Shown here: piece by piece, positions 1-64,000 of the stretch | Position numbering within the stretch: the first letter of the stretch is position 1 | Layout: each line of letters starts with the position of its first letter | Source of the DNA: Coffea arabica | Lineage: Eukaryota; Streptophyta; Magnoliopsida; Gentianales; Rubiaceae | Direction of reading: 5' to 3' | Assembly: GCF_036785885.1 (NCBI RefSeq) | Contig: NC_092317.1 | Span: 4,032,501 to 4,096,500 of the forward strand | DNA: 64,000 bases | Position numbers and translations under genes: made by a program | Notes under the pieces: model-generated | The model's database searches: none | What the model was told of the DNA's origin: nothing | The model's input: the letters and a program-made list of their open reading frames with translations, nothing else

Positions 1-189
1 CCTTATTCGGATAGGTTTGGAATTGGGAAACATAACCCAACAAGGTTCAGGACGATCCAGGTTAGGGACTTGCAAATCTTAACTAGTTTCTGACTAATCA
101 TCGCTAACCCAAGTTGTACCATAACAAGGAGACATAACCCAACTAAACCATGGAAAAAACTAGCAAGTCAATTTCCATACTCGAATGCA

Positions 190-197
190 TATATAAA
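190..197 (+). promoter_or_regulatory. TATA box of the NAC gene (putative)
   Basis: The motif TATATAAA lies 63 bp before the ATG at 261, a normal plant TATA-to-start distance. No transcription start can be read directly from sequence. Confidence 0.45.
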
Positions 198-442
198 GTA
201 CACAACTTATCCCTCAAAACATAGTACATTATTTGCTCGTTACATCTGGTTGGAAAACTTATGGAGGAAAGTAGTACGAATAATCATGATGATCAAAACG
301 AATCCCAGGAGTTGGCTTATGCATGGAAGGATTATATGTCAATGAGTGTAGCAGAGTTACTGGGATGGAAGCAGCATATGTCAATGAGTGAAGCAGAATT
401 AGAATGGAAGAATCCAAGTTCATTATTGGCCTTAAAACAATT

Positions 443-447
443 GTTGG
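443..447. repeat. Target-site duplication, left (GTTGG)
   Basis: GTTGG directly before the left LTR is repeated at 5703-5707 directly after the right LTR. Five base pairs is the usual size for Copia integrase. Confidence 0.9.
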
Positions 448-941
448 TGTTGCGGAAACTCTACCAAATTAAGGTATAACGAGTAAATTATTGTACCTAA
501 AATTGCAAAATAGTAATTCTCAGGAAATATTTGGTGAGGCACATTGGTCTGTTTAAGTACCAATTTCCTAGACAGAATCACCTATATATGCAATTAATTG
601 CACAATAACTCACTACAAATATACCTACAAATATAGCTACTAAATAGACAATAAAATAGAACACTAGAATTTAACGAGATTCGGCTAATTTGCTTACGTC
701 CTCGGACACTACCGACAACTTAATATTTCACTAGAAAAAATATTACAAAGAGAGAAAAGTAAGCAAGTTATGATGCTATTGTTTGGTGTATCTTAATTGA
801 GAAGGTAGAGAACTTATTTATAGCTTTCAAAACCTTCTCCAATTCATAAATCCACCGATGTGGGATTGTAATTGTGTCAAATAATTCAACAATTTTGGCT
901 ATTTCAAATTCAATAATTGAGGCTTGGTTTTTAATTCAACA
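448..941 (-). repeat. Copia LTR, left copy (3' LTR of the element)
   Basis: 494 bp, with termini TGTTG and CAACA. It matches 5209-5702 along its full length at about 91% by eye. The element is antisense, so this is its downstream LTR. Confidence 0.95.
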
Positions 942-955
942 AATCTCCACCTTGG
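942..955 (-). other. Copia polypurine tract
   Basis: Just inside the left LTR the minus strand reads AAGGTGGAGATT, the typical plus-strand priming tract of plant Copia elements, next to the LTR boundary. Confidence 0.75.
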
Positions 956-1076
956 TATAATTTCTAATCCTACCAAAAATACAAATCTTTTCCCTCAAAA
1001 TTCGGTGGAGTTTTCAAATGCGTTGTCAAGCACCAATCTTCAAGTTGTGCACAACATTTATCAAATTCAAACAGTG

Positions 1077-2408
1077 TTAAAATTTGATAGTTGTCACAAC
1101 CTTTGTAAGCATATCGGCAGGATTCTCTTTGGTCTGAATCTTTTGAAGTAGTATCGTACTATCTTCCAAAATCTTCCACACAAAATGATACCATACGTCG
1201 ATATGCTTCGTCATTGCATGATAAACCTGGTTTTTTGCTAAATGAATAGCACTCTGACTATCACAATGAACTTTGAAAGGCTTCTGTGCGATTCCCAATT
1301 CATCAAGCAACCCATGAACCCAAATTACTTCCTTAACAGCCTCCGTAACTGCCATATATTCCGCCTCTATTGTAGACAAAGCAACCCTTGATTGTAAGGT
1401 AGACCTCCAACTGACTTGTGCCTTAGTAAGTATAAACACATACCCAATCGTTGATCGATGTGTATCTTGATCACCTGCGTAGTCGGAATCACAATATCCA
1501 ACTGCGCCTTGACCAATCTTCTCATCCCGCTCAAATACTAATCCAACATCTACGGTATTCAAAATGTACCGTAAAATTCATTTCACAACCTGCCAATGCT
1601 CATTGCCAGGATCATGCATGTACCTGCTCAGAATTTCAACTGCTTGTGAAATGTCGGATTTTGTACACACCATAGCATACATCAAGTTACCCATCGCATT
1701 TGCATATGGTACATTTGCCATATATTCTCGTTCTGCATCATTCTTTGGAGATAACGATGCACTGAACTTGAAATGAGGAGCAAGTGGAGTACTAACAGGT
1801 TTGGTCTTTTCATTCATGCCAAACCTCTTTAATACTTTACTAAGATACTCTTTCTGAATCAAATAAAACCTCCCCAATCTTCTATCTCTACTTATCTCCA
1901 TGCCGAGAATTTTCTTGACTTCACCGAAATCCTTCATTTCAAACTCTCGACTCAAATGAGATTTTAATTTTTCAATCTCACCTTGATCCTTGGAAGCTAT
2001 CAACATATCATCAATATAAAGAAGAAGATATATGTAGGATCCATCTCGTAGCTTGCGCAAATATACACAGTCATCATATTTGTTTCTTGTGTACCTCTGC
2101 CCCATCATAAACTTGTCAAATCGCTTGTACCACTGCCTTGGAGATTGCTTCAATCCATACAACGATTTGTCAAGCTTACACATCGTCTTTTCTTTACCAG
2201 CAATTTTGAATCCTTCTGGCTGAATTATGTAGATTTCCTCTTCCAAGTCACCATGTAAAAACGCAATTTTTACATCTAATTGGACAAGTTTCAGATCCAA
2301 TTGTGCTATCAAAACCAATAAAATTCTGATGGAGGAATGTTTCACGACTGGAGAAAACACTTCGTTGTAATCAATTCCCTCCTTCTGAGCGTAGCCTTTA
2401 GCAACCAA
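1077..2408 (-). pseudogene. Copia reverse transcriptase and RNase H, broken
   Basis: The minus-strand frame from 2408 down to 1578 carries the Copia RT core (GYAQKEGIDYNEVFSPVV, the QLDVKIAFLHGDL block, KSLYGLKQSPRQWYKRFD and catalytic YIDDM). It ends at a TGA at 1578-1580, where the same frame continues as RNase H (1077-1562: GYCDSDYAGD, STIEAEYMA, KENPADMLTK). The two parts are in one frame, so the break is a single stop codon, probably Trp to stop. The frame upstream (integrase side) is shifted. Not expected to be active. Confidence 0.9.
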
Positions 2409-2410
2409 TC

Positions 2411-4280
2411 TTACTTTGTAGCAAACACCAGATTTGTTAGGAAATCCTTTCTTCTTTGCATATACCTACTTGGATCCAATTGCCTTCTTTCCCTTTGACA
2501 GATTGACGAGTTATCAAGTCTGATTCTTATAAAGGGACTGCATTTCTTCTTCCATGTTGTCCTCCATTTTCCTTTCTCTGAACTTTGGACAGCTTCAAGA
2601 TAAGTTGTAAGAACTTCATCTATTACAATTGCAGATGCATTAGCCACCATATTAACATACCGAGCAAGTACTTTGATATTCTTTTTTGGCTTACTCAATG
2701 CAATTGATTCAAGTTGCTGTGAAAACTCTCCAACTGGAACGCCTTCTTCAGTTGATTTTTCTTCTACCATAGGAGTCCTTTCATCTGCTCCTATATCCAC
2801 TGTTGGTCTGATAATGCTTCTTTCAAATTCCACCTGCTTAGGAGTGCTCTCCACCTGTTGGGGAGTACCATCATTCTGATGTACATCTACCTTTGTTAAA
2901 ACGATAGATTCATCAAAGGTGACATCCCTGCTAAAAACTATCTTCTTCGTCTCAAGACACCAAAGGGGATAACCTTTAATGCCTGTCGTGGTCCCCACAA
3001 AAAGTGCCTTCTTTACCCTTGGATCCAACTTTGATTCTTTAATATGATAATATGCAGTAGAACCAAACGCATGTAAGAAATCATAATCTGTAACAGGTTT
3101 TTCCGACCATTTCTCTAATGGCGTTTTGCCGCCAATAGCAGTTGATGGTAAGCGATTAACGAGGTGATTTGCATATGCTAAAACCTCAGCCCAAAATTGT
3201 CTGTCCAACCAGCATTGGACAATATATACCGAACTTTCTCCACCAATATTCGGTTCATACACTCTGTCACCCCGTTCTGCTGTGGTGTATCTCTGACTGT
3301 GAAGTGCCGAACAATGCCTTCATTTTCACAGATCTCCATAGACGGATCACTAGTGTATTCACCTCCGTTGTCTGTTCGAAAACGTTTAATCTTTCTTTTT
3401 GTTTGAGTTTCCACCATCTTTTCTACTTGATGAAAATTTTCAATACTTCATTTTTCACCTTCATAGTATACACCCATACTCTTCGAGAGAAATCATCGAC
3501 AAAGGTAACAAAATAATTTTTGCCTCTCAAAGAAATTGTTTTGGAAGGTCCCTATAATCAGAGTGCACATAATCCAAAATACCTTTGGTATCGTGAATTG
3601 CAGTGCCAAATTTTACCCTTGTCTATCTCCCTTTGACACAATGCTCATAAAAATCTAACTTGCAAACACTGGCTCCTTTCAACAGTCCTTGATTCGTCAG
3701 AAAATTCAAGAATTTTTCTCCGGTATGTCATAAGCACATATGGCATAATCTGGTTACTTTCAATTCTCGATCATCACTGAAAGCCACTGCCGCTACTCCA
3801 ATAACTGCATTACCTTGATAGTAATACAGTTATTATTTTTTCAAATTCTTTTCACCAACACCAATGCACCTGAAATGATTTTCATCATTCCATTATATGC
3901 TGACACCTTGTAGCCCATTGATTCTAGTACTCCTACAGAAATGAGGTTCTTTTTCAATTCTGGCACATATCGGACATCAGTTAGAATCCTAATTGATCTA
4001 TCCTGATTCCTTAGCCGAATTAAACCAACCCCATTTGTTGCTAATGTGGTCTCATCTGTCGTGTAGACGACTTCACCTTCTTGTTCTTTGAAATCAAAGA
4101 ACCATTCCCTATTGGATTCAGGTTGTAGGACGTCATATGATGACTACAACCTGAGTCCAATAGCCATGTACTAGAATAACCAGTAGGCATGACAGCTAAT
4201 GAAAAGTCTGAATCTTGATCAATGCACTCAGCTACATTTGAATCCGCAACAGTTTTTTCCTTGTCAGGTCTACTCTTCAA
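2411..4280 (-). pseudogene. Copia protease and integrase, broken
   Basis: At 4041-4280 the minus strand encodes the aspartic protease motif LLDSGCSHHMTS, in frame with gag upstream. Integrase core motifs appear at 3178-3417 (RTDNGGEYTSD, DTPQQNGVTECMNR), and the distal integrase with its C-terminal linker lies at 2411-3262 (SAYYHIKE-type block, FVGTTTGIKGYPLW, VFSRDVTFDES). The stretch 3418-4040 (GAG-pre-integrase and zinc-binding part) has no long frame, and frames differ between blocks, so several frameshifts or stops have built up. Confidence 0.85.
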
Positions 4281-4304
4281 TTTTGAGCAGTCCTTCTTCT
4301 AGTG

Positions 4305-5078
4305 TCATTTTTCTCTGCAAAAAGCACACTCATCTTTGCTTAGTTTAGCTCTCGACTTGGATCTACCTCTCGTCCCCTTTCTCTGATTTTGTGAGCGTCC
4401 TCTAGTTACCAGAGTTTCTGCTACTCCATCTCTACTACTTTGCTTGTCGTTTCTGCTGAGCTCGTAACTGTACAGGGCAGAGCTAACTTCACTGAGGGAC
4501 ACCTCAGCTTTCCCATGGAATAGAGTTGTTTCGAGATGGTTAAACTCCTCAGGAAGAGATCCCAACAACATGAGAGCCAAATCTTCATTTTCAAATGTCA
4601 CATCTAAATTCATCATATCAGTGATTAACTGATTGAAATTAGTAATGTGATCACTTAGAGTTGTGCCGAGAACATAAGTGAAGCGAAATAAACGCTTCTT
4701 CATATCGAGCCTGTTCTAACAATTTTTGTTCAAGAACTTCTCCTTCAATCCAGTCCACAATTTATTTGCAGAAGTTTCTTTTGAGAATACATATTTCTGT
4801 TTCCTTGAAAGACACGATCGAATTGTACCACACGCTAAACGATTTAGCGTCCTCCATTCCTTCTCTTCAATCTCTTCTGATTTCTCTTTTTCGATGGCAA
4901 TGTCTAGACCTTGATTAAAGAGCGCGTCTAAAATCTCACTTTGCCACATACCGAAATGACCGGTACCATCAAATGTCTCCACATTTAATTTTGCATTCAT
5001 CATAGCATTTCTTGCCATAATAGACGATAACGAGCTTGTCGATGCTTGCATTGTAGATGAAGATCTACTTTCGGCCAT
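4305..5078 (-). pseudogene. Copia gag, broken
   Basis: The minus-strand frame begins at 5078 and shows the UBN2-type gag region (NVETFDGTGHFGMWQSEI, LWTGLKEKFLNKNC), then a TAG at 4716-4718. It continues in the same frame at 4305-4703 (ITDMMNLDVTFENEDLALMLLGSLPEEF split by no further stop) into the zinc knuckle. The CX2CX4HX4C knuckle near 4280-4330 is itself interrupted by two stop codons, one on each side of the His. Confidence 0.88.
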
Positions 5079-5193
5079 CTCTATAAATTATATTTAGTAG
5101 CTCCTAAATGTAGAATAATAATGGCCCAAGAAATCTGTTCTGATGTGGAAGATCAGACTATGTTGCAACCACAGAGCATACTAAGAAACCTTG

Positions 5194-5206
5194 ATCTCTG
5201 ATACCA
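5194..5206 (-). other. Copia primer-binding site (tRNA-iMet)
   Basis: Two bases inside the right LTR the minus strand reads TGGTATCAGAG, complementary to the 3' end of initiator methionine tRNA over 11 nt. This primes minus-strand synthesis and fixes the element's orientation. Confidence 0.85.
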
Positions 5207-5208
5207 AT

Positions 5209-5702
5209 TGTTGCGGAAACTCTACTAAATTAAGGTATAACGAGTAAATTATTGTACCTAAAATTGCAAAATGATAATTCCCAAGAAATATTTGGTGAGG
5301 CACACTGACCTGCTTAAGTATCAATTTCCTAGACAGAATCAACTATATATGCAATTAATTGCACAATAACTTACTACAAATATACCTACAAATATAGCTA
5401 CTAAATAGCCAATAAAATAGAATACTAGAATTTAACGAGATTCGGCTTATTTATCTACGTTTTTGGACACTACCGACAATTTAATATTTCACTAGAAGAA
5501 ATATTACAAAAAGAGAGAAAGAAGCAAGTTATGATGCTCTTGCTTGGTGTATCTTAATTGAGAAGGTAGAGAGCTTATTTATAACTCTCAAAATCTTCTC
5601 CAATTTATAAACCTATCGATGTGGGATTGTAATTGTGCCAAATAATTCAACAATTTTGGCTATTTCAAAGTCAATAATTGAGGCGTGGCTTTGAATTCAA
5701 CA
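5209..5702 (-). repeat. Copia LTR, right copy (5' LTR of the element)
   Basis: 494 bp, with termini TGTTG and CAACA, the partner of 448-941. As the element's 5' LTR it carries its promoter, which points away from the NAC 3' exons. Confidence 0.95.
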
Positions 5703-5707
5703 GTTGG
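5703..5707. repeat. Target-site duplication, right (GTTGG)
   Basis: A perfect copy of 443-447. The interrupted NAC reading frame continues from 5708. Confidence 0.9.
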
Positions 5708-5900
5708 AATGGATTAAATTTGTCCCAATTGGTTATAAGTTCGTCCCAAGTGATTATGAGCTTCTCAAGTATTACCTGCTCCCAAAGGTTCGTGGTGGAT
5801 TCACCTTGCCGGCCGCTGGTTTGGGTATTATTCGAGAAGCTGATGTCTACCAATCTCATCCTGCTAATCTTCCTGGTAATTACTTCTCCCACTTTAAAGG

Positions 5901-5932
<32 letters not shown>

Positions 5933-7292
5933 CAATTTGGAATGCTGTGTTCTATAAGATGTGTTTTTTGTGCTGCTGTAATCTGTAATCTGCAAGATGT
6001 GCTTTCTCTCGTTCTTATGATGTGTTGTTTTTTTCGTGTTCTCAACCTGGAAAAAATGATCAGGCTTGGACAAAGGAGAGGCGTCGTGTTATTTTTTCAC
6101 CACAAGAGATCTGAGGTATGAGAACAGTGAGAGGACAGCCCGGACCACAAAGGATGGAAGGGGCCATTGGAGGATGACTAGCAAGCGTACTCCATTGTTT
6201 GAAGCTGATCGCTCAAACTTGGGTCGAAAGAATACCCTAGTTTACCACCTCACTAAGCCCCCAGGACCAGGTGTTCCCTCAAATAAGGATCTCAAGACTA
6301 ACTGGATAATGCATGAATTCGTTCTCGACAGAAGTCTATATGATTGCTGTCAGATTCCATCAGCATCAACCAACAAGGTATACATGACTTGTTCTTCCTA
6401 ATTAACCTGCATCACAAACTATCGTAGTTGGTTTCTGCTATGATGATTAAGAGCTGTTCTAGTTAAATACAAAACGTGAAAATTGATTCCATTAGATGTT
6501 TAAATATAGAGACAATTCTCATGTGAGTTCTCTACTTATAAAACATGTAGTCATATAGGTAGACGGGTCCTTTGGAAATAAGCAGAGAACCACTGTTTCT
6601 GTTTAAACTAAACTAGATAAATAAGGTGGACGAGTCATTTGAATTCATATTTTCCATATTTATATATTTACTTAATTTATTTTGTGGTGTAGCTCAAGCA
6701 AGTTGTGTTGTGTAGAATTTATGAAAGAAACAAGGCTGAAGCAGAACAAGAGAAGAGCCGAACTGATCAGGATAGCACAAGTTTACGAATCAGAGACGCA
6801 GGTGACAGTTCTGCTGGAATTGAGAGAAGAGAAACTTGCACCAAAAGGAAGCAACGTCCAACGTCCACCCCAGAAAAAGGCACATCAAGCTGCAACCACC
6901 ATAAATCTGTTGCACTATTTGATCAAGAGGGACTGCCTTCTGGTCCGCCAAAACGATCTAGACTTGTTATGGTAGAGCAGGATGAATCCCGGATGCGCTG
7001 CAAAGAGGAGAATGGTCTTGAAGGAAATAGCCGCAATGACGAGGAGGAGGATGTCCAGTCGCGGATTGGTTGCATAGAGGATAATGAAAGCGGACATCTG
7101 ATGGCAAGCGTCAACCAGGAGGAGGAGGAGGAGGAATTCCGGATAACCACGATGAACGGTGGTCATATTGAGGAGGGGAATGAAAGTAGTCAAGAGCTGC
7201 ATCCAGCAAACGCGGGCACCGAGGAGAATTCTACAGCCTCTGGAGATTGTTTCAACAGCATTAACAAGCTGGCCAAATATACAAAGGCATAG

Positions 7293-7853
7293 TAGCGGTG
7301 ATGTTTCATCTGATACAAGCTTCATTCGTGGAGATACAAGGCAGTAAATTCTTTAGGAAAGTTTCCCATTCTCACAGCAATTATCCATCGAGCCTGGAAA
7401 TTTTTTTTTTTTTTAAAAAAAGGCTTGGACTTTCACCATTGCGAATCGTTCGATACTCCTATATAGCGGACACTGGAATAGGATACAGAAGTGTTCAAAA
7501 GAAGTCTTGATACTTCTTTGATCTAAAACTTTAATACTGATTCGGGTAAAAAGCAATTTTTTTTTTTGTATTTCGTTAATTAGTATATGTGTTTCATACT
7601 TAATTTGTTATGCAAACACTCTTCTAGGTTCTGGAATTAATCTGAACCTTTGACTACTGTTTGTAAAGTTTCATTGCATTTGATCCTTCCAAGTATACAT
7701 TCATGGATACAAGAGACTAAATCTGGCTTCGTGCATTCACGAATTTACGAACCAAAGTTAGTACCATATAAACCTGCCCAGTTTCCATTTTGAAGGTAAA
7801 AGAATTCATAATATCATCGAATTAACCATTATGTCCAATGTCCAAACAAAAAC
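7293..7853. other. NAC 3' side and short intergenic spacer
   Basis: AT-rich DNA after the NAC stop with two poly-T/poly-A runs. No coding signal seen. Confidence 0.5.
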
Positions 7854-7860
7854 TATAAAT
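7854..7860 (+). promoter_or_regulatory. TATA box of the PMEI-like gene (putative)
   Basis: TATAAAT lies 69 bp before the ATG at 7923, at normal spacing. Confidence 0.45.
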
Positions 7861-7922
7861 ATCAAGATTGCATCTTCTCTCAAAATCTCTTTCATAATCA
7901 AAACCTGGGGCCAATAAAAAAA

Positions 7923-8561
7923 ATGTCTTCTTTTCCATCTCACGTTCAATATTGCTTACCCAAAATCCTGCTCCTCCTAACCCTTCCCATTCAACCATCC
8001 TTGAGTGTCACACCCGATGGTCCTACTTTTCAATTGATCGTCAAAATCTGTAACCGAACACCAGACACACAATTCTGCAGGGACGTGTTACAACAAAATC
8101 TGCATAGCCCATCAACAGATGCTCGCACTTTGGTCGAAATATCGATCAGGCTGGTGATAGTAAATGTCACCAACACACTAGTTGCTGTGAAGCGGGCGAA
8201 AGCCAGGGCAACTAAAGAGGTAGCAGACCTTCTTACAATCTGCGAAGAGGGTTATGACGTAGTATTAAATGAATACGAGGAAGCTTCGCTTGCCATCAGC
8301 AAGAATGATATCAGGACCACGTTGTTTGATGAAGAACAGTCCACAAGACCTATAGAGGACTGCATCAAGAACATTAATCCCGTGGTGCCTCAGTTCCAAT
8401 CATATAACACCATAAATCTAGCCCTTCATAGGGTCTCAGTGGCTTGTGCTGTGATTTATTACACCGAGCCGCGTACTTTCAACTTTGAAAAGGCTCAATA
8501 TTTGTGGTGCTTTATCGCCATTCTCGTTTTATGTGGTTTTTTTTTGTTGAAACTTGCATGA
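7923..8561 (+). CDS. Invertase/pectin methylesterase inhibitor-like protein
   Basis: PMEI-domain proteins are four-helix bundles that inhibit pectin methylesterases in the wall or acid invertases in wall and vacuole. The 212-residue product from one exon has a hydrophobic N-terminal leader (about 13-29), a first Cys pair in the helical hairpin (C43 and C52, in ICNRTPDTQFC), and a second pair at C107 (LLTICEEGYD) and C147 (RPIEDCIKN), the spacing of the family's two disulfides. Two N-glycosylation sequons are at N44 and N81. Length and lack of introns fit the family. The odd part is a hydrophobic C-terminal segment (about 195-212) that could be a membrane anchor or GPI-type signal; most family members end soon after the last helix. 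Whether it acts on a pectinesterase or an invertase cannot be told from sequence. Confidence 0.8.
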   Translation: MSSFPSHVQYCLPKILLLLTLPIQPSLSVTPDGPTFQLIVKICNRTPDTQFCRDVLQQNLHSPSTDARTLVEISIRLVIVNVTNTLVAVKRAKARATKEVADLLTICEEGYDVVLNEYEEASLAISKNDIRTTLFDEEQSTRPIEDCIKNINPVVPQFQSYNTINLALHRVSVACAVIYYTEPRTFNFEKAQYLWCFIAILVLCGFFLLKLA

Positions 8562-9998
8562 AAAACGATGACAGTCATAGCAAACATCCTTTCATGACTC
8601 CCTAGTGTTCGGAGAGTAAGATTGCTGATTGGGCTCGTTAATCGGGCTTCAATAAGTTCGAGCCCACAACATATGAACAAAGGGCACTTTGGTTGAATGC
8701 AGGCCAGCCCAACATAAAAAACGTTCCTTTTTTTTTTTTAGTTTGCGTTATGTGTTTACAGTAGTATGGAAACCGCATAAAAAGTAGGAGACTTTTTAGC
8801 AATAGATTATCATATTTGCCCGATAAACAATTTTCTTAGTCATCATTATAACATCATCGTAGTGTATCATATAATTAATATAAATTATGTGGCAATACTG
8901 ACTAATTACTCGATAATCTAAAAATCCACAGGTGGAATGATCCACACAAGTACTTTTTTAGAATCAATACGAGCACAATTACTTCGTAACTTTTATGTGA
9001 GTAGATTGGCCGAGGCCTATCTGGGGCTTATTTAAGCTTGGGCAAAATTTTGATAAGGATTTCGCAACTTTAACTGAAACATTGGACCTGCGGTGAAGCA
9101 GGTCAACCCAGTTCGGTGACTCCGTCTTACTCTATTTTTAGTGCTGGGAAGTAAACCATACGTGTTGCTCGGCCGTGCAACAGAACCTGGTCAGTAGCCC
9201 GTTAAGATTTTTTTGAGGTAAGATTCAATTCGGTGGGGCGGAATATCCAAATTTCTTGTCCAACTCTCTCGCGTCATTAACGGAATCTCAGATGCACTTG
9301 CACTCCTCGTACTTGTCATACTTTTATCATACTGCTAGAGTTAGAGTTTGGTGATATATCAACCATCAAACCAAATCTAGAACTCTTAACCAAATGTACA
9401 ACTGCTAATTGTGACAGAACAGGTGGCGGGATTTCTGCATGCAAACTCCTCTTTTCTTTGGAGTACTTTACTTTCAGTTTGAGCGGCGTCCCGATTTAAC
9501 CGCGTTTTCTCGTTTCCTCTCTCTACGTACTGCTTTTTTTCTTTCCTTTTCTCTCTGCTCACGAGAAAGAGAGAACAATCTGGTTTGTCATCATCATTCA
9601 ATGTCCCCGTCCTGCCCTACTGCTACTCTCACCTTTTGCTTTTGCTTTTTTTTTTTGGCCCTTCTCCGATATCTTCTCTAGATACAAATAACCTGACTTC
9701 TAAGTTGCTTGCAAGTATAAAAGGTTTATTTTAATTGTATTTTTTCGTTTTTGACTTTGACTTTGGGCGTGAAAGTGAAATTCATTCAATTAGTTGGAGA
9801 CAGAATTGGAATCGGGCTGCTGCTGGCTTGGCTTGGACAATTTTGTTTAGGACTCGGATCTGCAGATCACCGTCTAGCTAGCTGCAAATTTTTTTGGTAC
9901 CAGAGTAATCTAAGTTTTTTTTTTTTTTTTTTAATTTTATAAAACGTTGATTCTACAAATACAGTTGCTAATAGAGGAGGAAAAAACAGGAGGAAACA
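8562..9998. other. Intergenic spacer and kinase 5' leader
   Basis: No coding region recognised. The last ~500 bp are pyrimidine-rich with CT runs and poly-T, as in a plant promoter and leader, and end at the kinase ATG (9999). Confidence 0.4.
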
Positions 9999-12900
9999 AT
10001 GGAGAAGAAGAAGTATCCAATCGGTGCGGAGCATTATACCCTGTACGAGGAGGTCGGGACAGGCGTAAGCGCTTCTGTTCATCGGGCGCTTTGTATTCCG
10101 TACAATGAGATTGTCGCCATCAAAATTCTCGATTTCGAACGCGATAACGTTGATCTGGTAACTCTCCCTTCTTGCCTCTGCGTTTTTTACTTTTTGCTTA
10201 AATAATTTCATGGCCTTCTTTTATGAGTAAATTATATATATATTGTTAGTGTGACATATGAGCAAATTTTGCACATGCATCGTATGATGACAGTGTATAT
10301 ATACTGACAGTATATATACGATTAATTTTTTTATATGTATATATATATGTGTGTGTGTGTTTGCGTATTTTCGAGTCATTTTTGCTTCGTGTTAATATGG
10401 TGACTCTGTTGTTGTTGCATGTGGGCTTGATTCATCGTCAACTGTCATTATGCTGGCGTGCGTACTTTTTTTTTTTTTTTTTTTTTTATCGTTTTAACGG
10501 AAACAGAAAGTAAATTGGAGTTTTTTTTTTAATTCTGTGGGTTTTTATATTATTGGGTCTAGTGATCGCCTCTTATGTCGAAACGAGTGCGAAATCAGAT
10601 CTTAAGAGTGTTTAAATTGATAAGGTTTTTAAAAGAGATCGCCGGCAAAGATGTGAGGGACAAAACAAATAAATCTGAAGAAGCGCATTTTTTTGTCGTC
10701 TAGCCTATTACTTAGTATGATACACAGAAGGTAAGTATATTTTAATTCATTAGACGTTGGATTGTTTGAATGCAACGTGGAAAAGTTACTGAATATTGAC
10801 CAGTTATCGTCATTACTATCTACTGTTTGCACAAAAGCTGGAGTCCTTGAAGCTTTGATTATTTGGAGCTCTGTTTGTGCTCTTTTCCCTTGTTTTCATG
10901 GTTGTTGTTAAATTAGTTTTATATGAATAAGAAATGAAAACAGAGTAGTTTCACTGGATATGTGTTTTTTTTTCCAACTTTTAAGTTGCAATTTTGAAAT
11001 AAACTTGTTAGTTTTATCAAATGTTGGTATTATATAAGTGATGGAACAGATTTTATGATTGATATCAAATGAATTATAGACATATAGACTACCAACATAT
11101 TCATCAATATATAGCTTTTTGTTTGTTTGGCAATTGAAAATTGTTGTTTGGAAAACTATGTTATGTTATTTCATTATAACCATGGTTGTATATTGGATAA
11201 TTTGACAAACTTACATAATTTGACTCTACGTAGAATAACATTTCTCGAGAAGCCCAAACAATGGTCCTGGTTGATCATCCAAATGTTCTAAAATCGCATT
11301 GTTCGTTTGTGAGTGATCATACCCTATGGGTGGTCATGCCTTATATGGCTGGGGGTTCTTGTCTTCACATACTCAAGGCTGTACATCCAGATGGCTTTGA
11401 GGAGACAGTTATTGCAACCATATTACGTGATGTACTAAAGGGATTAGAGTATCTTCACAGTCATGGCCACATTCATCGAGATGTTAAAGTAAGTTGCCGT
11501 TGAACTTTTTGAGCAAATTGTATGCAAAATAGTCTTGATTTCAATCTTCATTACATATTATTTTTGCTTTCAATCAACAGCTTATCATATTTATAATGAC
11601 ATGCAACAGCATGTGTTGTGCAATACGGCAATTGTGTGTTTAAATACACAAGTGTACCTAGTTACAAGTTGTGGGCAACTTCTTGTTACTTCATAGTTTA
11701 ACAACACAGGCACGAAATTTTAGTTCAATCTTCATTACCACTTGGTATATGCGCATATAGTAGACTTGTCCAAAAAATCAACCATGAATATGAAAAAGTA
11801 TTACAGTGTAAGTATGTAAAATATTCTAAGAATAAACTTGAGCTTTTCCACTAGGTAGTAATGTTTAATAGATGAACCTGCATGTGAGGTAGAAAAGACT
11901 TTTGGGAGGCCTTAATGTTTCTTAGCTATGTATAATGCTTATACTACAGATTAAGTGAAGAAAACATAAAGCTGCATGTTACCATTCCCGGTAGAAAATG
12001 CCTAGCTAAGGCATCTCTTGTTTAATAAAAACTGAAAGAAAGCTTCGATACAAGCAGGATGAATAATTTTGTCCAATTGGAAGCATGTTGAGTTTCATGC
12101 TTTTGATAACTTTTAAGATCAAATAGGCATATGCATTAAAAGAGAGGAGCTAATCCTAATTGATGAGATGGTAGAGCATGGCTTTGGAAATTCGTTGATG
12201 GCAATATTTAAGACACTTAAACTGTATCTTGTTGTTAATGCGACAGCTTTATGCATTAAAAGAGGAGTGCTAATCCTAATCGATGAGATGGTAGAGCATG
12301 GCTTTGGAAATTCATTGATGGCAATATTTAAGACACTTAAACTGTATCTTGTTGTTAATGCGACAGCTTTTTTGAAAGTACTCAATTTAGATCCATCATC
12401 ATTTTCATTACCCTTTTTTTTTGCACTCTTAGGCTGGAAATATTCTCATCGACTCTCGTGGTGGAATCAAATTGGGAGATTTTGGTGTTTCTGCTTGCTT
12501 GTTTGATTCAGGTGATAGGCAGCGCACGAGGAATACATTTGTTGGAACTCCTTGTTGGTATGTTCCATAGCAAGAGACTACTTTTTCACATTTTAGCACT
12601 TTCTCAATGTTATTTTGTTTGTTTGAATGACTACGTTGGAGGATTTCTTGTTAATACCTTTATAATTCAAAAGCTGATTCATACCCATGCATAAGTACAT
12701 TAAGTTAGTCTACTATATCATCTTAACCAGTTTTTTATGATTCAAGCTTATGTTCATTTTCTTATCACTTTTCTTTCTGTCGTGTGTCCATTTTCTTACA
12801 GGATGGCGCCTGAGGTTATGCAATTGCATGGTTATGACTTCAAGTATGTCTAAATCTTGTCTCACTTTGTAAATTTGGATTTAAGATATAAATTCTATGT

Positions 12901-15900
12901 ATTTAATTTGGGTTTGTTTATCTTGAAGAGCTGATATTTGGTCATTTGGTATAACTGCTTTGGAGCTTGCCCATGGCCATGCTCCTTTTTCAAAATATCC
13001 CCCAATGAAGGTGTGCATCTTCAAGTGACATGCTTTTTATGTTTGACACAATCAAAAAATTGTTAGTTTGAGCAGGATCTCATCTTATAGGTTTTGCTTA
13101 TGACCTTGCAAAATGCACCTCCTGGTCTTGACTATGAGAGAGACAAAAAGTTCTCAAAGGTATGCTATTGACAAATATGATGTTTTTTTTTCCATTATGA
13201 TTGTATTCTGAGATGTTGTTGGGCCTTTTTCCTATTATAGTCCTTTAAGCAAATGATTGCTAGTTGCCTGGTAAAAGACCCTTCCAAACGGCCTTCGGCA
13301 AAGAAATTATTAAAACATCCCTTTTTCAAGCAAGGAAGGTCAAATGATTATATATCAAGAACGCTCTTGGATGGTCTTCCTGCTCTGGGTGACCGACTTC
13401 AAGCACTTAAGGTTAGTGAAGTATGGCTTTTGATACAAGCACTAGTTTTCATTTTCATGGTTATTTTTGTTGACAGTATTTTATGTCAACCACAGAGAAA
13501 GGAGGAAGATATGCTAGCACAAAAGAAAATACCAGATGGGCAAAAAGAAGAAATGTCACAGGTTTGATTCTTCAATAGGCACTGTTTCGAGGGAACTAAT
13601 AATTTTTACTTTTTTTTTTTGGTTGCATCCTCTGCAAGATTATTGAGAATTATGGTGAACAATAAATATTGATATTGGTTAAACATGCCTATGTAGGATA
13701 GGCACTTACATGTAAATTTTGGGTACCCAATTGATAGTGACTGTATCTATGGTCATGACAATCATCCTTTGTGGCTATTAGTGTATTAACATGTGAACTA
13801 ATATGAGCAATTGATTAACGTGAATCAAAATGTGCGTCATGCTCCAAACTTCTTTTCTTCCAAGAACGTAGACAATTGTACTCGAGTCATTTTTCAAATG
13901 ATCTAGTTGCATGGATTGTTCCTATGACAGTTGATATTGAGGTTTTATAATCCTTTTTGACAATTTACGTGTCTAGTTATTGATCCGATGTATATCCCTT
14001 GCAAGAGTATGTTTGGAGTGTCAAGTTTTACTCTTTTGAAGGAAATTTAGGATTTTGGTAATATGCCCAATTGTTTAGCAATTGTTTTATTATCTAATTT
14101 ACCTAGGAAGTGAAGCTGCTTAAGAGTTGATGTTTGGTACTCCCATGATGGTTGTGATCTCTTAGGATATTGCTAAAACCTGTACTAGAATTATTACATT
14201 GTCAATTGTCTCAATTTATTTGGTTCTTGCACTACTTAATTTGTTTTCAAATGTCTGCAGAATGAGTATAAACGTGGCATCAGTGGTTGGAATTTTGATC
14301 TTGAAGACATGAAGGCTCAGGCTTCCCTGGTATAATAAATAACTTTGTCTAGTATATATATATTTTTAGAAATATTGTATTCTTGGTTTTAGGATTTGAT
14401 GCTATTCTTTTTATCTAATTTATTCTTTATCTCAGATCCAAGATGAGGACATTATTGTTGAGAAAGACCAGAAAGGGAGTACGAATTCACTCTCAAGTCT
14501 TGATATACATGGAAAACAATTTCAACGTCAATTGTCTTCAGCCAGTCAATTTGCACTACAGCGTCAATCGTCATTTGCAAGTCAATATTCAGATCCTGTA
14601 GGTCATTTTGGTTTTTACAATGTGTTCTACTAGTATGTAACACTATGAGAGCTGCTCTTCTTGATGACCTAATGTCTTGTCGCTTCTCAGGATGACAATA
14701 ATCTGATTACTCATCCTTCGTCAGCTGATTCTACCGTGGTCTATAATATGTATGTGATCCTACATCAAAGTTTGATTCATTGTTTTAATCACATTGGTGC
14801 ATGCATTTTACTCAATCATAATTTATGAGCTCATATTTGGTTTTAATGCATATTGGGCGCGTTACTAAAGAACTTGGATCTCATACATTTTAGTCTTTTA
14901 GGGGTTCGCTAATTCAATATAATTTGCAGAGCTAAAAGCGAGAAATCTGATGATGATGCAAGCTGTTTCAATTCAGTCCATGAGCACCAGAACTCTATCC
15001 CCCAGATTGAGTATCATGCAGAAACTAATTCTTCCATAAGACCACATCCAGAGACCAATGGAAAATTAGCAGAGAATTTCATGCCATATTCTCATCAGAG
15101 GTAAATTCACTTTTGTACAGTGGATTGGACCATTTGCTAAATTATGGTTTTAATGAATAAGGGATAAGAATTTTTCTAAACTTATCCAATTTTTATGATT
15201 CATGATAGTTAAGCATTCCCAAGAAAATCCTCTTACAAAATTTGAAGATTTTTGTGCTTTAATGACCATTTCTTCATCCATAATCATTTTTCTAGGAACT
15301 TTCCTTGCTACATTGATAGCATCTTGATGTGTACATGCATGTTTGGTGATTTTTTTTTTAAGTTTATTAATTTCTCCTTTTAGAACATGTTTTTATTTAT
15401 TTATTTTAAAAATATGCAGTGATAGTTTTCAAAGTCAGCCACAAAGCACATCAAATTACAATGTTGATCTTCCTCATCAAGCAGTAAATGATGTGCCTTC
15501 TGAGACAAGTTCTAAGGCTTCCAAAACATCAGGCAAGATTTTGCTAGTTTTACATCTTTTTTGTTTAAATGCATTGCGATCTTGTTTCTTGATTTCTATA
15601 GCTGTCAAAAGATAATAATCTTTTACATAAAACACACTTTTTGAGCAGTAAATAGTGACGAACTAGATGAAAAAGCAAAATGCCCTGTTGTTCAGCAAAA
15701 AGGCCGTTTTAAGGTTACTTCCGAGAACGTCGACTTTGAAAAGGTGATTTCCATTGTCTTAACGTTTAACATCCCGCAATAATGTCTGAACGTACTTTAG
15801 AAATTTTCTTTTTTCTTTTTTCAGGTTTCCCCTTCTCCAATTCTTCAGAAAAGTCAGAGCATGCAGGTGAGCTTTTTTAGGTGATGCATAAAAAAAACAA

Positions 15901-16932
15901 TATTCTGTTCATTAGATGTCTTGTGCAATTGCATCCCTAAGTACAGCAATTGCATGATTGCTACTTTGTCAATTGTCATTATAAAGTTTTTTTAAATAGC
16001 ATTACGGATAATGCAGGTCATTTCACCACAGCCTGGTACATCTATACCAGTTACTCTAAGTGAGGCTGCGGTTGCTATACCTCCTAATCTTCCTAACCAA
16101 TCCTTTCATTCAATGCTGCAATCAGTTTTGCAAACAAATATTGTCCAAAGGGTATGGATTGAGTTTACATATCACCTTTTAGCGGTATCATTTTGCTTAT
16201 AGCTTGTGACATTTATATTGATCTCAACAGGAGAGTATACTGAGTCTGATGAAGCTACTCTCTACTGGGGATAGTACAGGTAGGTGATGTCGATTAAATT
16301 GAATTGTTTTGCTCATTTTGACTTTCTTACATAATTCACTATTATGCAGTGGATGGAGCATGTGCATCGGCAAATGCAGCTATGACAGAGAAATCTTTGG
16401 TACGTAACTATTTACACTTCTTGGAAGTTGTGTGATATAAGAATTTGGCTTGTTTTGTGTGATTTTCCTCTTCATGTGGCACTTAAGTGTTGTAGTAGTT
16501 GCATGAAAACTTTATTTTATCACTTTTTCAAGTCATGAAATCTTAATTTCAAACCCAAGTTCTTGCGTATAGAGATGAGTTTTGAGGATATTAGACTTGA
16601 TAGTTTTGACTAGTCAAGTACCAAGGAGCTTGCCTTCGTGAATTGTGTTGTTTAAACTAGTCTTTTGAGGTTGATTTTTCAAAGTTTAAGCTAACCATTT
16701 TTTCCCCTTTGGACTAGATGGAGGCAGCTCATGATCGGGAGAAGGAATTACTACGTGAAGTAACTGATCTGCAGTGGAGGTACTTGTGATGACATGCATA
16801 CAAGGCATCATGCTAACTTGTGTTAAAACCAAATTCTAATTGCTTTGCACTTCATTTCCTTTATGTAGGCTCATATCTGCCCAAGAAGAGCTTCAAAAAT
16901 GCAAAACAGAAAATGCACAGGCTGAATTTTGA
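9999..16932 (+). CDS. STE20/GCK-type Ser/Thr protein kinase (BLUS1-related, SPAK/OSR1-like family)
   Basis: 20 exons: 9999-10157, 11234-11488, 12433-12557, 12802-12843, 12929-13010, 13091-13159, 13241-13411, 13496-13561, 14261-14329, 14436-14597, 14691-14749, 14930-15100, 15420-15532, 15649-15743, 15825-15866, 16017-16151, 16231-16279, 16350-16399, 16718-16779, 16869-16932. All phases close; CDS 2,040 nt, 679 residues. The kinase domain fills about residues 13-275: Gly loop GTGVSASVH, catalytic VAIK (K42), HRDVK (134-138), DFG (154-156), and GTPCWMAPE with activation-loop T177. [21 protein letters not shown] and VKDPSKRP are diagnostic of the plant clade that includes Arabidopsis At5g14720 and At4g24100 and is related to BLUS1. 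The C-terminal ~390 residues are Ser/Gln-rich and end in a short coiled coil ([15 protein letters not shown]). One intron (15533-15648) starts with GC. Substrate is not predictable. Intron 2 holds a 120-bp tandem duplication. Confidence 0.92.
12131..12370. repeat. 120-bp tandem duplication in kinase intron 2
   Basis: 12131-12250 and 12251-12370 are two adjacent copies with an exact 120-bp period, nearly identical (differences cluster near the start). They lie 62 bp before exon 3. Because 120 is divisible by three, an open frame runs through both copies, but it lies wholly inside the intron. Confidence 0.9.
15533..15648 (+). other. GC-AG intron of the kinase gene
   Basis: The donor reads CAG|GCAAGA, the consensus for the minor GC-AG class, and the acceptor GAGCAG|T. 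Using it keeps the frame open ([14 protein letters not shown]-type junction); no GT nearby does so. Confidence 0.8.
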
Positions 16933-19343
16933 TATGCTTGAAGAGCAATACAATGAGGTTTATGTTCGAAAGAGTAGTCAAAATTAGGTTGGTGTTTGTA
17001 CAGTTGGTCTCTTAAGTAGGTTAACATATTACTATAGATTACCAATTCGTGCCAATTCTGAGCCTGAAATCGGCTTTGTGCATAATGAGCTTTTCATTAA
17101 ACTTTGTGATATCTAGTCACGATCGTATGGAGTAGACTCATGCTAATTTCTTTTCTCCTTAAAATTAGCCAACACGGGAACTTTCCTGGTAAAGAAGCCA
17201 ATCAGAACAAATTTCAATCCTGTGTTCCCACCGTCGCAAGCCTACTGCAGCTGCCTATATGTCTTGAAGCACACACTCCAATCCTAAATTCCCACCATTG
17301 GTTGATTGATGATGGACTTAGGCTGGTCCTCCTTATACTTTATTACCTGTTTGGTTTCTTTATTTATGTTGCTAAGTTAGAAATTAGATTTTGGCCTCAG
17401 TTGATACCTGATGATTGATTATGTATAGAACCCGTACCGAGAGTAGCGGAGCAAAGAGATTTGGCAACTAATCTTTCCTCGCTGATCAAAGTTTAAGCTG
17501 TCCATTTCAAGAAAAATGAAAAAAAAATCAGATTGTCAACTTGCCTTTCTAAAAGCCTTGGTGTGTCCGATGCATCATCAATCACCCATGAGATCATGAG
17601 TATGCTAATTAATTACAAATTGATACAAGGTGTCATTCATCTGAGCACGCAAGGCCTTTGCTCTATGCAAATTGGAATTCACTCAGAAAAATGCAGGCGG
17701 GTACATTTTTCTTCCATCAAAAATAAGAGTGACATGGTTATGAACTCGTAATCACAATTGCATTGTTGACAGATCACGTATAAAAACAGTTCAGCCAGCT
17801 ACATCACTGGCATTAAATAATAAATCAAAGGGTTGTTAAACCTTGGATTAGGGACCTAGACAGCTAAATCTGTAGGAGCCTGTCTATTTCATCAAATGTT
17901 AAATCACTTTTACGAGTTTTGGGTGCTTTTTCAACCTTTTGTCTGTATATGTACCTGTACACTGGATCGAGTAAGTAGACTCCAGAAAATACGCTATCAC
18001 CGGAAGATTAAGAACTTTTGACGTGTTGCCGGAATCGTCCACGTATTCACAAATGAATTTAAAATTCGACTTTTACACTTGTTATGGATCCAACAGTGAG
18101 ACAGCGCATTCACTGTCAATGTATATAAGATCTACATTTATTAATTTGGGTGCTTGTAATGATCAAAACTAAACTAACAGGCTAGGACGAGGCCTGGGCC
18201 TGTGTTTAATTTCGTGCTAAACACCTCCGTTTTTCTTTTTTGGGGATTGAGGGCGGAAGCCATAATTACGTAGCTTTTCTTGCTTAAACAAAGTGGGGAA
18301 CGGGATAGTGATAGAAGAGAAGGACGTCAAGCACAATGCCCGGATTTGTCTTGTGTGGAATGCTTGGCAACAATAAGAAATCTGTAATGGATAAGATTCA
18401 ATGGCAACATGAACGGGCTTGTAACATGAAGTGGAATATCACCTAACTGTCGGTACTACTATATAATCTGATTTTAAATCTTCATCTACATATTGGTAGC
18501 GACGTACGTATCAAATTATGATATTCGATTATCGAAACAAGTTGCATTCTACCTGAGTTATAAGATATTTAAGTTTCAAACTCAAACTCAAATTTTGATC
18601 GAATAGGCTTCTAATGGTAATCTTGATGCTCATTTGCACCTTAATCCATACTCTTTTGTACCAAATTTAGGCTGCCTAATCCGCCGCCATTGATATTAAA
18701 GAGAGAGCCTAATCCGTCATTTTGTTCAAATTTATCTTTTCTTTCATGCATTGTCAGCCAAGAGAGAGCAGCTAGTGATATCCTTAACTAGGGTTGGCTT
18801 AACATCCCAAATTTTAGCTAATGGTAATCTTTTTTTTTTTAAGGATAATTTTTTTTAAAAAAATAAAGTTAGTAACTTGTTTTAAACACAACGAACCATG
18901 TTCGATTCAGGCTAAATAGTCACTCATTGCCAAATTCTTGGGCTCTTTCCACACTTCTTGTTCAACCTTTGCATTTGGGAACAGTAACAAATACAATGGA
19001 GGTACGTACGTATACAAAAAAATTTAAACAAAAAAGGTCTTTTATAGCTTTGTAAGAAGATACAAGCACAATGCATCTAAGAAGGGAGAACTATCAAGGT
19101 AGCTGCAGGCTTAATAACGTGGTAGCTGATTATAGACTCTTCTACGTTAGAGAATTGAGGTCGAAAAAATCAAAGGTAGGTGGATGTCCAATTCTTTAGC
19201 TCACTTCGAAGTTTAATTTATTGTACCTTGATAATTTGAATGCTGGACAGCAAATGTTCGAGTACAGAGCCTACAGGCTACTTTTGACAAGGGCGGCTAA
19301 TCCAACGATAATAGTCATTAGTTTCCGGAACGATGAAAGGTGA
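16933..19343. other. Kinase 3' side and intergenic DNA
   Basis: After the kinase stop there is AT-rich sequence with no gene that I can recognise. The short open frames near 17140-17750 have no conserved motif or codon bias. Confidence 0.4.
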
Positions 19344-19345
19344 TA

Positions 19346-19675
19346 CTCCTTCCGTCCCACTTTGATAGTCCTGTTTTCCTTTTTCGTCTATCCCAAATTG
19401 TAGTCCAGTTTTCAATTGAAGAATGTAGTTGTATTTTAATTTTCTTAAAATACCCTTATTCAATGTAAGTTGTTGTTACTATAAACCTACCCCATTTAAT
19501 GAGAGTTGATTCTTTTTTTACTATCAATTCAAGTTCCCATAAAATTATACTCTAATTAATGTGAGGGTATTTTAGGAAAATAGCTACCTAAATTGATTGT
19601 TCCAATAAAGTTAACTACTTTTTTTTTAAACTGTGTGAAAAAATAATCAGGACTATCAAAGTGGGACGGAGGGAG
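19346..19675. mobile_element. Stowaway-type (Tc1/mariner) MITE
   Basis: 330 bp with 28-bp terminal inverted repeats beginning CTCCYTCCGTCCCACTTTGA and differing at one position, flanked by TA dinucleotides (19344-19345 and 19676-19677). The CTCCCTCCGTCCC terminus and TA target site are the Stowaway signature. It is AT-rich and non-coding, mobilised only by a transposase in trans. Confidence 0.92.
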
Positions 19676-19677
19676 TA

Positions 19678-22600
19678 TGATACTAAATTGGTTTTACGTT
19701 CGGTCTTGAGCCTGATTTTTTATTAATGTTGTCTGTAGAAAAAGGAACCAAAGGTTGTGGATCTTGTGATCTAGCTTTGATATCTAGCTTAATACTATCG
19801 TGGCTTCCTGACAAACAACAATTATGTTTTCAGAGTTTCATTTGCCAGTTGGATGGATTGAATAAAGATTCAATCTCTGTCGCATTAGATGGTCTGAAAA
19901 CAAAATCGAAAATGCCAGAAAACTAAAACCATTAATAAATTAGGTTCAATCTGGTGAAGCCGCCGGAACCTATGATCCCTGGATGAATTAAAGTCTATCA
20001 TTTTGCCTTTTTCTAACATTAAAAATAACCTATGAAAAGCTTTGCCCGTTGTCCATGAAAAGTTGAACAATCACCGATGTGAGTAATAATTGCTGCAAAT
20101 TCGCCAGAAGCTGCGGCTAAAGCGGTCTTGTTTTAGCAGATTTAGGGTGCGTTTAATAAAATTTAGAGGCGTAAATAAGTCGAATATCTCGTGTTTAAAT
20201 ACTGTTTGTTAAACTACTCAAATAAATCTCGTGTTCGTTCGATAATGTTCAAGTTTCAAATCAGTGTTCGTGTTCGGCTCGTTAAGCAAAATCCTAATTC
20301 GAGTTCGAGTTCGAGTTCGAATTCGAATTCGACTCATTTAACATAAACGAGTCATTTGCGAACAGGCTCGAGATATTCGAATCCAAACTCTGGAGACGTT
20401 TGAGCAACACATGTACGGGACTAACAGAGGCTGAAAAGCCTGTAATAGGAATTAGGAATACAATACTAACCCTAAATTTTGTGAAATGACAACTAGGCCT
20501 TGTATTCATTCGATTACTTGTCGAGCCAAAATGTTTGTTCGAACTTGACTCATATAAAATTTCGAAGGAACAGTTATCGAACAGAAAAGAGCCTAAATGA
20601 ACCAAGCTAACGAGCAGCTTGGTTCGTTTAACAGCACTAATAAAACTGAAGTTTGAAACTTGATATTTAAATCCGCTAATTTATTCAATTATTAAGTATT
20701 GAAATCTTAACATTTGATAGTATTTTGTATTAAGTAATAAGTGAACAATTTATCAATTATTGTATTGAGCAAGTTCTGTTAAACAATAGAGAACCAATTA
20801 ATTAATCAAGTCCTATTTTTTGTTACAAAAAATGTCTGGACGTATAATATGTAAATAGTATTAAATTGAGTTATCAAACATGGTTTTAATATTGAAAATT
20901 ACGTGAATTATGATGGACTTGAAACTTGAAAGTGGAGAGGGAATGTATAATCCATGTTGATCTTGATTTGGATTTGAATTGACCTTTGAGTCTAGATCAT
21001 GTATGATCCATATACCTAAACCGGGACCAGAGTCTAAACAAGTAAAATAAAAATAGATTGTAATCATATAATAGCAACGGTAGAGTGTATATGATTCACT
21101 GCACATACCAACCCCCCAATTAATGTATCACAAAATCTCTTGGAAGCACATACTAATTGCACAACTAACTCTCTTTTCTTTGTCCTCTCTTCTATTCTCA
21201 ATTAAGTAAATTAATTTGTAAAGCGGGACGAGGATAGTTGTTGACTTGTCCTCTAGTCCCAGATGAAAATGACACGAACAGTAGGACATCCTCGATTTTG
21301 TGAATTTCTATGACATGCTATTATGCTTGTTGAGGTAAATTAATTCGTTTTATCCAACCAAATTTGGAAGCAAAAATTCTTTATCTTTCTTGAATACGGT
21401 AAAAACCAAAAGGAAATTAAATTCTGGGCAATCACTGCAGGGACATATTAATGATCACCAAATTCTAGTTCAAATGCTTTGGTGGCTTTTCAAATTTAAA
21501 CCGAATTTAGAAGTTTTATTCATTTTCAACTAAAAAAACATGCAAGCACATATAAAATTTCCAAAATTTACATCATTTGGTTGTAAAGTTTCATTATCCA
21601 GTTATTTTATACAGCGCTCAAGTCTCTTAAACGTTCATCGAATTTCAAAATAATTCACAATATATGTTTGTCGATTACTAGGAAAACTTTTTAAAATGCT
21701 TCTTATTAAGGAAAAAGATACCTAAAACATCTCAATTAATTTCCTCTTCTATTTATGACCATTCTTTTTACTTTTTGAAACTATGAGATATTTTCATAGC
21801 AAAAACGAAGATGGTGGATTGATTCGACACCTCTTTGCATTAGATAGGATTCAAATCCCTGATCTACAGCTCAGAGAGGAATTAAATTTTCGGTGGCCAC
21901 CGGGCCGTAGCTCAGTGGTTTGTGAGAAACATGTTAACTTGTAAGTAAATGAGAATGACAATTGCACTCTCAATCTGAACAGATAAATGACAAATCAATC
22001 GCAGTGACATTAGCGTACTAGCTTTTGTTTTCCAATTAATGAGCTTTGTTTTCCGATTAATTCATCATTAATTTCTTTTCATACAAGAAGTGTCCCATTG
22101 TTCACCAAACAATTTCTTCAATCTAAAATCATCCACGTAGGTGTGTCTTTGAATTATGGGCAACCGGATGCGTGCATGAAAGATGATAGCACCCTTTTCA
22201 ATTTACTTTTTGTTGTATCGTTTCTTAAACCCGTACATACATGCAAATATCAACTAGCACTCCAGTGGCGCCTTTATCCTCCTCAAAAACATTGAATAAC
22301 TTTAGAACATCTTACCAGGAAAAAAATGAAAAAGAAAAAGAGAATGGAGTGAGTTTGAGAGATGCAAATACTTAAACCACTCACTGCATTCTAATATAAA
22401 CAAGTAATGCGATTCACCTTGAAATCTAAAGTTACTACTTTATTATTATCATCCTCAAATTTTAGGTACTTTCGTTCTCTATAAATAAAATAAAGGGTTC
22501 ATCTTGTATACGTCCACATAAAACTAAAATTTTGTCTTAGCGTTTCAGTAGTAATTAACAAGTAATATTTTGAACTTACATTATTGTGCTTGTGAATTTC

Positions 22601-23709
22601 AAAATCTTGTGATGCTACAATAAGAAAGTTATGATGGCATGGAATCCTCAAGACCAGGCTTAGGAAATTCCATGTTGTTAGCGTAGGTCTATCATATAAA
22701 AGTGGCATATTTTTTAAGAACACGAAACAGCTCCAAATCAAGCCATATATTTGCTAAATTGATGCCAACATCAAGGGCTTGCTTGCCAAAGTATGAACTC
22801 TAGCAAAGCTTGTACTTGCAAAGAAACAGAAGCCAAATTCGGGCGTCCAAACTTCATGGGCTGTTAGTTAGGTACAGAGCTGTTAAGATCACTGCTACTC
22901 TGCACTGGAAGTTGTTCGGTTCGGTTGGTCCCCCACCTTCCCTTCCGCCCAAGCTCATGGCTTACATATCCACACAAAATCGATGAACATTGTTGCAGTT
23001 ATTCAACACTACTCAATGAGCTCACAAATAAGAAAGCTTCATTGGAGCCAGGGCCAACATCAGAGAAACTTGTAAGTGAAAAGTATTGAGCTGTTCTACA
23101 ACAATCATACCATCAACGTCTCGACTGTAATCCAAATCCACTACTTTCTTGATTTACCGGCCACCCACCCCCCCCTCTGCCCCCAATCCCAAGAATGTAG
23201 CAAGTCACTGGCCACCACCATACACACCTCTCATTAATTCCTTTCTTTGTATGTGATGGCACAACCAACAACTGTCAACTATTAAAGTTGATTTGTTTAA
23301 TTAGAAATGGACGATTGGTTACTTGTCAATTTTTAGCAGGTGGGATTTTGAAAACTGCAATTGCTACGCATAGACAGAAGTTTTTCATGATTATGAACGG
23401 TAAAAGCTTTGTATCCTTAGATAGGCTGCTTTCTTTCAAGTCCTATAAGTATTCTGTTTCCTTGGAATCTATACATATAAATTTGAGCAAGAGTCAAGCC
23501 TAAAAGTGACAGTGCAAGGCTAAAAATGACTAAAGGGTGGTTTTCATTCTCATGTTGTTTTAATTACCCTACCAAGTTTGTTCTTTTTTGTCATTATTGT
23601 TTGCTTTCTTTTTAGCCATTTTAGTTATTTTGAAATAAGTTTCAGCGAGCTCTGTCTCAAAAAAAAAAAAAAAAGTTCCATGCTATAGTAGCTTTGGAGG
23701 TTTCCGCAA
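19678..23709. other. Gene-poor intergenic DNA upstream of CER3-like
   Basis: No gene recognised. It contains a decayed repeat at about 20200-20637, a C-rich run at 23166-23175 and a poly-A run just before the CER3-like start. Confidence 0.4.
20200..20637. repeat. Decayed non-autonomous DNA element with GAGTTC hexamer repeats
   Basis: Left and right edges carry loosely inverted GTTAAAC-type sequences (TGTTTGTTAAACT and TTCGTTTAACAGCACT). The interior is rich in GTTCG words and has an imperfect (GAGTTC)n microsatellite at 20299-20333. No TSD was found, so the class (perhaps hAT-like) is a guess. Confidence 0.35.
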
Positions 23710-26700
23710 ATGGAGGGAGAAAAGGTTACTACAATGATTCAAGCAAGGATAACAATCCCAGATAAAAGAACTGCTTTTTCTGGGACAACGACTGCTCCCC
23801 TGTTTGCCTGGCCATGGGAACACTATGGCAATTACAAGGTATGTCTTGCTCTGTGCGCGTGTATGTATGTTTATGTGTATTTTTGTCTGTTTCCAACTTT
23901 CCTCCATATGAAAAACGTTTTGTCTCTACTGATTTTGTGCATTGGTTTATGGGATGATACAGTACTTGTTTTACGTGGCACTTCTTGCAAAATACTTGTA
24001 TCCTACTACTACAACTGAAGAAGGCACCGAGGGGAGTAGTTGGTGCTTACATATTCTACTCTTGTTCCTCCTAAGAGGTCTCCTTTATCAACTGTGGAGC
24101 TCTTATGATTATATGTTTTTCCTCAATCGAACTCGCCGGATTTCTGAAGAGGGCATTGATTTTAAGCAAATTGATGCAGAATGGAATTGGTAACAATTTA
24201 CTGTCTTTCTCCTTCGCCTTCCCATGTCCAAATCTCACCAGAATTTTTTTTTTTTTTTTTTTTTTTTAGCATTTGTCATCCTTTATTATTTCGTGAACCA
24301 GTTTTATGCTTTATGGTGGGACAGGGATAATTTCTTAATTCTTCATGCTATTGTGGCTGTGCTGGCCTACTGGAGCTTCCCATCTCTAACCAATCTTCCC
24401 CTCTGGGATGGAAGGGGTATTTTTTGTTGTCTTGCACTCCACATTGGGGTCTCGGAGCCAGTTTATTATTGGCTACATAGATTACTGCATTCCCCAAATC
24501 TCTTCACAGATTACCATTGGCTGCATCACAGCTCTAAAGTTTCACATCCGTTCACAGGTAAAAAAAATGATGTATTACCAACATTATCAGCTACTAAAAA
24601 GTTAAAAGATTTATTGGCCAATGATTTCTTTTTCATTTTTTTCTTGTGCAGCTGGACATGCAACATTTCTTGAACATCTGGTATTATGTATAGTTATAGG
24701 AGTACCAATCTTGGGCACTGTCTTTATCGGCTATGGATCAATAAGCATACTGTACAGTTATGTTTTGCTTTTTGATATGCTCAGATGCTTGGGACATAGC
24801 AATGTGGAAGTTATTCCTCATCATCTTTTTGAGAATATTCCACTTCTCAGATATCTTGTTTATACTCCTACGTAAGTCTGAAGATCCTGTTTCCGTATTA
24901 TTTTTTGAGCAAGTTTAATTTTTTTTTCTCTTTGTGAATTCTGCCTGTCGGTTCTTTGCCTTTATCTGGTTTTCCTTCAGAAATAAGTGAAGTAGAAAGT
25001 GCAGTTATGTTGGCTCAGGAAGCAAAAAGTTCTGTAGTGTTGGGTGCCATTTATTGCACAAGGTTCTGAAGTAGGAATTTGCAGAGCAGTGATGCAAGGA
25101 TATAGCAGGGGCACCATGCAACTGAATCTTAGTTAATGATAGATGTCACAAAACAATTTTTTTTTTTTGGGCGTTGTTGGATTGCTGGACTTAAAAATAT
25201 TTAGATATTTAATGGAGGCCAGATAAATGATTTTGCTGTTTTGATCTGAATTTAAGATCAACTCGAGCTCACTTTGTTCTCTCTCTTTTATCACTTAAGA
25301 GCTCTCTTTCAAAAGCTTAGTCATCGGGAGACGTACATTTAACAGTATGAGAGTAGTTCCTTTCCTACTAGGTTGATGGGTGGTACTGTTACGATTCAGC
25401 CAAGTAAATGCAGAACTTAAAACACCTTGCAAAAAATTCTAATTATTGATATCAAAAAATTTGAATTAAACCAAAAAGCAAATAAAGTTGCTGTCTTTAA
25501 CATGTAGTAGTTACAACTGAAGTCACTCCATAATCACAAATATAATTTCTGTTTGTCTCTGCAGATACCATAACATACACCACATGGACATGAGAACAAA
25601 TTTCTGCCTCTTCATGCCAGTTTATGATATATTGGGAAAGACAATAAACACTCGTTATTGGGATCTCCACAAAGATATAAGCTCAAGGAAAAGTGAGTCT
25701 TTATCTACATGATTCTATCATCCGTCAGACATTATGCTTGTTAAGATTGTATAACTCAATACTTTATTACTCTAGATTTCATTGTTTTACTGCCAAAAAT
25801 GACTTACTGCAACATCTTCTTGGTACTTTTGCTGCACTTTCTGAAGCATTATGTAATTTCGACAATACAAAGCTATGTGCAGGTGTTCAGTAAATTATGG
25901 GGGGGAAGGTCCTCATTTTAGTTTGGCATTTTTTCTGTACGTAGTTTTCGTTTTTCATTTTTTCCTTCAACTTGCTCCAATAACTCAAAAGATCATCATG
26001 GTAATGATGAGTTGCACATCTGAGTGGTCAGAAGCAGCTGTCTTTCAGGCATCTCATTTATGATAGTGCTTGTTACTTTGCTTCTAAAAATTTTGATCAC
26101 CTTGTGTTTCAATTTATCTATCTTTTCTTGGCTGGACAGAAACAAGTGCACCAGGGTTTGTTTTTCTTGGCCACGTCGTGGATATAATGGCTGCATTGCA
26201 CACTCCATTTGTTTTCCGATCATTCAATTCCATACCTTTTAGCAAAAAGTTCTTCCTGTTTCCTTTCTGGCCTCCTACCTTTTTAGTAATGCTTGCCATG
26301 TGGGCCAAGTCCAAGACATTTTTGGTCAGTTTTTACAATCTCAGAGGCAGACTGCACCAGACATGGGTTGTGCCAAGGTTTGGTTTCCAGGTAGCTGCTT
26401 TACTCCTTTATCTGCTGTATTCTCTTACATATGATAACTTTCTATGAACCTGATGCAAGTTACTAGAATGTCGTAAAAAGTAGAAACTCAGACCTTCATG
26501 ATTAATAGACATGTATCCACAGCTTTTTATTCATTCCTAAACATTTCTTTTACTGGACAAGCTATAAAATTCTGCAGTTTATTATTGGAGGTTAAGTTTC
26601 ATAGATAACTTTGTAATTCATTTGATAAAGAACACTAGAATATGTTATTTGAAAGAGAAAATTAGCGGACATTGTAGCTGCTTTTATTTTTCATGTAGAT

Positions 26701-29184
26701 TTTCAGTATCATGGACTAAGAGAAAACTAGTTGATATTACTGTTGATTTAGGTGATCAGGTTTTACCGATTTAATCTGAAGCATTTGTGATTTTAAATTT
26801 TGCAGTATTTCTTACCTTTTGCTGCAGACGGCATAAACAAGCAAATCGAAGAAGCCATCCTTAGAGCGGATAGACTTGGTGTCAAGGTCATTAGCCTTGC
26901 CGCACTAAACAAGGTTGGCCTCGGTCCTTTTTCTTTTGCTTTTCCTGTTATGATCCTACCTTGTTTATCTTTCTAGCTGAACTGCTATTACTTATTCAAT
27001 GCTGAGCTTAAATTATTAGATGATGAAATTTCAAAATAAATTCTTGAACAATGATCTGCCCGTTAAGTTTGTAGGGAAAGAACCATGGTCAAAACTCAAA
27101 ACTAGTACATAAATTTGCAAGGTATAAAAAACATGTTCTTCAGTATGCTTTACACAGATCTCTACTGAAAAGTTTTGATGATTCGACTGGGTAAAGATTC
27201 ACTTCTTGAAATATGTTTTGACAGAATGAAAGTCTGAATGGAGGTGGAACGCTGTTTATTAACAAGCATCCTGATCTTAAAGTTCGGGTCGTCCATGGAA
27301 ACACCTTGACTGCTGCTGTGATCCTAAACGAGATTCCTCGAGATGTTGATGAGGTGTTCTTGACAGGTTCAACTTCAAAACTGGGAAGGGCCATTGCCCT
27401 CTATCTGGCTCGTCGAAGGGTCAGGGTTCTGGTAAGAGCTGCTTGACACCTAGTCACCTACTAACAGTTGGGATATGAGTGGAGTTTTAGATTCATTTGC
27501 GGTTTCCCTTTGAAATGTCTTTGCTACAAGAACAACATGCTGCTGCCACATACAAATACCAGTTCAGCTAGCCGAAGAAAGGCTGAAATCTATAAAATCT
27601 TTAAGGCAAAATTCTCGTGAACAGAATGTACAATGTACTATTTTGTTATCAACACAATGATGGCATGTTGCTGCTATTATGATAGACATTTGCCTTTTTA
27701 TTCCCTTTTTAAATCCAACAAAGATTGCCCTTTTCATTATTTTTCCATTTTTGGTAAGGTCCTTATACATATGCAGATGCTTACACAATCCACGGAGAGA
27801 TTCCTAAAAATCCAAAAGGAAGCTCCCGAGGAACTCCAAAAGTTTCTTGTTCAAGTAACCAAGTATCAAGCAGCTAAGCAGTGCAAGGTAACAGTTATTG
27901 TTAACTTACATGGATTAATTCTGCATATATACTAGTATAGAATTTTATTTGTGAAAGTGACAAAGACAATTTGGAGGATGCCAAATCCTCTTTAAGAAAC
28001 ATAACTTGACCAGATTTTGCTTACTAATCTATGTGCTTATCTCGGTGAAGATTGTTTAGAACTCCAACTTGTATAGAGACCCGAAGCATAAGGAAAACCA
28101 ATCTTATAACAGAGCATGAACAGCATCACTCGTGTCTGAAAATGTCCTTCCATGCATCTCCTTCTATGCGGCCTTCTTAATTTCCCTCTTGTACAATCTG
28201 GTCATTCAGGATCCTTGGTTTGAATTTGTCAAGTCGGACGAAGAATTGCATGTCCTTAAGTAAACCACTGGACAATCAAGATGTTATCTGATCAATACTG
28301 TTTGAAGGGGGAGATGGCTTTCTTTTTGTGCTGTCTAGTGCCAACTTTTCCTACTTACTGTATTTTTAGCATGGTCATTGACTTTGATGGTGTAATCCTG
28401 AAATTCACGATGCTTCACAATAACTAATCACCTTTTTATTTTTTGAATCACTAGACATGGATTATTGGAAAGTGGACTACTCCTCGGGAACAAAGTTGGG
28501 CGCCATCAGGGACACATTTTCATCAGTATGTGGTTCCCCCCGTCATTCCTTTCCGCAGGGATTGTACTTTCGGGAAGTTAGCAGCAATGAGACTTCCAGA
28601 AGATGTAGAGGGCCTTGGATCATGCGAGGTAGAGTTGACTTTATCACCTTTCAGTCTCGTTATTATCTTAGAAAAACAGGGATTACACCAAGAAAACAAG
28701 TTCAGGATGAAAGTCTATTGAAGATTTTTGTTTTGGGGGGGGGGAAGGGGAAGGGGGGTGGAAATATGGTTTCATTCATTAGCATGATCAACTTATTTAT
28801 TTCCTGCATGTTAGTTGGCTACGCCTCAATGTCATAGATCGTCTTTTTCGATCGATCATTCGGAGATTAACAACAGTTGACTTAAAGGTATTAGCATTTG
28901 TAGGAAAACGCTAATGAACCATTTAAATGAATAATAACATGCAATGAGTTTGGTTTGTTTCTTGTTTGTGTCTACTAACACTCTTCTCCATACTGCTCCA
29001 GTACACAATGGAAAGAGGTGTAGTTCATGCTTGCCATGCCGGTGGGGTGGTTCATTTTCTTGAAGGTTGGAAACACCATGAGGTGGGAGCTATCGATGTT
29101 GATCAGATTGATGTTGTGTGGAAAGCTGCCTTGAGGCATGGCCTCAAGCCCATGCAGGTCAAACAAATTACAGAATTTCATTAA
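23710..29184 (+). CDS. CER3: CER3/WAX2-like protein (very-long-chain alkane synthesis)
   Basis: CER3 works with CER1 in the ER of epidermal cells to turn very-long-chain acyl-CoAs into cuticular-wax alkanes. 11 exons: 23710-23838, 23963-24189, 24325-24557, 24652-24871, 25565-25692, 26140-26390, 26806-26913, 27225-27431, 27777-27887, 28455-28628, 29002-29184; all GT-AG, phases close, 656 residues (Arabidopsis CER3 632). The N-terminal membrane part has the His clusters of the fatty acid hydroxylase superfamily: H170-x3-H174, H183-x2-HH187 and H272-x2-HH276. The C-terminal WAX2 domain has the Rossmann-like [36 protein letters not shown] and [19 protein letters not shown]. These match CER3 far better than CER1. 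The first ~32 residues before [12 protein letters not shown] are extra relative to Arabidopsis CER3, and the true start may differ. The C-terminus ends in [11 protein letters not shown]. Confidence 0.93.
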
Positions 29185-30150
29185 ACTGCTGCTGTCTATT
29201 CCTTCCATAGATCGATAGATATCAACTGGGTATCAATATACTCTCTTTTGTTGCCAGTTCATAGATATCACGCTCTTTTCTCCTCTTTCATTTATCTCAT
29301 CCTTTTGGAGAAAGAGCTCCATCATATCCCAAATTTTAATATGTTACCTATACAAAACAAAAGAATTTGTACAATATTATTACGATGTCAAACAAAATGC
29401 AAGCACATACACACACTCTCTCTTCTCCCCCCTGCTTGGAATCTTCTGTTTGGGATTTCGTTTTTGTCCCGTTTGTCCCCTCCCTGTTTAATTGTCATGT
29501 GTATTGATTAATAACTTTTAGAATTCTATTATACTGATTAATAACTTTTAGAATTTTATTGTAGATAAGTCCTGCAATTGGGGGATAAGTCAGTAGGACA
29601 ATACACGTGGCACTTAAGTAAAAACGGGACAGATGGGACAGAGTCAAAATCCGGAAAACAGATGATTTGAAGCCACAATTCTCCACCAAATTAGGCGGAA
29701 AGAACATTACTCCTATAAGCAGTTTTTCGGTTGTAGTCTATACCCAATTTGGATGTAAAATCTTATCCTTTACCTTCTTCTCCAATGCTTGTTGCAAATC
29801 TTGCTATTTGTCATTGAGAAATTGACATAATGCGTTTCAAATACCAGTTTCTGTTCTCTTTCTCTCTTCTCTTCTACAGTGCTGATTCATATTAACATCA
29901 CTCAACTTCTTAGCCAATATAAACGTGGGTTTTTCTAACGGGTTCGGGCAACCGTTGACACATTTAATATTTAACTAAACCTATTATATATATACACATG
30001 CTAACAATTATTATTCTGTCTTACATCAACGTACTTTCTCTATTTAACTTTACATACTCTCCCTTGTATTTATTTACTTTCCCTAATTAATTTTATATTT
30101 TAAAAAATATGACACGAGTGAAATATGACCCCGGTTAAACAAATGTTATA
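29185..30150. other. Intergenic DNA between CER3-like and the FLA pseudogene
   Basis: Includes the CER3-like 3' side. There is a short direct repeat of about 20 bp (TGATTAATAACTTTTAGAAT) near 29504 and 29536. No coding signal. Confidence 0.4.
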
Positions 30151-31025
30151 AACATTTCAAACACATTAACTAACTATATCACTCAAACCCGAGTAGCAAA
30201 CACCATAAATTCACGCCAAACAGTCACTATCTTAGCGGTTGATAATGGAGGCATGTGCTACACAGATCGTACATACTTTTGGCAAACTTTTGTAGATGCT
30301 AAGATTGTGCATACATTTGACATAAGCAATACAATTTATCGCTTCGACCCCAAAAAAGAAAAAAAGATAATGGAGGCATGTCCCCGCTATCAGGAAAACC
30401 AGCAGGCGTACTCAAGGCCATCATGAGCGTACATGTAATTCTTGATTTTTACGATGTACGAAAGCTCCAGCATTTACAAAACAAAACTGTAATTCTCACA
30501 ACTCTTTTTCAAGCCAGTGGAGTTGCCACTGGCCAACCAGGTTTTCTAAATGCGACAGACACGGGCACTGGAAGTGTTGTGATTTGTTCCGCTGCCAAAG
30601 GTGCTACACTTTGGTGCCAATTTGGTTAAGTCCATTGCTGTCCAGCCACACGACGTCTGTGTCTCGCAGATTAGCACTGTGATAATCCCGTTGACAATTC
30701 CACCTTAAAACTCTCTTCCCCTCCTCCCAATCGCATTTGCCTGCACCTGTACCGGCACTAGCTCACCTCAGTCCCCTACTCCAGCACCGTCTCCCCCTCC
30801 GCTGATGCCCCCGGCGAAGTCTCCCACCTCATCCTCGACCATATCCCCAGCTATACCTGCCCCAACAAGCCTCCCACCGCCTCCCCGCTGATGCCGGGTC
30901 CTACTCCAGCTGCAGATGCACCACTTGTAGATGCTGCTCATGGTGCAGGCACGAATCTGCGGCTCAGCCATGGGGCTAGCTTGACGATTATTTCATTTGT
31001 TCTGTGGCTTGTTGCCACAATTTGA
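30151..31025 (+). pseudogene. Fasciclin-like arabinogalactan protein (FLA) pseudogene
   Basis: FLAs are GPI-anchored wall/plasma-membrane proteins with FAS1 domains. Remnants appear in order: FAS1 start at 30169-30255 (NYITQTRVANTINSRQTV, then ILAVDNGGM); an insertion at 30257-30365; the rest of FAS1 at 30366-30612 (GVLKAIMSVHVILDFYDV, NKTVILTTLFQASG, GFLNATDTGTGSVV); a one-base shift in the T run at about 30610-30612; then GANLVKSIAVQP and ISTVIIP; a Pro-rich AGP-like stretch with stops and shifts (about 30700-30900); and a C-terminal hydrophobic tail like a GPI signal (SLTIISFVLWLVATI) ending at 31023-31025. No signal peptide or upstream start is visible. Insertion, frameshift and stops mean no FLA can be made. 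Confidence 0.87.
30257..30365 (+). mobile_element. A-tailed retroposon-like insertion in the FLA pseudogene
   Basis: 109 bp ending in an A-rich tail (CCCCAAAAAAGAAAAAAA), flanked by a perfect 16-bp direct repeat GATAATGGAGGCATGT (30241-30256 and 30366-30381). The long TSD plus 3' A tail is the mark of LINE-machinery retroposition. The body shows no clear pol III boxes, so its source RNA is unknown. Insert plus one repeat is 125 bp, which breaks the FLA frame. Confidence 0.8.
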
Positions 31026-31717
31026 CAAGGGATAGTTTAGCTAAACAGTTTGCAACTTTAGTTCTGCTCCAGTGTTTTGGGATAAACTAGAAATGGTTTT
31101 CAAAGTAGAATTTGCATTGGTTTATACGAGATCCATCTAAAATGTGAAATCTCATAATTTGCAAGCTCCAAACCGCGCAGCAAATCTTTCTGTACTAACC
31201 CGTTCTCGCAGAGAACTGCAACATACTAGTTGACTTAAAAGCAGTTTGCAGAGAGTTATTACGAGCTCAAGAAAGAAACTCTCACTCTGGAAATTTTGGC
31301 CTGGATGATAAATGGCACAGGAAAGCTTGTATTATAAACGCGGTCTTAACAACAATCGTTTCCAAATCATTTCCTTTTTAGAACAAGAAAGAAATTTAAA
31401 CAGGTTGAACGAACATATATATTCACATCCAGAGTAAATCTAAAGGCACCGTGAACATTCTTTGCCAATCGAAAGCTAATCATCATACTTGAGCTGCTTT
31501 AGGGGCATTTATAGGCTTACAAAGTCCAGCGGATAAATGTAATTTGGTATAAGAATTCTGAGCTTCAAACATCACAAGAATTTAATATAATACACTTGCA
31601 AAAGCACAGGAAAGCTGAAAACAATGAGACGGGTACAAAAAAAAAAACATAAAAAGCACTGGTAATTAACTTCACATATATTAAGTCAAGTCATTATGCT
31701 TTTCCCTATTGCAGAAG
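31026..31717. other. Spacer between FLA pseudogene and STAR1-like 3' end
   Basis: AT-rich. It probably contains the 3' UTR of the minus-strand STAR1-like gene. No ORF with recognisable content. Confidence 0.4.
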
Positions 31718-33546
31718 CTAATTGCTCAATTCAAGAAACCTTAATGCCATAGGATGCTTAGCTTCAGATAGTTTATCAGGTTTTAAGATTTCAACAATCT
31801 CACCACCGACAAGAAGGCAAACTACATCAGCAATCCTCTGGATTTGTTTGATACTGTGAGAGACCATAACTATAGTCATCCCCTTTTCCTTCTTCAATTT
31901 TACAAGAACATCTTCTATGTTCTGTGTTGAAATTGGATCCAAGGCACTAGTCGGCTCATCAAGTAGTAAAACCTAAATTGTAAAGGGAAACGCAATGTTA
32001 AATGTTGGAACTCCACAGACTCCATAAAAAGAGAATTTCCTAGACATACAACTATTGGAGTCCTGCAGTCGCATATGAATCTTACCTCTGGCTCATTAGC
32101 TAAGGTACGAGCAAGAGCGACTCTTTGAGCTTGACCAACAGATAACTCTCCACCAGATTTACTGAAGAAAGTAGAATCCAGGTCTGCAAGAGTAAGCAAC
32201 TTATAAACCTCATTGTCAGTCAGCTTCTTCCCCTTTAGCTGCGGCCCATATCTTATATTGTCAGCCACTGTGCCTGCACAAGTCCACAGTAGGTAACGAG
32301 ATCAATCAGTCAATCAATCTATTTATCATCAAACCACATTATGATATCAAAAAATCTATTTCTACAAAACTTAGAACATGGTGTCTCACTAGTTCTCTTT
32401 GGCTGTTTTTTAGCCTAGATACCCCAGGCTCAGATGATGGTTATATACTTATATCAATCAGCTGCTTAGGCAATGAATGACACAGGGACCATCCTTGACA
32501 TGTAAGCGGATATCACAATTTGATGATTCAACCACATAAATCTAATGAAGCACGACAGACAGTAGTAATAGTATCAAAAGTTCATAGCCTTCAATGGGGC
32601 AGAGTGACTTAGCAGGCAGTAGGGGAAAGACCTCTTTCAGATTGTGACACTCCTCTAAGATCCTTATAACAAAAAATACAGGAGATGCAGAACATCGTCT
32701 ATATGCATATTCAGCTGCGAGGAAGGCAAAAAAAAATCACAATTTGGGAGAACGGAATTAAGTACTAATCTCATTTCCTAGGAAGCATATCTACTCAATA
32801 AACAGACATTAGTTTGTTTGATCAACATATCAACTCAAATTTTTTTTTTTGAGTTGATCAACATATCAACTCAATTTCCAAGATAAAGCAGTGCCTATCT
32901 CTACACAATCAGCTAGCTCATGAATTAGTGCTATGATTTGAATTCACCTTCAAACAGAGCAGGAAGCTGGAAAAGCATGCCAACTCTTCTACGAAGAGCA
33001 AGTACATCGAGGTCACCAATGTCTTGACCATCCAAAAAAACAGTCTTGGATGGAGGCTCCCATAATCTGTTGAGAGCCCTTAAAAATGTAGACTTTCCAC
33101 TGCCACTAGGCCCTATGACTCCCATGATCACGCCTCTAGGAATATCAGCGTTGACTTTGTTCAGGATTGGAACACTCTTGTCTGAAACTTTTGACAGTTC
33201 CCTTATCTGAATTTTAGCATCTGATGATTCATTCCCGCTTCCATGTTCATTCTCATTCACATCCACCACTAGCAAGCGTTGCTCAGCCTCATCTAGCCCT
33301 ATAAGTCAAAAGGGTAAAAGATTTTTGATCAAGAAATGAAATTTATGCTACTGAACAAAATAAAAATCAATTCTTGAAATCAATTTTGGAAAAGAAGTTG
33401 TATAGATGTATGATGATGTTCTGACCTGAGTAAGACCCCATGGGAGTGTAGGAAGTTGAAGAAGAAGGCAAGGTTGAGAGGTGAATTGCTGCATCTTTGT
33501 TTTTATAGGCAGGTGGAACTGCCTTCCCTAGTTCCACTTCTTGCAT
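31718..33546 (-). CDS. STAR1: STAR1/ABCI17-like ABC transporter ATP-binding protein
   Basis: STAR1 is a lone nucleotide-binding subunit of bacterial type that pairs with the membrane protein STAR2/ALS3 in aluminium tolerance. Exons on minus: 33546-33426, 33298-32948, 32273-32086, 31972-31718; all GT-AG, phases close, 304 residues. ABC motifs: Walker A GPSGSGKS (103-110), Q-loop in GMLFQLP (Q151), signature LSVGQAQRVALA (from 201), Walker B VLLLDEP (221-227), D-loop SALD, H-loop VSHS (H259). The wording RGVIMGVIGPSGSGKSTF and SIKQIQRIADVVCL matches Arabidopsis ABCI17 (263 residues). The first ~60 residues are extra and poorly conserved; the ATG at 33546 is the only one in frame that uses exon 1 neatly, but a longer in-frame extension exists upstream and the start is the least certain part. 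Confidence 0.92.
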
Positions 33547-35244
33547 AATTGGACAAAGTCTCAGGATTCTGACCACACGAAATGATTGTTTAATCGAGGA
33601 AGAAGAAAAAGAAATTGTTTTCCAGGAAGAGGAAAGGGATGGTTTTGGGAGTATCCTGCTGAATAATTCTGCAATCCCCAATAAACAAATAGAGAATTGG
33701 ACATGTAGCTCGTGACTCAAGTGAATTGTACAATTTATGATGCAAGTAAAATAGTACTCAAAAAAAATTTGTGTATCCAAAAAGTATGGGCTTGAGTTTT
33801 AGAACTCAACTGTTCAACGAGTAGATTCTCTTGATATATTGAACCTCTTGACCATTCTTAGTTAAGAACCCGAGATGTTTCGCAGTCCGGAAGGTAGGCT
33901 AGTTTATAAAACACACAAGCCACAAAGTTGGCCTAAAATCTATCAAATTGTCACTGGAACAAACAGGTAAAAAACTAGCAATTAAATAAAACATGCTCCT
34001 GATTATTCAGTTCTAAAGTTTACCACATATATTCCATGTTCATGTGGTGGACTTGTATAGATTTGGTGTTATTGTTGCCTGGGGTTATGATCTGTGGTTT
34101 TTGGAACTCTTGTCAAATGCAAAAATGGATTGATAGTGACAATATATTGTTGCACGACAAAGGGTACGGATTTCTTTGGATTTGGTTGTGGGATCAAACC
34201 TGGAGGAGAAGAAACCTGTCTAGATACTCATGTCAGTCTTTCCGGGTAAAAGTTTCATCAGCCATTTCATTTATCCGGTGGAGGAACTACTCAGACTGAT
34301 TGCCATGCCAAAACAATCATCATATAGGAGTATTATTTATTCGACTCCACATGTCGAGTTTCATCTTGGTTCATTTTGGCCGAGTATTTTTATCAAGAAT
34401 GTTTTACAAGCTCAACTTTTAAGGAGTACTACATCCGACTAAGACAACTAGGAAAAGCTCCACAAAAAAAAAAAGAAAAAAAAATGGAGGTTATTTGGTC
34501 TCATTGAAGCGCAAAGGGAGTATGTTCCCATAAGAATAAACTAGCATCCACTCGGTCAAAGTATTGTTCTAATATTTTCTATGGCAAATTGGCAAGTTTG
34601 TTAGAATTCCTTTTTTTTTTTGGAGAAGAAATAGTATCCATAAAATTGGTCTCCTTGTATGCGAGTATAGGACCTTAATCGGGCAAAGCCAGCTTCAAGT
34701 CGATTTTGCGACTAGGGTATCATTAATCAAGTTACTCAATTCAGACTCGCGAGTAGTTCAATTAAAAATTCGACTTGAACTCAACGTTGACCGAGTTCGA
34801 TTTACTTGATAAGGTAGTGGAGTCGATTTTGAGTAGAAAAAATCAATACTCAAGTACTCATCGAACCTTATCAAGTAGCGTATTTATGATATAATTTTTA
34901 ATTATTTATTGTAAAATTATGAAATTTATTTTATAAAAAATCAATATTAAAACTTGTTTAAACTCGATTGAGCTCGAACTCAAGGTCAACATTGAAGAAC
35001 TCAACAAGCTTGAACTCTAACATTTTTATTTGAGTAGAGTTCAAGTACTACTTAAAATTCAACTCAACTCAGATAACAATTCTACCCATACCACAATCCA
35101 CTTAAAAGGGACGGACTTCCCATCAGTTCGAGTTAGGCTGAAGTCAGGTCTGGTAGTCATTACATAATAAAGATCTGATAAATCTAAAGCCAATCTTTAG
35201 CCCCGATTAAGGCATCCAATGGTTTGTTTCGTCCGTCCATGTCA
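33547..35244. other. STAR1-like upstream region and repeats
   Basis: Promoter side of the minus-strand STAR1-like gene, then DNA with no gene. The stretch about 34681-35090 is rich in inverted and direct GAACTCAA/TTGAGTT words, like an old non-autonomous element, without clear ends. Confidence 0.35.
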
Positions 35245-35253
35245 AAGTTTCAA
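35245..35253. repeat. Pack-MULE target-site duplication, left
   Basis: AAGTTTCAA, identical to 36918-36926. A 9-bp duplication is diagnostic for Mutator-like transposition. Confidence 0.92.
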
Positions 35254-35450
35254 GGGCAAATTATCCAATTGGCCCTTAAACTATTTGTTTAAGTAAAATA
35301 AAGCCCCTCATCTATTTTTTGTTGACTTTAAGCCCTCGAACTTGTAAAATTGGACACCCGTGACCCTTTTTGCCAGTTTCTCCGGTTTTGCAACCGGAAA
35401 GTGAATTCACACGAATGCCAGTATGCTTTTAAGAAGGGCATTTTTGTCAA
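35254..35450 (+). repeat. Pack-MULE left terminal inverted repeat
   Basis: 197 bp, reverse complement of 36721-36917 with few differences (for example around 35303-35325). Confidence 0.92.
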
Positions 35451-35474
35451 AAGATTCAAAACTCGCGTAAAAAC

Positions 35475-36025
35475 TGAAAGAGATAGCCATCGGGTTGGAG
35501 AGGAGCGAGCAAAAGTTCCTGTGGGTGGTGCGCAGTCCGCCTTCTGAGGACAAAACCAGCCGCTTTCAAACTCCACCCGCCCCAGATCTGGATTTGTTGC
35601 TTCCTCACGGGTTTTTGGACCGGACAAAGGGTAGGGGTTTCGTGGTGAGTTCTTGGGCACCGCAGGTGAATGTGTTGAATCATGGGTCGGTGGGTGGGTT
35701 TGTGACCCACTGTGGGTGGAAATCAGTGTTGGAAGCAGTCTGTGCGGGTGTGCCTATGGTGTGGTGGCCGCTTTATGCTGAGCAGAAGCTGAATAGGCTG
35801 TTCTTAGTTGAGGAGATGAAGTTGGCCTTACCAATGGATGAAAGTACGGAAGGTGGGTTCGTGAAAGCGGCTAAAATCGAGAAGCGAGTTAGGGGGTTGA
35901 TGGATTCGGAGGAAGGAAAGGTGATCAGGGAAACAGCCCAGGCAAAGAAGGAGGAAGCAAAGCAAGCCATCGGCATTTTTGGCAGTCTCGCCACCGCAGA
36001 GCGCTACAAAGCGATTGTAGATTGA
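35475..36025 (+). pseudogene. Captured UDP-glycosyltransferase fragment (UGT88-like C-terminal half)
   Basis: Family-1 UGTs move sugar from UDP-sugar to small molecules. The captured part opens with [20 protein letters not shown], the start of the C-terminal donor-binding domain, and carries the PSPG box ([12 protein letters not shown], then [20 protein letters not shown] and YAEQ), then runs to the native-looking stop TGA at 36023-36025. The usual HCGWNS is HCGWKS here, an Asn-to-Lys change at a sugar-contact position. The acceptor-binding N-terminal half is absent. An ATG at 35495 opens a frame of 176 residues, so a truncated protein is possible, but it could not be a normal enzyme. Wording resembles UGT88 most. 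Confidence 0.88.
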
Positions 36026-36211
36026 GGTGTCTGCTTTGTAGGCGAGTTGCTGATAGAGAATGCTCTTGGTGAGGGCAAGGAATGGGGAGTGGTGAGACTC
36101 AAATGCCGGAGGCTGGTGGGTATCGATCAGGGTAGCAAGTAAAGGGTCAACAACACGGAGGTGGTGGAGAGCGGCATTGATTTCACCCTCGGCCGACAGG
36201 GGTTTGATGAT

Positions 36212-36748
36212 CTAGGGCAGAACCCTAGCTGATTGGACAGCACTACGCCTCCGATTCTTGGGCATAGATGCCGTGGGTGTGGAAACTGTGGTGGAAGTAA
36301 CAGCAGTGCTGGTCAATGCGAAGGTGGAGGTGATGGTAGTGGTGGTGGTAGAGGAGGAGGAAGCAGTGGTCGGAATAGGTATGGCAGAAGGGGAGAAGGA
36401 AGAATCAGTAATTTGTTGGGCTTTGGCCTCGGAAGTCTGCAAGGTGGGCATGAAGGAGGAGTTAACGGCGGTGAGAACAACGGGGGTGGTGGCAATGGTG
36501 GAAGTAGGGTTAGATGACAGCTTTCGGATTTTTTGAGGTCGAATAGGTATTTTGGAAGGATTGGAGGGCTTCTGGGAAACGTCGGCATTGATGGTGTCCA
36601 TGGGGGAGGAGACGAATGGGAGGGAGAGGGAGAGGTTGCGGGAGAGAGGAGAGGAGAGGGAGACGGCATCGGTGGAGAAGTCAATGAGGAGAGAGGAGAG
36701 AGGAGTTGTTCCTTTTTTGCTTGACAAAAATGCCCTTCTTAAAAGCAT
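36212..36748 (-). pseudogene. Second captured fragment, chimeric antisense ORF starting in the TIR
   Basis: A 178-codon minus-strand frame starts at an ATG in the right TIR (36746-36748). Its first nine residues come from the TIR and the rest from captured DNA. Downstream is an internal Met (MDTINADVSQKPSNPSKIPI, then RPQKIRKLS) that looks like the natural N-terminus of a host protein, followed by a Ser/Thr/Pro-rich stretch. I do not recognise the source gene. The plus-strand Gly/Val-rich frames over the same span are shadows. It might be transcribed from the TIR. Confidence 0.6.
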
Positions 36749-36917
36749 ACTGGCATTCGTGTGAATTCACTTTCCGGTTGCAAAACCGGAGAAACTGGCA
36801 AAAAGGGTCACGGGTGTCCAATTTTACAAGTTCGAGGGCTTAAAGTCAGCAAAAAATAGATGAGGGGCTTATTTTTACTTAGACAAAGAGTTTAAGGGCC
36901 AATTGGATAATTTGCCC
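36721..36917 (-). repeat. Pack-MULE right terminal inverted repeat
   Basis: 197 bp, the inverted partner of 35254-35450. Confidence 0.92.
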
Positions 36918-36926
36918 AAGTTTCAA
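36918..36926. repeat. Pack-MULE target-site duplication, right
   Basis: AAGTTTCAA, identical to 35245-35253. Confidence 0.92.
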
Positions 36927-37279
36927 AATGACATGCTCTACGGAAGACAGCTTAAACTAGTTAAATTTTAAAGCCTGAAGAATTGCAAATGTGAAGCTCA
37001 AGTCTGTGTTGGGTAAAACCTCATAAGTACTCAAAAGTTTGGGCTGAGTTGTGGCCCAATTCAGGAGCCTGATTGGTCAGTTTTTGGGCCACATTGCCAA
37101 TTGGCCTTACTAAAGATCGGCTTGACAAGTCTACTGATGTGGAAGCTGATCTCCAATATTCTGCTGAATCGTTCGTTCGTTGATCTCGTGCAATTTCACC
37201 AATCCATTTTGACATTTTCCAGTTATAATCCTTTTTTTAATCCAAAATTATTAATTACTTCTTTCCAATGAGGAAAAAT

Positions 37280-37404
37280 ACTTGAGTAGACCCGATCTAT
37301 GTAGATCATAGGTCCAAATTTTATCATACCATCTTACCAATCCAAAAATTGAAAATACGATAAAATTTGGGTCACATGCTCTACAAGATCAAGTCTACTC
37401 AAGT
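37280..37404. mobile_element. Small palindromic MITE-like element
   Basis: About 125 bp whose two halves are inverted copies: ACTTGAGTAGAC at the left and GTCTACTCAAGT at the right, with pairing continuing through GATCT-TGTAGA and CCAAATTTTATC. No clear TSD, so the superfamily is not assigned. Confidence 0.6.
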
Positions 37405-38747
37405 TTTTGCCTTCTTGGTTAGACCGGCCAGACTGGCCTGGCCGGAATGGGGATTAAACCAAGGGTTCCAATGTTTCTTTTAATTCATTAAATGCGGAAA
37501 AAGGGCATTAAATAAAAAACCAAGTGCAAAAAAGGGCATTATATCAAAAACCAAAGAATGAATATTCAAAAGTATAATATTAATACTCTCAAAATGTAAA
37601 TTGATATTTTCTAATAATGAGTGCATGGTTGAGTGGCCGATTAATTTTCGATTACAATACTCATACACTATAGTAGGCCTATATGATAAAAAAAGTATCT
37701 AGTAACCTAACATTTTAGACATACTCTAACCTAGAAAAGGAATAAAACTATACTACGTTTTTCGAGTATAAGTTTGCAAGTAAGCTATATGTTGTTGAGA
37801 AAAAGGCCTAAAACAATACTATAGGTTGTTGAGAAAAAAGCCTATATGTTGTTGAAAGTAACTTTCTTGCCTCCTCGAAAAAAAAAAAAAAAATAAAGGG
37901 TGAGTTTCTTGCTGTTTATACGCAAAGAATGTATAACTATTGAGACCGAAAGGATATTGTACTTGAGATTAATATATAAGGTTTATCGACTAAATGATTC
38001 AATCAATTACCTGAGCTACTGCTCAGAAAGCGAAAACTAAACGGAAACATTACCCGAACTCGTTGATAGCAGTTTCAACTGGTAATCGATGCTGGACGGA
38101 TCGATATACCAACAATCAAGCCTTCAGGCAACTGGTGGAATACATCGCATCAGCACTGGGAGCATTAGCCAGCTTTAAACACAGCTCTAATTCAACACCA
38201 CAGCTCTAATTCAACACCAAGGGGAAACCACTCCCTTCCTTCAAACATTATTTGCCTCAGATAACTAGTAATCAAGAACTTAGTATACGGCATAAAAGTT
38301 GGCTCCAACTAAAGGGTTCCAAAAAAATCTATGTTCTAAAGCAAAGAAGAAAAGCTTTTGATGATACAAAAGATGGATTTCTACATCAGCAGAGGTTGTC
38401 TCCGTGTTCGGCTGGCGTAGCTTAAAGGAAGCTCCATCCAAACAAGTTGTAGCACGGACTGCTTTAGAGTTTCTTGCAACCACAAATTGTATCTCCTCTC
38501 CTTCTGAAAGAGTCTCCTATCCTTGGAAGTTCTATTATCTTGAGGAATCAGTTTTTAGTGGCTCTATGGATCGTTTTCATGTTTGGAAATTTGGCTAGCT
38601 AGTTGCTACGAGCCTTACTTTTTGACTTTTGTTTTGCTTCTTTTTACTTCACAGAGTAACTTTAACGTGGCACAAGTTTATGTACCACCAATATCGTCCA
38701 AAGTGCACAAGTAAGATTGATAATCTTGAATTGTCAAACTCTGAAGC

Positions 38748-39324
38748 GTGTTTTGAAGTCGATGCATTGAGACCGAGTATCGACTTGATCGAGTTCAGGG
38801 ATCAATGGGTTCAATCGGGTTCGATCGGAGTTGAATCGGATGATGTCATAAATAAAAATTATTTAAAAATTAAAATATTATATATAAAATACCTAATAAC
38901 ATATTAATATTAATAAAGGTATATTAATATATATTTGATGTTTCAAATATATTTAACAAGAAATTAGAACAATCAAGTAGCAATTTATATTATTTAATGA
39001 GCATTAACAAGTTTAGAATTAAAATTATGGACTTAATGGAAAAATAACACCAAACTTTAAGACAATATTTATAAAGTATGAAATATTTGAGATATACTAA
39101 TAATTTTTAACAACTTAGGGGTCAAAACATAATATTAAAAATATTTTGACCTTTCAAAAAAAAGTAAAAAGAAAAAAAAGAAACCCGGTTCTTTTTCCGG
39201 TTAAACCCGATTTTTTATGGAATTTTTAATTTTTCGATTTTTAGAGTTAATTCGGATTGGACATTTGGCCGGTTTTCGGTTCGATCGATCGGACCGGCCA
39301 GTCCAGTCCGAGTTTAAAAACAAA
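38748..39324. repeat. Decayed hAT-like repeat related to 47961-48228
   Basis: The right end reads CCAGTCCGAGTTTAAAAACA and is preceded by CGGACCGGCC words, as in the better preserved hAT MITE at 47961-48228. The left part shares TGATGTCAT and GGTTCGATCGG words. The interior is very AT-rich. No TSD found; left edge uncertain. Confidence 0.4.
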
Positions 39325-40689
39325 GGTTCTACCTACGGAAAAAAAGAAAGAAGTTGTCTTTGTTTGGATTGAAGAATTTGGTGAAACTCAAATCGGTCTA
39401 TTTGTCAAATATCCCATAAATAATCTAAATAATTAGAGGGATTTGAGAGAATCTTGAACCCATTGTCAAATCCCCCAATCCAAATAGAAAATGTTGCGAC
39501 TTAAGTAATTTTTCACTGCCATTACTGTTATTGGTTTATTTCTTTACTTAGTAATGAACGCAAACATTAAGCATCATATTGACATAGTGATCCCCTGTAA
39601 TCTACAGCTTAAAATTCAGATCCGGGCCGGGGCTTCTATTACACCATCGGAAACCTTGGAGTGCCACTCAATCAAGTCTCAACGTCCAATGTATCAGTTA
39701 GTTGATTGGTAGTTTATGCTGACGATAGAGAGATTTATTCAGGTGAAGACATTTTATGGAAGAATTGGCATAAAAGCACGAATAGAAAACACTCCTTTAT
39801 GGTTGTAACATCATATATTTCTAAGGAATAAAATGCACATGTTATTTCAACCAAAATGAGCAAGTCAATTAACATACAAGTACATCAAGAGGACAAAAAT
39901 AGAAAACAGCTTGAACTTTAATTGAAAGGAAATGACAGCTAGGTACCTTCAATGGTGAATGAACTACAAATTTCTCCCAAAACTTTTGTTGGGGCCTTCC
40001 CTGAATAAGTATGTAGGAAAGAGGAGTCTGAGGTAGGAGAGAAAGGGATTGTGATCATATGACTGATGGAGCAATGTCTTTAATTGTCTATAGGAGTTTG
40101 AAGGTGAGATTTGAATGAGAAGAAAGCTCTTCACAAATGCCAGACGAAAGTCCTATTAATATGGGTCTACTAAACAATTCCTGTTATTTAATTAGGAATT
40201 TTAGACAGTAGGCATCCAATCTCCTTTTGTTTTACTGCTCTTGTCTGTATTTGGTGGCTGCCACTTCTGTGAGCTAGCAAATGAAATTTAGATTGTGTGC
40301 CAAAGTGCTCAATGCCTTGCCCCCCTCCGCACCATGTCAGCACTCCACTCTTATTCGCTTTACAAAAAGGGTCCAATTAATGAGAAAGACTGAATTTGTG
40401 GAAGGGAAGGTTGCGTTGATGAGTTGAGTTAGTGGGCGATATCAAAAAAAAAACTTTCACTCTGTATTGGTGAATAATTTGTAAAAAATTCTGTAAGCAA
40501 CCTATAGACTAAAATATATTCTAATTTGTAATAGTGATCGGAATCATATTCATCCAAATTTTTTCTCTTAACAAAAAGAGAGCATCTCATAGAAAAAGGA
40601 AAAAGTAATTATATGTTTGGCCCACCTTCACTGTGCGTGTGTAGTCACATTGCACATGAGGACCATGATCCTAAATTCCACAACATTAT

Positions 40690-40785
40690 TGAACTTGGAA
40701 CCAACAGCCCAAAGCTGTTGGCTAACGCCAAAGACTTGAAGTTTTAGTGAGGTGAGAGATCATAGGTTTAAATCTTGTCTCCCAT
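40690..40785 (+). repeat. SINE-like fragment
   Basis: GTGAGAGATCATAGGTTTAA followed by ATCTTGTCTCCC resembles a tRNA-type B box and is similar to the copy near 63900. No A tail or TSD seen because a tandem repeat follows directly. Confidence 0.3.
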
Positions 40786-40959
40786 CATTTGCGTGTGATT
40801 TCTTCAAATCCATACGGGTATGTAGTACACCTATCTTATCTAATGGTAGTTCAATTCTTATCGATTCCCCACCATTTGCGTGTGATTTCTTCAAATCCAT
40901 ACGGGTATGTAGTACAGCTATCTTATCTAATGGTAGTTCAATTCTTATCGATTCCCCTG
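40786..40959. repeat. Tandem duplication, 2 x 87 bp
   Basis: 40786-40872 and 40873-40959 are almost identical (one clear difference, ACACC versus ACAGC). Because 87 is divisible by three, an open frame crosses both copies, but nothing suggests coding. Confidence 0.88.
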
Positions 40960-41776
40960 TAGGTCCAGTTGGACCTTCAGATGATGGTTCAATTCTCGTC
41001 GGTTCCCTGTAGGTCCAGTTCTCCTAGATTATTTTAGAGTAAGAATAGGAGTAAGAATAATAGTAGAGTAGATAAGTGACAAATGACAAAAAACAAATAT
41101 GAATTTGGAACCTTATAAATTTTTTGAAAAGAAAATATTAGTAAAAATAACTCTAAATCAAGTAGTAGAGATTTTTCCGTTTCTCTTTGAAAGCAATAAG
41201 ATTATACTCTCTTTTTTTTTTCTGAAACGATAGGAAAATAAGATTATACACATTGTGAAAATGAAAACTTAAAATGGAGGATAGGTGAAGTGTCCAGGGA
41301 CTACAGCGTTGGCCTTTTTTTCTGTTTGTAAGTAATGTAGCCTTGTTCTCAAAGATTCTGTTTATTGTTGAGCATACAAACACTGCAAAGTTTTTTTTTT
41401 TTAAGGCCAAATACTACAAAGTTTATACATTCTTTTAATTACTTCCTCTATTTACGTGTACGTCAACTTTTGGAATTTTTTTTCCCAATTAATCGGATGG
41501 AGAACAGAAAGGTCAATTGTCTAGAGGACTAAAATGTCAAATTGCAGAACTTCATGAGAATAAACATATTAGCCCATACCATAGAGGATCCGAATGCAAA
41601 TTTTCGTAATTTTCGTATCGTCTCCAGTTAACGTGCGCTATTCCAGACCAGAGTTGCAGAGTTGCTCTTGCAGCTATTCCCCGAACGGCGTTGTTAGCTG
41701 AGATACAAGAGATATCATTACATATATGTATACTCCGCTGATTCTTCAAGTTTCAGTTTATATCTAGAAACGGAAA

Positions 41777-43378
41777 ATGGCGATCACATTCGTCTCTTCT
41801 CGCGCCAAGACCACAAAAGATATACTCCAATCGTTACTCAAGAAAGCCCATTCCTTTAGACCCTTTTCATCTTTCTGTGACAAGGACCCACCATCCCCGG
41901 ACCTTGTGAACGAGCTTTCTCGAATTCTCAGCGACTACAGAAGCCCCCACCACGATATTCAATCAGTCCTTCATCCATTTTCCTCCAAAATGTCAACCAA
42001 CTTAGTCGAACAAGTCCTTAAACGGTGTAAAAATCTGAGCTTTTCAGCTCACAGGTTCTTCCTCTGGGCAAGGGAATTACCGGGTTTTCAGCATAGTAAA
42101 GATAGCCATCATATTTTAGTTGATATTTTAGGCAGTAGTAAACAGTTTCCATTAACATGGGATTTTCTTGTCGAGATGAGGGATACTCGAAAATTTGAGA
42201 TCAGCTCAGAAATTTTCTGGATTGTCTTCAGGGCTTATAGTAGAGCTAATTTGCCAGCTGAAGCTATCAGGGCTTTTAATAAAATGCTTGATTTTGGGAT
42301 TACCCCGACTGTTAATGACCTTGATCAGCTTATTTATCTGCTTTGCAAAAAAAAGCATGTTAGACATGCCCAGGAATTTTTTGATAAGGTTAAGGACGAT
42401 TTCACTCCAACTGCAAAAAGTTACAGTATTTTAATCAGAGGGTGGGGTGAGATTGGGGAGTTGGGCAATGCCAGCAAATTGTTTGATGAATTGCTTGGTA
42501 GAGGATCTGAAATTGATTTACTTGCTTATAATAGTATTTTGGAGTCTTTGTGTAAGGGAGGGAAAGTGGATGAGGCATATAAGTTGTTCAGTGAGCTGAG
42601 GTCGAAGGGATTTGTGCCTGATGCTTTTAGTTATTCAATCTTCATTCATGCTTTTGTTGAAGTAAATGATATGCATTCAGCTTTTAGAGTTCTGGATAGG
42701 ATGAAAAGGTACAATCTTGTGCCAAATGTGTATACTTATAATTGTATTATTAAGAAGCTTTGTAAGAATAATAATGTGGAGGAAGCATACCTACTTCTGG
42801 ACGAAATGGTAGAGAGGGGAGTGATGCCAGACGTCTGGAGTTACAATGCTATTCTAGCTTTTCATTGTGATCACAATGAAGTGAATAGAGCACTTAAGCT
42901 GATTTCAAGAATGGATGATTATGGGTGCCAGCTGGATAGGCATACCTACAATATGGTGCTAAAAATGCTTATCAGAGTGGGAAGACTGGATAGAGTTCAA
43001 AAGGTTTGGGAGAGTATGGATCAGAGAGGATTTTATCCTCCAGTCTCAACTTATGCTGTAATGGTCCATGGTCTATGCAAGAAGAAACACAATCTTCAGG
43101 AGGCATGTAAATATTTTGAAATGATGGTTGATGAAGGATTACCACCTTATACTGAAACCTGTAACTTGTTGAGAAACAAACTTATTGGGTTAGGAATTGC
43201 AGAGCAGACTGAGATACTTGCAGATAAGATGGAGAAAAGTACTTCCTGTTCAATACAGGAGCTATCAAGTATAATGCGGGGTACGAAGGTACCACGCAAG
43301 GTTGATGATAAAATGAGATGTCGAGGTGAATATTCAGATGAAAGTGATGACTGGAGGAGAACAGATGTTTCTAATTAG
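41777..43378 (+). CDS. P-class pentatricopeptide repeat protein, mitochondrial (At1g52640-like)
   Basis: PPR proteins bind organellar RNA and affect its processing, stability or translation. The intronless 533-codon frame begins with a Ser/Arg/Lys-rich, acid-poor leader (about 1-35, ending near SFRPFSSFCDKD), typical of mitochondrial import. P-type 35-residue repeats run from about residue 145 to 470, with clear units around PTAKSYSILIRGWGEIGELG, DLLAYNSILESLCKGGKVDE, PDAFSYSIFIHAF, PNVYTYNCIIKKLCKNNNVE and PDVWSYNAILAFHCD. No C-terminal E or DYW domain, so not an RNA editing factor of that kind. The phrases SSNLVEQVLKRCKNL-type, AHRFFLWA, LDQL and CDHNEVNRA match Arabidopsis At1g52640 throughout, making it the likely orthologue. 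The C-terminal tail is acidic (EYSDESDDW). RNA target unknown. Confidence 0.93.
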   Translation: MAITFVSSRAKTTKDILQSLLKKAHSFRPFSSFCDKDPPSPDLVNELSRILSDYRSPHHDIQSVLHPFSSKMSTNLVEQVLKRCKNLSFSAHRFFLWARELPGFQHSKDSHHILVDILGSSKQFPLTWDFLVEMRDTRKFEISSEIFWIVFRAYSRANLPAEAIRAFNKMLDFGITPTVNDLDQLIYLLCKKKHVRHAQEFFDKVKDDFTPTAKSYSILIRGWGEIGELGNASKLFDELLGRGSEIDLLAYNSILESLCKGGKVDEAYKLFSELRSKGFVPDAFSYSIFIHAFVEVNDMHSAFRVLDRMKRYNLVPNVYTYNCIIKKLCKNNNVEEAYLLLDEMVERGVMPDVWSYNAILAFHCDHNEVNRALKLISRMDDYGCQLDRHTYNMVLKMLIRVGRLDRVQKVWESMDQRGFYPPVSTYAVMVHGLCKKKHNLQEACKYFEMMVDEGLPPYTETCNLLRNKLIGLGIAEQTEILADKMEKSTSCSIQELSSIMRGTKVPRKVDDKMRCRGEYSDESDDWRRTDVSN

Positions 43379-45039
43379 GTAAAAGCCTTCTCTCTCTATC
43401 TAAGAACAAGAGGCAACTCCTCGTCCTTCTGTACACCATTTAATATCTGTTCTCATGCTAGGCAATCATATGTTGCCTAATACCAACCACTAGGATTTCA
43501 CAAGTGATATATCTTAGGCATCTCAGTGGTGACTCAGAAAAGAAGCCACTAAAATTGATTCATTGTATGGTTGTAATGTTGCTGACAAAGGTTATGAACA
43601 ACTAGTGATCAATTCCAGTTGGTTAGAGAGTTTAATTTTACTTGATTCTGAGCATTTTGAAGCACCAATTTAATGTTATTTCATTTGAAATGCATTTTTT
43701 CTGTTCCATTGTGCAGTAATCCAGTAATGTGCATGTTATCATTTTTTTGTATTTTGCAGCTAAAGCAGCAAGCTATTTGTGCAACATACTAGATTAGTCT
43801 TCATAGGCTTCTTATATCTTAATTTGAATTGTTCCCTGCATTTCAGGCATATTGGACTGTTTCATGAACATCCTTTAGGACTATGAATGTGGTGGTGGCA
43901 AGGTTTCTTTCTTCAATTTCTACAGTCAATGTGTTTTTATTTGCAATGTCTATTCCAAAGATGTGACCTTAAGGTCTTGGGAAGTTTCTGATGTATAATC
44001 TGACCTTCATTTATTATAGGAAAACTATTGCGCCTGTTTTCTTAATTTTTTTTAAATTTTGTCTTTATTGATGGCTTGTAGTATCAACTTATACGACACT
44101 GGAAATAATAAACCTTGTCCAGCATGCATAACAAACAAATGATTCCTTTGCTCTGCTTCGGTGCAATTCAAGTTCGTCAGTTTACTGGATTTGTAGGTTA
44201 CTGCTTTGTTAATGGTCATTGGGGCTTAATCTACTGTTTGTGCACATATAGGGGCTTCTGTAAATAATCATGAATCAAGAAAAGTCTAGTGGAAACTGGA
44301 AAAGCGATCTATCTGTATGCATTTTGGTTCTATCTCCAAGAGTGACCATTTGTTTTCCTTTCCTTTTTAAATCCATTTTTATTTTCTTGTATCTCTCTCA
44401 TTCTCACACTAGCATGTGTTTGGACTCCAGTGCCAGAACGCATGCCCTTCGAAGTCAAGCTGAAAGTGTTCCTAATTTTCGGATGAAAAAAATTGGAGTG
44501 AATTCATGCTGCTGGTTTGGGAAGCTGATTTTTTAATAAAATGAGTTTAATTTTCTGTATCAATGGCCTTAATTTTGGACTTTTTTTGAAACGGAGCCAG
44601 TTGGCTTAATATTATGTCAATAACTGCGACCGTCTGAATATATAAATTCTTAAGAGATCAATTTGTCCTTTTTTTACTCTTTAATTTTGTGGTAACATCT
44701 GTTGTTCCCTTTTCTGTTTATTCTTGCTAGTTTAGTATTTCTTTCAAAACTTTTCTACAAATGTTATCGATATATGAACAGTAACATCTTAAAAGGGTAA
44801 TGCAGTCTTGCATGATCTCCAGTGTGTAATATAATTTTTCTGAAATATATCCCCTTGGTGGGTTCAGTACTAAAATCATTTGATATTGATCTAGGTGGAT
44901 TTGCATAGTATAATGCTTGTCATCATATAAGTATACAGCCTAAGACTAGAATCGGAAGAGAATGGTCCTTGCTCTGTTGGATTTCTTTGTACTCCTTATT
45001 GATTATCATTTGTTATTGATTTTTGAGTTTCATTTTTTT
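43379..45039. other. PPR 3' side and downstream DNA
   Basis: No second gene recognised. TTTTGCAG at 43753-43760 and other splice-like sites would allow spliced 3' UTR forms, as is common for PPR genes, but this cannot be shown here. Confidence 0.35.
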
Positions 45040-47280
45040 CCATTTTCCTTTTGAAGCTCAGATAGATGCCTTGAATGCTAAGGCAGAATACCTCAGTGGT
45101 GATGGATCTGAATTTCAGAAGATCCTTTGCCCGAATCACTGGTATGTGTTTCTTTCTCTATCTGTATCATGCTATCTTTTGATTATAGTTTCTTTAATAA
45201 AGGAAATTGCTGCAATAGTGGACCTGTGCATTCCATTTTATTTACCATGTAACAACTTTCAGTTTGACATTTTGTCATGTTTTGTTTTAGTTGGTTTTGT
45301 TTCTTGCTTTTATACGTTACTTTGAAGGGGGTTGGGAAAACGTGTAACTAGCTTTCCGGATGGTTTGCTGCTTCGGAAATGTTTCGGTGCAGTAAATTGG
45401 GGTCACGGAGTTTTCGTGGACAAAAGGGGATGTGGGGATGGGATGGTAAATTGGTATATTGCTGTTTCTGTATGCTTGTCCTGTTTGGTTTAGCTTGTCA
45501 GAGTTCTGGAAAATCCTGGTTCTTGCTCATTCACTATGTGTCTAATTTTTCTCTACCACTTCATTAATGATTTTTATGAAGCCTTAGGAGAACCTATAAG
45601 GTAACTGCTCCAAGATTTCATGAGATCTATGTTGATCCTTTCTTAAAATCATTATGCATGTTTCATGAGAGAAGCCTTGATGATAGCATTTACCTATGTT
45701 CATAGAATATTCATTTGCTGGATTCCTTTCCCCACATCACTTTAATTTTGAGGAATCTCGCTTGTAAATCTTTTTTCTTGCTGACATCGCAAACAAATCT
45801 TATGATCTGAATCCTTCCAATTTTAGACACTGTGTATTGACTTGTGTGTTTTAAAAAGATTGTCTCTTACCTTATAGTATGGGGGATCCAGGATATGAGA
45901 GTGGAGGTGGGGGGAGGGCTAGGGTGGAGAAGATGGAGAAACTTATCATGCAGGGGTAACTTTCTCTTTACTACAAACTTGTAGGGGGCCAAATCTTATT
46001 TCCCATGCTCTCCTAGACAGAACAATGGAATTTTTTTATTTCCTTTTTCTTTTTTGGGGTCGATTTTGGGGAAGGAATATACCAACCTGTCCTCCTTACA
46101 TCAGCAAGTGTGCTGTAGCTTAGTTTTATGCATGTCACTGGTTTACATTTTAATTTTTTTTCTTGATTTTATTTTGGTTATCTGGATGCAGTTAAGGTTG
46201 GGTGGACCATGGAAGCTTTTAGCTCAGATTTCCTTTCTGTGTTGACGGGGAGAAAGAATTTAATGCGCCTATACATCAGCGTGTTGCCCATCCCTTTTCC
46301 AAGCAGCTCATCCAGTTAAAGAAAAGCTTCAAAGCTGCAAACTCCTGGTAGTTGGAGGAAAAGATTTCATTATCAACCTCATGGTCCTGATGTTCTGTGT
46401 ATTAGGAGGAAAGAAGTCTGCTCTCTTAAAGTGAGAAAAGTAACAAATGAAAACTGGAGTGTTATGGTAAATGCAGTCTTTTCAAATTCATTTACTTGCT
46501 TTTTCAGAAAACTTGTTATATGTTTGTACTGTTATTAACCCTTTGTGACACTAGAGTCTGGTGTTTTTTCCTAGTCTTGATTCTGTTCTTGCTTTTGTGA
46601 TGCTTCTCATTGCAACCGCCAAGCTGTTGATGGGGTTGGTGGCCTTTTTTCGGCTCCTTGAAATGGAAACGATATTGTTGACGCACTTTGCATTCCAGTT
46701 AAAGGATTGTCAGAGGAGGTTACATACTTCCCTATAATTACCACCTCTATAATTAATTGTTTGTGTGCTTTGAATGAATTCCATCCTGTTACCCAAATTA
46801 ACTTTAAGTTCAGCATTATCAGTAGTATCTATAAGATATGATTGTTTTTCACATCATCAGGCAGAATTTAATGTATATTTTCTCGACAATGATTTTTTCC
46901 ACAAATTACAGCCAAGAGAATGAGAAACCTTGGACATCTGAGATTAATATGCGATGACTGAATACTGTTGGGCATGCGTGATTTACTCTTCTGATTACCC
47001 AGTGCCGCAGCTTTACCTCAATTAACAGGAAAATACATTTTTGAGGAATGCATGTGGAACAAGGTTGCATCTTGTAAGCAGTAAAGATGTGGTATTCCTT
47101 AAGCCTGTGAGACCAGAAGGATGAATTCTGTGAACTCTTCTCTTTTCCTTTTCTTCTTCTAATGCATTTTAAAAGCTGTCATGAAAAGATTTTGTTGTTT
47201 TCTTTAAGCATACATGAACCCAGACGTTCAGGTTCACCCCAATCTGAAACAATTTTGTCAAATATGAAGCCTAGACTGAG
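45040..47280 (+). other. Scattered coding-like fragments, unassigned
   Basis: At 45061-45140 an exon-like piece lies between CTCAG and CTG|GTATGT and reads IDALNAKAEYLSGDGSEF. At 46243-46340 another reads DGEKEFNAPIHQRVAHPF. At 46381-46470 a third reads PHGPDVLCIRRKEVCSLK. At 46597-46720 a fourth, AVDGVGGLFSAP, meets a stop and continues NGNDIVDALCIPVKGLSEE. Frames and order do not join into one gene and stops intervene. It may be a decayed gene or retroposed pieces; no family recognised. Confidence 0.3.
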
Positions 47281-47952
47281 CTATTGACATTTGATTGCCG
47301 GTTGGAATTGTGTATCTGAGAAAGATTTGCTCGGAAGAGTCTTGAATTCCTATACCTGAGAACTGGACTACATGATCTCGCCTTCGCCAGTAAAGTGTTC
47401 TTTGCCTGTTTTAACCGTGAAGAACACTTTAAAATGGTAAGTAGTGGAGGAGCCCAGTACCTCCTCCATCTAACTTCTGTTGTTCTGCTGCAGGACATGA
47501 ATCTCCCCTGCCTCACTCTTTGACAGGACGAGATCGTCTTTGTCAAAACCGAAGACCTATTGTTTCTTCTTTTTGGGTTACTCAAAACCAAAAATTTCTT
47601 GATAGTGATTGGCTCTATCCTTCGGTCTATGGCTTCCTTTATTCAGGAATAATTTCCTTTTCTTTTGAAATAAATGTTTGATTTGTGACACTGCAAGGAC
47701 TACTATCACACCATATCTTTCTACTGGACAAGGATTCCTCTTCAGCATGTCACTCTTTATCTTTCTACTCCACTTGGGCATATTCCTCCAAACTCCTGAT
47801 ATAGTGTCTGGTCAAGGGAGAAAACCTTTTAATGACACTACTGCTAAGTTGGAATAGACAAAGAAAGGATCGAGAATGGTCTGATTGCCAATCAAAGCAT
47901 CAATCCAAGTCCTAGCTCAAAAATTGCCCAAGTCAAGAGATTTAGTGAACTT
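47281..47952. other. Intergenic DNA, no supported gene
   Basis: Minus-strand frames of 67 and 106 codons exist here (47578-47781 and 47271-47591) but show no motif or family resemblance. I do not call them genes. Confidence 0.35.
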
Positions 47953-47960
47953 GTACATAG

Positions 47961-48228
47961 CAATGTTTTCAGAACCGGACCGGACCGGCCGGTTCGACCG
48001 GTTGGACCGCGAACCGGCCATGTCATCGGTCCGGTCTAATGTTAAAGCCGATTATCATAACTTAAATTAAGTTATGTTGGTAAAGTTCAAGTGTATAATG
48101 AAACATGCTTTAAAAAAAAAAAAAAAAACAGTGAACCTTTGAACCGGTCGGTTGGACCGGTCGGACCGATCGAACCGCGAACCGGCCACCTCTCCGGTTC
48201 ACTGACCGGTCCGAGTTTAAAAACATTG
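47961..48228. mobile_element. hAT-type MITE
   Basis: 268 bp with inverted termini CAATGTTTT (left, continuing to CCGGACCGG) and AAAACATTG (right, preceded by ACCGGTCCGAGTTT), flanked by a perfect 8-bp TSD GTACATAG (47953-47960 and 48229-48236). An 8-bp duplication with short CA-start termini is typical of hAT. Subterminal regions are packed with CCGGTT/AACCGG words. Non-coding. Confidence 0.88.
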
Positions 48229-48236
48229 GTACATAG

Positions 48237-49544
48237 TTGGCCAATTCAAAGATCAGTCAAAGATGGTCCAAATTAGCCAAACATCTAAAGATAGGGAAGA
48301 GTTATACTGGTTGGTGTATTTCTTTGTCCCCACTAAGTGAGCAGAAGCTGGTCAACCTATTCTTAATTGGTCATCTTGATAAAATGTTGCAACCAATAGA
48401 AATTACTCAATAGATAAAAAGACACACTGTGATGTGAATTTTTGACATCCCCCCACTCCCCCCCCCCCCCCCCCCCCCCCAAAAAAAACCCAATTAAAGA
48501 GAGATTACATGGTCATGGTTCCTGTAGAAAATTTTGAAACGAAAACAGGGAGAAAGTAGGGGGGCGGTGGACGAGGCCATGTCAGGCAGCTATAAGCCTT
48601 TCATGCTTGCATACTCCTATTTGCATGACATCCCTTTTGTTCGACAATTATTCGTCCTTCGTATTTGATCTGTTTGCAAATGAATTGAGGTAGCTCCGTT
48701 CCTTCTTTGCAAAGAAGAAACTGGAAACTAGGAAACGTCCTAATTCAACCAATTTCTGTTCCAAACTTGCATCATGCATCTATCTTTAAGTCAGCCTGAG
48801 GAAGCTAACCCCACATCAGAAATTCATGAAAATTGATCACATACTGCTTAAAAAATAGAAAAACACTTTAGAAAAGAAAAAGAAAAAAAAACAGGTTTTC
48901 ATGAATCTTGAGTAGTCAATAGAAGGGGGAAAAGCAGATTTCTTGATGTCATGCTGAGATTTCTGACTTTGTAGTACTCGCTACTCATGAATTCAGAGCA
49001 GCATAGTGTTTAAAACTACTAATAAGTATTTCCTCTGCATACTGGGGAAATTTTTGCTTCAATTAAAGATTCATTTCAACAAAAATACTAAAACCTGTAA
49101 ATCAATAGTTGTTGGATGAGTTAGATAGAGTATCTTAAAACTTTCATTCTTTTTCTTATATGACATGAAAAACCTCACAAGGATTGGTTCATACCTCACA
49201 AGAATGATGGAATGAAATTTGTACTTGACTCTTTTTTTTTTGTTTTTTTTTGTACTTGGCTTGATTAATTAGTATTTTGCATTGACAAATTCTCTCTTTT
49301 TGGTACTCAATTTTCCCGGGCAAAAATTAAAATAAAATAATATGTATCCATAAACTACATATCTCCTGACACGCACTTTGGGTGCAGAAATATAACTTCC
49401 AATCATTACTGAGCACGTCAGTAAAAGCTCTAGATGCTGATGCGAGTAGAATACACGCGCCAAGACCACGTGTAGAGCAGAAGCTGCTATAAATTAAAAT
49501 TTCCCCAAAAAAATAAGGAAAAAAACATTAATCTTTTCTAATCA
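48237..49544. other. Intergenic DNA with a poly-C tract
   Basis: No gene recognised. A run of 23 C (48458-48480) is followed directly by A8. The distal part is the ADA1 promoter side. Confidence 0.4.
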
Positions 49545-50520
49545 GACACAATAACGAAAAAAGAGAGAAAAAGAAAGAAAGAAAGAAGAGAGAGAAAGTG
49601 AGTATCGAAGAGAAGAGCGATCAGAGAGAGAGAAGGGTAGAGGGGAAGGGTCTTCGATTTCTGATTCGAAAATTAAATAAAAAAAAAGAAAACAAAGTTC
49701 TGAAATTTTTGAGGGAGAATTGGAATGCAAATAATTTTTTAGAGAGAGAAAGAGGAAGAAATAAGAAGGAAAGAGAAAGAGCAATGGAAGAAGAAGCAAC
49801 CTGGGTTCCAACGAACAAGTAATACTTCACAACTATTACTTTTTTCCCATTTTTGTTGAGACCCAGAATTCAAATCAGTATTTGGAGCTTAAATAAGGTG
49901 AGCCCATAAATTTTGTTGGCTTTACATAGTCTAATTTCTCTGAGTTTTTAAGCTTGAATCTGTGTTGTGCTTTGGAATTTCATGAAAAAGATTTGAACTT
50001 GAATTGGGAAACTTCAAGGTTGAATCTTTTGATAAAAGGTGGCATTTTCAGTTTATCTTGTGGTTTTGTGGGAATTATTGGTAGTTTCTAGTTAATTGGA
50101 ATTGGGAATTAAATTTGTGGGTTTTGCTTGAAGTTGGAGGGAGGCATCTTCGGTGGGGGTTTTGAGTGGAAAAAAGGGAGGGTCTGTTTGGTTTTGAGTT
50201 GGGTGGAATTGGAATTTGAAATATTGCGGTATTGGGTTTTTGGAGGGAGAGTTAGTTAAGTTGGGGGAATTGGGATCTCAGGATGTCAACCCAATCCCAC
50301 CAATTGTTGTACAATTCAAAGTTTGGGTTTTGGAGGTGGGTTTTGGTTTGGCATTGTTGGGTTTGCTTATAGAGGGTTTAAATCTTGTTTGGAAGATGGG
50401 TTTTTGATGTCGGAGTAAAACCCTAATTTAGTAGTGTAATTGGGGCGTCTCTGATTCGCTGTTGTTTGGGAATTGTATGATATAGTATACAGTTTCATTG
50501 TTGTTGTTTATGGAGTTTAA
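49545..50520 (+). promoter_or_regulatory. ADA1 5' leader region, GA-rich, with a small uORF
   Basis: A GA-rich tract (about 49558-49790) typical of plant leaders is followed by an upstream ATG at 49784 and a 12-codon uORF ending at 49822. The T-rich stretch to 50520 probably holds a leader intron, but its splice sites are not certain. If unspliced, further upstream ATGs would precede the ADA1 start. Confidence 0.45.
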
Positions 50521-51804
50521 ATGTTGAGGGAAATGCATCCGCCACAGCAGCATTCGCGGATCAATCTTGCTGAATTGAAAGCTCAAATAGTGAGGAAACT
50601 TGGGCCAGAGGGGTCCAAGCAGTACTTCTATTATTTGAATAGGTTATTGAGTTTGAAGATTAGCAAGGTTGAGTTTAATAAGCTTTGTGTAAGGATTTTA
50701 GGCAGAGAAAACATTCCCCTACATAATCAGTTCATTCGCTCAATCTTGAAGAATGCTTGTAGTGCAAAAGTTCCGCCGCCAAGTCATGACATTGATATTG
50801 TGAAGTCCATTACTGCAGTTGGGAGTAAAGAGACTCCCAATGATGGTTACCACCAAAATGGGTCCCATAGTGCTGCAGCGCAGGCTTCCAACCTGCAAGG
50901 TTTGCCAAATGGTGACATGCTACCTTTATCACCACGAAAGGCCAGGACAGGGTCTCGTGATCGGAGAGCTGGGGATCGTCGCAGTGCTCTTGGGCCAAAT
51001 GGGAAGACAAACTTTTCTTCTCCGCAAATAGTAATTAAAGATTCGGGTGATTTTAGTGTTATCTTGGAGAATGGGATCTCTCATCCACCTGATCTTCAAG
51101 GATCAGTGCAGCATCATCAAGGACTTATGCAGCAGGTAGAGAATGTCCAGGAGGCTTCAGCTCTGCATCCTGTTAAGCTTTCAGCAACAAAGGGGCCACA
51201 AGATGGTCTAGTTTCTCTACATAGCAAGGACCAGAATGAAGCGTCAGACAGAGGAGCTGCAAAAGAGATGCATGCTAGGAGTCAGTTGCAAGCCCCGCTT
51301 GGAGTTCCACTTCTCCCAGTCAGTGTAGGTGGGGCACGCAGAGCATTGCCCATAGCAAGTAGCAGTAAATTTGTTAGTACTTTGAATTCTGGTGTCTTGT
51401 TGGACAACATAAATCTGAGAGAGCGCATGGAGCAGATTGCTGCAGCACAGGGCCTTGAAGGGGTCTCGACTGATTGTGCTAATTTGTTGAATAATGGTTT
51501 GGACGTTTATTTGAAGGGATTAATTAGCTCTTGTGTCAATCTTGTGGCGGCAAGATCAGGACATGAACCAATAAGGAACAAGAAGCATCAGGCACCTATG
51601 AAGCTTGTTAATGGTGTCAGGCCTGGTCATCTTTATCAGATGCAGAATAGCGGTAGGCCATTAGAAGTCGTGCCTGAGCATAGACCACATTGCCCTATTT
51701 CTTTGCAAGACTTTAGGGTTGCCATGGAGCTGAATCCGCAGCAGCTTGGTGAAGATTGGCCCTTGTTGCTGGAGAGAATTTGTACACATGCATTTGAAGA
51801 ATAA
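50521..51804 (+). CDS. ADA1: ADA1/TADA1-like subunit of the SAGA transcription coactivator
   Basis: ADA1 (yeast HFI1, human TADA1) is a core structural subunit of the SAGA histone-acetylation complex in the nucleus. The single-exon product has 427 residues. The N-terminal SAGA-Tad1 region is clear: RINLAELKAQIVRKLGPEGS then YFYYLNRLLSLKISKVEFNK, and ENIPLHNQFIRSILKNA. A middle region of low complexity with a basic patch (SPRKARTGSRDRRAGDRRS) follows. The C-terminal part, about residues 300-427, carries the conserved LRERMEQIAAAQGLEGVS, GLDVYLKGLISSCVNL and ISLQDFRVAMELNPQQLGED. It resembles Arabidopsis At2g24530 and At5g67410. The start MLREMHPPQQHSR agrees with plant homologues; the coding region is uninterrupted. 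Confidence 0.9.
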   Translation: MLREMHPPQQHSRINLAELKAQIVRKLGPEGSKQYFYYLNRLLSLKISKVEFNKLCVRILGRENIPLHNQFIRSILKNACSAKVPPPSHDIDIVKSITAVGSKETPNDGYHQNGSHSAAAQASNLQGLPNGDMLPLSPRKARTGSRDRRAGDRRSALGPNGKTNFSSPQIVIKDSGDFSVILENGISHPPDLQGSVQHHQGLMQQVENVQEASALHPVKLSATKGPQDGLVSLHSKDQNEASDRGAAKEMHARSQLQAPLGVPLLPVSVGGARRALPIASSSKFVSTLNSGVLLDNINLRERMEQIAAAQGLEGVSTDCANLLNNGLDVYLKGLISSCVNLVAARSGHEPIRNKKHQAPMKLVNGVRPGHLYQMQNSGRPLEVVPEHRPHCPISLQDFRVAMELNPQQLGEDWPLLLERICTHAFEE

Positions 51805-54800
51805 GTTGTGCACCTGGACTTCATTATCACCCAGCTAGACAAGGATTGGTCGCTGCTGGGTCAAAGGTCATTCTGTTCTTCATGGCTTAAAGCACATCAG
51901 TAAAGTGATGGTTTTCCTTTCATGGCCTTTTGAACCAGTCTACTGCTCGAGGTAAAACTGTCTCTTAAAATGATAGGGACCAGAGCAGGGAATCCTTGTC
52001 TTATCCTGCCATGGGCTTGCCATCGGCCAGAAAATCCAATTTTTCAGCAACCAGCGAAAATGGATCTGCAGAGGAAGTGCCCCAGATTTGGTTGCACTGT
52101 TGTATGATTAGCATAAATCTCACTTCATATTTTCTGCTTTCTCCTGTAATTTACAGTTAATGAGAAAATTTAGAACAGTTTTGCAGGAATAATGTGTAGT
52201 GTAGGTACATTAGCAGAAAGGTGAAAGTGCGTCATGCAAGAGTTCATGTGTATGTATCTCCAACATCAAGATTGATTGGAATCTAATTAACCAAAGTTTT
52301 CAATTTTCACCGAAGTATTTGTTTGAATAGTATTGTGTTACCTTATTGAGATATATATCAGTTTTCATTTGTCCAAAAGAACTACTTACCAACTGAAGCT
52401 TCTCTACCTTAATGCTCGCATCGTGGGGTGATTTTATTCTTTTGAAACTTATAAGCATGTTGTTGCATGGTTCATGACTGAGGAAGTTAAATTGGTATCA
52501 ACTGGTTGACATGGATAATGCAATTGGCTAGCTTTAGCATTGTGGAAAACTTGTCAATCCTCTATGTAAATCTGTCATGAAGAACTGTAAGCGCTCACTA
52601 GCACTTCTTATTATTAGCATATCCTGAGTTATGCAATTCTGAGTAGCCTTGACCAGTTAGCCTAGTTTGTCTGTACGCTAAATGGGATGGAGTTATCATT
52701 TTTTGGTGTTATCCATATTTTTGGTCTTTGAATTGTACCTTCTGGTTTTAGTTGCACTAGTCTTGAGCGTAAACTCTAGTAGTGAAGTGGAGTCTGTATC
52801 TTAATTCACCTAGTGTTCCTTACAGCATGCTCTTGTTTGTTACTGGATGTGTATAAGTATGATAAAATTCTGAATAATGAGTGGGATGATCAAGGAATAT
52901 GTAACTCATTCTTTGCATCTTCCCATTGCTGTTGTATGTTCAATTTTTCAACTAGACAGAATGCTTGATTCTGCCCTATGGTCCCGGGTGGTGCATGTAT
53001 ATGCTGTCATTTCTGCCTTTTTCAGATTGTTCCTTTTTGACTTCTAACGAAAAACACAACTGAGTGCAAGCTATTACTTTTTTATTTTTTAATCTTTTGG
53101 GTGATATGTTTATCCTAAATTCATGTTGACAGGATTAGTCCAAAATTTTATGCATGTCAAGTATCTTGAATGATTTGGAACATGAAGCAGAAGAGACTTA
53201 TAGTAAGGCACTACTAAGTGCTTCCAGCAACTGTAAAATTTCTCCGTTTTCATGCTTGTTCAAATAATCCCCTATTTTTGTATAATGCTGAACAACTTTC
53301 ATAGCAGGAAGGAAAAATCAATTTTTTCATTTAGAAAGGAAGGACAATACATGTTGCTTCTAGTTGTAAATCTTAAGCATTCTGATCGATCAGCTGAGAT
53401 AAGCTTTATGCGCTGCTATAGCAGGAATTTTTTTTCCATGATTTTGTTTTGAGGTATATTTCCTGTTTATCGTATGAGTACATTTTGGGCTCAGATGTCT
53501 ACAGATTGCTGCCAGTCCTGCAGCATTTTTTACGCAAGTGTATTTGCAGCTCAGTTTACATGGGCAATTCTTGATGCTTGGTATAAAACAAGGCTTTATA
53601 AATTTAGAATCTTAACAAGACTGTGATGTGTGTGTTGCTGCTACTTTTATCTTTTGCATGTTTATTGATTGCAGCCAAAGTCTTGAATATATGTGAGCCA
53701 GACAGATTTTCTGCTCTGGGGGTCTTGAGAAGCTCTGCTATCGGGAGAGCTGTGACAGTGTTCTGGCGTTATTATTACTGCACAGTCAGAAGAAACAGTA
53801 ATAGTGACATCATACAATCTGGCTGAAGTATGAAGCATGCGTTATAACTCCTACAATCTGGCAAGCTAATATCATACAAATTGGCTCCACCATTCCCCTT
53901 AAGGCTGAAAGCAGGCCCTTCGTTCAGCCAAGTCATCTACAGCACAGCTCGAGTCAATTTGTTGTAATCTACTTGGCTTACGGAAACAGAAAGGCCAAAC
54001 TCTAGTTCGTAAAAACTTGATGTGGGTTTAGGATAGCTATGGATATTTCAGATTGCTTCTTTCCCAAATCTACTATTGGTTGCTGGTAAGTTACCTGTAG
54101 TTGGGCAAATAGTGGACTGCTGTTGAAAAAAGTTGCTTGGATTTTGAAATGAAAGTCGTGGTTTAGAAGTGTATGTTTAACTCACCTAGAAGGCTAATTG
54201 GCTGAATTTCTTGAATTCCTTAAATAGTAAATTTTCATCTAATATATTAGAAAACTTTTCTTCTTCTTCTTGGTTTTTTTTTTTTTTAATTTTTTCCTTG
54301 TTTATCTTTTGAGACAACAAGATACTTCGAGCCTTCGAGGTAAAGATAAACTGAAACAGAGTAAGCAATTTCAGATATTGCATATAAAATGGGAAGGCAG
54401 AAAATTCTTTGTGCATGTCCTGCCATTCATGAAGAAAAGGATTAGGCTCTGATTGCAGCTCTATCTCGTGTCGGACAAAATGACTGCAGGGAACAATGTG
54501 CCCCAATCATTGCTTGGAGAGGTGCTGACGTTTTATCCAGGCATCTAAATGTGGAGGAGAGGTAATACTATTTATGGTTTTTCTAGGGTCTTTCTGGTGA
54601 TTGACTGGGGCCTTGGATGACCTGCTGGTGTCTATACTTTGGCGCCTGAGGTGTAACCAGAAAAAGGTAGTGGCCAAGGGTTCATGAAGGAGGACATTCT
54701 AGGAAAATTGGAGTTCATGGCGAGGCTACATGACCTTTTCGGGAAGTACAAGGTCCCTGATTGATTGATCAAGGAGCATTATATGGGTTTTCTTGCTTAG

Positions 54801-56210
54801 GTCAGGTAGTTACCTAATAGGCTAGTATTTGGGTTCTTGATGGGTCCATGGCACAACTGTTAAACTCACTCTTTTTGTGCTGACAATCCAGTCGTGATGC
54901 TCCAGAGAGTGGCGACCGTTGTGCTGATTATAGAAGTGTGCTAGAAGGCAATGACTGCAAGGAAAATGGCGTGGTTTTGGTGGATTTAGTTATTTTCTAA
55001 GAACAATCGCAGAGAGGAGGGTTCTCTTGTTCGATGTAGCAGTTTTTGGTTGCAAGTATTGTGTGGTCTGGTTGATATTCGCTAAGTTTGGTTGTTAGTA
55101 GCGATCACTGTGACTATTTTTTGGGAAGCTGGTTTGAGGATGTATTTGTGGCGGCATGCTCTGGTTTGGAGCTGGCCGTGGTGGTGAGGTAAGAGGAGGT
55201 GGTTACTGGATCCTGTTGGCTGGGTTTCCGAGGTGGCAAAATGGAATCTGGTACCTTATCTGAGACGCGGGATTGGGATTTGATGAAGTTAAAGCAGGAT
55301 AGTGCTTACAGAACTTTACCTTTCAGTAATCAAAGATAGGATTTTGGGTGGTGTGGGGAAGGAGTGGTTTCTCTTTTCTGCATCATATTCATTGCTATCA
55401 AACAAGTTGAATATGCTCGAGTTTGACTTCAGTATCATCCTTTGGAAGCCTGAAAACGAGGTGCATGATATCCATATTTTGTCAGCCTAGGAAGCACATG
55501 ATACCTGAAATTTGATATTCTTTAACCTCTTTGTTGCTGGTGCAACTTATGTAGACTATAGGATCTTTGCTGCAGGAAGAAACGACCAGCAACCGCCCAC
55601 ATCTGGCATCTTTAAGATCCCATATCTTGCCATTAAACATTTTCCTGCCAGGTCAACTGCAAAAGAAATTCTTGGAGTAAAACCTTCATCTCATCTCCTT
55701 GTGAATCCCATAGGGTTGATACAAACTGGTGATGGCACGTATGGTTTGAAGTTTCCATTGATTGCCCTCAAACAGACAGAAGCCAATCCGATTGGAACCC
55801 TGAAGCTAGGATGTAGAATCCATCGGCAGCTTATGAAAGTTCTGCCATATAAGTTCATTGCCGAGATGATACTTCTTGAAGAGCTACTTTTCTAACTTGG
55901 ATCACTCGAGAAAATAACACCTATCTCCTGCTTTTGTCTTTTATGGCTCTTAAAAATTAGTTTATTTTCTGTATATAACTAACGACATATGTATAATTAA
56001 ACCCTTCAGGTATTGTGGTAACTTCTTTAACTGTATATTATTTGACCCACAATATGATTGTCTCAACGTGAACGCTCAACAAGTTCACAAAATTAGGAAA
56101 AATGAACTTATTGGAATTTCTTTTTGCTGTAAGATGATTGTGGATCATGACAAAACACAATAATATTTACATCTGACTTTTGTCAATGTAACACACATTC
56201 ATCTGACCTC
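51805..56210. other. ADA1 3' side and long intergenic region
   Basis: 4.4 kb with no gene that I can support. 54450-55300 is unusually G-rich on + and looks like an old, badly decayed element, but no transposase or RT motif was found. Confidence 0.4.
55512..55895 (+). other. Unassigned open frame of 127 codons
   Basis: A frame that stays open past a splice-like TTTGCTGCAG at about 55567-55576, with the distal part reading GIFKIPYLAIKHFPARSTAK and GDGTYGLKFPLIALKQTEAN. No family recognised; it may be a piece of a decayed gene or element, or chance. Confidence 0.2.
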
Positions 56211-56286
56211 TTATGTGTTCAGGGAAGAGGGATGAAATACATCATATAGGTAGAGTATGAACATGCTATAAGCGGTGTGGTCTGAA

Positions 56287-56353
56287 CCATCCATGAAAAA
56301 CACTTTGCAGGCTGGAGGCTGGAGAAATGATGATTCCATCCATGAAAAACACT
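56287..56353. repeat. Short direct repeat in the 3' region of the small gene
   Basis: CCATCCATGAAAAACACT occurs at 56287-56304 and 56336-56353. Both copies lie downstream of the small minus-strand gene's stop and may be in its 3' UTR. Confidence 0.7.
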
Positions 56354-56410
56354 GCTGTGGAATGTCATCAGGACTTTTTTTTTGCTTTATTGGAGTAAAA
56401 CTGGGCTGGC

Positions 56411-59287
56411 TCACTGAGCAGGATTTGAGGCGAAGGACGAGGCATGATTATGGTTGGACCATATGAAGATCCTCCAGAAATGACGGTGCTGCTTACGCTT
56501 AGCGTGGCGAGACATCAACTCCGACTCGGTTCTCCTAAGCATTTCCCACATCACTTGGACGTCCTCGTATCCACAAGTTTGTATGTCATCCCTGAGTTTC
56601 AAAAGTCCAGCACCTGACAGTAACAAAACCGATAAGGGCCATTTTAATGTGTACAAGTCTGCAAGAAATCTAAATAACGTACTACTGTTCTTTCATTTAC
56701 CAAAACAAAAACAGCTGCAGAAAACTATGCGGATGATGACGATTTGTCTAGATAACGATGACATATGGTCGCTGGAAAAAAGGCGGCGGTGCAATTTTAT
56801 AAAGCTGAATGAGGAACCAGATTCCTGAAATGGGAGTATGTATGAACCACTAAGACCAGCCAACCAAAAAAAAAAAAATTGGGTCGGGTAGTCATTCTGC
56901 TTGTCAGTTCTCTGCACAGGATGTACGCAGCAAAATCTTATTGGTTATGAAATCTTTTTGACCATCACTTCATACTCATTAAAAAAAACAAGTATCTCGC
57001 AGGTGGATGAGGATATATATTTGTTTAATACAACTTGAAATCCAACAAAGCAGTCATGCTCAAACAAAAGAAAGGTACAGATGAGGCAATGGCTGCTGGT
57101 GGAAATAACCTAACCTAACCAACCTAATGGCCATATGCAACCGTTAGTGGAATCTTTAAAGAAAGAACAACTTTGAGAGGGTAAAAAACCAGAAACTGTA
57201 CTACAGTAGTACTTTTTAAGAGCCTGGTTAGAACTCAGAACTGACGGACCTAATTAACATCAGCAGCAGTAGCATCTATTCTCTCTCTCTCATCGCAAAT
57301 AAAGCAGTCTGATCAGAATTCTCGTACTATAGTGGAATTAGATAAGCCAGTCTGATCAAAAGATGGTTCCATTTTTCTGATAAACATTTTGTACTGTGAC
57401 TTCCAAGACTATGACTTATCAGTAATGGTACAATTATTAAGGAAAGGCAATGAATAGGGCGGACAAATGTGGGGTCTTAACTCTCTGGTTTTATCACTAA
57501 TAGCAGTAGTGGTGCTCTCTCTAATAGTATCCAAACTCACACGAGTCATCATCACCAAACCAAAGGGTCTGGCTTCTTCTACGAATACAATATCTTGCAG
57601 CCTGGCTTCTAGAAAATTTGCCTAGTGCTAGTAGCCATCAACCCTGGAATATTCTAACTGAAGTTGATATCCAGAACCCTTCAAGGGGAGGGGGTATAGA
57701 TGAACCCATAAAATTCTTTTTGAAACCAGGTGGCGATTATATTTTGCCGGAGGCCTTAACAAGGGTCCATAATCCTACCAATTAAGGCTAAAGTTAACAC
57801 CTTAAAATATACAGTCCTACAAAATAAAGCTCCCCTTAAAACTCATTCTGATAAACCTTCCCTCATAGAATATTGGTGTTGCTACTCAGGAAATTAACTA
57901 TTAGAGGAATACTACTGACTCAAGTGTCAGCATAGCATCATCCCTTTGTATTGCAGATCATATACCTGGCTACCAACGGCCAAGATCTAATAAGTAGTAT
58001 TAATAAAGGTTAACTTTGCAGAGAAAAGCATCAAAGGGCCTGTTATTTGCGCCTCAAATGGTAACAGAAAGAAAATCACTATGTATAATAGTCATCTATC
58101 ACCCTTTTTAACAAGGACTCCATCTCAAAGAGTAAGGTCAACTTGGATAAATTTCTCGAAGAGAAAAGAACCAATTCCAAAAGACTATTAGAATATTTTC
58201 TCGCTCAAATTTATCAGGAAACACAGAAAGGCCAAGCATTTATGCTTTGCTTCAACGCCAATAAGATGCTTTATAGTATTCTACAGTAGTTACCGTCAAC
58301 AAATCACTACATTTATTTCTTTTTTCTTTTGGTTCCGACAAACGCAACTCTTTTTACAGCTTAACAAATCTATAGAGTACAATTCCAAGAGTTGTATGCA
58401 ACAATCTGCTGTCACACGATTATTCCAATAAAGTTAAAAACTAGGTAAGAGGTCATTGTAAATACAAATTCCAGCCAAAGTACCAAGTGCCAAAATTGTA
58501 CGATAATAATTCTAACAAATGTATTGCTACCTCTTTTGTGCTGACATCTTTCCCCTTTTCTTACTTCGTTTGTGTTTTCCTCACCAAACCAAAGAATAAT
58601 TCATGGTAACTGGTAGGTTCAAATTCCATTTATCATCATCAAACTATGCAGGGTGGGAATAAAAAAAAAAATTTAAGGACTCTTTCCCCGGAAATCTTCT
58701 CCATGGTTTACTCAATAACATAACTCTATAACTAAAAAACCCAACTCATTAGCATAGAAACAAAAATAACTAAATAAATGAATATTGCTTCACAAAATTT
58801 TAAACCAAAACAGAAGAAAAGAAAAGAAAGAACCGAGCATCAACACATCAAGTACTGTTTTCTCTGGAAACAGTACATGAGTAGAAAACGATTCTTTCTC
58901 CTCATCTTCTGAGCAAAAAGAACTTTATGGGCTTCTTTTTTTCCAGTGGCAAGCAGAAACATCAAAATTCACGTGGTAAAGTAGCAACACCACCACACAC
59001 ACTTCTGAACAGACGGGTGGAAGGATTATTGACGCTAACACTCACAATTGATAACGATGGTTCAAGAACGAGGAAGAAAGACCACTAGCATTTCCCTTCC
59101 CCTGCTCCCATGCCCAGTTCTAAAGATTCAGGTGGGAAAAAATAGGAAAAGGAGCTAGAGGCAAAACCAAAAAAAAATCAGAGAAAGAAAGAGAGAGCAA
59201 ACCATTTTTGCGAGCTTTGACGCGTGCAGAAACAGCAATCCAAACTCTTCTTACAGGAAAAACCATTTTATGCCACCAATCCATCAT
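56411..59287 (-). CDS. Small conserved plant protein, 95 residues, two exons
   Basis: Exon 1 is 59287-59203 (minus) and exon 2 is 56613-56411, joined over a 2,589-bp GT-AG intron (donor AATG|GTTTGC, acceptor GTCAG|GTGCTGG); phases fit and both ends are conserved in sense. Exon 1 encodes MMDWWHKMVFPVRRVW and VSARVKARKN. Exon 2 encodes GAGLLKLRDDIQTCGYEDVQ, VMWEMLRRTESEL, KRKQHRHFWRIFIWSN and ends ASSFASNPAQ. From memory this wording belongs to a family of short unnamed plant proteins of about 100 residues; I know no function. It is rich in basic and aromatic residues, with no signal peptide or membrane segment. The start could be 59287 or 59284 (two adjacent ATGs); a longer in-frame start at 59356 seems less likely. 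The leader upstream is rich in CT/GA microsatellites. Confidence 0.8.
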
Positions 59288-59462
59288 CTTTACCCTCAGT
59301 TTTCTCCTCTTCCTACTAGTGTTATTACTCCTTCCTCCGAGTCGGCTGAAAAACACCCTTAACCCGGCCAGACCTATGCCTTGTTCAATTCTCTCTTCAA
59401 ACTATTATGCATCAACAGAAATTCACTCTCAACCGAAGAAAGCAGAGAAAGAAAGAAAGAAG

Positions 59463-59622
59463 CTTTCGAGTACAAGTTTTTCTTTTTCTTTTTCTTTTTC
59501 TTTTTTGCGGGGGAGAGCTCTGTTGAAGGAGTAATGGTCACTCTTGTGGCGTGTCGTGTGTGGATTTTTGAAGTTGGGGGAGTGGGGAGTCAGTCAGTCA
59601 GTCCGTCTGTCCGTCCGTCTTG
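59463..59622. repeat. Microsatellites in the leader/promoter of the small gene
   Basis: An imperfect (TTTTTC)n tract lies at about 59476-59505, and a run of GTCA/GTCC tetranucleotides at about 59590-59620. Both lie just upstream of the small gene's start on its transcribed side. Confidence 0.8.
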
Positions 59623-59639
59623 AGTTTATGTTTTAACCG

Positions 59640-62361
59640 TTGCGTTGGTGAGGCCAACGGGCTCTGAGGTGTGGAGATAATTCATAATTCATTCATATAC
59701 TAATTAGATTGTCTTTTTTTTTTCAAAATAAATATTATTGGAATCTTTTTTCACCGACACGTGACAGCAGCGGTGGGCTTTTTTAACTATAACTATCAAC
59801 TTTTTCTTCTATACGGTCTAATTTGCAGCGCCAGTCCTTCCTTTTCACAATCTTTTACTTTTGCCGTAATTCACACGCAAATACTTTAGTTCTACCTACT
59901 ATATAGTAGTGCCAAATTTAACACACGAGTCGGTGAACTTGTTAGACAGGCAAATTTGCTATTGGGCACTCATTTCTCAAATGTCATTGATTATTAGTGT
60001 TGTATAAATGTATTTTTTTTGATATTTAAATATTTGTCTAATAGTTTATTAGGACATTTTTTTCATCTTAAACGTCATCTTTATTCACTTTTTTGTTCCG
60101 ATTTAATCCTTTACAAATTTTCAGTGAATTAATCCCTTTATCTCTCACTTATTTGAGATTAAGACGGACGCCTTTTGTGTCATGAAGAAGTTTGTTTTTT
60201 CATATTGATCTTTTGGCGCAAAAGGTTGGTCCAAAATCGAATTGCTACATCTGGATTGTGTCATAAATCAAGCTGCATAATTGTAAATTTGTAGACCGAA
60301 AGAGTAAAATTAATTTGTAGAGGATAAAGGAAGGACCATTCATGCAATTCTTTCAATATTCATAAAAATATATGTTAGGACACGTGGTTAATGCAGGACG
60401 AGGAGTTTTTTGTTTATTCAGTTTTGGGTGGGGGGGCTTGGTTTACAATTATGGGTCTGCCCCTTTTCCCATCAATTTTGACTTTGATGGATCATGGACG
60501 GGGAAACGTGTCATGAAGTTAGTGGATAAGATTGAAAGTTAAGGAGACAATTGGTCTGCCTGTCACTGGGGGCGGTTTGACTCTTGGAAAGTTTTTACCC
60601 CAAGATTTGAGACGGCTCTCTGTCATAAATCATAATTGGCTTCCTTGCTAAAAAGCCTGAAATGGAAACGGATTAATAGGGGAAACTGATTTATCTTGCG
60701 GTGTTTAAAGGCCTTGATTGATTGCTTGTTTCCGTCGAAAAATATTATCATTTTTCGTGATCACATTTCCCTATCACCTTTTTCCCTCATATATATCAAA
60801 TCACTACAGTAATTTTTCCATAAAAAATGACGGAAAATGCAATCCAAACACAACCTTAAGTTTGGAATTCATCAACAAAACCCGAGTTCGAGTTCTTCGT
60901 CTTCTTCTTCTTTTCTTTTTTGCCTACTCTACACTTTCTTTCTCAAAAGCACATTATTGTTTTTGTCTTGAGCATTTCCTACCTTTTACTAACATTTAGG
61001 TTGATTACTCTAGTTTCAACAATTTTTACAACAATCGAATTTCGGTTTCAGATCAACCAGATGAAAGATTTTAATACTTCGAACTATGGATTTGTGAAAC
61101 ATTAATTATTTTAACTGGGGTTGTTTAGATTTGAAAATGCATGATGTTGTGCTTTTTCTTTGTCACGGAAAATGAAAGAAAGAAAGAAGCATTTAAAATT
61201 TTCCAAATGCTGCAGCATTATGATTATGTTTGTGGCTGGATCTTTTAGCTTTTAGAACCTGTTTTAGTTTAAGTGCTAAATGAGTACAAAGTTGCCCTGG
61301 AAATTCAATGTGCTGAGCAACGTTACACAAACACATCTTCAAAGCTGGTTTAGGAGGGAAAAAGAGAAGAGAAAAACATGTAGCAGGACTACCTACCTAT
61401 AGCCCTCCCCTAATTGAGCTTCCAAAGATAGCAGCAAAGCTGCAGGACTACCTACCTAATCATGATTCATGAATTACGGAATCACAACAATAATGTTAAT
61501 TAACGTGGTCTAGTTTGATTAACCATTATAGAAAATGTTGGCCTCTCCAATTCCCATAGACATTGGTGAGTGTCGGTAGCCGTCTAGTCCACGCGGTTAA
61601 CGTTAATAATCTGAGGGCCTTTTTTCATTTTTTTTGGATCATGGGGAATGAAAAAGATTGCTCATCTTACATATTGACTGACTCTCAAAACTCATATATT
61701 CTCTTTGGTTTTGAACTTGAAGTTGATGACAATAAACTTCCAGCCAATCAGACAAAGACAAACATGCATGAACCATCTCTAAGGATGATCATGGAAGGAT
61801 GGGTAGTTTTGTCATATGACCGGTGTTTGGATAGCACAAATATCTCAAATAATATTTCGCTTGAATCATAAACACATTTCTCAACCACCTTTTTATATTT
61901 TCAATTACCTTTCTATCTCATAGACATCACATCACAAAAAGTGTTACAGTAATTATTTCAAATAATATTTCAAATCTTGCTTTCAATTGTTCATTAATCA
62001 TTTTCTTCTTTTTTGCTGTTTAGATTTCTAATTGATAGTGTGTGAGCTTTGAGTCCATTTCATGGTCTTTGCATGCAAAGAAATAAACAAAGTCTTGAAG
62101 CATAGCATTTCAACTATCTCCTCCAATATATTTGTATGGTTGCACAGGTGCCTCTCAGTGCTTAGCTATTGTTACTCTTCAACTACCATTAGAGGGGGAG
62201 TTATGTTAGTGCAGAACAGCATTGATGTCATTCTTGACTTGTAAACATGCATTAATTGTATATGGGATCCAAGTATGCTTAGGGAAATCTAAAGAAAGAT
62301 TCTCGCAGTGGCCTGTGAGCCCTGACCACCTTACCTTTCGCTTAGTGATGGTTTAACAATG
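59640..62361. other. Intergenic DNA, no supported gene
   Basis: AT-rich DNA with short random frames only. A short direct repeat (AGGACTACCTACCTA) occurs near 61385 and 61443. Confidence 0.45.
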
Positions 62362-62369
62362 ATCATACG

Positions 62370-62462
62370 TGGATAGGGTTGGGTTAGATGATAAGGGAAA
62401 AGGAATTGTAATCAGAAGGTTTTGAATTCAAAATCTCTCACTTACCCAAAAAAGAAAAAAAA
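62370..62462 (+). mobile_element. Short SINE-like retroposon
   Basis: 93 bp ending in an A-rich tail (CCCAAAAAAGAAAAAAA) with a perfect 8-bp TSD ATCATACG (62362-62369 and 62463-62470). A tRNA-like B box (GGTTTTGAATTCAAAATC, 62418-62435) sits in the body. It is shorter than a full SINE, so probably 5'-truncated. Confidence 0.65.
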
Positions 62463-62470
62463 ATCATACG

Positions 62471-63860
62471 GGGAGGCTTGAATGATTTTGTAAACGAATA
62501 AAACTCATCAATACTAGCAACTATTCTTGATTAGTCATATAATACGATCTTCTTGTGGTCTGTAATAATGAGATTAGCACTTACAACCATTTCTGTGAAA
62601 GCCCAAAGTATCCTCCACTAATGTTTCCTCTTTAACCCATCGTACGATTGCTGTATTATTAGTTTGTTAATCCGTCGTAGTCAATATGTATTTTTTGGTA
62701 AGAGGCCTGATCTTTCAGTTAATATTTCATGTTATACGTGTTTTGAAGTTCTAAAGAAATTTAGAGTGCTCTTGACCATTACCAGTTTTCAATTAATTTT
62801 TCTCAAGGAAATGTGAACACTCAATAATTCTTTAATTTGCTGCTCAAGCATGCCCTCCTCCCAAAGGGTCCCAATGATTTAATAAGACATCAATTTATGG
62901 GACCCATCGATGCAATAAATTATTCAAAACATACGCAAAATTTTGATTTTTTCAAGTCATCAGTTTCTTCACTCTTTGACAATTCTAGTCTGGTGGAGTC
63001 CAATAATAACATCAAGACTGGACCAACCAGATCGTAGAGCATAAGCATAGTTTATTCATATGGGTGCTCAATTAAATCCTTCAACTTCAATGGGCTATGG
63101 CTAATGGCTTTCGTTTTTGCTTCGTCAACTTCAACTAGCAATTTTAGTGCCAGACAATTCACCTTTTACAACCTTTTTTTGAGGTCACCAAACTTTCCTC
63201 ACTTCTTGATGGCCTGTCGATCAATGCATCTTCGTTTCTAAATGCTTATGAATCGAGCACAAAACTGTCTCTTAAATATAAATGACGATAGTATGTGGTA
63301 TCACTGAAAACCCTTTATGTGGTATCGAGCACAAAAATGTTTAGGTGGGATCCCCTTTAAACAAGACAAGAAAACCCTGTTAATTTTAATTACAATTTCC
63401 AAATTCGACAGCCTAAGCAAGCTGAATCTAATCAAATTTTATTATCATATATATGTGCTCTTAGAAAGCTTTTAGGAGGTTGATTTCGAATTGTAGGGTT
63501 CAATCATGAAACAAGACATTGCGCTTAGACGTGAATGGTAATGAAATTGAAAACTATTGCTAAGTGGCCTTTGTTCCCACTTTCCAAGTGGTGGGCAAAG
63601 TCTTCTAATATTCCCCACCCTTTGTTTTTCTGTTCACAAAAGGTGCATTGGAAACTTCAATTTGTACGCTAGTTTGATTATCGAGTGTGCCGTGCCATTC
63701 ATAGTAGTGTTTTTGTTTCTTCTGCTAAGTCAAAGGATTCCATGGCATTGGCAGCCCACATGAAAAATAGAAGGGAAAAAAAAATACTTACTCTCCAGTT
63801 TTCTCTCTTTCGGCACTAACTGATAGACGGTCAGTTCAATGTTTTGGCAAGCAACGACCA
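62471..63860. other. Intergenic DNA, no supported gene
   Basis: AT-rich, nothing recognised on either strand. Confidence 0.45.
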
Positions 63861-63867
63861 TGATACT

Positions 63868-63991
63868 TGTTAAGGAGGTTGTGATCTAGTGAATAAAGTT
63901 AAAACTTCAGAAATGAGAGATCTTGAGTTCAAATTCCCCTTTTTCTCTCTTTGTTTCTTATATTCCATTCTTCGCATTCTCAAAAAAAAGA
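63868..63991 (+). repeat. SINE-like copy at the window edge
   Basis: It contains GATCTAGTGAATAAAG (A-box-like) and GATCTTGAGTTCAAATTCCC (B-box-like), about 30 bp apart, then a pyrimidine-rich stretch and a short A tail. The window ends before a TSD could be confirmed. Confidence 0.4.
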
Positions 63992-64000
63992 GGATGAAAC

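Follow-up and report, generated by a model that had tools for sequence, protein, structure and literature searches.

The 64,000-nucleotide stretch of the Coffea arabica genome analysed here (C8:4032501-4096500; the window) holds a short segment, bounded by long inverted repeats, in which an open frame with a UDP-glycosyltransferase (UGT) domain runs into a second gene piece on the opposite strand. Two questions are raised by this locus: how pieces of different genes came to lie between one pair of repeats, and whether the frames that they form are of any use. Comparison with the rest of the genome (1.198 Gb in 131 contigs searched) indicates that the segment is very probably a nonautonomous Pack-MULE, its cargo assembled in steps from gene pieces and the whole presumably moved in trans.

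Boundaries and insertion site

The terminal inverted repeats (TIRs) have the target-site duplication (TSD) directly outside them.

35245-35253, no strand: left TSD AAGTTTCAA, present as one copy in the C7 empty site (AAGTTTCTA)
35254-35450, + strand: left TIR, 197 bp
36721-36917, - strand: right TIR, 197 bp
36918-36926, no strand: right TSD AAGTTTCAA, a perfect 9-bp repeat

The element spans 35254-36917, and its TIRs are identical at 192 of 197 positions (5 mismatches, 97.5%). These coordinates, the TIR length and the perfect 9-bp TSD are those given in a preliminary description of this DNA, and all were confirmed. Long TIRs and a TSD of 9-11 bp are features of MULEs; the element has 197 and 9 bp, respectively. 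The description had also stated that transposase was absent, and no transposase domain was matched in the five frames scanned. GC content is 0.53-0.54 in the cargo versus 0.36 in the 2-kb flanks.

Because the 9-mer AAGTTTCAA is not rare in the AT-rich window (four occurrences on the + strand and four on the -), the weight of the TSD rests on its position at both ends of the element and on its single copy in an empty site. The right flank corresponds to C7:4274432-4275878 at 94% identity. When 120 bases of each flank were joined for comparison, C7 was found to be continuous across the insertion point (BLAST pieces of 96.8 and 94.1% on either side), with a single AAGTTTCTA replacing the duplicated AAGTTTCAA. 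The element therefore entered C8 after the C7 and C8 regions had parted. C7 and C8 would be homeologs, judging from the similarity of the flanks and from the paired IMP dehydrogenase (IMPDH) parents on these two chromosomes.

The neighbours of the element were read by eye as an ABC transporter on the left (frames 31718-33305, - strand) and a PPR protein on the right (frame 41768-43378, + strand). Further off in the window, a 494-bp direct repeat (448-941 and 5209-5702, 91.5%) lies around frames 1077-4715 (- strand), which look by eye like a copia-type gag-pol and, with these repeats, probably represent an LTR retrotransposon. Two tandem 121-bp units (96%) occupy 12130-12370, and two tandem units of about 87-90 bp (98%), with open frames on both strands, occupy 40781-40957.

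Captured pieces and their parents

Between the TIRs, the following features were recognised.

35446-35470, + strand: dynamin-gene relic, 25 bp, 2 mismatches, overlapping the inner TIR edge by 5 bp; parents C4 near 19.00 Mb and C3 near 19.09 Mb
35472-35970, + strand: 499-bp piece captured from a UGT gene, covering about residues 291-456 of the parent, its homology secure up to 35967; nearest parent C4:1794301-1794799, 98.4%
35471-36025, + strand: 184-codon open frame of UGT piece, filler and antisense glycosylase; stop at 36023-36025, first Met at residue 96
35982-36594, - strand: 613-bp piece captured from an HhH-GPD DNA-glycosylase gene, lying antisense to UGT; parents C13:6691259-6691871 (98%) and C14:8490626-8491235 (97%)
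36212-36214, - strand: nonsense change (Q to stop) that interrupts the glycosylase frame, common to the window and C19 copies
36590-36687, - strand: 98-bp piece captured from an IMPDH gene, its frame continuous with that of the glycosylase piece; parents C7 near 12.19 Mb (97%) and C8 near 11.54 Mb (96%)

The UGT homology reported earlier on the + strand was borne out (Pfam UDPGT, E=3e-20; best match to solved UGTs, E=3.5e-63), as was a second, convergent gene piece, now identified as the glycosylase. The count of two captured pieces was too low, since the IMPDH piece and the dynamin relic are also present. A search for one intact parental UGT had been suggested; parents with open frames were indeed found, but as a set of at least six similar genes with uninterrupted frames, 96-98% identical to the captured piece, at least four on C4 at 1.79-1.85 Mb and at least two on C3 at 1.86-1.88 Mb. 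The closest to the window copy are L010 and L012, with 4 synonymous and 4 or 5 nonsynonymous differences. Viewed as clusters, the UGT genes on the two chromosomes extend over C4:1.786-1.847 Mb and C3:1.864-1.880 Mb, with at least six open frames.

The frame of the C13 glycosylase parent contains an HhH-GPD domain (E=2.6e-18). The IMPDH profile matched the longer piece of related element L023 at E=3.3e-14; the window's own frame reached 0.0014, below the cut-off. The dynamin relic (E=6e-4 versus nine parent loci) is part of a 450-bp piece found in L020 and L023 that is 96% identical to the C4 and C3 loci. The L023 frame matched Dynamin_N (E=4.9e-18) and also a ribonucleotide-reductase (RNR) small-chain piece (E=1.1e-25), whose parent lies on C14 (94-95%). 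Parent loci were thereby located for all five genes (UGT, glycosylase, IMPDH, dynamin and RNR). The window element, with pieces of four of these genes and no transposase match in the five frames scanned, has the make-up of a nonautonomous MULE carrying non-transposon sequence. The parents are not flanked by TIRs: in 14 parent loci of 3.6-10 kb, the TIR gave 0 matches at E values up to 1e-3.

These observations bear on segmental duplication, which the preliminary description had named as the case that would overturn capture, and on assembly artefact. The UGT parents lie in tandem clusters, where local duplication does occur. However, identity to them breaks off within the coding exon at both ends, at least three copies of the element carry different TSDs, and the C7 site is cleanly empty. 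With TIR-free parents in addition, segmental duplication was rejected, and either explanation is extremely unlikely. The identification as a Pack-MULE stands on the same exon-internal ends, on parents located elsewhere without the TIR and on the empty site.

Copies and the TIR family

In whole-element searches of the genome, the best 40 of 434 candidates were scored, so copy counts are lower bounds. There are at least three full-length copies: the window element, one on C19 (99.0% identical, with a 7-bp deletion) and one on C5 (97.8%), the last differing from the window copy by 25 transitions (5 at CpG) and 12 transversions. At least four further copies (C21, C7, C11 and C14) have the glycosylase part with other left contents and without UGT. 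All seven glycosylase-bearing copies are flanked by perfect 9-bp TSDs, each different. Multiple full copies, differing TSDs and the empty counterpart site together mark a unit that is mobile with its cargo. Perfect 9-bp TSDs were found in 16 of the 19 extracted family members at the coordinates used; L020, L021 and L027 lack one there (the extracted L020 is two bases too short and L027 one base), and L028 lies in a TA run that makes its TSD ambiguous. The TIR search proposed in the preliminary description was productive beyond the two additional full copies: the 28-base TIR end, allowing up to 2 mismatches, occurs 146 + 138 = 284 times in the genome, and its reversed control 0 + 0 times.

Family members with other cargo were also seen. 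L024 contains an LRR piece, and L025 and L027 contain cytidine-deaminase pieces; nucleotide-related genes (cytidine-deaminase, IMPDH, RNR and DNA glycosylase) recur in the cargo, which may be chance. L017-L019, also of this family, measure about 1.13 kb and contain long open frames; L017 has the IMPDH piece and dynamin relic in common with the window element, and the one frame of it that was scanned gave no Pfam match. L044 (C10:46745100-46750300), 4.99 kb long and bounded by the same TIR ends, is possibly a larger cargo-bearing member, whose terminal stretches include about 430-450 bp in common with L027 and 450 bp in common with L024.

Candidates for the source of transposase were found among larger elements. 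L039-L041 are three elements of 6.12-6.16 kb with long, closely similar frames and perfect 9-bp TSDs, all different, which suggests that this family may have moved recently. In scans of six frames, L041 matched DBD_Tnp_Mut (28 bits, cut-off 25) and SWIM (21 bits, cut-off 19.6), with MULE at 27.5 bits, just under the cut-off of 27.6. For L039, L040 and L042, one frame each matched SWIM at 36-37 bits, and L043 gave a weak MULE match. On these domain matches, the frames of the L039-L043 type were taken as putative MuDR-type transposase. The TIRs of the window element are related to those of L039-L041 (84-86% identity over 195 bp), the left TIR being 85-86% identical to their left ends. Mobilisation in trans would be by a related MuDR-type MULE, and an element of the L041 type may be what moves the window element; with TIR identity to the transposase-bearing elements as a whole at only 84-89%, these particular elements may not be the helper.

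Probable order of captures

The element in the window has acquired its cargo in successive steps, from at least four plant genes, and states before, between and after these steps are present among its relatives. In L020-L023 and L028, dynamin, RNR and IMPDH pieces lie between the same TIRs (L020 and L023 were compared with the parents; L021, L022 and L028 were read by frames and alignment). The interior of L023 was matched over its whole length at nine genome places, these five elements among them. In L004-L006, the glycosylase piece sits within the IMPDH piece, 22 bp of which are replaced; remnants of dynamin and RNR are present, as are 88 bp more glycosylase than in the window copy. L007 has kept dynamin, shows no RNR match and has internal deletions. 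In the three full copies, UGT occupies the place of the dynamin/RNR remnants and of the 88 bp of glycosylase.

The order suggested by these states is as follows. Dynamin, RNR small-chain and IMPDH pieces would first have come to lie between the TIRs; the glycosylase piece would then have entered the IMPDH piece, with microhomologies of 5 and 2 bp; and the UGT piece would last have replaced the left interior, that is, the dynamin/RNR side and 88 bp of glycosylase. One base change is common to all seven glycosylase pieces and absent from both parents, and with the shared right junction it speaks for a single glycosylase capture. The argument is made from the junction and the base change because the tree of the glycosylase segment, in which two groups are supported (L001 with L002, and L004-L006), does not separate elements from parents.

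A tree of the terminal ends (413 columns, 19 elements) was also built. The UGT copies form one clade (98/91) among the glycosylase-bearing copies, and the five dynamin/RNR/IMPDH elements form one clade outside (99/96). Copies with glycosylase alone do not group into a single clade, which is what an origin of the UGT form among them would predict; L007 falls nearest the UGT copies with weak support (85/78), and several forks are weak.

Junctions and possible route of capture

The junction between the UGT and glycosylase pieces contains a short filler.

35968-35981, no strand: junction filler CATCGGCATTTTTG; 10 bp equal to the inner TIR end (35437-35446), shuffled-filler P about 0.01

The filler includes GGCATTTTTG, which is the inner TIR end in left-TIR orientation. 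Shuffled fillers matched the L004 element equally well in 0.97% of trials, and random background 14-mers did so in 3.2% (636/20,000), the background including the window and the parents. Among the 636, 358 are full 14-base matches and were taken as the element or the parents themselves; by a hand figure, about 1.4% is left without them. The match to the TIR is, by these controls, modest. At the right glycosylase/IMPDH junction, GATGG (5 bp, 36590-36594) is common to both sources, as is GG (2 bp) at the left one in L004-L006. The left UGT junction has an AAA filler and no clear microhomology.

Microhomologies and a TIR-like filler fit template switching in break repair, and we consider it reasonably likely that capture took this route, the template being switched while a break within the element was repaired. 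Such switching was argued for animals in PMC8277862. The main rival is fusion of two related elements inserted close to each other, in which outer TIRs come to be used as one unit and inner parts are lost, as modelled in PMC8903248, which reports families of such a kind. A lost inner TIR would leave just such a filler, with 10 bp of inner TIR in left-TIR orientation. Against this, the donors lie on several chromosomes and the 14 parent loci lack TIR matches; fusion does not predict a glycosylase piece set within IMPDH with short microhomologies and a 22-bp replacement, and it would require several deletions for the UGT form. Fusion is judged unlikely.

Coding potential of the cargo

The UGT frame had been described as retaining the whole donor-binding domain, the PSPG box and its own stop. 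The frame is open in all three full copies. The parent UGT has 478 residues, of which about 166 codons (about residues 291-456) are in the element; the acceptor domain is absent and the donor-binding domain is incomplete. Nor is the stop its own: parental homology ends at 35967-35970, 21-22 codons short of the parental stop, and the stop at 36023-36025 is supplied by filler and antisense glycosylase sequence. The PSPG box is present, but in the window copy it is altered by D-to-N, N-to-K and G-to-W changes that are absent from the C19 and C5 copies; two others, F-to-Y and M-to-I, occur in the C5 copy. The asparagine of this box is important for sugar binding. The first in-frame Met (residue 96 of 184) falls within the box, and a TAA immediately precedes the frame. 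A functional plant UGT (GT1) has an acceptor domain, a complete donor domain and an intact PSPG box, and the window frame has none of the three.

On the opposite strand, IMPDH and glycosylase are joined in both native frames, and the joint frame is open in L003-L006 (four of the seven glycosylase-bearing copies), running from stop to stop over 276 codons in L004-L006 and 312 in L003. The window and C19 copies contain a stop, and L007 yielded no frame by the motif filter used.

Changes in the cargo were counted for signs of selection. In the three UGT copies, variable sites are 9 nonsynonymous to 1 synonymous, in a piece whose nonsynonymous sites outnumber the synonymous ones about 3.5 to 1. 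For the glycosylase part, six elements were compared, and 19 nonsynonymous changes and 1 stop stand against 7 synonymous (the count excludes L007, which has internal deletions, and parent L016, whose length differs). Relative to L015, all six share one nonsynonymous and two synonymous differences. Over these few sites, the cargo changes look neutral, with a ratio near the neutral one and no sign of constraint.

These data were weighed against the possibility that the element is a domesticated chimeric gene, in which the IMPDH-glycosylase or the UGT frame makes a useful protein. The native-frame fusion, open in four of seven copies, and the UGT frame, open in three of three, are what such a gene would offer. 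Change counts near the neutral ratio, the stop common to the window and C19 copies, a first Met inside the PSPG box, the N-to-K (window) and F-to-Y/M-to-I (C5) changes in that box and the missing acceptor domain all count against it, and domestication is very unlikely.

A second possibility is that antisense or hairpin transcripts of the element would give rise to small RNAs that target the glycosylase genes and the UGT cluster. The element has 335 exact 24-mers in common with L010 (runs to 133 bp) and 360 with L015 (runs to 141 bp), so small-RNA effects may occur, and rice Pack-MULEs possibly encode small RNAs according to PMC8277862. Such similarity is expected of any young capture, however, and a regulatory role is improbable. 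The new function hinted at in the preliminary description, as chimeric gene or antisense control, is without support, since the post-capture changes, small in number, look neutral. The cargo is most likely neutral gene debris, as judged from its sequence.

A bolder proposal would make the lineage a serial exon-shuffling device, in which microhomology-guided template switching writes new captures into breaks in old cargo and has let one lineage sample at least five genes from several chromosomes, and in which the IMPDH-DNA glycosylase fusion is made as protein or element RNA silences the UGT cluster. As a whole, this proposal is doubtful.

Comparison with known systems

Pack-MULEs of rice, tomato and maize (MULE superfamily, class II) have long TIRs, 9-bp TSDs and GC-rich cargo of unlinked gene pieces. 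The coffee element is like them in all of these respects, in lacking transposase and in being multicopy. Unlike them, it belongs to a genome that keeps earlier, intermediate and final cargo states together with the parents, an empty site and transposase-bearing elements with the same TIRs, and in the coffee lineage one capture was for the most part overwritten by a later one. Among rice Pack-MULEs, 36% (481/1337) are multicopy, according to PMC3310237 and PMC8277862. With autonomous MULEs of the MuDR type, the element shares related TIRs and 9-bp TSDs; unlike them, it has no transposase and would need moving in trans.

Stepwise addition of gene pieces in related elements is described in PMC8903248 for Zm-Pack-PIF cluster 18 and Os-Pack-Mariner cluster 217, where pieces are gained through insertions within an element or when two elements fuse. 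In coffee, unlike those clusters, the pieces replace earlier cargo, and the junctions have microhomology and filler. Breakpoint microhomology and multicopy spread of some elements are also seen in animal Pack-TIRs, attributed to gap filling/FoSTeST; these are mostly hAT and Tc/Mariner, unlike the coffee MULE (PMC8277862). PMC3310237 calls gene uptake by Pack-MULEs not yet understood, and PMC8277862 leaves the question open for plants and calls the applicability of animal models to plant Pack-MULEs worth exploring. Titles and abstract openings of the literature searched, mostly outside subscription journals, made no mention of UGT capture by a Pack-MULE or of this coffee TIR family.

The frame studied here carries a warning: even when a frame is open, shows a convincing domain and ends in a stop, it may be a mosaic that owes its stop to the antisense of another gene. 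The lineage keeps the states before and after two captures. Exact junctions, donor loci, an empty site and relatives with transposase are available as well, so models of capture can be compared base by base. Set beside the known systems, this Pack-MULE is ordinary in kind and unusual in the completeness with which its assembly can be read.
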